This document shows, in pieces, positions 1-35,976 of a stretch of DNA of 35,976 nucleotides. Origin of the DNA: Muribaculaceae bacterium (GTDB lineage Bacteria > Bacteroidota > Bacteroidia > Bacteroidales > Muribaculaceae); the NCBI GenBank assembly GCA_023667285.1, contig JAMPAK010000001.1:319064-355039 (forward strand). The letters are read 5' to 3'. Made by a program: the position numbers and the translations under genes. Each line of letters begins with the position of its first letter. Position 1 is the first letter of the stretch. The notes below the pieces were generated by a model. The model ran no database searches. It was not told the origin of the DNA and saw only the letters and a list, made by a program, of their open reading frames with translations.

Positions 1-645
1 CGTGTGGATGGTCGTGGGGTCTACTCGTTCTGCATGTGTCCCGGCGGATTCATCATCCCGGCTGCCAGCGCCCACGGCCAACTGGTTGTCAACGGCATGT
101 CCCCCTCCGGCCGCAACACCCGCTGGGCCAACTCCGGCATGGTTGTCGAGATTCTCCCTGAGGATATCCCCGACGGCGACGGCGTGGAAGGACATGTGCT
201 GAAAATGATGCACTTCCAGGAGATGATTGAGAGAGCATTCTGGGAGGAAGCACGACACACTCAGAACGCACCAGCCCAAAGAATGACCGATTTCGTGAAC
301 TCAAAACCCTCTGAGTCCCTTCCATCCACATCATATCCCCCCGGCATACACCCGGCCCGCATCGACAGGCTGCTCCCCAAGATGATATCCCGCCGTCTGC
401 AGGAAGGATTCAAGGAATTCGACCGCAAGAACAAGGGCTTCCTCACCCCTGAGGCCACACTCATCGGAGCAGAGACCAGGACATCATCTCCCGTCAGAGT
501 CCCCCGCCAGCCAGATACTCTCTCTCACGTCCGCATCGAGGGCCTGTTCCCTTGCGGCGAAGGAGCCGGTTATGCCGGAGGAATCGTCTCCGCTGCCATC
601 GACGGAGACCGCGTGGCCGATGCCGTGAGCAGTTATATCGGTTAA
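1..645 (+). CDS. FAD-dependent oxidoreductase, COG2509-like (C-terminal part)
   Basis: The reading frame is open from the first base of the window, so the gene is cut by the left edge and only the last 214 or so residues are present. The fragment has a YSFCMCPGG motif near its start, as in the family of uncharacterised FAD/NAD(P)-dependent dehydrogenases (COG2509). It ends with a flavin-binding GLFPCGEGAGYAGG segment followed by SAAIDGDRVADAV, the classical C-terminal FAD contact of such flavoproteins. The N-terminal Rossmann motif lies outside the window. The substrate is unknown for this family. Its stop codon shares a TTAA with the stop codon of rsgA on the other strand, so the two genes converge with essentially no spacer and no terminator is visible between them. 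Confidence 0.85.
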   Translation, partial: RVDGRGVYSFCMCPGGFIIPAASAHGQLVVNGMSPSGRNTRWANSGMVVEILPEDIPDGDGVEGHVLKMMHFQEMIERAFWEEARHTQNAPAQRMTDFVNSKPSESLPSTSYPPGIHPARIDRLLPKMISRRLQEGFKEFDRKNKGFLTPEATLIGAETRTSSPVRVPRQPDTLSHVRIEGLFPCGEGAGYAGGIVSAAIDGDRVADAVSSYIG

Positions 646-1592
646 TACCCCTTTCGATACTTGTCATCCTCCGAGTCCTCGAGGATAGACAGATAGGAGG
701 CATAGCGCGACTCTGAGATGAAATGATTCTCCACAGCCTCCTTCACCGCACATCCCGGCTCATGCGTGTGTGTGCAGTCTCCATATCGGCAATCCTTCCC
801 TATGCTGAATATCTCCGGAAAGAAATGACCCACCTCATGGCGGTCAAACTCGAGTGTGCCAAACCCCTTCACCCCCGGAGTATCTATAATAAAGGTGCCA
901 TTCTCCATTCCAGGCACAGCAAACATCTCTGAGAAGGTTGTCGTGTGCATCCCGGTGTCGTGGATAGACGATATCTCCGCCGTAGCCAACTCTATCCCAG
1001 GGATGAGAGCATTGATCAGAGTAGACTTCCCCACGCCTGAATTGCCCGAGAAAAGAGTGGTCTTCCCGTCAAGAACACCGCGGAGGGTGTCCAGCCCTTC
1101 ACCCGTACGAGCTGAGATAGGTATCACCTTATAGCCGATAGAACTATATAGGTTGATGACAGCTCCGAGATACTCCATGGCCTCCTCATCCCCCTCCAGA
1201 AGATCAATCTTGTTTATGACAATCACCGCCGGAACCCTATATGCCTCAGCCGTAGCCAGAAAACGGTCTATAAAAGTCGTGGAAGTCGTGGGATGGGAAA
1301 GTGTCACCACCAGACACACCTGATCAAGGTTTGCAGCAAGTATATGAGCCTGCTTGGAGAGATTGCTCGACCGGCGTATTATATAATTGCGCCTCGGGGT
1401 TATTGAAATAATATATGGTGTCTCCCCACCCGCAGCGTCCGTTATGGTGACATGGTCACCAACAGCCACGGGATTGGTCGTCCGTATCCCCTTCAGTCTG
1501 AAGTTACCCTTGATTCTGCAGGTCATCTCGCGCCCCTCATCTGTGAGCACCACATAAGCCGCTCCTGTATTTTTAATTACAATTCCAGTCAT
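642..1592 (-). CDS. rsgA: Ribosome small-subunit-dependent GTPase RsgA
   Basis: 316 residues, normal length. RsgA is a circularly permuted GTPase that checks late maturation of the 30S subunit. The permuted order is visible: an N-terminal OB-fold (about 1-75), then G4 NKID (127-130), then the P-loop GNSGVGKS (183-190), then G3 DTPG (237-240). The switch region contains IHDTGMHTTT. The C-terminal zinc site is C268, C273, H275 and C281. The start codon overlaps the stop of gluQ as ATGA, so the two are co-transcribed and probably translationally coupled. Nothing is missing. Confidence 0.97.
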   Translation of the reverse strand: MTGIVIKNTGAAYVVLTDEGREMTCRIKGNFRLKGIRTTNPVAVGDHVTITDAAGGETPYIISITPRRNYIIRRSSNLSKQAHILAANLDQVCLVVTLSHPTTSTTFIDRFLATAEAYRVPAVIVINKIDLLEGDEEAMEYLGAVINLYSSIGYKVIPISARTGEGLDTLRGVLDGKTTLFSGNSGVGKSTLINALIPGIELATAEISSIHDTGMHTTTFSEMFAVPGMENGTFIIDTPGVKGFGTLEFDRHEVGHFFPEIFSIGKDCRYGDCTHTHEPGCAVKEAVENHFISESRYASYLSILEDSEDDKYRKGY

Positions 1593-2536
1593 ATATCGGC
1601 AATGATATTCCCTTGAGGGATTTTGCTACAATCATATAAACATAACAAATCCGTCGGCGAAATGGATGAAGGCTCAGGAATCAATCCGGCCATATGAGCC
1701 AGATAGCCCGACAGTTCATTTGCCGACATCCTGAGACGCAAACTCTCCATGCTCATCGACTTGTCGCGCTTCGACAATCTCTGTCCGTCCTTATTGCAGA
1801 CAAGAGGCAGATGGACATACCTTGGGTCTCTCAGCCCCAGCAGCCGCCTCAGATACACCTGCTGCGCTCCTGACAGCAAAAGGTCACACCCCCTCATCAC
1901 TTCATTCACACCCATAAGCGCATCATCTACAGTGACAGCCAGCTGATATGACCAAGCCCCGTCTGCACGGCGCACTATGAAATCGCCACACTCACGCGCC
2001 AGGTTATAACGCTGACAGCCATACACACCATCCTCATACTCAATCTCCTCATCAGGAACAAAAAGCCTTACCGACCCTGGACCAGGCATGGACGCTGACG
2101 GAAACTGAGCCGGACGGCATGTCCCGGCATAAACCACCCGCCCGTCACTCTGATGAGGGGCACTCGCAGCCATTATGTCAGCGCGTGTGCAGTGGCAGGC
2201 ATAAGTATATCCCGTCCTTACAAGCTGTTTGAAGAACTCCTCATAGATATCCCTCCGAAGGCTCTGCATATAAGGGCCATGTGGGCCCACACCCTCAACT
2301 CCACCCTCATCCCAGTCCAATCCGAGCCACCTGAGGTCATCCTCAATCATCCTGGCATACTCCAACCGAGAGCGCTGCGGATCCAGATCCTCGATACGTA
2401 GAATCCACCGCCCCCCTCTCGACCTTACAGAAAGCCACGAGAGAAGCGCGGTAAACATATTGCCCAGATGCATACGGCCTGAGGGGGACGGCGCAAACCG
2501 CCCCACCGGCAACGTGGCACTCTTTTCAGATTTCAT
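1589..2536 (-). CDS. gluQ: Glutamyl-Q tRNA(Asp) synthetase
   Basis: A catalytic-core-only paralogue of glutamyl-tRNA synthetase that in characterised bacteria transfers glutamate to queuosine in tRNA(Asp). About 315 residues, with no anticodon-binding domain, as expected for GluQRS. Motifs: GRFAPSPSG then HLGN (23-26, the HIGH box), IEDLDPQR, a zinc-ligand CHCTRAD segment, and LSKRDKS (the KMSKS equivalent). I chose the ATG at 2536 (MKSEKS) over an upstream in-frame codon at 2560, because conserved sequence begins only about ten residues later. A GTG at 2506, just before GRFAPSP, is also possible because a -7-like box sits at 2542-2549. First gene of a two-gene operon with rsgA. Confidence 0.93.
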   Translation of the reverse strand: MKSEKSATLPVGRFAPSPSGRMHLGNMFTALLSWLSVRSRGGRWILRIEDLDPQRSRLEYARMIEDDLRWLGLDWDEGGVEGVGPHGPYMQSLRRDIYEEFFKQLVRTGYTYACHCTRADIMAASAPHQSDGRVVYAGTCRPAQFPSASMPGPGSVRLFVPDEEIEYEDGVYGCQRYNLARECGDFIVRRADGAWSYQLAVTVDDALMGVNEVMRGCDLLLSGAQQVYLRRLLGLRDPRYVHLPLVCNKDGQRLSKRDKSMSMESLRLRMSANELSGYLAHMAGLIPEPSSISPTDLLCLYDCSKIPQGNIIADI

Positions 2537-2541
2537 GGCTG

Positions 2542-2549
2542 CAAATTTA
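2542..2549 (-). promoter_or_regulatory. Candidate -7 box for gluQ-rsgA
   Basis: On the minus strand this reads TAAATTTG, a match to the Bacteroidetes -7 element TAnnTTTG. No convincing TTTG -33 element lies 19-20 nt upstream. Transcription would begin at about the ATG at 2536, so the mRNA would be leaderless or use the GTG at 2506. Weak on its own. Confidence 0.35.
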
Positions 2550-2654
2550 CTCAAAAACAACGTCCACAGAAAATTTTTGAAAATTTTTCAGAAAAACAGG
2601 GTTACATTCTCCGATTTCCGTCATATATCTTATGTAAACCGCTCTCAACCATTA

Positions 2655-3212
2655 ATGGAAACTCTTATCTGTCCCGAAGACCAAAAGCTGATTGAAGCAC
2701 TCCGAAACGGCCTCCCCGAGGAGACACGGGAGTTCTTCTACGAAGACCTCTGGGCAATGATTGAGACCATCCGGCTCAAACTCTTTCAGGGAAAGCCTGA
2801 CCACAACGACCTTGTGAGCGAACTTTACATACACCTCTCTGCAGGAGACTGGCGAAAACTTGACACCTTCACCGGCCGTGGCGGCTGCCGCCTGAAGTCA
2901 TGGGTATCAATCATCGCATGGCGCTTCTTCATCCTTCGATGCGCTCAGGCAATCCCCTCAGAGGCCATCGTCGACGAGACAGAGGTCTCCGACGAGCATT
3001 CGAGCGACGACTCAGACATGCAGACAGTCATGGATGTTAGAAACGTGCTTGAGCGCATGCCCAACCGCCGATATGCCCGAATCCTCTCGATGCTCATGCT
3101 CGAGGGATTCTCTCCCAAAGAGACTGCCGACGCCCTGGGCACCAACACCGCCAATATCTATAATATGAAACGCCGGGCCATAGACCAGTTTATCAAATGT
3201 TTTGATTCATGA
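2655..3212 (+). CDS. Sigma-70 family (ECF-like) RNA polymerase sigma factor
   Basis: 185 residues from ATG 2655, typical of small sigma-70 family regulators. Residues about 30-95 look like region 2 (DHNDLVSELYIHL, then a tryptophan-rich LKSWVSIIAWRFF helix). Residues about 130-185 look like a region 4 helix-turn-helix (LERMPNRRYARIL, GFSPKETADALG, IYNMKRRAIDQF). The frame is open further upstream to 2460, but that part overlaps gluQ on the other strand and lacks family character. It lies 151 bp upstream of the caspase gene, which has its own -7 box, so the two are neighbours but may be separately transcribed. No strong TAnnTTTG box is seen upstream of this gene. Its regulon is unknown. Confidence 0.82.
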   Translation: METLICPEDQKLIEALRNGLPEETREFFYEDLWAMIETIRLKLFQGKPDHNDLVSELYIHLSAGDWRKLDTFTGRGGCRLKSWVSIIAWRFFILRCAQAIPSEAIVDETEVSDEHSSDDSDMQTVMDVRNVLERMPNRRYARILSMLMLEGFSPKETADALGTNTANIYNMKRRAIDQFIKCFDS

Positions 3213-3319
3213 CCGGCGACATACACACACCACACGCTTTTTCCAGGGAGGACGCCGCCACGGGTGTCCTCCCAATCGTTTTTTCCTCGTTTTATGCCAT
3301 AGATTCAGCAGGAATTTAC

Positions 3320-3327
3320 TACCTTTG
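3320..3327 (+). promoter_or_regulatory. -7 box (TACCTTTG) for the caspase-sigma-CHAT operon
   Basis: TACCTTTG matches the Bacteroidetes TAnnTTTG element exactly and lies 36 bp before the ATG at 3364, giving a leader of roughly 30 nt. Upstream TTTT/TTTA at about 3290 is a poor -33 match at a long spacing, so promoter strength is uncertain. It separates the upstream sigma gene from the four-gene ATGA-linked operon. Confidence 0.6.
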
Positions 3328-3363
3328 CATATCACACACACAACACACATCCTGAAGACACAG

Positions 3364-4248
3364 ATGAAACACCTGCATATACTGCTCATACTCCTGGCAA
3401 TGCTGCTTCCCATCCAGAGCCACTCACGCACCAAAAGGGCTCTGGTGATAGGCCTCGGCGAGCAGCAAGACCCCTCATGGATCAAAATCAACGGCGACAA
3501 GGATGTCCCGCTCGTCGAGGCTATGCTGAGGGCCAACGGTTTCACCGAAATCTCGACCCTCATCAACTCCAAGGCCACAAAGAAAGGTATTGTCAAGGGG
3601 CTATCCACCCTCGCATCACGCGCAAAGAACGGAGACATCATATATATCCACTTCTCAGGTCACGGTCAAAAGATGACAGATATCGACGGCGATGAGACTG
3701 ACGACCCCTGGGACGAGTCGTGGATCCCCTATGACGCCTACCGGGCATATTGCCTCAAAGACAGAGGCGAGAAACATCTCTCAGACGATGAACTCGACGA
3801 CATGCTCACAATCATCGCCGGAAAGGTCGGCTCCCAAGGCTCTGTCGTGGTCACCGTCGATGCATGCCACAGCGGCGACGCCACCCGCGGGCCTAAGGAG
3901 AGACTGACAGTTGTCCGTGGCGTCCGAGACAGATTCATCATACCGGGCAGCGATTTGATGGCTGACAAAACAAACCGGAAAGAGAGGACTCAGACACCAT
4001 GGGTTACACTCAGCGCATGCCGAGACTACCAGCTCAATGCCGAGAACCCCCTCGGATTCGGCAGCCTCACATATGCCCTCCACGAACTTTGGCCCACTCT
4101 CTCCGGCATCACTGACAACTCTCTTCTCGTCAAAACCATAGCCTCTCAAATCCGCAAGAGCGGCATCGGTCTTGAAGTCCCCCAAACACCTGAGATCTCA
4201 GGAGACCCATCCCGTCCCTTCTCCGTCATCTTTGCCCCTCTCCAATGA
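3364..4248 (+). CDS. Exported caspase-like (C14/metacaspase-type) protease
   Basis: 294 residues from ATG 3364, which directly precedes a classical signal peptide (MKHLHILLILLAMLLP, cleavage expected near residue 22); the frame is open upstream but without signal-peptide logic. The mature protein starts with ALVIGLGEQQ, the first caspase-fold strand. It carries the catalytic dyad: His100 in HFSGHGQK and Cys168 in VDACHSGDATRG. An acidic stretch (DGDETDDPWDESW) follows the His. DACHSG with an acidic pocket is metacaspase-like, a group that cleaves after Arg/Lys; this preference is inference. No prodomain or death-fold adaptor is fused. The stop overlaps the next start (ATGA at 4245-4248). It is predicted periplasmic. 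Confidence 0.9.
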   Translation: MKHLHILLILLAMLLPIQSHSRTKRALVIGLGEQQDPSWIKINGDKDVPLVEAMLRANGFTEISTLINSKATKKGIVKGLSTLASRAKNGDIIYIHFSGHGQKMTDIDGDETDDPWDESWIPYDAYRAYCLKDRGEKHLSDDELDDMLTIIAGKVGSQGSVVVTVDACHSGDATRGPKERLTVVRGVRDRFIIPGSDLMADKTNRKERTQTPWVTLSACRDYQLNAENPLGFGSLTYALHELWPTLSGITDNSLLVKTIASQIRKSGIGLEVPQTPEISGDPSRPFSVIFAPLQ

Positions 4249-4886
4249 CAGCCCCCCCACCCTCCGATGCCATCCTCGTGAGAGCATTCACGAGCGGCAA
4301 CAAACGTCTCCAGGCCATCTGCTACAGGAAATGCCGAGCCACATTCGACAAAATCTCTCGATACTTCAAAGCCTCCGAGCAAGACCTCGACGACCTATTT
4401 CATGAGTCATTCGAGGCACTGTGGAGCTCAATTGACTCCGGCGCAATCTTTGTTGAAGGCTCAGGAGTCAAGGCCCTGAGGAGCGATGGCATCACAAATC
4501 CTATCAATGACCTGACAGGCGCCTATTTTGCCGGAATTGTCCGATTCAAGTTCCTGGAATACTGCCGTCGCCACGACCGGATTGCTGTATTCGACGACAA
4601 GGCCCTCCCTGAGGCCGTCGACCTCCCGCCTGACGAGACTATTGATGAAGACATCGACACCATCAAAGACCGTCTCACCCTCATCTCTCTCAACTCACTG
4701 GCAAAAAGCTGCATAGATATCCTTACTAAATTCTACCACGAGAGCAAATCGCTCCAAGAGATACTGGCCGAGCGACCCGAAAACAACTCCTACGACGGTC
4801 TAAAATCGCAAAAGGCCAAATGCCTGAAGACACTCAAAGAGAAAATCATCATCCTATTCAAGGCCCACGGCCTCACCCCACCATGA
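4245..4886 (+). CDS. Sigma-70 family (ECF-like) sigma factor of the caspase/CHAT operon
   Basis: 213 residues. A region 2-like segment is seen at residues about 10-110 (DLDDLFHESFEALW, then FAGIVRFKFLEYCRRHDR), with an insertion between the helices around residues 60-85. Residues about 150-205 could form region 4 (SCIDILTKFYHESKSLQEIL, then QKAKCLKTLKEKI), though the helix-turn-helix is divergent. It is distinct in sequence from the sigma-like gene at 2655. Start and stop both overlap neighbours by ATGA, so translation is coupled to the caspase upstream and to the membrane protein downstream. The downstream membrane protein is the obvious candidate for its anti-sigma factor. Confidence 0.78.
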   Translation: MTAPPPSDAILVRAFTSGNKRLQAICYRKCRATFDKISRYFKASEQDLDDLFHESFEALWSSIDSGAIFVEGSGVKALRSDGITNPINDLTGAYFAGIVRFKFLEYCRRHDRIAVFDDKALPEAVDLPPDETIDEDIDTIKDRLTLISLNSLAKSCIDILTKFYHESKSLQEILAERPENNSYDGLKSQKAKCLKTLKEKIIILFKAHGLTPP

Positions 4887-5581
4887 CATACACACCTGAA
4901 CAAGACAGACAAGAACATATTGACCGCTTTCTTCTGGGGCACATGACTCCCGAGGAAGAGAAAGGATTCAAACGGCAACTCACCTCTGACCGGCAACTCG
5001 CCGATGATGTCTGCATCATGCGTCGCATCATGAAGGCAATCTCGCTCAGAGCATCCCGCCGTGAATGTATGGAACGCTGGGACAACGAGGACAAAGCCCC
5101 TGCAACAACGTCCACCTCCTCGGGACGGAGACGTTGGATGCCTTGGATATCCGCCGCAGCCATTGTGGCCGTCATCCTTACAGCCGGCTCCATATTCTTT
5201 ATCCAAGAAAAAACGGAGTTCCGGTCAGCAGCCACACGGTTGAGCGCCCAAGCCACCCCGGGAAACTATCGAGGCGAGAGTGTTGAGACAAGGCAGATCG
5301 AACATCAGATCAACTCTCTGCGCAAGGAGGCACGGTTCACCCTATCAGACATCGACTCCAATCTTGAGCACTCTATGGTCGAGAAGGGTCTGCGGCCCCA
5401 GGAAGCCGCCTATCAGCAGATTATGATAGACCGCGAGAGATACGAACTGACATGGCTCCGCATCAAAGCCCTGATCTCCGCAGGGCAAATACGGGAGGCT
5501 AAATCCGAACTTCAGAAATATGCAGCCGAGGAAGGCTACAATCAGGAAGCCGCTAAATCACTCCTCAAACAATTTGAATGA
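4883..5581 (+). CDS. Single-pass membrane protein, putative anti-sigma factor
   Basis: 232 residues from ATG 4883. The N-terminus (IDRFLLGHMTPEEEKGFKRQL, then a helical RRIMKAISLRASRR segment) resembles the start of membrane anti-sigma factors, which often read 'LLGELSPEE...'. It lacks the HxxxCxxC zinc-binding signature of ZAS-type factors. A basic SGRRRW stretch precedes one transmembrane helix at about residues 88-107 (MPWISAAAIVAVILTAG), which puts the N-terminus in the cytoplasm. The remaining 125 residues would be periplasmic, mostly helical and rich in Arg/Lys/Glu, with no recognised fold. It sits between the sigma gene and the CHAT gene with ATGA overlaps on both sides. The anti-sigma role is inferred from position, topology and the N-terminal motif. 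Confidence 0.68.
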   Translation: MTYTPEQDRQEHIDRFLLGHMTPEEEKGFKRQLTSDRQLADDVCIMRRIMKAISLRASRRECMERWDNEDKAPATTSTSSGRRRWMPWISAAAIVAVILTAGSIFFIQEKTEFRSAATRLSAQATPGNYRGESVETRQIEHQINSLRKEARFTLSDIDSNLEHSMVEKGLRPQEAAYQQIMIDRERYELTWLRIKALISAGQIREAKSELQKYAAEEGYNQEAAKSLLKQFE

Positions 5582-8358
5582 AAAAGATAATTGCCGCCAT
5601 CACAGCCACTATAGCCATCACGCTTGCTGTGACTCCCGCATCAGGAAATGCCGGAGACATAACTCAGACAGCTACTGACACCGACTCATTGGCAGCCACG
5701 GCTCTCTCCCTTGAAGAGCAAGCCACCGAGGCCGACAACAGCGCCCGTTTCGAGGACGCATACGCGCTCTACAACCGCAGCCTCGACTTATACAAGACCA
5801 TCGGCGACTGGGCCTCTGCGGCCAGGGCACTCCTCAAAATCGCCACGGTAGAGGACCGCCTTTTCCGCATGGAGTCATCTGTGTCAACTCTCAATGCAGC
5901 CGAGCAGGCTGCACGCATAAGCGGCGATGAGGCACGCCTCTTCGAGATTCTCGTGAGAGAAAAAAAGACTGCCCGCACCCTCAACAGATACTCAGACTAT
6001 CTCAGGGCATCCACGTCAATCGACTCCCTCGCCGGAAACTCATCAGACATAGCCATCAGGCGCGAGGCCATCGCAGACCTTGCTGAGACCGCCGAGGAGG
6101 CTGGCGATCTAGACAAAGCCATCAGGATATATAACGGCTTGCTCGAATGGCAAGACTCCATGCCTCAATCACAGCAACGTGATGTCGTGATAACATCAGT
6201 CCTCGACAAACTGGCATATCTGAATCTCGACAACGGCGATTTTGAAAAGTCGCTCGAGGCAGCCCGCAGGAACGTTAAGATGAAAAAGTCCGGCGACACC
6301 AAGAGCCCCATCGGACTGGCTCTCACATATCATCGTCTGTCATCCACATATGCCGCCATGAAAGACACTGCCATGGCCGTGAACTACGCCGACTCCATCC
6401 TCCATGTGGCATCAGAGACTGAGCAGCCATTCTACAAGGCATACATGAACCTCCTGGGCGGCGTCTCATTCAAGCAGACAGACTCCCTCGAGAGATCCGT
6501 GGAATGCTACACACGAGCCATGGAATATCCTGGGCTTGAAATCTCAGCCCATGGCCTCATCGGAAACGTCTACCACCGTCTTGGAGGCAAGGAGAAAGCC
6601 CTCGAACACTTTCAGAAATATGCCGAGCTCAACCTGGCCCGCTATGGCGAGAGATCGGTGGAATATGCATCCGCCCTCCGCCATGTCGCCAACATGAAAG
6701 CATTCAACGGCGACCTCGAGGGTGGATGCGAGGCTTACATGAACTCCATAGCCATCTCTCACGACAATCTCCGCGAGAGACTCAGATTTATTCCATCAGG
6801 CATGAGGGAGAGCCTCCTGAGAGATCTCACAGAGTCCTTGTCTCTGATGACACCTTTCGGCATCTCCTCCGGCCACATAAACGACAATTTCACCACCAAG
6901 GCCTACGAGGGGCTTCTCCTCACCAAGGGACTTCTCCTCGCTTCAGACCAGTCCACCGCAGGACTGATCCAGGCTCACGGATCTCCCGATGACAAGGCCG
7001 ACTATGCCGAGATTCAGCGACTGAAAAACCGCATCGAGGTGATGCAGGGAAACCCGGAGCTGGCCGACTCCGTCCCAAGCCTCTACCACAGGCTCCTGAC
7101 CATCGACAACCGCCTTGCCTCCAAATGCACCCGTTATGGCGATATAGGAGCATTTGCCTCAACCACTTACAAGGATATCTCCAATGCTCTGGGCGACAAA
7201 GACCTCCTAGTCGACTTCACAGACTATGAGATGAATGACGGTGGCAAGCAGTATGCGGCCTTCATCATCCGAAAAGGAATGGAGGCTCCAATGCTCATCC
7301 CCGTCTGCCGTCAGGCCCAGATAGACTCTCTACTCGAGGCAAACGACAGTTTCATCAGCCGCCTCTATGAAGATGAGGCCGGAGAGTCACTCCGCGCCCT
7401 CTGCTTTGACCCCATAACAACCCACGCCAACGAGGGGGGAAGACTATACATTGTCCCCTCAGGTTCATTGTATTCCATATCATTCGCCGCCATTCCGCTT
7501 GATGCCAACACTATTGCCGGAGAGAAATATTCCATCTCCAGGCTCTCATCTGCCCGATGCCTGCTTGATTCCACAAAAATTTCTGACAGACGCTCCGCAA
7601 TGCTCTATGGTGGCATAACTTACAATATGGACGACAACGAACTCGCTCTTGCAAGCATCCCGGTCGACGACTATATGGCAGCCGCGTTTGTCCCGCGCAG
7701 TCCGGCGGTTCACTCTGATACTCTTCCCTATCTCCCCTACACCCTCACCGAGGTCAAAGCCATCGCCGCCCTCCTCTCTGACTCCGTTTCCACCGTCACG
7801 CCTCTAACAGGCAAGAAAGCCACTGAAGCATCATTCATCTCACTCTCAGGCCACTCCCCTGCCATACTCCACATTGCCACCCACGGATTCTACTTCGACC
7901 CCGATGACCACGAAAAAGCAAAAGGCCTGTCAGGAATAACAGACCCCATGAACCTAAGCGGATTGGTGATGTCTGGAGGTAATGCCGAATGGACAGGCCA
8001 GCAATTGCCCCCCACCACTCTCGGCGGACTCCTCACCGCAGCCGATATTGCCCGTTGCGACCTCTCAGGCACATCGCTCGTCTGTCTCTCGGCCTGCAAC
8101 ACTGCCCGCGGATCCTCAGCCACATCCGAAGGGCTCTATGGCCTGCAGCGAGCCTTCAAGAAAGCCGGAGCCGGAACCCTCGTGATGAGCCTTTGGGAAG
8201 CAAGCGAGCTCTCCACGTCAATCTTCATGAACAGTTTCTATAAGAACCTGGTGTCCAACGGCTTCAAAAGACACGCTGCCTTTAGGGCTGCCAGAGCCGA
8301 AGTGCGTCGGCAATTCCCCGAGCCATACTATTGGGCCGGATTCGTCATGGTCGACTGA
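5578..8358 (+). CDS. Exported TPR-CHAT caspase-superfamily protein
   Basis: 926 residues. A signal peptide (MKKIIAAITATIAITLAVTP, cleavage near residue 24) is followed by TPR-like helical repeats over about residues 40-400 (e.g. ARFEDAYALYNRSLDLYKTIG, GDLDKAIRIYNGLLEW, GGKEKALEHFQKYAELN), a linker, and a CHAT domain over about residues 540-925. The CHAT hallmarks are intact: YIVPSGSLYSISFAAIP, His769 in HIATHGFY, Cys840 in LSACNTARG, and AFKKAGAGTLVMSLWEA near the end. CHAT proteins are caspase-related and include separase-like bacterial proteases such as Csx29. The start overlaps the stop of the membrane protein (ATGA at 5578-5581). The signal peptide implies action in the periplasm, unlike cytosolic Csx29. 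Substrate unknown. Confidence 0.9.
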   Translation: MKKIIAAITATIAITLAVTPASGNAGDITQTATDTDSLAATALSLEEQATEADNSARFEDAYALYNRSLDLYKTIGDWASAARALLKIATVEDRLFRMESSVSTLNAAEQAARISGDEARLFEILVREKKTARTLNRYSDYLRASTSIDSLAGNSSDIAIRREAIADLAETAEEAGDLDKAIRIYNGLLEWQDSMPQSQQRDVVITSVLDKLAYLNLDNGDFEKSLEAARRNVKMKKSGDTKSPIGLALTYHRLSSTYAAMKDTAMAVNYADSILHVASETEQPFYKAYMNLLGGVSFKQTDSLERSVECYTRAMEYPGLEISAHGLIGNVYHRLGGKEKALEHFQKYAELNLARYGERSVEYASALRHVANMKAFNGDLEGGCEAYMNSIAISHDNLRERLRFIPSGMRESLLRDLTESLSLMTPFGISSGHINDNFTTKAYEGLLLTKGLLLASDQSTAGLIQAHGSPDDKADYAEIQRLKNRIEVMQGNPELADSVPSLYHRLLTIDNRLASKCTRYGDIGAFASTTYKDISNALGDKDLLVDFTDYEMNDGGKQYAAFIIRKGMEAPMLIPVCRQAQIDSLLEANDSFISRLYEDEAGESLRALCFDPITTHANEGGRLYIVPSGSLYSISFAAIPLDANTIAGEKYSISRLSSARCLLDSTKISDRRSAMLYGGITYNMDDNELALASIPVDDYMAAAFVPRSPAVHSDTLPYLPYTLTEVKAIAALLSDSVSTVTPLTGKKATEASFISLSGHSPAILHIATHGFYFDPDDHEKAKGLSGITDPMNLSGLVMSGGNAEWTGQQLPPTTLGGLLTAADIARCDLSGTSLVCLSACNTARGSSATSEGLYGLQRAFKKAGAGTLVMSLWEASELSTSIFMNSFYKNLVSNGFKRHAAFRAARAEVRRQFPEPYYWAGFVMVD

Positions 8359-8427
8359 CGGTCCAACACATTAGCAATCCACTCGCCCCCCACATCCATC
8401 CCCACTCACAACCGCAGGCAGCAAACG

Positions 8428-8541
8428 GCGTCCGGAGGACGCAGATTTACTCGTAACCCCCGGTCATGCGAGCCTCCTACAGGGGGCGAGGATGCCCGGG
8501 GTAACCGGGGAACAAATAGAAACGGCGCCCGTAGGCCGCCG
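8428..8541. repeat. Composite palindromic (REP-like) intergenic element
   Basis: Three inverted repeats in tandem. The first is a perfect 6-bp stem with a GGA loop at 8428-8442 (gcgtcc/ggacgc). The second is a long imperfect palindrome at 8453-8505 (gtaacccccgg... against ...cccggggtaac). The third is an 8-bp stem with one mismatch at 8523-8541 (cggcgccc/ggccgccg). The outer hairpins begin with the same aacggcg, so the element looks like two related hairpins bracketing a GC-rich core. It is reminiscent of dispersed intergenic repeats seen in Bacteroidales; only one copy is visible here, so repeat status is inference. It could also end transcription of the CHAT operon, although no T-tract follows. 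Confidence 0.5.
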
Positions 8542-8601
8542 AAAACCATCCCGCAGACCCCATATCCGCATTATCGCACTACCAAACACACATCTCATTC
8601 A

Positions 8602-8609
8602 TACCTTTG
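8602..8609 (+). promoter_or_regulatory. Upstream -7-like box (TACCTTTG) in the lptD leader
   Basis: Exact TAnnTTTG match about 350 nt upstream of the lptD start, without a clear -33 element. If used, it would produce a long leader containing the boxA-like sequence at 8802-8821 and would make lptD a two-promoter gene. No ORF with coding character follows it directly. Confidence 0.35.
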
Positions 8610-8801
8610 CTCATCCTCAAACCCGACACGAACATAGCGCCCGACGAACCACCACCCACCATCGTCATCACCCTCCCCGTCAGGTTGCCCCCCTTATCGC
8701 CACCTACACTTCCGTCAACCTCATCAACCTCCACCTCCCCTCCACACCCACTCTAGCAGTGCGCCGTGCTCCGCGACCCAAAGTCAAACCGCACGGCAAG
8801 C

Positions 8802-8821
8802 GCTCTTTGACATTTTGGAAA
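8802..8821 (+). promoter_or_regulatory. boxA-like sequence (gctctttgacattttggaaa)
   Basis: This resembles the 'CTTTGACATATTGGAA'-type sequence found in Bacteroidetes rRNA leaders upstream of 16S genes, and the wider boxA antitermination consensus (TGCTCTTTAACA). No rRNA gene follows; lptD does. The similarity is recalled from memory and short, so function is speculative. Confidence 0.3.
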
Positions 8822-8875
8822 CCCTCCCCGCCTGATGGCTATTTGTTAATTTCTGTTGGCAGAATCGTGGGTAAG

Positions 8876-8906
8876 TTGGCGAATTGATAATTATTCAGTA
8901 AATTTG
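8876..8906 (+). promoter_or_regulatory. lptD promoter (TTGG -N19- TAAATTTG)
   Basis: The -7 element TAAATTTG lies at 8899-8906 and a TTG -33 element at 8876-8878, with the expected spacing of about 19 nt. Transcription would start at about 8913, which argues against the GTG at 8911 as the translation start and favours the TTG at 8959. Confidence 0.6.
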
Positions 8907-8958
8907 CACGGTGTTTCGGCCAGCCGTGACACCTCGACAACAAACCGGACGACTCAAA

Positions 8959-11889
8959 TTGAGGAAATCTCAGATATATATTATCTTATTGGTGCTACTT
9001 TGCGCAGCCAGCATGGGAACTTTTGCTCACCCTGATGGTCGCGCACAGATAGAATCCCCCATATCTGAGCCAATAGTAGCCACAGAGACAATCGCCGAGC
9101 CTGACACACTGACAAAGCCCCTGACAGTCATGCAGATTGCGCCCGGTAAGACTATTGCTCCCGATAGTTCATCCATGGTCACAACCATCGACTCCGTCAG
9201 GACAGACTCCATACTCCCAATTGACTCCATCTCACACCTTCCGGTCAGACATATCGCTGAGATTGACACAACGAAACGCACACGCCTGAGCCGCCGTCGC
9301 ATCAACACACAGCGCGATTCCATCAAGATTGTCCGCACAAAAGTGGACCTCGACAATCCGGTCGACTATTCTGCCCGTGACTCCCTCGTGCTTCTCGGGC
9401 GAAATATCGCCTACATGTATGGAGCAAGCCAGGTCATCTATGGCAAAATCAAACTTGACGCCGAAGAAATCAAGATGAACCTTGACAGCACAACGGTCTA
9501 TGCTGTCGGTGTCCCTGACTCTCTCGGCGAGATAGTCGGTTCACCCGTCTTCGACGACAACGGAACAAGCTATGAGGCCAAGGCTATGACCTATAACTTC
9601 GATACAGAGTATGGCTACATCACCAATGTGATAACACAGCAAGGCGAGGGCTATCTCACGGGAGGAAGATCTAAAAAGGTTGACGAGAACACTTTCTATC
9701 TTGCCGATGGCCGCTACACCACATGCGATGACCATGATCACCCACACTTCTATCTCCAACTCACAAAAGCCAAGGTGCGCCCCGGCAAAGACGCCGTCAT
9801 TGGCCCGGCATACATGGTGCTCTCCGGACTCCCCCTGCCCCTCGCCGTCCCCTTCGGCTACTTTCCCTTCTCCGACAAGTATTCCTCCGGTATAATCTTC
9901 CCCACATTTGGCGACGACTACAACCGAGGCTACTATCTCAGTGATGGTGGCTACTATTTTGCCATCAACGACAACGTTGACCTGGCCCTCACAGGCGAAC
10001 TCTACACTCTGGGATCTTGGGGACTTAGAGCCCAATCAGCCTATCTCAAAAGATACAAGTTCAACGGTTCCTTCAACGTCTCCTACATCAAGACCATAAC
10101 AGGCGACAAGGGAATGCCTGACTACTCCAAGGCCACTAACTTCCAGGTGTTGTGGAACCATACACAGGACTCTAAGGCCAACCCCAACGTAAGTTTCTCG
10201 GCCTCAGTCAACTTCACAACCTCCGGCTACTCGCGCAATGACCTCGGATCCTATTACTCAAACTCTTTTACAGAAAACACCAAGAGTTCAACAGTCAACC
10301 TGACCTACAGAATCCCCAACTCTAAATGGTCTATCTCCTCTACCGCAAACATCTCCCAGAGGTCGCAGGACTCCACCCTGGCCGTCTCATTCCCCAACTT
10401 TACCATCACCATGTCCCAGCTCTACCCTTTCAAGCGCAAGAGAGCCGTGGGAGCCGAGAAATGGTATGAGAAAATTAAACTCTCCTATTCCGGACAGTTC
10501 AACAACTCGCTGACCTCGAAGCAGGACGAGTTTTTCAAAAAGAGCCTCATCAAGGACTGGAGAAACGGCATGAAGCACTCCATCCCCATCTCGGCTACAT
10601 TCAATGTATTGAAATACTTCAATATTACCCCCTCTATCAATGTCACCGACAGAATGTACACCTCAAAAGTGAGACGCCAATGGGATCCAAACGCCTCCGC
10701 CGAGGTACTAGACACCACCTACAGCCTCTACAACGTGTGGGACTTCTCAGCAGCCGTGTCAGGATCGACCAAAATCTATGGCTTCTTCCAGCCGCTGCCA
10801 TTCCTGGGTGACAAGGTGAAGATGATCCGATATGTGCTCACCCCTACCGTCTCATTCTCAGGTGCTCCTGACTTCGGGTCGAAATTCTTCGGATATTACG
10901 ACTCCTATCAGTACACCAACGCCCGCGGCGAACTTGTCACCAGAGACTATTCCCTCTTCCCCAACTCTATGTTTGGAGTACCCGGGCGAGGCAAGAACGG
11001 CTCATTAAGCTTCTCCCTCTCCAACAATCTTGAGATGAAAGTGCGTTCAGACAACGACTCCATCGGTGAGAAAAAAATCTCCCTCATCGAGAATCTCTCG
11101 CTGAGCCAGAGCTACAACTTCGCGGCAGACTCAATGAGATGGTCTAACCTGAACACCTCAATCATGCTGCGGCTCATCAAGAACTTCAATCTCAATCTCT
11201 CAGCCACCTGGGATGTCTACATGTATGCACTGAACGCAGCCGGCAACCCCGTGAGAGTAAACAAACTCCGGCTCACACACGGCAAAGGCTGGGGCAAACT
11301 CTCGAGCACCGGAACATCCTTCAGCTACACCTTCAACAACGACACGTTCAAAAAACTCTTTGGCGGAGGTGACGACAATGACAAGGATAAAGACAAGGAC
11401 AAAGGAAACGAAACCGAGAGCCAACTATTTGCCGAAGACACTTCCGACTACGAAGACTCCCGGGACGCCGCCCCGGGAAACGGCAAGAAAAACGGAATCA
11501 AGATTGGCTCAAACGGCTACATGAAATGGAATGTCCCATGGAGCCTCACATTCAACTATTCAGTCAACTACGGCTATGGAGAGTTTGACTATAAGAAACT
11601 GGAATACAAAGGTAAAATAACACAGAACCTTTCGTTCTCAGGAAACCTCCGTCCCACTTCAAACTGGAACATCGGATTTTCGGCATCTTACAACTTCGAC
11701 ACCCACAAACTCGCCTACATGAACTGCAACATCACACGCGACATGCACTGCTTCGCCATGCGAGCCAGCTTCGTCCCCGTAGGCCCATATAAGAGTTACA
11801 ACTTTCACATTTCAGTCAAGTCATCACTGCTTGCCGACCTGAAATACGACAAGCGCTCATCTCTGTCAAACGGTGTGAAATGGTACTGA
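8959..11889 (+). CDS. lptD: LPS-assembly outer-membrane protein LptD
   Basis: About 976 residues from TTG 8959. The frame is open back to a GTG at 8911, but that codon coincides with the predicted transcription start and would give an overlong n-region. From 8959 the protein begins RKSQIYIILLVLLCAA, a good signal peptide. An OstA/LptA-like beta-jellyroll follows (NPVDYSARDSLVLLG, VIYGKIKLDAEEIKMNLDS, GYLTGGRSKKVDE). Then comes the LptD beta-barrel (GPAYMVLSGLPLPLAVPFG, YFPFSDKYSSGIIFPTFGDD and alternating aromatic strands to the C-terminal NGVKWY). LptD inserts lipopolysaccharide into the outer leaflet. A periodic Asp/Lys insert (DDNDKDKDKDKG) lies in a late loop. It converges with yqgE. Confidence 0.93.
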   Translation: MRKSQIYIILLVLLCAASMGTFAHPDGRAQIESPISEPIVATETIAEPDTLTKPLTVMQIAPGKTIAPDSSSMVTTIDSVRTDSILPIDSISHLPVRHIAEIDTTKRTRLSRRRINTQRDSIKIVRTKVDLDNPVDYSARDSLVLLGRNIAYMYGASQVIYGKIKLDAEEIKMNLDSTTVYAVGVPDSLGEIVGSPVFDDNGTSYEAKAMTYNFDTEYGYITNVITQQGEGYLTGGRSKKVDENTFYLADGRYTTCDDHDHPHFYLQLTKAKVRPGKDAVIGPAYMVLSGLPLPLAVPFGYFPFSDKYSSGIIFPTFGDDYNRGYYLSDGGYYFAINDNVDLALTGELYTLGSWGLRAQSAYLKRYKFNGSFNVSYIKTITGDKGMPDYSKATNFQVLWNHTQDSKANPNVSFSASVNFTTSGYSRNDLGSYYSNSFTENTKSSTVNLTYRIPNSKWSISSTANISQRSQDSTLAVSFPNFTITMSQLYPFKRKRAVGAEKWYEKIKLSYSGQFNNSLTSKQDEFFKKSLIKDWRNGMKHSIPISATFNVLKYFNITPSINVTDRMYTSKVRRQWDPNASAEVLDTTYSLYNVWDFSAAVSGSTKIYGFFQPLPFLGDKVKMIRYVLTPTVSFSGAPDFGSKFFGYYDSYQYTNARGELVTRDYSLFPNSMFGVPGRGKNGSLSFSLSNNLEMKVRSDNDSIGEKKISLIENLSLSQSYNFAADSMRWSNLNTSIMLRLIKNFNLNLSATWDVYMYALNAAGNPVRVNKLRLTHGKGWGKLSSTGTSFSYTFNNDTFKKLFGGGDDNDKDKDKDKGNETESQLFAEDTSDYEDSRDAAPGNGKKNGIKIGSNGYMKWNVPWSLTFNYSVNYGYGEFDYKKLEYKGKITQNLSFSGNLRPTSNWNIGFSASYNFDTHKLAYMNCNITRDMHCFAMRASFVPVGPYKSYNFHISVKSSLLADLKYDKRSSLSNGVKWY

Positions 11890-11918
11890 TCTCCCTCAAC
11901 CTGAGTAGAAAGATCAGT
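11885..11918. terminator. Inverted repeat between convergent lptD and yqgE
   Basis: A perfect 8-bp inverted repeat, actgatct (11885-11892) and agatcagt (11911-11918), spans the 3' ends and includes both stop codons. It could act as a bidirectional terminator, but there is no T-tract on either side and the stem is AT-rich, so the call is weak. Confidence 0.35.
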
Positions 11919-12516
11919 TAGCCATAATGTTCTTGGGATGATAGAGCCATCCCTTGAAGTCAGGCCCAAGCCGATTCACAGCCCGATGCCACACCTTGCT
12001 ATAGTCATCGCTGAGAAGGTCATCGGCAGACCTCAGGTCTGTCACAGCCCATACACGCTGGGCAATCTCGTTCTCCAACTGACCGCTTGTCCAGCCACTG
12101 TAGCCCATGAAAAAGCGGATGCGTCCGCTAATGTCATAACCGTCATTGATGATAGAGAGCATTACATCAAAATCGCCCCCAAGCCACAGCCCCTCACCTA
12201 TCGGAGACGCCCCAGGAATAAGATCGCCCAGAGTGTGGAGGAAATAAAGTCTGTCGCTCCCAACGGGGCCGCCACAGAACACAGGAATAGGCTCCTCGAC
12301 TTTAACACCCTCAATCACCTCCTGGAGTTTGTAGTCAGTGGGATTGTTGACCACCACCCCCATGGCTGACTGACCGGGCTCATAGTCGACCATCACAATC
12401 ACAGCATGATTGAAATATGACTCCCTTAGGAAAGGCTCTGCCACCAGCAGACTCCCTACAGCGGGTTCATAACCCGTCGGGATGTCGATGTTGAAGAGGA
12501 AGGATTTACGTTTCAT
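11914..12516 (-). CDS. YqgE/AlgH family protein
   Basis: 200 residues, the normal length for the UPF0301/AlgH family. Diagnostic segments are GSLLVAEPFL near the N-terminus, GVVVNNPTDYKL, VFCGGPVGSDRLYFLH, WLGGDFDVML and FMGYSGWTSGQLENEI. The family's biochemical role is unsettled (linked to alginate regulation in Pseudomonas). The start is the only good ATG, preceding MKRKSFLFNIDIPTGYEPAVG. A minus-strand TTTG-N18-TAGATTTG at 12730-12759 could drive it with a long leader of about 210 nt that would overlap the fba leader; this is tentative. Convergent with lptD. Confidence 0.92.
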   Translation of the reverse strand: MKRKSFLFNIDIPTGYEPAVGSLLVAEPFLRESYFNHAVIVMVDYEPGQSAMGVVVNNPTDYKLQEVIEGVKVEEPIPVFCGGPVGSDRLYFLHTLGDLIPGASPIGEGLWLGGDFDVMLSIINDGYDISGRIRFFMGYSGWTSGQLENEIAQRVWAVTDLRSADDLLSDDYSKVWHRAVNRLGPDFKGWLYHPKNIMAN

Positions 12517-12675
12517 ACTATATAAACCCCACAGAAAGCAGGAAATATTACCACGCTGATGTTAAAAATCGTTAAGCACCGACACATTCAAGCAAAATTT
12601 CGTTTCACCGAAAACATTTACGCTCACATTAACATTATTTTCACGGGGCTGATGATAGTTTTGCAAAAATTTTCC

Positions 12676-12683
12676 TAACTTTG
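12676..12683 (+). promoter_or_regulatory. -7 box (TAACTTTG) for fba
   Basis: TAACTTTG is a strong match to the Bacteroidetes -7 element, 75 bp upstream of the aldolase ATG. The nearest TTTG (12660-12663) is only 12 nt away, too close for a standard -33 element. A leader of about 70 nt, A-rich just before the start codon, is implied. Confidence 0.55.
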
Positions 12684-12758
12684 CGTCAGCAAGCAGCCCC
12701 AGCGGCGCAATACTCAGGATAAGAATCATCAAATCTATATAACCAAATAGTTAAACAA

Positions 12759-13760
12759 ATGGTAAATTACAAGGAATTAGGTCTTGTGAACACCCGTGAG
12801 ATGTTTGCAAAGGCTATCAAGGGTGGCTATGCAGTCCCCGCCTTCAACTTCAACAACATGGAGCAACTCCAGGCTATCATCAAGGCAGCCGCTGAGGAGA
12901 AATCACCCGTTATCCTCCAGGTTTCGAAGGGCGCACGCAACTATGCCAACCCCATCCTTCTCCGCTACATGGCTCAGGGCGCTGTCGAGTATGCAAAGAG
13001 CCTCGGCTGGGAGCATCCCCAGATTGTGCTCCATCTCGACCATGGTGACTCATTTGAACTCTGCAAGGACTGCATCGAGCACGGCTTCTCATCTGTGATG
13101 ATCGACGGCTCACACCTCCCTTATGAGGAGAATGTAGCCCTCACAAAGAAAGTATGCGACTACGCTCACCAGTATGACGTGACCGTTGAGGGTGAGCTCG
13201 GCGTTCTTGCCGGTGTTGAGGATGAGGTCTCATCTGACCACCACACCTACACCGACCCCAACGAGGTTATCGACTTCGCCACACGCACAGGTGTTGACTC
13301 ACTCGCCATCTCAATCGGCACAAGCCACGGCGCATACAAGTTCAAGCCCGAGCAGTGCACACGCGACCCGAAGACTGGCCGTCTGATTCCCCCTCCCCTT
13401 GCATTCGACGTTCTCGAGGCAGTTCAGGAGAAGCTCCCCAACCTCCCCATCGTGCTCCACGGATCATCATCAGTTCCACAGGATGAGGTCGACACCATCA
13501 ACAAGTATGGCGGCAAGCTCCCCGACGCCATCGGCATCCCCGAAGAAGAGCTCCGCAAGGCTGCTAAGATGGATGTCTGCAAGATCAACATCGACTCTGA
13601 CAGCCGTCTGGCCATGACCGCCGCAGTGCGCAAGACACTCGCCGAGCATCCTGAGGAGTTTGACCCCCGCAAGTATCTCGGCCCCGCTCGCGACAACATG
13701 GAGAAACTCTACAAGCACAAGATTGAGGCTGTGCTTGGCTCTGCCGGCAAAGCTGAATAA
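12759..13760 (+). CDS. fba: Fructose-bisphosphate aldolase, class II
   Basis: 333 residues. This zinc-dependent glycolytic enzyme splits fructose-1,6-bisphosphate into dihydroxyacetone phosphate and glyceraldehyde-3-phosphate in the cytoplasm. Signature segments: YAVPAFNFNNMEQ near residue 25, the metal-binding LHLDHGD, EGELGVLAGVEDE, the substrate-binding GTSHGAYKF and VLHGSSSVP, and KINIDSDSRLA near the C-terminus. The start follows an A-rich leader with no Shine-Dalgarno, usual for this phylum. Codon use is strongly biased, consistent with high expression. A strong terminator follows. Confidence 0.96.
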   Translation: MVNYKELGLVNTREMFAKAIKGGYAVPAFNFNNMEQLQAIIKAAAEEKSPVILQVSKGARNYANPILLRYMAQGAVEYAKSLGWEHPQIVLHLDHGDSFELCKDCIEHGFSSVMIDGSHLPYEENVALTKKVCDYAHQYDVTVEGELGVLAGVEDEVSSDHHTYTDPNEVIDFATRTGVDSLAISIGTSHGAYKFKPEQCTRDPKTGRLIPPPLAFDVLEAVQEKLPNLPIVLHGSSSVPQDEVDTINKYGGKLPDAIGIPEEELRKAAKMDVCKINIDSDSRLAMTAAVRKTLAEHPEEFDPRKYLGPARDNMEKLYKHKIEAVLGSAGKAE

Positions 13761-13789
13761 GCGATTATTCGCACATACTATCTAATCTC

Positions 13790-13846
13790 AAGAGGGAGCG
13801 TCATTAAAGTAATCATGACGTTCCCTCTTCGATTCCCTGTTTTTTA
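13790..13846 (+). terminator. Rho-independent terminator after fba
   Basis: A 15-bp stem (aagagggagcgtcat against atgacgttccctctt, one G-U pair) closes a 10-nt loop at 13790-13829. A T-rich run including TTTTTT follows after about 10 nt. It separates fba from rpsU. Confidence 0.8.
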
Positions 13847-13876
13847 ATTTGTTTGGCTCGTTTTTGAAAGAAATAT

Positions 13877-13907
13877 TTTGCCAAGTCGGGAGAAATTTGT
13901 AATTTTG
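13877..13907 (+). promoter_or_regulatory. rpsU promoter (TTTG -N19- TAATTTTG)
   Basis: The -33 element TTTG at 13877-13880, a 19-nt spacer and the -7 element TAATTTTG at 13900-13907 match the Bacteroidetes primary-sigma consensus. The predicted transcription start near 13914 gives rpsU a leader of about 100 nt. Confidence 0.75.
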
Positions 13908-14013
13908 CACCGCAGTTTGTGGAAACACAGGCTGTACAGACAAACAAATACATTCACCCGGCTGAGACTCCATTGAGGTAAGGCCACAATTCAAACAATC
14001 AAGAAACACTAAA

Positions 14014-14205
14014 ATGATCATCGTACAAGTAAAGGAAGGCGAGAACATCGAGAAGGCTCTCAAGAAATTCAAGCGCAAATTTGAGAAGACAGGCATCGTG
14101 CGCGAACTCCGTTCACGTCAGGCCTTCGAGAAGCCCTCTGTCACCAACCGCAAGAAGATGATGAAGGCTGTCTATGTGCAGCAGCTTCGTCTGAACGAGG
14201 AGTAA
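14014..14205 (+). CDS. rpsU: 30S ribosomal protein bS21
   Basis: 63 residues, full length for bS21. It starts MIIVQVKEGENIEKALKKFKR and ends in a basic region with YVQQLRLNEE. In Bacteroidetes ribosomes, bS21 sits near the anti-Shine-Dalgarno tail of 16S rRNA and helps occlude it. The start codon is preceded by an A-rich sequence with no Shine-Dalgarno. A non-coding stretch with two GGAGGT motifs follows the gene. Confidence 0.97.
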   Translation: MIIVQVKEGENIEKALKKFKRKFEKTGIVRELRSRQAFEKPSVTNRKKMMKAVYVQQLRLNEE

Positions 14206-14364
14206 TCCAACAAGCAGCACCTCGATTGCGCAAGTGAACATCCAAATCCCTCTCTAACTAACCGAAAGGAGGTCTGTAAGACTAAACGGAGGTACTTCTG
14301 ACGAGTTCAGGTCACCTCTAGCCCGAATTGAAAGAACGAAAATCTAAATAATCAAAGGAACCAC
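14206..14364 (+). ncRNA. Possible structured RNA or 3' UTR downstream of rpsU with two GGAGGT motifs
   Basis: No ORF. Two perfect Shine-Dalgarno-like GGAGGT hexamers (14268-14273 and 14288-14293) lie 14 nt apart, with no start codon at a usable distance. A downstream ACCTCT (14314-14319) could pair with either one, giving two mutually exclusive stems, and a small GTC/GAC hairpin separates them. The region ends at the terminator hairpin 14365-14430 and would be transcribed from the rpsU promoter. It may be a regulatory 3' UTR or a processed small RNA. I do not recognise a named RNA family. Confidence 0.4.
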
Positions 14365-14430
14365 AATGGCGGGAGTGTCGACCGGCCCTTAAACGGGGCG
14401 GCAGAAACTCAGCGCCATTTGTGTTTTTTT
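14365..14430 (+). terminator. Large terminator hairpin closing the rpsU unit
   Basis: A long hairpin with a perfect outer stem aatggcg (14365-14371) / cgccatt (14413-14419), an inner ccggccc/ggggcgg stem with one mismatch, and a following gtgttttttt tract. It is a good Rho-independent terminator. It lies just before the lipoprotein gene, for which no separate promoter is visible, so read-through or regulated termination may feed that gene. Confidence 0.7.
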
Positions 14431-14438
14431 ATCTGACC

Positions 14439-16280
14439 ATGTTGATGAGGTTGATAATAGCCATTGTTGTCATCGTCACCCTTACCGGATGCCGGCGAGG
14501 GGTGGAATCTCATCCACCGAAATCGGTCAACACATCAGAGATTGACCTGAATCTCAAGCTGAAGGAAAGCACAAAGACAATGACCCCCCTGGAGATTTAT
14601 ATCGGGGGAGCATTGATAGACCCGGAAGAGGCAAAAAAATCGCTAATATCGCTGACTGACAACGGCATTATAGCACGAAACAGACTCCCTATGGAATATG
14701 ATATTCCTGAATGGGGAGTGGCATCCCGTGAGGTCTATTGCGCTACAGGCTCGGGCGAGTGGCTGCGTGAGGCTTATAATATCATCATGGCCACGCTGCG
14801 CAAGGAGCGCCAATCTGTCATCGATGGAGACGGGATGGTGCATGGGCTATCCACCCACCTCTCAGAGGGATATCCTGACTGGCTAAACGAGGCAGACAAG
14901 GTTTCACTGACGTCGCTCTATGTAAATGCGTTTCATCAACTCACTCTGGAAACGTCAGCAGAAATGGCAACCCTGCTTGGCTTGGCTGCCGACATGCCAA
15001 TGAAGTTTGAGGCCAAGCAAGTGAAAGACAATCTGAACAGGAGATTCTGGTCGGCTCCCGACAGACATTACGGCCAATATCTCTATTCTACTCCCTACCC
15101 CATCCTCTCCAAAGGTACTGACTATGCGGCAAATGCCGTTTGCATTATCGGTGGAATAACAACTGCAGAGATGTCAGACCTGACAATCACATCACTTCCC
15201 GCCCTTCCAGGAGGATTCCCCGATACTTATCCCCTCAGCGAGACATCGACATCTTATAGCGCCTCCGTTCAGGCTCTCATTGCTCTCGCTGCAGCCAAGA
15301 CAAGGAATACAGAGGCATTCAAAGCGGCCCTAGAATCGCTATGGAGACTCAATGGCGGAGACAGCATACTCTGGCAAGGGGTGCTTTTGCGCAGCATCTT
15401 CGGCCTAAACATGACCCCTGAAGGCATCAGTGTGTCACCATTTATCCCTGAGGGTTTCACATCAAGTGTCAGACTTGACTCCCTGAAATATCGGGATATG
15501 ACACTTTCGATGTCAATTCATGGATCAGGTGACAGGATTGCATCCTTCGCCATCGACTCTGTGAACGGTGACCCATTTATCCCTGCAACATTGACTGGCC
15601 ATCACGACGTTGAAATTGTGATGGCAAACAACACTATGGCCGATCAACGTCTCGCCCGGCTGACTCCTGACGAAATTCTGTCGACTCCCATGGAGGGCCG
15701 GGGCAACATTGCCGGCTATAATATTTACATCAACGGGATTCTTGAAATCGAGAAGGCTGCACGTCCACCTGAGCCTAATGGCAACGATGTCATCTCATCA
15801 GTCCCGATGAATGAGGATGGCATTGAAGGGGTAGCAGGAAGGCCAATGTTCAATCAGTCTGCCACTGAGTTTGTGACAGTAAACGCTACAGCCATCACAC
15901 CCCGGCGCCCACCACTACATCTCATTAAGAACCGAGAGACGGCCACACACTACATCGAACTAGCGCCCAGACATAACACACGTCTGACCTTCTACGCAAC
16001 ACTTCCCGAGGCGGGACGCTATTTCGTTCGCATATACTACTCGAACGGCACAGACAAAACGGCTCTACGCACTCTGGGTGTGATTCATTCGACAGACTCT
16101 ACGAGAGTCGATACACCCGTTGGCACGCTTGTCTGTCCACCCGTCACACCGGGAGACTGGATCAAGACCGAGCCCTCGACATGGTTGGAGGCTGAACTGG
16201 AAGCCGGAGTGAATCATCTGTCGCTAACCTATATCAACGGGACCATCCTTTTTAACCGAATAGAATTCCTCAAAAAATGA
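14439..16280 (+). CDS. MGH1/GH63-like glycosidase-type lipoprotein
   Basis: 613 residues from ATG 14439 (or 611 from ATG 14445). A GTG at 14421 lies inside the terminator T-tract and was rejected. The N-terminus is a lipoprotein signal with lipobox LTGC (Cys18), so it is probably anchored on the cell envelope. Residues about 90-400 look like an (alpha/alpha)6-barrel glycosidase (YPDWLNEADKVSLTSLYVNAF, RRFWSAPDRHYGQYLY, SLWRLNGGDSILWQG). A C-terminal beta-sandwich of the kind that closes MGH1/GH63/GH78 enzymes (GISVSPFIPEGF) comes next, then a CBM-like domain to about residue 610. It appears short at the N-terminal side for this class, and I cannot name the catalytic acids. The stop overlaps the next start (ATGA). 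Confidence 0.65.
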   Translation: MLMRLIIAIVVIVTLTGCRRGVESHPPKSVNTSEIDLNLKLKESTKTMTPLEIYIGGALIDPEEAKKSLISLTDNGIIARNRLPMEYDIPEWGVASREVYCATGSGEWLREAYNIIMATLRKERQSVIDGDGMVHGLSTHLSEGYPDWLNEADKVSLTSLYVNAFHQLTLETSAEMATLLGLAADMPMKFEAKQVKDNLNRRFWSAPDRHYGQYLYSTPYPILSKGTDYAANAVCIIGGITTAEMSDLTITSLPALPGGFPDTYPLSETSTSYSASVQALIALAAAKTRNTEAFKAALESLWRLNGGDSILWQGVLLRSIFGLNMTPEGISVSPFIPEGFTSSVRLDSLKYRDMTLSMSIHGSGDRIASFAIDSVNGDPFIPATLTGHHDVEIVMANNTMADQRLARLTPDEILSTPMEGRGNIAGYNIYINGILEIEKAARPPEPNGNDVISSVPMNEDGIEGVAGRPMFNQSATEFVTVNATAITPRRPPLHLIKNRETATHYIELAPRHNTRLTFYATLPEAGRYFVRIYYSNGTDKTALRTLGVIHSTDSTRVDTPVGTLVCPPVTPGDWIKTEPSTWLEAELEAGVNHLSLTYINGTILFNRIEFLKK

Positions 16281-16783
16281 AGACTATAGGAATACTCTCC
16301 GACACCCACTCTTGCTGGGACGACCGTTATGCACTTCATTTCAAGGACTGTGATGAGATATGGCATGCAGGAGATATCGGCGACATAACTATCCTTGAGC
16401 GTCTGAGGGGAGTGGTCCCTGTTGTCCGTGCCGTAAGGGGTAACATAGACCATGGAGACGTGTGCAGGGAGTGTCGGGAGGTAGAACTGTTTACAGTCGA
16501 GGGTGTGACCGTGTGGCTCACACACATAGGTGGATATCCGGGCAAATATGCGCCCGGAGTGGCCAAAATTCTGGCAGAAAACAGAGTGAACCTGATGGTT
16601 TGCGGCCACTCACACATACTTAAGGTGATGCCTGACCCACGGCTCGGACTGCTTCACATAAATCCGGGAGCCGCAGGCTATCACGGCTGGCAGAAAGTGA
16701 GAACCCTCGTGAGGCTCACCATAGATGGTGGGGTGATAAAAGGTCTTGACGTTATAGAACTTTCTCGACACACGGCGAACTGA
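16277..16783 (+). CDS. YfcE/MJ0936-type metallophosphoesterase
   Basis: 168 residues, normal for this small phosphodiesterase family. Metal-binding motifs are complete and ordered: ILSDTHS (D-x-H), WHAGDIGD (GD), VRGNIDH (GN-D), WLTHIGG (H) and CGHSHILKV (GHSH). The likely activity is hydrolysis of phosphodiesters in the cytoplasm; the physiological substrate is unknown. It overlaps the lipoprotein stop by ATGA, and its 3' end overlaps the convergent nuclease gene by 32 bp. Confidence 0.9.
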   Translation: MKTIGILSDTHSCWDDRYALHFKDCDEIWHAGDIGDITILERLRGVVPVVRAVRGNIDHGDVCRECREVELFTVEGVTVWLTHIGGYPGKYAPGVAKILAENRVNLMVCGHSHILKVMPDPRLGLLHINPGAAGYHGWQKVRTLVRLTIDGGVIKGLDVIELSRHTAN

Positions 16784-17510
16784 TACGATGTCTGAGGATG
16801 GCGGCGACATGGTCGGGCATGTCGGGCATCGGGATCACCCACGCACGGTCATAATCAGGATGGAATACGCCGAGCATAGCCTTTGACACGCGGATGCCAT
16901 ATTTCTCCTCGAGAATGAAACGATAAACGCTCAACTGCAGGGCATAGTGCCAGTAAGGAGTGTCAGGGATATTTGATATGGGGTGGAATCCCATTGTCCC
17001 GAATCGATTATTGGAACAGATATTGTATTCCCGGTCGACAAGTTTGGAAGAGCGCTTCCAGTCCCAAAGGTTGAAAGTGCCTCCGGGGGTAAGTTCAAGG
17101 AAGTCTAGCGTCCCGGCTATGTCATACTCCTCATGGTATATGCGCCATTCAGTGCGGTAAGGAATGAGAGTAGTATTGGCGGCAAATCTGCGGAAAAGCC
17201 GGAATGAATCGGCGTCATCGCCACAGTCTGAGCCGAGATAATATTGGTCAATCTTCTCATGCATGGCTGTGCCGAGTTCGCGAGCGCGCCTGCCTTCCGC
17301 CTCCCAGCGCGACCTGACTACCTGAGGGTCGACCCCTTCACGGAGGGCAATCTTGACCGACCATTTTTCGGCATCAAACTTCGGGAAGTAATCCTCAATC
17401 AGAGTGGTGACCGATTTGAACTCACGGCCATGATATGTGTAGCGATGCTCATCGGGGTCAAATTCCAGATGAGCATCTCGAGGATGAGCGTTAGACTCGT
17501 TGCAGGTCAT
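16752..17510 (-). CDS. RecB/Cas4-like PD-(D/E)XK nuclease domain protein
   Basis: 252 residues from ATG 17510, which overlaps the mazG stop as ATGA; an upstream ATG at 17540 would extend into mazG. Motifs of the PD-(D/E)XK RecB-like nuclease core are in order: GTAMHEKIDQYY (motif I-like Glu/His), EWRIYHEEYDIAGTLDFLEL (the D of motif II in AGTLDF), NLWDWKRSSK (D-x-K, motif III) and YALQLSVYRFILEEKYG (Q-x3-Y). No Fe-S cysteine cluster like that of Cas4 or AddB is evident. There is no helicase or CRISPR partner; it is the last gene of a housekeeping operon. The role (DNA repair or phage defence) is unknown. Confidence 0.8.
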   Translation of the reverse strand: MTCNESNAHPRDAHLEFDPDEHRYTYHGREFKSVTTLIEDYFPKFDAEKWSVKIALREGVDPQVVRSRWEAEGRRARELGTAMHEKIDQYYLGSDCGDDADSFRLFRRFAANTTLIPYRTEWRIYHEEYDIAGTLDFLELTPGGTFNLWDWKRSSKLVDREYNICSNNRFGTMGFHPISNIPDTPYWHYALQLSVYRFILEEKYGIRVSKAMLGVFHPDYDRAWVIPMPDMPDHVAAILRHRISSPCVEKVL

Positions 17511-18298
17511 TTGCGTTCCATTGCTTTTGCTTCGTTCCAAAGGGTGTCCATTTCCGCAAGCGTCATGTCGCGCAGCGGCTTGCCCATCTCGGCGGCTTTG
17601 CCCTCAATGTAGTTGAAGCGGGAGATGAACTTTGAGTTTGTCCGCTCAAGGGCATTTTCAGAATTTATGCCATATAGACGAGCGGCATTGATGACCGCAA
17701 AGAGTACATCGCCCATCTCTGCCTCCATCTCGTTCTTATCCTTGCGCTCTGCGGCACGGGCAAACTCGTCCATTTCCTCGCGCACCTTGTTCCAGACATC
17801 CTCACGCTTCTCCCAGTCAAAGCCGACATTTGCGGCCTTCTCAGTGATTCGCTCGGCCTTGATCATGGCTGGGAGAGCGACGGGGACACCTGAGAGGACA
17901 GTCTTATTTCCACCCTTTTCCTTGAGTTTGAGTTCCTCCCAGTTCTTGAGGACATCGTCTGTACCGTCAACCTTGGTCTCGCCAAACACATGCGGGTGGC
18001 GGAAAATCAACTTATTGTTGAGTGCATCGCAGACATCGGCCACATCAAACTCCCCCTTCTCCTCACCAATCTTAGAGTAGAAAAGGACATGGAGCAGGAC
18101 ATCGCCCAGTTCCTTACGGATATTAGCGTTATCCTCCTTGATGAGAGCGTCACAGAGTTCGTAGACCTCCTCTATTGTATTGGGACGGAGGGACTCATTG
18201 GTCTGCTTGGCATCCCAAGGGCATTTCACTCTGAGTATGTCAAGCGTATCTATAACACGTCCGAGCGCCTCCAACTTCTCCTGTCGCGTATGGCTCAT
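17507..18298 (-). CDS. mazG: Nucleoside triphosphate pyrophosphohydrolase MazG
   Basis: 263 residues with the two tandem MazG repeats of the E. coli-type enzyme. The first has CPWDAKQTNESL and EEVYELCDALIKED... KELGDVLLHVLF; the second has EEMDEFARAAERKD... AEMGDVLFAVINAARL. The EExxE...ExxD magnesium-binding residues are present in both. It hydrolyses (d)NTPs to monophosphates and pyrophosphate, possibly affecting (p)ppGpp level. The start overlaps the rpiB stop (ATGA) and the stop overlaps the nuclease start (ATGA). Confidence 0.95.
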   Translation of the reverse strand: MSHTRQEKLEALGRVIDTLDILRVKCPWDAKQTNESLRPNTIEEVYELCDALIKEDNANIRKELGDVLLHVLFYSKIGEEKGEFDVADVCDALNNKLIFRHPHVFGETKVDGTDDVLKNWEELKLKEKGGNKTVLSGVPVALPAMIKAERITEKAANVGFDWEKREDVWNKVREEMDEFARAAERKDKNEMEAEMGDVLFAVINAARLYGINSENALERTNSKFISRFNYIEGKAAEMGKPLRDMTLAEMDTLWNEAKAMERK

Positions 18299-18744
18299 TT
18301 CACAGAAATTTTAGCGACACGGCGAGCATGGCGTCCACCCTCGAAGTCAGTGTTAAGGAATGCCTCTACAATATTTATGGCTGTGACATTGTCGATGAAA
18401 CGCGCGGGAAGCACAAGGGCATTGGCATCGTTATGCTGACGTGCAAGCTTGGCAAGCTCGACATTCCAGCAATGTGCAGCGCGGACACCTTGATGCTTGT
18501 TCATGGTCATCCCGATGCCGTTTCCGGAGCCACAGAGCGCTATGGCTGGATATATATCACCGTGCTCTAGAGCCTCAGCACATGGATGGGCAAAGTCGGC
18601 ATAATCGCAACTTTCCGGGGAGTATGTCCCGAAGTCCTTAAACTCTATTCCTTGGGCCTCAAGATAGCCTTCGAGAAGCATTTTCATTTCAAAACCGGCG
18701 TGGTCACTGCAGAATCCCACCGGTATTCCGGGTTTCAGTATCAT
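18295..18744 (-). CDS. rpiB: Ribose 5-phosphate isomerase B
   Basis: 149 residues, the usual RpiB length. It interconverts ribose-5-phosphate and ribulose-5-phosphate. The substrate-binding SDHAG (13-17), the catalytic Cys71 in ALCGSGNGIGM and the HNDANALVLPARF segment are all present. It is 7 bp downstream of the DUF5063 gene and overlaps mazG by ATGA, within the long minus-strand operon. Confidence 0.95.
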   Translation of the reverse strand: MILKPGIPVGFCSDHAGFEMKMLLEGYLEAQGIEFKDFGTYSPESCDYADFAHPCAEALEHGDIYPAIALCGSGNGIGMTMNKHQGVRAAHCWNVELAKLARQHNDANALVLPARFIDNVTAINIVEAFLNTDFEGGRHARRVAKISVK

Positions 18745-18751
18745 AGATATC

Positions 18752-19276
18752 TTAATATTCGTCGTCAGGGTTTTTATGGATCAAAGCATTGAGTGGACGC
18801 ATCAGGTTGACCAACTGCTGGCTCCATGTGGTCTCAAACTCCTCCCGCATGGCGTTGATCGTCGATGCCATGAGCTCGGAGTCGAGCGAGCCTTTTACAG
18901 ACTCAACAAAATTGTAGAAAGTCTGGAAAAGATCGCAGAGTCCCTCGGCTACACTTGCGCCTATGGGGGTGTCGGAATACTTCATCTCCTCCTCAAATAC
19001 CTCAAGATACACGTCGTCAGGGCCAAGCAGATTCTCAATCTTCAGCCTGAGAGCCTCATAGTAGTCTTCCTCGAGATAATTGTCGAGAGTGGGATCCTCA
19101 TCGTCAGATATGGTCACCTGACGCTCGAGGTCGGTCGCTGAGATATAGATGCGAGGCAACAGCCGAACCATAGTGGCGAGAAACTCCCGAGCATCGGTAG
19201 CCTCAACTCCCTCGACAGCAGCACAATACTCGCGGCAGAGGCCGATAAGGCTTAAGGTATTAGGCTTTAGGTCCAT
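18752..19276 (-). CDS. DUF5063 domain-containing protein
   Basis: 174 residues from ATG 19276, overlapping the 3' end of nadD by 17 bp; an in-frame start at 19309 would lie deeper within nadD. The protein is acidic and helical (FLATMVRLLPRIYISATDLE, LEEDYYEALRLKIENLLG, SVAEGLCDLFQTFYNFVESV), matching my recollection of the Bacteroidetes DUF5063 family. It has no signal peptide, membrane helix or catalytic motif. No function is known. It is embedded between nadD and rpiB in the operon. Confidence 0.8.
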   Translation of the reverse strand: MDLKPNTLSLIGLCREYCAAVEGVEATDAREFLATMVRLLPRIYISATDLERQVTISDDEDPTLDNYLEEDYYEALRLKIENLLGPDDVYLEVFEEEMKYSDTPIGASVAEGLCDLFQTFYNFVESVKGSLDSELMASTINAMREEFETTWSQQLVNLMRPLNALIHKNPDDEY

Positions 19277-19841
19277 ATAAGTTGTTGGTTTTAATATAAT
19301 CGAATACACCCGCGGGGAGGAAATAGGTCATGTCCTTTCCCCGGGCTATGGCCTTGCGGATGAATGTGCTGGAGACGTCAGTGACTGGAGCATTGACAAT
19401 CTCGACACGGTGGTCGAAGACTGTCCCAACAGGATAGCCTGGGCGTGGATAAATGATGACCCCATAGTCATCGAGAATTGCCTCAGAGTCTTTCCACTGC
19501 GAGAAAATCTTCCAGTTGTCCGAGCCAATGATCAGTCTGAATGTGTGGCGTGGATAGCGCTTGGTGAGATAGCGGAGAGTGTTGATGGTATAGGATGGTC
19601 GTGGCATCGAGAGTTCGATGTCGTTGACCTTGATACCCTCTGCTGTCCCTAGGGCGATGTCGAGCATCTTCAGACGATAGATGTCAGGGATAAGTTCAGA
19701 TGAATTCACCTTGAGTGGATTGAGGGGGGAGAGCATGAGCCACACCTCATCCAGGCCTGCAAACTGCCTGAGAAAACTTGCAAGCATCATGTGGCCTATA
19801 TGCACGGGGTTGAATGATCCGCCTAACAATCCGATTGTCAT
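19260..19841 (-). CDS. nadD: Nicotinate-nucleotide adenylyltransferase
   Basis: 193 residues. It makes nicotinic acid adenine dinucleotide from NaMN and ATP in NAD synthesis. The nucleotidyltransferase GGSFNPVHIGH motif is at residues 7-17, LSPLNPLK and RLIIGSDNW in the middle, and the DVSSTFIRKAI signature near the C-terminus. It lies 21 bp after gmk and overlaps the DUF5063 gene. Confidence 0.96.
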   Translation of the reverse strand: MTIGLLGGSFNPVHIGHMMLASFLRQFAGLDEVWLMLSPLNPLKVNSSELIPDIYRLKMLDIALGTAEGIKVNDIELSMPRPSYTINTLRYLTKRYPRHTFRLIIGSDNWKIFSQWKDSEAILDDYGVIIYPRPGYPVGTVFDHRVEIVNAPVTDVSSTFIRKAIARGKDMTYFLPAGVFDYIKTNNLYGPKA

Positions 19842-19862
19842 AGAGAAGAGGAATTGGATATG

Positions 19863-20432
19863 TTATCTTATAAAATTCTTTATGATATCGCCCACCTCGC
19901 AGACAGCATCCCGGAGGTTGTCATTGACCACGGTGTGGTCAAAGCGCGGAGCGAATGAAATCTCAAACTCCGCTCGCCCTACCCTCTGGTCGATTGCCTC
20001 CGGGGTCTCTGTCCCTCGGCCTTCGAGGCGACTGCGCAGGGCGGCAATGGATGGGGGTGCTATGAAGATGCTCAGTGCTGAGTCGGCATATTGCTCCTTG
20101 ACATTGACACCGCCTTTGACGTCGATGTCAAGAATGACATTATGGCCATCATCAGTGATGCGGCTTATCTCACGCTTGAGAGTCCCATAGAAGCGACCGG
20201 GATATACCTCCTCATACTCCACAAACTCTCCGGCCTCGATGGCGGAACGAAAAGTTTCATCGTCCATAAACCAATAGTTCACGCCATTTTTTTCACCGGG
20301 GCGCGGCGGACGGTTTGTGGCTGAGACTGAGAACTGCATGTCAATCTCACCCTGTTCAAAAAGGGCATTGATTATGGTTGATTTCCCACAGCCAGAGGGG
20401 GCTGAGATGATTATCAATTTACCTTTGGACAT
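19863..20432 (-). CDS. gmk: Guanylate kinase
   Basis: 189 residues, the normal bacterial length. It phosphorylates GMP to GDP. The P-loop SAPSGCGKSTII is at residues 10-21, followed by the GMP-binding NRPPRPGEKNGVNYWF and EYEEVYPGRFYGT, and DIDVKGGVNVK. It is 13 bp downstream of yicC, a gene pair conserved in many bacteria. Confidence 0.97.
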   Translation of the reverse strand: MSKGKLIIISAPSGCGKSTIINALFEQGEIDMQFSVSATNRPPRPGEKNGVNYWFMDDETFRSAIEAGEFVEYEEVYPGRFYGTLKREISRITDDGHNVILDIDVKGGVNVKEQYADSALSIFIAPPSIAALRSRLEGRGTETPEAIDQRVGRAEFEISFAPRFDHTVVNDNLRDAVCEVGDIIKNFIR

Positions 20433-20445
20433 AGACCGTGAGGGG

Positions 20446-21324
20446 TTATAGGACGTTCAGTACTTGCTCCTTTATCTGCTCGAGCTCATCTTTCATTCTG
20501 ACAACCAGCCGCTGCATCTCTGAGTGGTTGCTCTTTGAGCCGAGGGTGTTTATCTCGCGTCCCATCTCCTGGGAAATGAATCCTAGTTTCTTTCCCTGTG
20601 CTGTGTCTGACGATGCCATTGTCTGCATGAAATATTCAAGATGCTGAGCCAGACGCTGTTTCTCCTCGTTGATGTCAAGTTTCTCAATGAAAAAGAAGAG
20701 TTCCTGTTCAAGACGCGAGCGGTCAAAGTCGACCCCATTCAGAGTCGAAAGACCCTCCTCCATCTTCAGTCGGATACGCTCAATCCTCTCGGTCTCATAT
20801 CGTGGCACTTCGGCGAGGAACCGGGCTATCCTCTCAATTCTCAGAGCAAAGAACGACTCGAGTTTCTCGCCCTCTACGCGGCGATAGTCCATCAGAGCCT
20901 TGAGCGCTGAGTCGAGGGCAGCCAGAGCAGCCTCCGTCTCAGAATCGTCAGCCTCCTGTGGTGCCTCAGCCTTCATAGAATCGGGGAAGCGCAAGAGCAG
21001 TGAATACCAGTCTGTTGGCTCAGGAAGACCAAGGGTATCCCGCATCTCCATGATTCGGGCAACATACTGCTTGAGGGCAGGGATGTTGAGCGACTGCTGG
21101 GCCTCGCCTGCGATGGTCTCGACAGTCACTGTCACATCTATCTTGCCGCGCAGGAGTGCTGTCACAATCCTGTTGCGCATCTCAAGTTCAATCCCTCTGA
21201 GAGAAGAAGGAATCCTTGTAGCTATATCTGCCTGCTTGCTATTGAGCGATTTCACCTCAACGGTGATTTTTTTACCGGGAATCTCAGCTACGCCCTTCCC
21301 GAAGCCCGTCATGGAATATAACAT
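20446..21324 (-). CDS. yicC: YicC/YloC-family endoribonuclease
   Basis: 292 residues. The N-terminal MLYSMTGFGKG and the C-terminal half (RLAQHLEYFMQTM, GKKLGFISQEMGREINTLGSKSN) are diagnostic of YicC/YloC, shown in other bacteria to be an endoribonuclease. First gene of the seven-gene operon, with a near-consensus promoter about 30 bp upstream. Confidence 0.95.
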   Translation of the reverse strand: MLYSMTGFGKGVAEIPGKKITVEVKSLNSKQADIATRIPSSLRGIELEMRNRIVTALLRGKIDVTVTVETIAGEAQQSLNIPALKQYVARIMEMRDTLGLPEPTDWYSLLLRFPDSMKAEAPQEADDSETEAALAALDSALKALMDYRRVEGEKLESFFALRIERIARFLAEVPRYETERIERIRLKMEEGLSTLNGVDFDRSRLEQELFFFIEKLDINEEKQRLAQHLEYFMQTMASSDTAQGKKLGFISQEMGREINTLGSKSNHSEMQRLVVRMKDELEQIKEQVLNVL

Positions 21325-21355
21325 AGACTCTCTGTTATGCTGGATTTGTTTTCCA

Positions 21356-21386
21356 CAAAGTTAACGAAAAAAGATTTATCCGCAAA
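21356..21386 (-). promoter_or_regulatory. Promoter of the yicC-to-nuclease operon
   Basis: On the minus strand it reads TTTG (21386-21383), a 19-nt spacer and TAACTTTG (21363-21356), an essentially perfect Bacteroidetes housekeeping promoter. Predicted transcription start is near 21349, about 25 nt before the yicC ATG. Confidence 0.8.
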
Positions 21387-21399
21387 ATAAATCTTATGT

Positions 21400-21900
21400 T
21401 CAATGTTTGTCCAGCAAATTCTCGAGAGTGCCGACTGATGGATTTACGGCTACGACCTCGCCCTGAGGGTCGACAAGATACGATGCATATCCTTCCTCCG
21501 GCTGGAAGGAAGTGGTGTGTCCGCCCACTTTAGTGTCAGAGACATGATATTGAGTCTTGACATCAAGACCGTCGTGACGGACTATCTCATCATAGAGTCG
21601 CCGATTGTCATCGGTGTTGACCGAGAGGAGCCTGATGTTCTGGCCTGGATGCTGCTTGATGTATCTGTCGTACTCGCCGGCGGCAATACGGGAGACGGCA
21701 TTGTGTGAGTCCCAGAAATTCACCAGGACATACTTTCCCCTGAGGTCTGAGAGGTTGACATGACCGGTGGTGTTGCTGGCTGAGGTGATGTGAGGGACAG
21801 CTCTGGGGTCTGTGTCCTCGCGGTTGACCCTAAGCGCGAATACAGCCACCATGAGAGCGACCGCCACGCAAAACAATATGTATTTAACAGTCTTTTTCAT
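21400..21900 (-). CDS. Membrane-anchored thioredoxin-fold protein lacking CxxC
   Basis: 166 residues from MKKTVKYIL (or 168 from the ATG at 21906). An N-terminal hydrophobic segment (about residues 7-24) would anchor or export it. The rest follows the TlpA/AhpC-TSA thioredoxin-fold order: LSDLRGKYVLVNFWDS, a helix, NIRLLSVNTDDN and PQGEVVAVNP. Where TlpA-like proteins have NFWAxWCxPCR, this one has NFWDSHNAVSR, so both redox cysteines are gone (Asn and Ser instead). The full length argues against decay. It is probably a non-redox thioredoxin-like protein of the envelope. No -7 box is visible upstream; an inverted repeat lies there. Confidence 0.75.
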   Translation of the reverse strand: MKKTVKYILFCVAVALMVAVFALRVNREDTDPRAVPHITSASNTTGHVNLSDLRGKYVLVNFWDSHNAVSRIAAGEYDRYIKQHPGQNIRLLSVNTDDNRRLYDEIVRHDGLDVKTQYHVSDTKVGGHTTSFQPEEGYASYLVDPQGEVVAVNPSVGTLENLLDKH

Positions 21901-21907
21901 ACGCAAA

Positions 21908-21937
21908 ATGTGGAGCGACTAATGTTATAGTCCACAT
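21908..21937. promoter_or_regulatory. Inverted repeat upstream of the thioredoxin-like gene
   Basis: The 7-bp arms atgtgga (21908-21914) and tccacat (21931-21937), separated by 16 bp, lie immediately 5' of the minus-strand gene. It may be a hairpin in the leader or an operator. Evidence is limited to symmetry. Confidence 0.3.
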
Positions 21938-21968
21938 TTAAACAACAAATTGGAGCCGTGTCAGGTTC

Positions 21969-22002
21969 AAAAAAGTCAGGCAGCCAATTTAGACTGCCTG
22001 AC
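21969..22002 (-). terminator. Rho-independent terminator after tRNA-Thr
   Basis: A perfect 9-bp stem (gtcaggcag/ctgcctgac, loop 10 nt) is followed on the minus strand by TTTTTT. It sits about a dozen bases beyond the 3' end of the tRNA. Confidence 0.85.
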
Positions 22003-22014
22003 TTCTTGAAGCTG

Positions 22015-22087
22015 AGCCGCGAGTGGGACTCGAACCCACGACCTTTTCGTTACGAATGAAATGCTCTACCGACTGAGCTATTGCGGC
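22015..22087 (-). tRNA. tRNA-Thr (anticodon CGU)
   Basis: 73 nt with a complete cloverleaf: acceptor GCCGCAA, D arm GCTC/GAGC, anticodon loop TTCGTAA (anticodon CGT, reading ACG) and T arm GTGGG-TTCGAGT-CCCAC. The 3' CCA is not encoded. Two A-C mismatches are visible, at acceptor pair 6-67 and at anticodon-stem pair 31-39. A -7 box (22106-22113) and a terminator bracket it. Confidence 0.92.
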
Positions 22088-22105
22088 TTGTTTGTTTCAG
22101 TGGTG

Positions 22106-22113
22106 CAAAGTTA
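22106..22113 (-). promoter_or_regulatory. -7 box (TAACTTTG) for tRNA-Thr
   Basis: On the minus strand, TAACTTTG lies 18 bp upstream of the tRNA 5' end. No clear TTTG -33 element is present. Confidence 0.6.
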
Positions 22114-22160
22114 AAGAAATTTTCCGGATATTCTCGCGGTTTAGGGGTGAAAATTCACTT

Positions 22161-23585
22161 TTAGAGTGTCTGTTTGCTGAATGAGAACTCGATTCTTGCC
22201 TTAGAGAAGTCCAGATGGGTCATGACAGGCTCTGTGACATAGGGTGTGATTGAGCTGACCTGAGTGCTGGTGGTGTTGTAACTATAGCCGTAGTAATACT
22301 GATAGTAACTGCTTGTGGAGTTGCTTGCAAAGAACGACACCTGCACAGGACAAATCACAAACTCCTCGTCCTCAGGCTCAACGATGCCCTTTTTGATTAT
22401 ATCATTGATATAACCAAGCATTGATGAGAAGACATATAGCCCCGTGGATGCGTCGTATGTGGCATAAAACGAGTTTAGGTCATCGTTAATCTGGCTCTTG
22501 GCAAAGAACTCGTCTTTCTTGGATTTCTTGACCATCAGGACATATGGTGGCGGGGTGAGGCCATAGTCGTTGGAAATGTCATCAGCGGGGAGGGCGAATC
22601 TTAGATAATTGACCACAGCCAGGGGACCCGACTGTTCCTGATAACGTTTGAGAATCTCACGGGCTGGAAATTTGAACTCGACATCATAACCAATCGGGCC
22701 TACGATGATAGTCTCGCCGTCGTCAGCGCGCTGTTTCAGTTCCTGAGCCATCTGGAAACTGATGTTATTGTTGGTGATTACCTCCGGGGTCACGCCAAGG
22801 TATGTGGCCATGAAATTGAGCACAGTGTCGCGCTCCTGGTCAGTGCCGACATCGAGGCGGTCTGTGACGTGATAAAAGAGGTTGATGACGTTGTTGCTTA
22901 TGCGGGTTACACGTCCAGAGCCGAAAGTATTGGCGATATAAAGACCGGGAAACCACTCAGAGAAGCGCTGCGGTGTGCTGAATGTCTCAGGGTTTGAGAT
23001 ATACTTGTTGAACAGTTCGTGGCCAAACTCGATGGGGAGGTCGACATATATGTTCTTGAAAACAGCGCCCTCGGTGTCAGTGCCAACGTAAGGGTAGCCA
23101 TCAAAGAGGGCAGAGTAAGAGGCTGTGGCAATGGCTTTGGGGTCATAGTAGCCTTCAGGGTCGAAGTCGCTGAAGATGGGTGAAGGAAGTTGCTTTGTCA
23201 GACGATGTATGCTGAGGCCCATGGGGGCGACTGAGTCACCGGCAAAGCCGTCCTTGTAGACAGTGAGACTGAGTTTGACTGAGTCGATGTCATTGATGGT
23301 GACATCAAGTGTATCAATGACGGCCGATGGCATATACTGGCAGACCACATCGCTCTCAAACTGGCCGAAACCCTTTGCTGAGTATCGGCCTAGCAACTGG
23401 AGGATGGTGCGGGAGCGGACAGCGCCTGAAGCATAAGGGACGCCCTCCACAGTAAAGACGGAATCGCGCACAATCTGTGTCTGGCCTGATACGAGCGACT
23501 CGCCAGCGGCTGTCGTTGTATCGTCGCACGACCATAGGGTCGCGCCCAGAGCCACGGCTATTATAAACGAAAGAAACTTGTTCAT
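22161..23585 (-). CDS. DUF4270 lipoprotein
   Basis: 474 residues. An N-terminal signal ends in a lipobox-like LWSC with Cys20 followed by Asp-Asp, so it is probably an envelope lipoprotein. The body (RTILQLLGRYSAKGFGQFESD, DSVKLSLTVYKDGF, IHRLTKQL) matches the Bacteroidetes DUF4270 family of unknown function. A Tyr/Ser-rich tract (about residues 425-445) lies near the C-terminus. It begins 22 bp after the GT5-like gene and is probably co-transcribed with it, an arrangement I recall as common in Bacteroidales. Confidence 0.85.
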   Translation of the reverse strand: MNKFLSFIIAVALGATLWSCDDTTTAAGESLVSGQTQIVRDSVFTVEGVPYASGAVRSRTILQLLGRYSAKGFGQFESDVVCQYMPSAVIDTLDVTINDIDSVKLSLTVYKDGFAGDSVAPMGLSIHRLTKQLPSPIFSDFDPEGYYDPKAIATASYSALFDGYPYVGTDTEGAVFKNIYVDLPIEFGHELFNKYISNPETFSTPQRFSEWFPGLYIANTFGSGRVTRISNNVINLFYHVTDRLDVGTDQERDTVLNFMATYLGVTPEVITNNNISFQMAQELKQRADDGETIIVGPIGYDVEFKFPAREILKRYQEQSGPLAVVNYLRFALPADDISNDYGLTPPPYVLMVKKSKKDEFFAKSQINDDLNSFYATYDASTGLYVFSSMLGYINDIIKKGIVEPEDEEFVICPVQVSFFASNSTSSYYQYYYGYSYNTTSTQVSSITPYVTEPVMTHLDFSKARIEFSFSKQTL

Positions 23586-23607
23586 TTATCTATTCGGTTT
23601 GCTGGAT

Positions 23608-24432
23608 TCAACCCTCATTGTCCTGGTCGGTGAGAGAGCGGTAAAAATCCTTATAGTGGTCTTTATCACCTTCGTTCTTAGGTCCAATGAATGACTTTCC
23701 GGATGACTTGGCATACTCAATGAGACCAGGGTCGACATCGTCAGTTATCTGCATTACAGCATCGGCATAGTCAATGGCGAGGCGATTGAGGGTGGCGAAA
23801 TCTACAGGAGCCTCTCCTAACAGAGCCAGATCCTCATCTGTGAATCCATCCATCTTGAGTTTCTCTACAAAACGAGTATCCAAGGTTCCATCGAAACTCT
23901 CAGGCTGAAGAGCGTAGATAATTTTGGCAGAGCGGAAAGTGGGGTCATCGGCATACTTGCGACGGATGTAGAGGGGCGCGAGAGCCGATACCCAGCCGCT
24001 GCAGTGGATCACTGAGGGCTGCCAACGGAGTTTCTTGACCGTCTCAATAACGCCTGTCGTGAAGAACATGAGTCGCTCATCGTTCTCCTCAGGTATGAGG
24101 GCTGTCTCGAGTCCCTTCTCAGGGAGAGGATGGAAAAAATCATCGTTGTCAATGAAATAGACCTGCATCCTTGAGGGAAGCAGTGTGGCCACCTTAATAA
24201 TAAGTGGATGGTCATTGTCATCGATGACGAGGTTGAGACCGGAGAGGCGGATAACCTCATGAAGCTGATTGCGGCGCTCATTGACACACCCATATTTCGG
24301 GGTGAATATCCTGACCTCAAACTCCTTGCCATGGACACCCTGAGGGATGTCTCGTCCGAGTACAGACATTGATGTGTCGGGTACATAGGGCGACACTTCC
24401 TGAGAGATGAATAGAACTTTCTTTGCCTCCAT
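23608..24432 (-). CDS. GT5 starch/glycogen synthase N-terminal-domain protein
   Basis: 274 residues from ATG 24432 (MEAKKVLFISQEVSPYVP); further in-frame upstream codons lie within the leader. The sequence follows the N-terminal half of glycogen/starch synthase: a KVLFISQE strand, GVHGKEFEVRIFTPKYG, VYFIDNDDFF and VIHCSGWVSALAPLYIR (equivalent to the 'HxHDW' region). It stops before the second Rossmann domain with the ADP-glucose site, so it is about half of a normal GlgA. Such N-domain-only proteins are known in Bacteroidetes and may be regulatory. The catalytic KxGG-type motif is also altered near residue 20, so activity is doubtful. Confidence 0.8.
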   Translation of the reverse strand: MEAKKVLFISQEVSPYVPDTSMSVLGRDIPQGVHGKEFEVRIFTPKYGCVNERRNQLHEVIRLSGLNLVIDDNDHPLIIKVATLLPSRMQVYFIDNDDFFHPLPEKGLETALIPEENDERLMFFTTGVIETVKKLRWQPSVIHCSGWVSALAPLYIRRKYADDPTFRSAKIIYALQPESFDGTLDTRFVEKLKMDGFTDEDLALLGEAPVDFATLNRLAIDYADAVMQITDDVDPGLIEYAKSSGKSFIGPKNEGDKDHYKDFYRSLTDQDNEG

Positions 24433-24522
24433 TAGCAGATAGATGAATGAGATGGATATGTAAATGCGGTCTTTGATGAAACGAATGGGCATCCCTTCGT
24501 TCAGAGACGCAAATTCGCGGTG

Positions 24523-24530
24523 CAAAGTTA
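24523..24530 (-). promoter_or_regulatory. -7 box (TAACTTTG) for the GT5-like/DUF4270 operon
   Basis: On the minus strand, TAACTTTG is followed by a leader of about 85 nt to ATG 24432. No clear -33 TTTG at the usual distance. It is arranged divergently from the rpoD promoter. Confidence 0.55.
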
Positions 24531-24633
24531 CGGATTTTTCACTAAATTCCGTCCAGAGCAAACATTAAAATTGACCATCCACCTAAAGTTTTCACGCTTT
24601 TTAACAACCACCGATAAATTTTCATTCGGATTT

Positions 24634-24665
24634 TTTGGCTAATTGTCGAATATTAACTAACTTTG
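24634..24665 (+). promoter_or_regulatory. rpoD promoter (TTTG -N20- TAACTTTG)
   Basis: TTTG at 24634-24637, a 20-nt spacer and TAACTTTG at 24658-24665. Transcription would begin near 24672, only about 20 nt before the ATG. This is the promoter type read by the sigma factor it produces. Confidence 0.7.
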
Positions 24666-24690
24666 TGCGTTAAATGTGCGTTAAGAAAAC

Positions 24691-25551
24691 ATGAGACAAT
24701 TAAAGATTACCAAATCAATCACCAACCGTGAAAGCGCATCGCTCGACAAATTCCTTCAAGAGATTGGCCGTGAAGAACTTATCTCAGTGGAAGAAGAGGT
24801 AGAGCTTGCACAGCGTATACATCAGGGGGACCAGAGGGCTCTTGACAAGCTCGTGCGTGCCAACCTTCGTTTCGTGGTTTCTGTTGCAAAGCAGTATCAG
24901 AACCAAGGCTTGAGTCTGCCTGACCTTATCAACGAGGGGAACCTTGGCCTCATAAAGGCCGCTCAAAAGTTTGATGAGACACGCGGTTTCAAGTTTATCT
25001 CTTATGCGGTGTGGTGGATTCGTCAGTCAATACTCCAAGCACTCGCAGAGCAGAGCCGCATAGTGCGCCTTCCTCTCAACCAGGTTGGCTCGCTCAACAA
25101 GATTAGCAAGGCGCTGTCGAAATTTGAGCAGGAAAACGAACGCCGCCCCTCTCCTGAGGAGCTGGCAGAGAAACTCGAGGTGCCTGTAGACAAGATAGCC
25201 GATACACTCAAGGTGTCAGGGCGCCATATCTCTGTAGATGCCCCCTTTGTGGAGGGAGAGGACAATAGTCTGCTCGACGTTCTCACAAACGACGACTCCC
25301 CCATGGCCGATGCGACCTTAAACCAGGAGTCACTATCGAGAGAGGTGGATCGTGCACTCAAGCAGCTCCACGACCGTGAGCGTGAGATATTGAAGATGTT
25401 CTTCGGTATAGGCTGTCAGGAGATGACGCTTGAGGAGATAGGGGCGAAGTTTGACCTCACCCGTGAGCGTGTCCGCCAGATTAAGGAGAAAGCCATCCGC
25501 AGGCTTAAGGGCCAGAAGAGCCATCTTCTGAAGTCTTATCTCGGGCAGTAA
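24691..25551 (+). CDS. rpoD: Primary RNA polymerase sigma factor RpoD/SigA (short Bacteroidetes form)
   Basis: 286 residues. Bacteroidetes primary sigma factors lack the long region 1.1 and are about this size. Region 1.2/2 is visible ([56 protein letters not shown] and the -10-reading [11 protein letters not shown]), then region 3 ([14 protein letters not shown]) and region 4 with the -35-binding helix ([28 protein letters not shown]). It should recognise the TTTG/TAnnTTTG promoters seen across this window. A terminator follows. Confidence 0.97.
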
Positions 25552-25579
25552 GAGAATATACAAGTCACCAATTTATAAT

Positions 25580-25638
25580 AGGCACTTTATGAATCCCTTT
25601 CTTCATTTGAGAGGAAACGGCTTGTAAAGTGCCTTTTC
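25580..25638 (+). terminator. Rho-independent terminator after rpoD
   Basis: A perfect 10-bp stem, aggcacttta (25580-25589) and taaagtgcct (25625-25634), closes a 35-nt internal arm and is followed by a short TTTTCCTT tract. The long loop may hold an inner stem. Confidence 0.65.
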
Positions 25639-25652
25639 CTTAAACCATTACC

Positions 25653-26825
25653 ATGTCACCGTTTCAACTATTGCTTCTGTCACTGACGGTCACTGTCAGC
25701 AATCCTCTCCCGGAAGCCCGGGAGAATGTCCCCGTAGTAGTCAAACTTCCGGCCAAAGGAGCGGAGGTCCGCTCAGTCAGTATAGCCGGACATCCGGATA
25801 TGCCCTGGCAACTTGACGACATGAACCGCGATGGCCGCGCCGACGAACTCGTGATGATGCTCGATCTCAAGCCGTCTGAGACCGTCAAACTGAATGTCAA
25901 TCTCTCAGAGAAGGAACCGACCACGGAATTTGAGGCCAAGACAGAAGCTTACATCAAACTCAACGATAAGAATCAGAAGCATCCACGCATACAGGCCATC
26001 AGTTATCCCGGCGATGCAGACAACCGCCAGATGTATAATTCGATATATGGACACGGCGCAGTGCTTGAGGGGCTATATTCAGCCATCCGTCTATATATGG
26101 ACAACCGTCAGAGCGTGGATCTCTATGCCAAAAATCACCCTCAACTTGAACTCGAGACAACGGGATTCTACACCACTGTCGAGCAGATGGAGAATGGCTA
26201 TGGCCGAGATATTCTCTGGGCGGGGACATCTGTGGCCCTCGGTTCGTTCCGCGGCTGGTCAGGCACAGAACCGCTTACTATTGACTCTGTGGACACCCGT
26301 GGGCAGAGCATAGTCACCACAGGGCCGCTCCGCTCGGTGGTCGAGGTTACAGACCGGGGCTGGGTAATGAAGCCGGGCGACAAGCCTGTTGACATGACTC
26401 AGCGCTACACCATCTATGCAGGGCGCAGGGACTATCAGGTTGACATCCACATATCGGGTGCTCCTGCCGGCGCAGTATATTGCACCGGAGTCCAGAAGGT
26501 GATGGAGGATAACACCGGATTTGTGAATCAGGATGGCCTCGCAGGCTCATGGGGTTGGAATATACCGGAGAAGAAATATCAGGAACTCAAGGACACGCTG
26601 GGACTTGGCATATATGTGCCGAAGCCTTTTCTCTACCGTACGATTGAGGATGATGTCAATTATCTCACTCTTCTTCAGCCGGACAGCAGGGGGAATATCC
26701 GCTATACCTTCACATCGGCTGCGCTGAGGGATGAAACCTCACCGCGCACAGCTGAGGCTTGGTTCGCATGGCTGAAACGCTGGAAGAAAGAACTTGCCAA
26801 CCCCGTGAAAGTGACAGTAAAGTAA
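25653..26825 (+). CDS. DUF4861 domain-containing exported protein
   Basis: 390 residues. It begins MSPFQLLLLSLTVTVSNPLPE, a short signal peptide. The protein (PWQLDDMNRDGRADELVMM, YGHGAVLEGLYSAIRLYMDNR, VALGSFRGW, RDYQVDIHISG, NQDGLAGSWGWNIPEKKYQE) corresponds to DUF4861, a Bacteroidetes family typically found in pectin/rhamnogalacturonan loci; function is uncharacterised as far as I know. It is followed by an acetylesterase, pectate lyase and large glycosidase. No -7 box was found upstream; the rpoD terminator lies directly before it. Confidence 0.8.
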   Translation: MSPFQLLLLSLTVTVSNPLPEARENVPVVVKLPAKGAEVRSVSIAGHPDMPWQLDDMNRDGRADELVMMLDLKPSETVKLNVNLSEKEPTTEFEAKTEAYIKLNDKNQKHPRIQAISYPGDADNRQMYNSIYGHGAVLEGLYSAIRLYMDNRQSVDLYAKNHPQLELETTGFYTTVEQMENGYGRDILWAGTSVALGSFRGWSGTEPLTIDSVDTRGQSIVTTGPLRSVVEVTDRGWVMKPGDKPVDMTQRYTIYAGRRDYQVDIHISGAPAGAVYCTGVQKVMEDNTGFVNQDGLAGSWGWNIPEKKYQELKDTLGLGIYVPKPFLYRTIEDDVNYLTLLQPDSRGNIRYTFTSAALRDETSPRTAEAWFAWLKRWKKELANPVKVTVK

Positions 26826-26850
26826 CACGTACAACCAAAATTTAAGGACC

Positions 26851-27693
26851 ATGAAATATCTATCATCACTGATTTTAGCCCTAGGGCTGCCCCTTGCAGC
26901 ATTTGGAGCGCCGACAGAACAGACAGACACCGTCACCATCTTCATGATTGGGGACTCGACAATGGCCAACAAGCCCCTGGACAAGCAGAACCAGGAGCGC
27001 GGCTGGGGCCAGATGCTGCCCCTATATTTCCAGGGGCCTGTCAAGATTGACAATCATGCTATGAACGGCCGCTCATCCAAGAGTTTTCGTGCTGAAGGCC
27101 GCTGGGATGTCATAATGGAGAAGATTCGTCCGGGCGACTATGTGATTATCCAGTTTGGCCACAACGATGAGAAGATCAAAAATAAGGACCGCTACACAGA
27201 GCCAGGCACAACCTTTGACGAGACCCTGCGCAACTATGTGAACGACACAAAGGCCAAGGGTGGAATACCTATCCTGATGAACGCAATAGTTCGCCGCAAC
27301 TTCCCTGCAGGAACCACAGTGGCAGAGGACCGCGATGACAACCCGCCTGTAGGACCTACAAAGGACACAGAAGGGGGTGTGATTCTTGTGGATACTCATG
27401 GAGCATATCTTGAATCGCCTCGCAATGTGGCCAAGGAGACAGGAGTCACCTTCATCGACATGAACAAGATGACCCACAAACTTGTGCAGGAACTTGGCCC
27501 GACACTGTCGCGCGAGATGTTCATGTGGATTCCGGCCAATACATATGAGTTCTGCCCGAAAGGGAAGGCTGACAATACACACTTGAATGTCCTTGGCGGA
27601 ATCCTTGTGTCGCGACTTGCGGCGAATGCTCTTGCGGAGCAGGTGCCTGACCTCAGAAAGTATATCAAGCCTGAGGTTTGGAACTTGAAGTAA
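26851..27693 (+). CDS. Rhamnogalacturonan acetylesterase-like SGNH hydrolase (CE12-like)
   Basis: 280 residues with signal peptide (MKYLSSLILALGLPLAAFGA). The SGNH catalytic set is complete: Ser36 in MIGDSTMA, Gly73 in MNGRSSKSF, Asn105 in QFGHND, and Asp241/His244 in ADNTHLN. GRSSKSF and FGHNDEK are typical of rhamnogalacturonan acetylesterases, which remove acetyl groups from pectic RG-I. It is 25 bp downstream of the DUF4861 gene, so probably co-transcribed. A strong terminator follows. Confidence 0.9.
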   Translation: MKYLSSLILALGLPLAAFGAPTEQTDTVTIFMIGDSTMANKPLDKQNQERGWGQMLPLYFQGPVKIDNHAMNGRSSKSFRAEGRWDVIMEKIRPGDYVIIQFGHNDEKIKNKDRYTEPGTTFDETLRNYVNDTKAKGGIPILMNAIVRRNFPAGTTVAEDRDDNPPVGPTKDTEGGVILVDTHGAYLESPRNVAKETGVTFIDMNKMTHKLVQELGPTLSREMFMWIPANTYEFCPKGKADNTHLNVLGGILVSRLAANALAEQVPDLRKYIKPEVWNLK

Positions 27694-27720
27694 AAATCAA
27701 GGTTAATTTCCAATAGAATC

Positions 27721-27778
27721 ACTGACCCGTATGACCGTGAAGATTTCCGGTCTGTACGGGTCAGTATTTTCATATTTT
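27721..27778 (+). terminator. Terminator after the acetylesterase gene
   Basis: A stem of 11 perfect bp, actgacccgta (27721-27731) and tacgggtcagt (27755-27765), is extended internally by tgacc/ggtc pairing and followed by ATTTTCATATTTT. It ends the DUF4861-esterase unit. Confidence 0.75.
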
Positions 27779-27813
27779 CACTGATTTATATCTAATTTCT
27801 AACCATAATTGGC

Positions 27814-27821
27814 TATCTTTG
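27814..27821 (+). promoter_or_regulatory. -7 box (TATCTTTG) upstream of the signal-peptide relic and pectate lyase
   Basis: Exact TAnnTTTG match, with transcription predicted from about 27828. It is placed ideally for the decayed ORF at 27848 and now probably drives the pectate lyase and large glycosidase with a leader of about 150 nt. Confidence 0.55.
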
Positions 27822-27847
27822 CAGATATGAGCCCTTGAACTGATATC

Positions 27848-27952
27848 ATGACCGTAAAAAAGAGTGTTATCTTTATTTTTCGCAATCGCGACAGGCTTTG
27901 CCTTGTCTGCACAATAACCGAACAAAGAGGAGTGATTCGGCCAAGGATGTGA
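27848..27952 (+). pseudogene. Relic of an exported-protein gene (frameshifted signal peptide)
   Basis: ATG 27848 opens MTVKKSVIFIF. If one T of the run at about 27873-27877 is skipped, the frame continues as AIATGFALSAQ, completing a classic Bacteroidetes signal peptide, and then meets TAA immediately. Unshifted, the frame gives a 34-residue peptide ending at 27952 with no known features. The best reading is the 5' stump of a lost secreted enzyme or SusC/D-type gene whose promoter is retained. A translated upstream ORF regulating the pectate lyase is an alternative. Confidence 0.5.
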
Positions 27953-27976
27953 CAACAAAATATCGGGAAATCAAGC

Positions 27977-29668
27977 ATGGATAGAGCGAAAATCATAATT
28001 ATGGCCGCAGCCACGGCATTGAATGTGGCTGCGCAATATCCCACTATCCCCGACTCTATCAAGGATCGTGGAGCAAGGATGGAAGCCGAGTGGAAAGCCC
28101 TCTCAGACAAAGCATGGACAGAGGCACTGCCAATAGTGATGAAGGAAGCCGAGGAGGGCCGACCTTATCGTCCGTGGGCCTCAAAGCCGGAAGACCTTGA
28201 AAAAAGCGATATCCCCGCATTTCCCGGAGCCGAGGGTGGCGGCGCATATACCCGCGGAGGCCGTGGCGGAAAGGTGTGTGTGGTGACGTCTTTGTCCGAC
28301 AGCGGCCCCGGCACACTGCGCGAGGCTGTCGAGAAGGGTGGAGCGAGGACCATTGTCTTCAATGTCTCGGGGGTGATAAGGCTCAAGTCGCCCATCGTAG
28401 CCAGAGCGCCATATGTCACCATTCTGGGGCAGACTGCTCCGGGAGACGGTGTGTGTGTCACAGGCGCTTCATTCCTGATTGACACGCACGATGTAGTGAT
28501 ACGCCATATGCGCTTCAGAAGAGAAGGAATGGATGTGGCCTTCCGCGATGATGCTCTTGGGGGAAATGCCGTGGGCAATATCATACTCGACCATATCTCG
28601 GCGTCGTGGGGGCTTGATGAGAATATGTCGATATACCGCCATGTCTACAACCGTGACCCGGAGACAGGGAAAGGACAGAAACTCCCTACGGTCAATATTA
28701 CCATACAGAACTCCATCTTCTCAGAGGCGCTTGACCTTTACAACCATGCATTTGGCGCCACAATCGGTGGACACAACAGCACATTTGCACGTAATCTTTT
28801 TGCCTCAAATATCTCGCGCAACTGCTCGATAGGGATGGATGAGGACTTCAATTTCATTAACAATGTCACCTACAATTGGTGGAACCGCACCATAGACGGG
28901 GGTGACCATACGAGCCGCCTGAATATTATCAACAACAACTTTAAGCCTGGGCCTGTCACCGAACTGAACTCAGCGGATGCGCCTATCCGCTATAGAATTA
29001 TCAAGATGGAGGCCGGACGCGACAAGGCTCATCAGAATAATTTCGGGAAGGCTTATGTCAATGGCAACCGTGTGTGGGGATATGACTCCATCAGTGCCAA
29101 TAACTGGGCCGGGGGGGTGCAGATATTCAACAAACCTGTCCCGGCAGAGAGAATCGAAGAACTCATGGCTGACAAGCCGTTCCCTATGGCTGATGTGACA
29201 ATCATGGATGCCAATGAGGCTTATGGATATGTGCTTGAAAACGCCGGGGCCACTCGACCTGTCAGGGATGCGGTGGATGCCCGTGTTATCGAGACCGTGA
29301 GGTCCGGTAAAGCAATATATGCGGAGGATGCAGAACAGGCCATATGCTCATCTCCCTATGTGAAACGCCGCCTGCCGGACGACTCGTATAAACTCGGCAT
29401 TATCACAGACCCACGCCAGGTGGGCGGACTTCCTGAATATAAAGGTGAGCCGAGGGTGGACAGCGACAATGACGGCCTCCCGGATGAGTGGGAGAAGTCA
29501 CACGGATTGAACCCTGCAGACCCGGCTGACTCCGCCAAGGACTCAGGTAATGGATATACATGGATCGAAGTGTATGGCAATGAGTTGGCCGACGGGGATA
29601 TGTATCTCTCCACGTCATTTCATGAGCCGGCAGTCGACAATCCTCTCATCTCATCGCGACAAAGATGA
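27977..29668 (+). CDS. Secreted pectate lyase-like protein (PL1-type beta-helix)
   Basis: 563 residues with signal peptide (KIIIMAAATALNVAAQ, cleavage after residue 20). The parallel beta-helix begins at about residue 80 (FPGAEGGGAYTRGGRGGKV, SGPGTLREAVEK, TIVFNVSGVIRL, IRHMRFR, NIILDHISASWGLDE), the arrangement of Bacteroidetes PL1 lyases that cleave polygalacturonan by beta-elimination. The C-terminal DSDNDGLPDEWEKSHGLNP is a calcium-binding TSP3-like repeat often found at the end of these enzymes. The stop overlaps the next start (ATGA). Exact PL1 subfamily not assignable by eye. Confidence 0.88.
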   Translation: MDRAKIIIMAAATALNVAAQYPTIPDSIKDRGARMEAEWKALSDKAWTEALPIVMKEAEEGRPYRPWASKPEDLEKSDIPAFPGAEGGGAYTRGGRGGKVCVVTSLSDSGPGTLREAVEKGGARTIVFNVSGVIRLKSPIVARAPYVTILGQTAPGDGVCVTGASFLIDTHDVVIRHMRFRREGMDVAFRDDALGGNAVGNIILDHISASWGLDENMSIYRHVYNRDPETGKGQKLPTVNITIQNSIFSEALDLYNHAFGATIGGHNSTFARNLFASNISRNCSIGMDEDFNFINNVTYNWWNRTIDGGDHTSRLNIINNNFKPGPVTELNSADAPIRYRIIKMEAGRDKAHQNNFGKAYVNGNRVWGYDSISANNWAGGVQIFNKPVPAERIEELMADKPFPMADVTIMDANEAYGYVLENAGATRPVRDAVDARVIETVRSGKAIYAEDAEQAICSSPYVKRRLPDDSYKLGIITDPRQVGGLPEYKGEPRVDSDNDGLPDEWEKSHGLNPADPADSAKDSGNGYTWIEVYGNELADGDMYLSTSFHEPAVDNPLISSRQR

Positions 29669-32600
29669 ACAACTTTTCACGCACACTTCTCTCTCTGGGG
29701 CTGGTGGCGCTTGCCAGTATGGCCTCAGATGCCCAAGACCTGATTCATTACTCAGGCGATAAGCTGTCAGACCCTAATCGCCACGATGGAGGATTGAGTC
29801 CGGTGGTTGGGGTGCATAATATCCAGACAATGAGAGCCAATCGTCGTTATGACCTGTATGACACCAATTCAAACGGTTGGACTTATAACCATCAGCCGAT
29901 GATGGCATGGTGGAACGGTAAGTTCTACATGCATTATCTGTCCAATCCGGTCGATGAGCACGTGGGGGCAGGGAGGACTCTGCTCCAGACCTCGGCCGAT
30001 GGCTATACATGGAGCACACCGGAAATCCTTTTCCCGATATATCCGCTCCCTGATGGCTACAAGAAGGAAGGGGTTGACGGAGAGGCGAAGAATCATTTTG
30101 CGGTAATGCACCAGCGGGTGGGGTTTTATGTCTCTAAGAATGGACGCCTGATAGCCATGGGCAACTATGGGATATGCATGAATCCCAAGGATGATCCAAA
30201 CGACGGGAATGGGATAGGCCGTGTGGTGAGAGAGATTTATCCCGATGGAAGATTCGGCCCTATCCATTTCATCTATTATAACCATGGTTTCAACGAGAGC
30301 AACACTCTATATCCGTCGTTCAGAAGGAGCAAGGACAAGGGATTCAGGGAGGCCTGTGAGGAGATACTGGCCAATCCGCTCTACCGGATGCAGTGGGTGG
30401 AAGAGGCAGACCGCAATGACTCGATAATCCCTCTGAAGAATCCCTATAAGGCTTTCTGCTGGTATACACTGCCGAATGGCAATATCGCTGCTCTCTGGAA
30501 ACATGCTCTGACCTCAGTGAGCAAAGATGGAGGCAATACATGGCTTGAGCCTGTGGAGAGGGCTGTGGGATTTGTCAACAGCAATGCAAAAATCTGGGGG
30601 CAAAGACTCAGCGATGGGACATTTGCAACTGTCTATAATCCAGCAGAGTTCAGATGGCCATTGGCCATATCGCTCAGCAGCGACGGGTTAGACTACACGA
30701 CTCTCAATCTTATACACGGAGAGGTTCCACCGATGAGATATGGAGGTCAATATAAGTCGTTCGGACCCCAATATGTCAGAGGGATCCAGGAGGGCAACGG
30801 TGTTCCGCCTGACGGGGATCTGTGGGTGACGTATAGTGTGGGTAAGGAGGATATGTGGGTGGCCCATATCCCTGTGCCAGTGCAACTCACAGCCATTCGC
30901 CATGCATCGGCCAAGGATTTAGATTCATGTGAGACCCTTGCAGACCTACGAGAATGGAACATTTACTCCCCTGTGCTTGCTCCGGTCTCTATGGAGGTGG
31001 CCAAGGGAGCCAAGTGGCTGCGACTCGCAGACAAGGATCCTTTTGATGTGGCGAAGGTTGAGAGGAAAATTCCGCCGTCTCGTGAACTGATCGTTGAGTT
31101 TGACATCATGGCATCACAGAATGATCACGGGAGGCTGTTGATAGAATTTGTAGATGAGAGCGGCACTGCATGTGCGCGTCTCGAACTTACCCCCGATGGG
31201 ATTTTCCGCTCGAAGGGTGGTGCGAGATATGGGAAAATCATATCGTACAATCAGGGAGAAACATATCATGTGAGAGTAGATATTTCTGTGAGATCGCGCA
31301 CATCAACTGTATATGTGAATGGAGAGAAACGCTCTACGCGCATGCTTTTCGCCCCTGTGAAAGAGGTAGAGAGGGTAGTGTTCAGGACAGGTGGACATAA
31401 TAATTTTCCTACTGTGGACACTGAGCCTGACCAGTCAGACGACATGCCTCGTGCCAATGACTTAGACCCGGAGGCCATCTATAGAATAAGGAATCTAACG
31501 ACACGTTCCCACGATGAGGATTCGACTGCGGCAATACTGCGTTATGATGATTTCGCGCATCATGCTGAGTATTTTAACTCAGTGGATGATGAGAGCATCG
31601 TCCAGGCTATCCCAAACGATGAGGCTTCGGAGTGGATGAAGGCTAACATTCCCTTGTTTGAGTGTCCGGATCGGGGGATAGAGGAAATCTACTATTTCCG
31701 TTGGTGGACTCTGCGCAAGCATATCAAGAAGACTCCTGTGGGTTGGGGAATGACGGAGTTTCTCGTGCCGCGCAGTTATGCAGACCGATATAATCTCATA
31801 GCATGTGCCATTGGCCATCATATATATGAGAGCCGCTGGCTACGGGACCAAAGATGGCTCAACGGCATCATCAATACGTGGTATCATGGCAATGAAGGGA
31901 CACCGATGGAGAAAATGATGAAATTCAGTTCATGGAACCCGGATGCTTTATATGGCAGATTTCTTGTAAACGGCGACATTGCACGCCTGAGCGAACTGTA
32001 TCCGGACCTCTGTGCAGAGTATGTCCGCTGGGAAGAGAGCCATCGTCTTCCCTCGGGGCTATACTGGCAGAGAGATGTCTCGGATGGGATGGAGGAGAGC
32101 ATAAGTGGCGCGCGTCGCGAGCACCATGCCAGACCATCAATCAACTCATATATGTATGGAAATGCCCGCGCGCTGGCATCCATTGCTACCATACTGGAGT
32201 ATGATGAGGAGAGTAAAAATTGGGCTCTGAAGGCTGACACTCTCAAGCGCCTTATCATGGAAAATTTGTGGAGCGATGAGGATTGTTTTTTTGAGACACT
32301 GAGGGGAGACACTGTTGCCCATGTCCGCGAGGCTATCGGATATATCCCTTGGTATTTCAATCTTCCGGACTCGGGGGTGTATGAGAGGGCATGGCTTCAG
32401 ATTGAAGACCCTGAGGGATTCTCAGCACCACGGGGACTCACCACCGCCGAGCGGAGGCATCCGGAGTTTCGCACACATGGGGTTGGACAATGTGAATGGG
32501 ACGGCGCCATATGGCCTTTTGCAACTTCGCAGACTCTCACAGCGCTTGCCAACTATCTCAACTCGACGTCATCGCCCATAGTGAGCGACAGCACATATTT

Positions 32601-32997
32601 CGCTCAGTTCAGACTATATACGGAGGCACAACATCACCGTGGGTATCCTTATATTGGGGAATATCTTGATGAAGTGACGGGTTATTGGCTCAAGGGTGAC
32701 CAGGAGCGGAGCCGCCACTATAACCACTCAACTTTCTGCGACCTTCTGATCACCGGGCTTGTGGGGCTTCGTCCGCGCCCTGACAACGTCCTTGAGGTTA
32801 AACCGTTAATCCCGGAGGGAGAATGGGAATGGTTCTGTCTTGACGGAGTGTCATACCACGGCCACAATATCAGCATACTATGGGATTCTGACGGGAGCCG
32901 TTATCATCGTGGGCCGGGACTGAGAGTGTATGTTGACGGAATGGAGGTAGGCCACTCCCCCTCTCTATCACGTCTAATCATCCCCGGGAAGTTATAA
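29665..32997 (+). CDS. Large multidomain glycosidase-like protein (propeller + sandwich + MGH1/GH63-type barrel)
   Basis: 1110 residues with signal peptide (TLLSLGLVALASMASDA). Residues about 25-410 resemble a BNR/sialidase-type beta-propeller (TLLQTSADGYTWSTPEI and SVSKDGGNTWLEP are Asp-box-like). Residues about 440-590 look like a LamG-type beta-sandwich (LIVEFDIMASQNDHGRLLIEF). Residues about 640-1110 look like an (alpha/alpha)6 barrel of MGH1/GH63 type (RSYADRYNLIACAIGHHIYE, GQCEWDGAIWPFATSQTL, closing sandwich VLEVKPLIPEGEWEWF). It is translationally coupled to the pectate lyase, so probably acts on pectic side chains. Substrate and family number cannot be fixed from sequence alone. Convergent with the nitroreductase. 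Confidence 0.75.
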   Translation: MNNFSRTLLSLGLVALASMASDAQDLIHYSGDKLSDPNRHDGGLSPVVGVHNIQTMRANRRYDLYDTNSNGWTYNHQPMMAWWNGKFYMHYLSNPVDEHVGAGRTLLQTSADGYTWSTPEILFPIYPLPDGYKKEGVDGEAKNHFAVMHQRVGFYVSKNGRLIAMGNYGICMNPKDDPNDGNGIGRVVREIYPDGRFGPIHFIYYNHGFNESNTLYPSFRRSKDKGFREACEEILANPLYRMQWVEEADRNDSIIPLKNPYKAFCWYTLPNGNIAALWKHALTSVSKDGGNTWLEPVERAVGFVNSNAKIWGQRLSDGTFATVYNPAEFRWPLAISLSSDGLDYTTLNLIHGEVPPMRYGGQYKSFGPQYVRGIQEGNGVPPDGDLWVTYSVGKEDMWVAHIPVPVQLTAIRHASAKDLDSCETLADLREWNIYSPVLAPVSMEVAKGAKWLRLADKDPFDVAKVERKIPPSRELIVEFDIMASQNDHGRLLIEFVDESGTACARLELTPDGIFRSKGGARYGKIISYNQGETYHVRVDISVRSRTSTVYVNGEKRSTRMLFAPVKEVERVVFRTGGHNNFPTVDTEPDQSDDMPRANDLDPEAIYRIRNLTTRSHDEDSTAAILRYDDFAHHAEYFNSVDDESIVQAIPNDEASEWMKANIPLFECPDRGIEEIYYFRWWTLRKHIKKTPVGWGMTEFLVPRSYADRYNLIACAIGHHIYESRWLRDQRWLNGIINTWYHGNEGTPMEKMMKFSSWNPDALYGRFLVNGDIARLSELYPDLCAEYVRWEESHRLPSGLYWQRDVSDGMEESISGARREHHARPSINSYMYGNARALASIATILEYDEESKNWALKADTLKRLIMENLWSDEDCFFETLRGDTVAHVREAIGYIPWYFNLPDSGVYERAWLQIEDPEGFSAPRGLTTAERRHPEFRTHGVGQCEWDGAIWPFATSQTLTALANYLNSTSSPIVSDSTYFAQFRLYTEAQHHRGYPYIGEYLDEVTGYWLKGDQERSRHYNHSTFCDLLITGLVGLRPRPDNVLEVKPLIPEGEWEWFCLDGVSYHGHNISILWDSDGSRYHRGPGLRVYVDGMEVGHSPSLSRLIIPGKL

Positions 32998-32998
32998 C

Positions 32999-33514
32999 CT
33001 ATATTTCTGTGACGGTCTCTTCAAGGGATTTGCGCGAGAAATGGTTGGGCAATGCTCCCCCACCCTCCTCAGCAGCATAGCCGAGGTCCAGGAGCATGAG
33101 GATTTCCTCGTTTTCAGGAAGGCCCAGGGATGCATGAAGTTTTTCAGGATCAAAACTATTCACCCAACATGAACTCACACCAATGTCTGCCGCCGCAAGC
33201 ATGAGATGTGTCGCCACAATGGAGGCATCTTCTATGCCGGAATCACGATTACCGCCCGGGTAGGTATAGACATTCTGTTTGTCAAAGGCGACAACAAGCA
33301 CGACGGGAGCCCCATAGCGAGAGCGTGTGTGCTCGTCTATCTTATCAAGAGCCTCATCGGAGAGGGCAACATAGATGTGTTGTTCCTGAAGGTTTTTGGC
33401 CGTCGGCGCAAGCCTGCCCACCTCAAGGATTTGCCTGAGCACAAGGGGATTAATGCACTTATCACTGTATTTTTTGCATGAATAACGCTCGGAAGCCAAT
33501 GTCTTGAAATTCAT
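32999..33514 (-). CDS. Nitroreductase family protein
   Basis: 171 residues, short but usual for this FMN-dependent subfamily. The N-terminal RYSCKKYSDKCI and LEVGRLAPTAKNLQEQ, and the middle AATHLMLAA-like helix (VATHLMLAAADIGVSSCWV), are typical of small nitroreductases. The gene ends one base from the stop of the large glycosidase. Its upstream region is truncated-terminase coding sequence, so no native promoter is visible: a sign that the phage fragment has replaced its 5' flank. Confidence 0.88.
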   Translation of the reverse strand: MNFKTLASERYSCKKYSDKCINPLVLRQILEVGRLAPTAKNLQEQHIYVALSDEALDKIDEHTRSRYGAPVVLVVAFDKQNVYTYPGGNRDSGIEDASIVATHLMLAAADIGVSSCWVNSFDPEKLHASLGLPENEEILMLLDLGYAAEEGGGALPNHFSRKSLEETVTEI

Positions 33515-33580
33515 ATCGTAAAATAATTAATTGAATATCCCGAACTCGTCTGGATCCACAACAAGGATGCCGGCTCTGAT

Positions 33581-35323
33581 GTGCTGTTCCGACTTCGCTA
33601 TCCTCAGCGCATTCTCGTTTCTCGCTTCGAGGAAAAGCGCCGCGCCGGTCTCCCTATACGCCTTATCCTCCTTAAAGCACGTCAGTGGGGCGGCTCCACC
33701 ACCACGCAGCTCTATATGGCGTGGTTGCAGTTCCTCCACCGCAAAGGTCTCAACTCTCTTATCATCGCCCACCAAGGAGCGGCTTCCGATGAAATCAAGG
33801 ATATGTTCGACACTATGATTAAGCAGTATCCTATCGAGATGCTTTACTCCCTTGGTGAGCAGTACAACGAGAATGAGCCGAAGATGATTGGTGTCGGCAA
33901 GTCCGGCTCTACGCATCGTGTGCCGCAACGCAGCTGCAAAATCAAAATAGGCACTGCCGAACGTCCCGATGGTTGCCGTGGCGGCGCTTACTCGCTCGTC
34001 CACCTCTCCGAGGTCGGCATTTGGAAAAAGACGGAGGGCAAGTCGCCGGAGGATATTGTGCGCTCTGCCTGTTCGGGTATTCTCCTCAAACCCTACACTA
34101 TGATTGTAATGGAGTCTACTGCCAACGGCACCGGCAACTTCTTCCACACCGAATACTCTGCGGCTGCCGACCCCGACATTCCCTCGCAGTATGACGCGCT
34201 CTTTATTGCTTGGTTCGACATTGAGCAATACTCGCTCCCTTTCGCCAACGCCAAGGAGTTGCACAATTTCGCAACTGTCCTTTATGCCAACCGCAACAAC
34301 GACAATGTTATGTCCTCTCGCGAGGAGTCGGGGCGTTACCTGTGGTGGCTGTGGCAAAAGGGGGCTACGCTCGAAGCCATCAACTGGTATGTGCATGAAC
34401 GCTCCGGCAAGAACGACCACGCGGTCATGGCTTCGGAGTTCCCCTCCGATGATGTCGAGGCGTTCGTCCATTCGGGTACTATGGTGTTCGACCAATACCA
34501 AGTGGAGGAGTTTGAAAAGGGTTGCCGTCCTCCGCGCTTCGTGGGCGATGTTTATGCCGACTGCGATGAGGGGGAGGACGCGCTCAAAAATCTCCGCTTC
34601 CACGAGGACAGACAGGGGCAGTTGTGGGTGTGGACGCTCCCGGAGTATGACGATGAATACATCATCCCCAACCGTTACCTCACGGTCGTGGACGTGGGCG
34701 GTCGCTCCAACAAGGCTGACTTCTCTGTCATTCTCGTCATCGACCGTCTCAATATGATGGAGAATGGCCGTCCGTCTGTCGTGGCTCAATGGTACGGACA
34801 CTGCGACATTGACCGGCTCGCGTGGAAAGCTGCGCAGGTGGCGGCTTTCTACGACAATTCTCTGCTCGTCATCGAGTCCAACACTCTCGAGACGCACGAC
34901 CGCGAACGGCAGGTGGAGGGTGGCGACCAGTCGCTCTATATCCTCAATCAGATTTCAAACATCTATCCCAACCTCTATGCCCGGCGACAATCAGAGGATG
35001 AGATACGGCAGGGTATTCCGCGCAAGTATGGTTTCCACACCAACATCGCCACTAAGCCTATGATTATCTCCACGCTCGTCAAGTGCATACGTGAGCGGCT
35101 CTACACCGAGCGCGACAAGCGTTGTCTCGATGAATACCTCGTCTATGAGCGTAAGGCCAACGGTGCTTATGGTGCTATCGTGGGCAAGCACGATGACCTC
35201 CTTATGACTCGCGCCATCGGTCTGCACATCTGCTTCTACGAAATGGAGATGCCGCGCCTAATACCTCGCTCCCAGTCTCGCGCACCAAAAAGAAAAGGCC
35301 CCGTCTCCGAAGCCGTTTTCTGA
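33581..35323 (+). CDS. Phage terminase large subunit, N-terminally truncated
   Basis: 580 residues from GTG 33581. The frame stays open with plausible coding sequence back to 33527 (IEYPELVWIHNKDAGSD), then meets TAA at 33524. ATPase motifs: KARQWGGST (Walker A-like, about residue 32) and YSLVHLSEVG (Walker B). Nuclease motifs: LTVVDVGGRSNKADFS (first Asp), LLVIESNTLE and GKHDDLLMTRAIG. Family members normally carry roughly 60-100 more residues before Walker A, so the start is missing. TerL packages phage DNA. No small terminase upstream and no portal gene directly downstream; a toxin-antitoxin pair follows instead. It is either a remnant or rearranged. Confidence 0.8.
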   Translation: MLFRLRYPQRILVSRFEEKRRAGLPIRLILLKARQWGGSTTTQLYMAWLQFLHRKGLNSLIIAHQGAASDEIKDMFDTMIKQYPIEMLYSLGEQYNENEPKMIGVGKSGSTHRVPQRSCKIKIGTAERPDGCRGGAYSLVHLSEVGIWKKTEGKSPEDIVRSACSGILLKPYTMIVMESTANGTGNFFHTEYSAAADPDIPSQYDALFIAWFDIEQYSLPFANAKELHNFATVLYANRNNDNVMSSREESGRYLWWLWQKGATLEAINWYVHERSGKNDHAVMASEFPSDDVEAFVHSGTMVFDQYQVEEFEKGCRPPRFVGDVYADCDEGEDALKNLRFHEDRQGQLWVWTLPEYDDEYIIPNRYLTVVDVGGRSNKADFSVILVIDRLNMMENGRPSVVAQWYGHCDIDRLAWKAAQVAAFYDNSLLVIESNTLETHDRERQVEGGDQSLYILNQISNIYPNLYARRQSEDEIRQGIPRKYGFHTNIATKPMIISTLVKCIRERLYTERDKRCLDEYLVYERKANGAYGAIVGKHDDLLMTRAIGLHICFYEMEMPRLIPRSQSRAPKRKGPVSEAVF

Positions 35324-35396
35324 GATTTTCTCGCATTACGAGGGGGTTACACAACATTTTCTCTTGTTTTATCGTTAGTATTTAAAGTTAAATGAT

Positions 35397-35404
35397 TAAC
35401 TTTG
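35397..35404 (+). promoter_or_regulatory. -7 box (TAACTTTG) for the toxin-antitoxin pair
   Basis: Exact consensus -7 element 65 bp upstream of the antitoxin ATG. A TTAG at 35375-35378 is a weak -33 candidate at about the right spacing. The nearby ttaaagttaaatgattaacttt is palindrome-like and could be an operator. Confidence 0.55.
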
Positions 35405-35468
35405 CAATGGCAACGGAATTGCATTGCAACTACATTGCAACCTACTGATAATTAAAATTTACAAGAAA

Positions 35469-35687
35469 ATGACTCAGCTGACTGTTTCAATAGAAAATCC
35501 CGACATGCTCCGCGACATAAAGAAGGCAATACGCATGATTCGTGGTGTCGTGTCGGTCAAGTCTGAAAAGGCAAAGCCCAATGCCACGACTTTGGCCGCA
35601 ATCAAGGAGGTTGAAAATGGCAACGCCATACATTGTGGCTCTTTTGACGATTACAAACGTATGGTAGCCAATCTCGATGATGTTTGA
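35469..35687 (+). CDS. RelB/DinJ-type antitoxin
   Basis: 72 residues from ATG 35469; the frame is open further upstream but that region is promoter. The N-terminal MTQLTVSIENPDMLRDIKKAI resembles a beta strand followed by helix of small DNA-binding antitoxins; the C-terminal CGSFDDYKRMVANLDDV is the segment that would wrap the toxin. The stop overlaps the toxin start by 11 bp. Identification rests largely on the toxin partner. Confidence 0.75.
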   Translation: MTQLTVSIENPDMLRDIKKAIRMIRGVVSVKSEKAKPNATTLAAIKEVENGNAIHCGSFDDYKRMVANLDDV

Positions 35688-35952
35688 TTTAAGTATCTCC
35701 ACGCAGTTCAAGCGCGACCTTAAACTGGCTCGCAAGCGAGGACTTGATGAAAACCTGCTTGATGATATAATCAAACTGTTGATTGAGGGTAAACCTCTGC
35801 CGAAGAAAAACAAAGACCACACTCTTGTGGGTGATTACAAAGGTTGTCGGGAGTGTCATATCACCCCCGACTGGCTTCTTATTTATTCGATTGATAATGG
35901 TGTCAATCTTTTGACGCTTGTGCGCACCGGCACGCACTCCGACCTTTTCTAA
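35677..35952 (+). CDS. YafQ-family mRNA interferase toxin
   Basis: 91 residues, from ATG 35677 (or the adjacent ATG 35680). It matches YafQ of the RelE superfamily: SISTQFKRDLKLARKRG at the start, KDHTLVGDYKGCRECHITPDWLLIY in the middle (the EcHi.pDWLLiY signature with catalytic His residues), and LVRTGTHSDLF at the C-terminus. YafQ cleaves ribosome-bound mRNA. It follows the antitoxin in the standard antitoxin-first order, within a phage-derived segment. Confidence 0.92.
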   Translation: MMFDLSISTQFKRDLKLARKRGLDENLLDDIIKLLIEGKPLPKKNKDHTLVGDYKGCRECHITPDWLLIYSIDNGVNLLTLVRTGTHSDLF

Positions 35953-35976
35953 TCATTACTGCAACATCTGTTGCGC

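Follow-up and report, generated by a model that had tools for sequence, protein, structure and literature searches.

Caspase-like and TPR-CHAT Proteases with Predicted Export Signals Are Encoded with an ECF Sigma Factor and a Candidate Anti-Sigma Factor in a Muribaculaceae Bacterium

The window analyzed here, a stretch of 35,976 nucleotides from a Muribaculaceae bacterium, contains four adjoining genes for which a proteolysis-controlled sigma factor is the best reading. They encode a caspase-like protease, an ECF-type sigma factor, a single-pass membrane protein with the layout of an anti-sigma factor, and a TPR-CHAT protease, and both proteases carry signal peptides. On balance, we favor the proposal that the unit links the envelope to gene expression, and that the exported CHAT protein and caspase would cut the periplasmic linker of the anti-sigma factor and so free the ECF sigma factor inside the cell. 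Caspase-like and CHAT proteases of bacteria tend to be regarded as intracellular effectors of defense or death; in the present case, a recurrent exported pair of them is linked to an ECF switch, and a defined residue is the candidate site of the cut.

The four open reading frames lie on the forward strand at 3364–4248, 4245–4886, 4883–5581, and 5578–8358. Each of the three junctions is a 4 bp ATGA overlap (at 4245, 4883, and 5578), as the earlier note had reported, and three 4 bp overlaps are likewise present in locus L041 of a genome from the same genus (G104). The candidate −7 element TACCTTTG (3320–3327, forward strand) fits TAnnTTTG, which we take to be the Bacteroidetes −7 consensus, and judged by this match it is likely to be the basal promoter of the operon. 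In the G104 locus, TAACTTTG precedes the caspase gene at a similar distance.

The first gene (3364–4248) encodes a 294-residue product in which a signal peptide is followed by a p20 domain. It matches Pfam Peptidase_C14 (2e-11), and a caspase profile matches metacaspases (Metacaspase-4, Metacaspase-1, and MCA2) at 4e-17 to 1e-14. The catalytic residues named in the earlier note, His100 (3661–3663) and Cys168 (3865–3867), are invariant in 21/21 caspases, as are Asp47 and Asp166. By its predicted p20 fold, its His/Cys dyad, and its acidic S1 pair, the product is classed as a C14 protease of the metacaspase/orthocaspase type. The two aspartates align with the Asp pair of TbMCA2, which is reported to accept basic residues (PMC4357240, PMC6426788); the S1 aspartates thus predict cutting after Arg or Lys. 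The dyad and the Asp pair are shared with the metacaspases and orthocaspases of C14B, from which the protein differs in being exported, in having an RG in the loop past the Cys, and in its linkage to sigma, anti-sigma, and CHAT genes. That RG (Arg185-Gly186, 3916–3921) lies 17 residues past the catalytic Cys and is a candidate zymogen processing site. An Arg-Gly 13–23 residues past the Cys is invariant in the 21/21 module-class caspases, 12 of which came from outside the seed alignment, and a post-Cys RG was found in 38/52 exported caspases compared with 2/19 non-exported ones (two caspases lacking the Cys column were left out). Two variant loci speak for the scheme favored below: L092 has Lys-Gly both in the caspase loop and in the anti-sigma linker, and L094 has Asn at caspase position 47 and lacks RG in both loop and linker.

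The last gene (5578–8358) encodes a 926-residue protein with an N-terminal signal peptide, TPRs at residues ~40–400, and a CHAT domain at 600–925 (Pfam CHAT, 8e-50). Its dyad of His769 (7882–7884) and Cys840 (8095–8097), also named in the earlier note, is invariant in 10/10 module CHATs, and on the basis of the domain and the dyad we assign the protein to the CHAT peptidases; this identity and that of the caspase are certain. In the PDB, the CHAT profile reached CHAT proteins only at insignificant scores (E 0.02 and 0.06), and no hit of this kind bore the name Csx29. Signal peptides, judged by eye from the N-termini, were present on the caspase in 12/12 loci (in L042, L043, and L044 this requires a start codon within the called ORF) and on the CHAT protein in 10/12; our transmembrane and export calls used purpose-written hydropathy rules and no trained predictor. 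As both proteases carry signal peptides, which the earlier note had missed and which make its topology wrong, they are predicted to lie on the opposite side of the membrane to the sigma factor.

The sigma ORF (4245–4886, 213 residues) scores weakly when searched alone (Sigma70_r2, 0.0012; NCBIfam sigma70-ECF, 2.5e-6; both below cut-off). A 29-row profile of its family, A6, aligns with ECF sigma factors of solved structure across regions 2–4 (E 4.7e-15), with hits to a sigma-H factor, SigW, and RpoE covering positions 1–186 of 196 (E 5e-15 to 5e-11). These profile matches bear out the earlier description of a sigma-70-like factor and assign ECF regions 2 and 4 over the full length of the ORF. 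The product is predicted to be cytoplasmic, with neither a signal peptide nor a transmembrane segment under the hydropathy rules.

The membrane protein (4883–5581, 232 residues) comprises an N-terminal helical domain (residues 5–69), a transmembrane helix (87–119 in the model, with a hydrophobic core at 89–107), a linker (119–133), and a predicted periplasmic helical/TPR-like domain (134–231). Its NCBIfam antisigma match (4e-8) is below cut-off, and the same family matches 17/33 members of the protein's own family. The window protein has one transmembrane helix, and a transmembrane segment was found in 39/39 non-redundant relatives at a looser cut-off. Charge follows the positive-inside pattern in 34/43 family members, with four ties and five reversed; the window protein is a tie. 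The single transmembrane helix, the predicted cytoplasmic N terminus, and the adjoining sigma gene agree with the anti-sigma layout proposed in the earlier note.

In the AlphaFold2 model of this protein (mean pLDDT 80.8, pTM 0.41), the linker is unstructured. It contains Arg130-Gly131 (5270–5275), 22 residues past the transmembrane core, and we regard an Arg in this disordered segment, ~25 residues outside the membrane, as a candidate site-1 cleavage site. An Arg at +20 to +31 is only modestly commoner in relatives linked to CHAT (34/42) than in those without linked CHAT or caspase (23/40; p = 0.03); 13 proteins more than 60% identical to others were dropped from this comparison, and two caspase-linked loci without CHAT were placed in neither group. 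A scan of linker Arg positions gave a peak of 34, against a maximum of 24 across 1000 shuffles. The dipeptide RG was present in the linker in 24/39 of the first anti-sigma set, from which five proteins more than 60% identical had been dropped. Three results count against the proposal: the modest size of the CHAT-linked excess of Arg, a fixed Arg-Gly test, which failed, and a wider motif, stated beforehand, which fell narrowly short of its mark (3/40 loci, in which there was no anti-sigma ORF with a transmembrane helix, were left out).

A caspase, an ECF sigma factor, an anti-sigma-like protein, and a TPR-CHAT protein occur together in 14 loci from five families of the order, in five arrangements. 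Given these complete loci, we reject a chance neighborhood. The earlier note would have counted a lack of conservation outside close relatives as a refutation; the recurrence of the gene set answers that condition in its favor, although the exact order of the window is found in only 7/14 loci, and the spread is patchy, with the sigma query matching 9/198 genomes of the family. (The names Bacteroidales and Bacteroidota are inferred for the relatives; kinship at the level of family, order, or class was assigned by the search tool, and genes were picked by a simple script.) Among the best 11 caspase-keyed loci of the order, CHAT was present in 10 and sigma plus anti-sigma in five. In a comparison of 12 loci, the pairwise identities of one protein track those of another in 6/6 pairs of the four proteins (p < 0.05) when the CHAT domain alone is used, in 5/6 pairs when L041 is also removed, and in 4/6 with the whole CHAT protein. 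Taken as sequence evidence, the comparisons support the view that the four genes form one functional unit.

The focus of the earlier note on four genes was too narrow. CHAT lies within ~7 kb of 50/97 anti-sigma loci from the order and phylum (3/100 loci lacking an anti-sigma ORF with a transmembrane helix were dropped), compared with a chance expectation of roughly <1% derived from the density of CHAT genes in the family. Sigma, anti-sigma, and CHAT thus constitute a wider, widespread core in which caspase is rare, and the caspase is an addition to this core that occurs, as sampled, only in this order: the four-gene form was present in 0 of 18 loci outside the order, covering 19/48 phylum-level caspase places. 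Two of the loci outside the order contain related combinations, caspases with a weak sigma/anti-sigma pair (L112) and a caspase adjoining CHAT (L108). Phage cargo was also considered and rejected; one viral-contig scan yielded six loci with distant, non-exported caspases, and the module was in none of them.

In the favored scheme, we infer that the N-terminal domain of the anti-sigma factor holds the ECF sigma factor at the inner membrane, and that both clan CD enzymes reach the periplasm. The TPR region of CHAT would pick up a signal that starts cleavage of the anti-sigma factor after the linker Arg, and a site-2 protease (M50) followed by cytosolic proteases would finish it and free the sigma factor. 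One open frame in the genome has PF02163 (M50) matches; as the family also has matches in 14/14 control genomes, this is weak support. In loci of the wider three-gene core, the first cut would fall to CHAT alone. Where the caspase is present, CHAT could activate it, because the caspase loop past the Cys has the same Arg-Gly; alternatively, the caspase may undergo self-activation and then either take part in the cut or amplify it. A fuller version, which we hold only tentatively, is a periplasmic caspase-fold cascade in which the TPR-CHAT initiator senses an envelope signal and cuts two substrates, the anti-sigma factor and the zymogen of the caspase, at similar Arg-Gly sites, leading to transcription.

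The scheme resembles the proteolysis of RseA and RsiW (by DegS, then RseP) in its ECF sigma factor, its single-pass anti-sigma-like protein, and the M50 protease of the genome, and also in the expected position of the site-1 cut outside the membrane, for which we have a candidate site only; it differs in that the site-1 candidates are CHAT and caspase, which are clan CD cysteine proteases, rather than DegS. We consider RseA/DegS-type proteolysis a closer model than the type III-E CASP system (Csx29/Csx30/CASP-sigma), to which the earlier note had drawn a direct parallel. In CASP, a TPR-CHAT protease is encoded together with a sigma factor and a protein that inhibits it, and the proposal there is that cutting this inhibitor lifts the inhibition (PMC10028731). 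The same kinds of parts are encoded together here, and so a sigma inhibitor might be cut within the cytoplasm; we judge this very improbable. Protease and inhibitor in CASP would both be soluble in the cytoplasm, whereas the unit described here has signal peptides on its caspase and CHAT, a single-pass membrane protein as its candidate inhibitor, and a second caspase-fold protease. Cmr3 was not found in the genome, and positions 1–14,000 of the window showed no array of regularly spaced repeats; over this scope, the results agree in part with the earlier statement that CRISPR genes are absent. A CHAT protein in an ECF context is also known from ECF54, which has CHAT, subtilase, and carboxypeptidase neighbors; the proposal of proteolytic control there concerns ECFs without an anti-sigma factor, with an exemplar from Geodermatophilus (PMC8999054), whereas the present unit includes an anti-sigma-like membrane protein.

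The most serious rival reverses the direction: the sigma/anti-sigma pair would be a conventional switch that senses the envelope, and its outputs would be the exported proteases, with other targets in the periplasm or at the surface, in self-damage, defense, or competition. ECF genes often have their target genes alongside, and the operon of the window includes both proteases. It is also common for long exported caspases to lack a sigma gene within the stretch examined, which implies that exported caspases have other jobs. We nevertheless consider this reading rather unlikely, because in 9/10 CHAT-linked loci of one set the CHAT gene is encoded on the other strand and falls outside the sigma operon, and because the conserved linker Arg would be left unexplained. 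A further reading, in which a different envelope protease reads the linker Arg and CHAT and caspase serve this step as adaptors or regulators, would account for the Arg in relatives that have neither protease linked, and TPR domains are typical of adaptors; the invariant dyads of both proteases are unexpected for pure adaptors, and we think it improbable. If cleavage by the exported proteases is correct, it would give a role to many uncharacterized CHAT and caspase genes of Bacteroidota, add a new class to the site-1 proteases that act on anti-sigma factors, and provide a non-CRISPR counterpart to the Csx29-sigma link. If the cascade also holds, the simpler form with CHAT and sigma would represent a type of envelope signaling that is widespread in Bacteroidota and apparently undescribed, with the caspase as an amplifier added within one order.

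The earlier note had also passed over a second ECF sigma-like ORF, sig0 (2655–3212, forward strand; 185 residues), which lies directly upstream of the operon and has its own stop (Sigma70_r4_2, 3e-6; sigma70-ECF, 2e-9; the domain scan began at a start 6 bases upstream). No counterpart was found in the module locus of G104. It is probably separate from the four-gene unit and possibly an accessory to it; a partial sig0 homolog precedes a CHAT gene in G140.

The four genes of the module (window 3364..8358, forward strand) recur as a set in other genomes. In genomes of the same family, the CHAT query matched 45/198 and the sigma query 9/198, and neighbourhood reading gave ten complete four-gene loci (the window, L041-L046, L050, L057, and L058); compared with the window proteins, the most divergent caspase is ~30% identical, the most divergent CHAT protein 21%, and the most divergent sigma and anti-sigma proteins 17%. 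A related caspase was found at E ≤ 1e-10 in 66/393 genomes of the same order. When the best 11 of these 66 (window excluded) were examined, the caspase-keyed loci contained CHAT in 10/11 cases, sigma plus anti-sigma in 5/11, and all four genes in 4/11 (L064, L066, L070, and L072); L071 contained anti-sigma, caspase, and CHAT. Five arrangements occur among the 14 complete loci: caspase-sigma-anti-sigma-CHAT (7/14), the same with CHAT convergent (1/14), and sigma-anti-sigma-caspase-CHAT, CHAT-sigma-anti-sigma-caspase, and CHAT-caspase-sigma-anti-sigma (2/14 each). The refuting condition set in the earlier note, a gene order confined to close relatives, is not borne out, since the set recurs in these 14 loci, although only seven of them keep the exact window order. 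That the genes are reshuffled yet kept together suggests that they function as a set. Pairwise identities of the four proteins co-vary across 12 loci, to which host kinship contributes. The location of the module in the genome is not fixed; in G104 the module and lptD are on different contigs, and module genes lay within 1.5 kb of lptD in 0/16 same-genus lptD loci. In the window genome, a single CHAT relative and a single caspase of this kind were found.

An anti-sigma profile search matched 146/393 genomes of the order (E ≤ 1e-4) and 64/395 of the phylum (E ≤ 1e-6), and sigma, anti-sigma, and CHAT occurred together in 10 of the first 20 phylum loci examined. We sampled 100 anti-sigma loci (L127-L226), 97 of which had an anti-sigma ORF with a TM helix, and found a CHAT domain within ~7 kb at 50/97. 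Chance expectation is well under 1%, because genomes sampled from the family carry CHAT relatives at a density of ~0.1 to 0.2/Mb, which is only a rough guide for other families. These loci encode 45 complete CHAT proteins; the N-terminus resembles a signal peptide in 37/45, and 41/45 end in a C-terminal TM helix, which would keep the catalytic domain on the outer side of the inner membrane. Caspase genes were scarce at anti-sigma loci (0/40 in one set, one in the next 40), and caspase-keyed phylum matches gave the four-gene set in 0/18 loci, covering 19 of 48 places; the caspase is thus an addition that, within this sampling, is confined to this order.

The window anti-sigma linker contains Arg130-Gly131, a candidate cut site. 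Arg-Gly lay 12-36 residues after the TM helix in 24/39 non-redundant anti-sigma proteins of the first set (shuffled: mean 1.6, maximum 7 over 2000). In 40 fresh loci, Arg-Gly did not track CHAT linkage (6/23 with CHAT, 3/17 without, p=0.71), but a pattern of Arg plus a small residue, usually Ser, could be seen. The motif was therefore widened to R[GSAD] at +15..+40 and fixed before 40 further loci were examined; it was present in 15/18 CHAT- or caspase-linked loci (14/17 CHAT-linked alone), narrowly below the preset 85% mark, with a shuffled mean of 3.4 and maximum of 9 for the 18, and in 12/19 unlinked loci (linked versus unlinked, p=0.27). In pooled non-redundant proteins, a count that takes in loci from which the motif was derived, Arg at +20..+31 was found in 34/42 linked and 23/40 unlinked cases (p=0.03), and the linked peak was higher than in all 1000 shuffles. 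Because unlinked relatives carry the Arg too, it is a trait of the anti-sigma family that is only modestly stronger with CHAT.

In the window caspase, Arg185-Gly186 lies 17 residues after the catalytic Cys, and Arg-Gly was found 13 to 23 residues after this Cys in 21/21 module-class caspases, 12 of them outside the seed. With close relatives counted as separate rows, exported caspases carried it in 38/52 cases and non-exported ones in 2/19 (p=4e-6). In animal caspases, processing takes place in the loop that follows the catalytic Cys. The invariant residues Asp47 and Asp166 line up with two Asp residues of TbMCA2 that take part in substrate binding (PMC4357240, PMC6426788), and Arg or Lys at P1 is therefore predicted. 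L092 has Lys-Gly in both caspase loop and anti-sigma linker, and L094 has Asn at caspase position 47 and lacks Arg-Gly in both; these matching pairs are suggestive, and loop/linker agreement across loci was not significant (p=0.07). Exported caspases of ~570-710 aa (L073-L076, L107-L111), most of which had no sigma gene in the surrounding DNA examined, also have Arg-Gly after the Cys, and contigs labelled viral (L101-L106) carry short metacaspase-like genes without export signals.

Our best reading is that exported clan-CD proteases cleave the membrane anti-sigma in regulated proteolysis: a caspase-fold protease would make the site-1 cut, and site-2 cleavage would follow. The window genome contains one M50 gene. 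The scheme resembles RseA/DegS signalling, with a caspase-fold candidate as the site-1 protease. In the main rival reading, the sigma/anti-sigma switch controls the proteases as its output. Regulated anti-sigma proteolysis retains the core of the proteolysis-controlled sigma switch proposed in the earlier note, whereas the likeness to Csx29/Csx30 drawn there is only loose. That note knew of no description of the arrangement, and a search of the full-text literature, at the level of titles and abstract openings, likewise returned none; an earlier mention in the ECF reclassification is possible. At the same level, PMC10028731 alone paired a CHAT domain with an anti-sigma, and the nearest published statement is the ECF54 proposal (PMC8999054).

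A second ECF sigma-like gene (window 2655-3212) precedes the caspase gene, with 151 bp between the two; it was not found at the G104 module locus. A partial homologue precedes a CHAT gene in L052 (genome G140). This locus is decayed or misassembled: at 2311-4422, an N-terminal fragment similar to the second sigma gene runs directly into the middle of a TPR-CHAT gene, as if the intervening genes had been deleted. In the module sigma (window 4245-4886), Cys156 and Cys193 of the region 4 part are invariant in 29/29 relatives and may have a redox or metal role. Anti-sigma relatives of ~365 aa occur in L143, L215, L219, and L220; by eye, the periplasmic part in L143 resembles the beginning of a serine protease of the trypsin type, and this protein may therefore be an anti-sigma-protease fusion. 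In L062 (4847-5332) and L063 (11924-12394), a membrane protein that lacks nearly all of the cytosolic portion is encoded beside CHAT and caspase genes and retains the linker Arg-Gly ~26 residues after the TM helix, so the outer half may serve other outputs.
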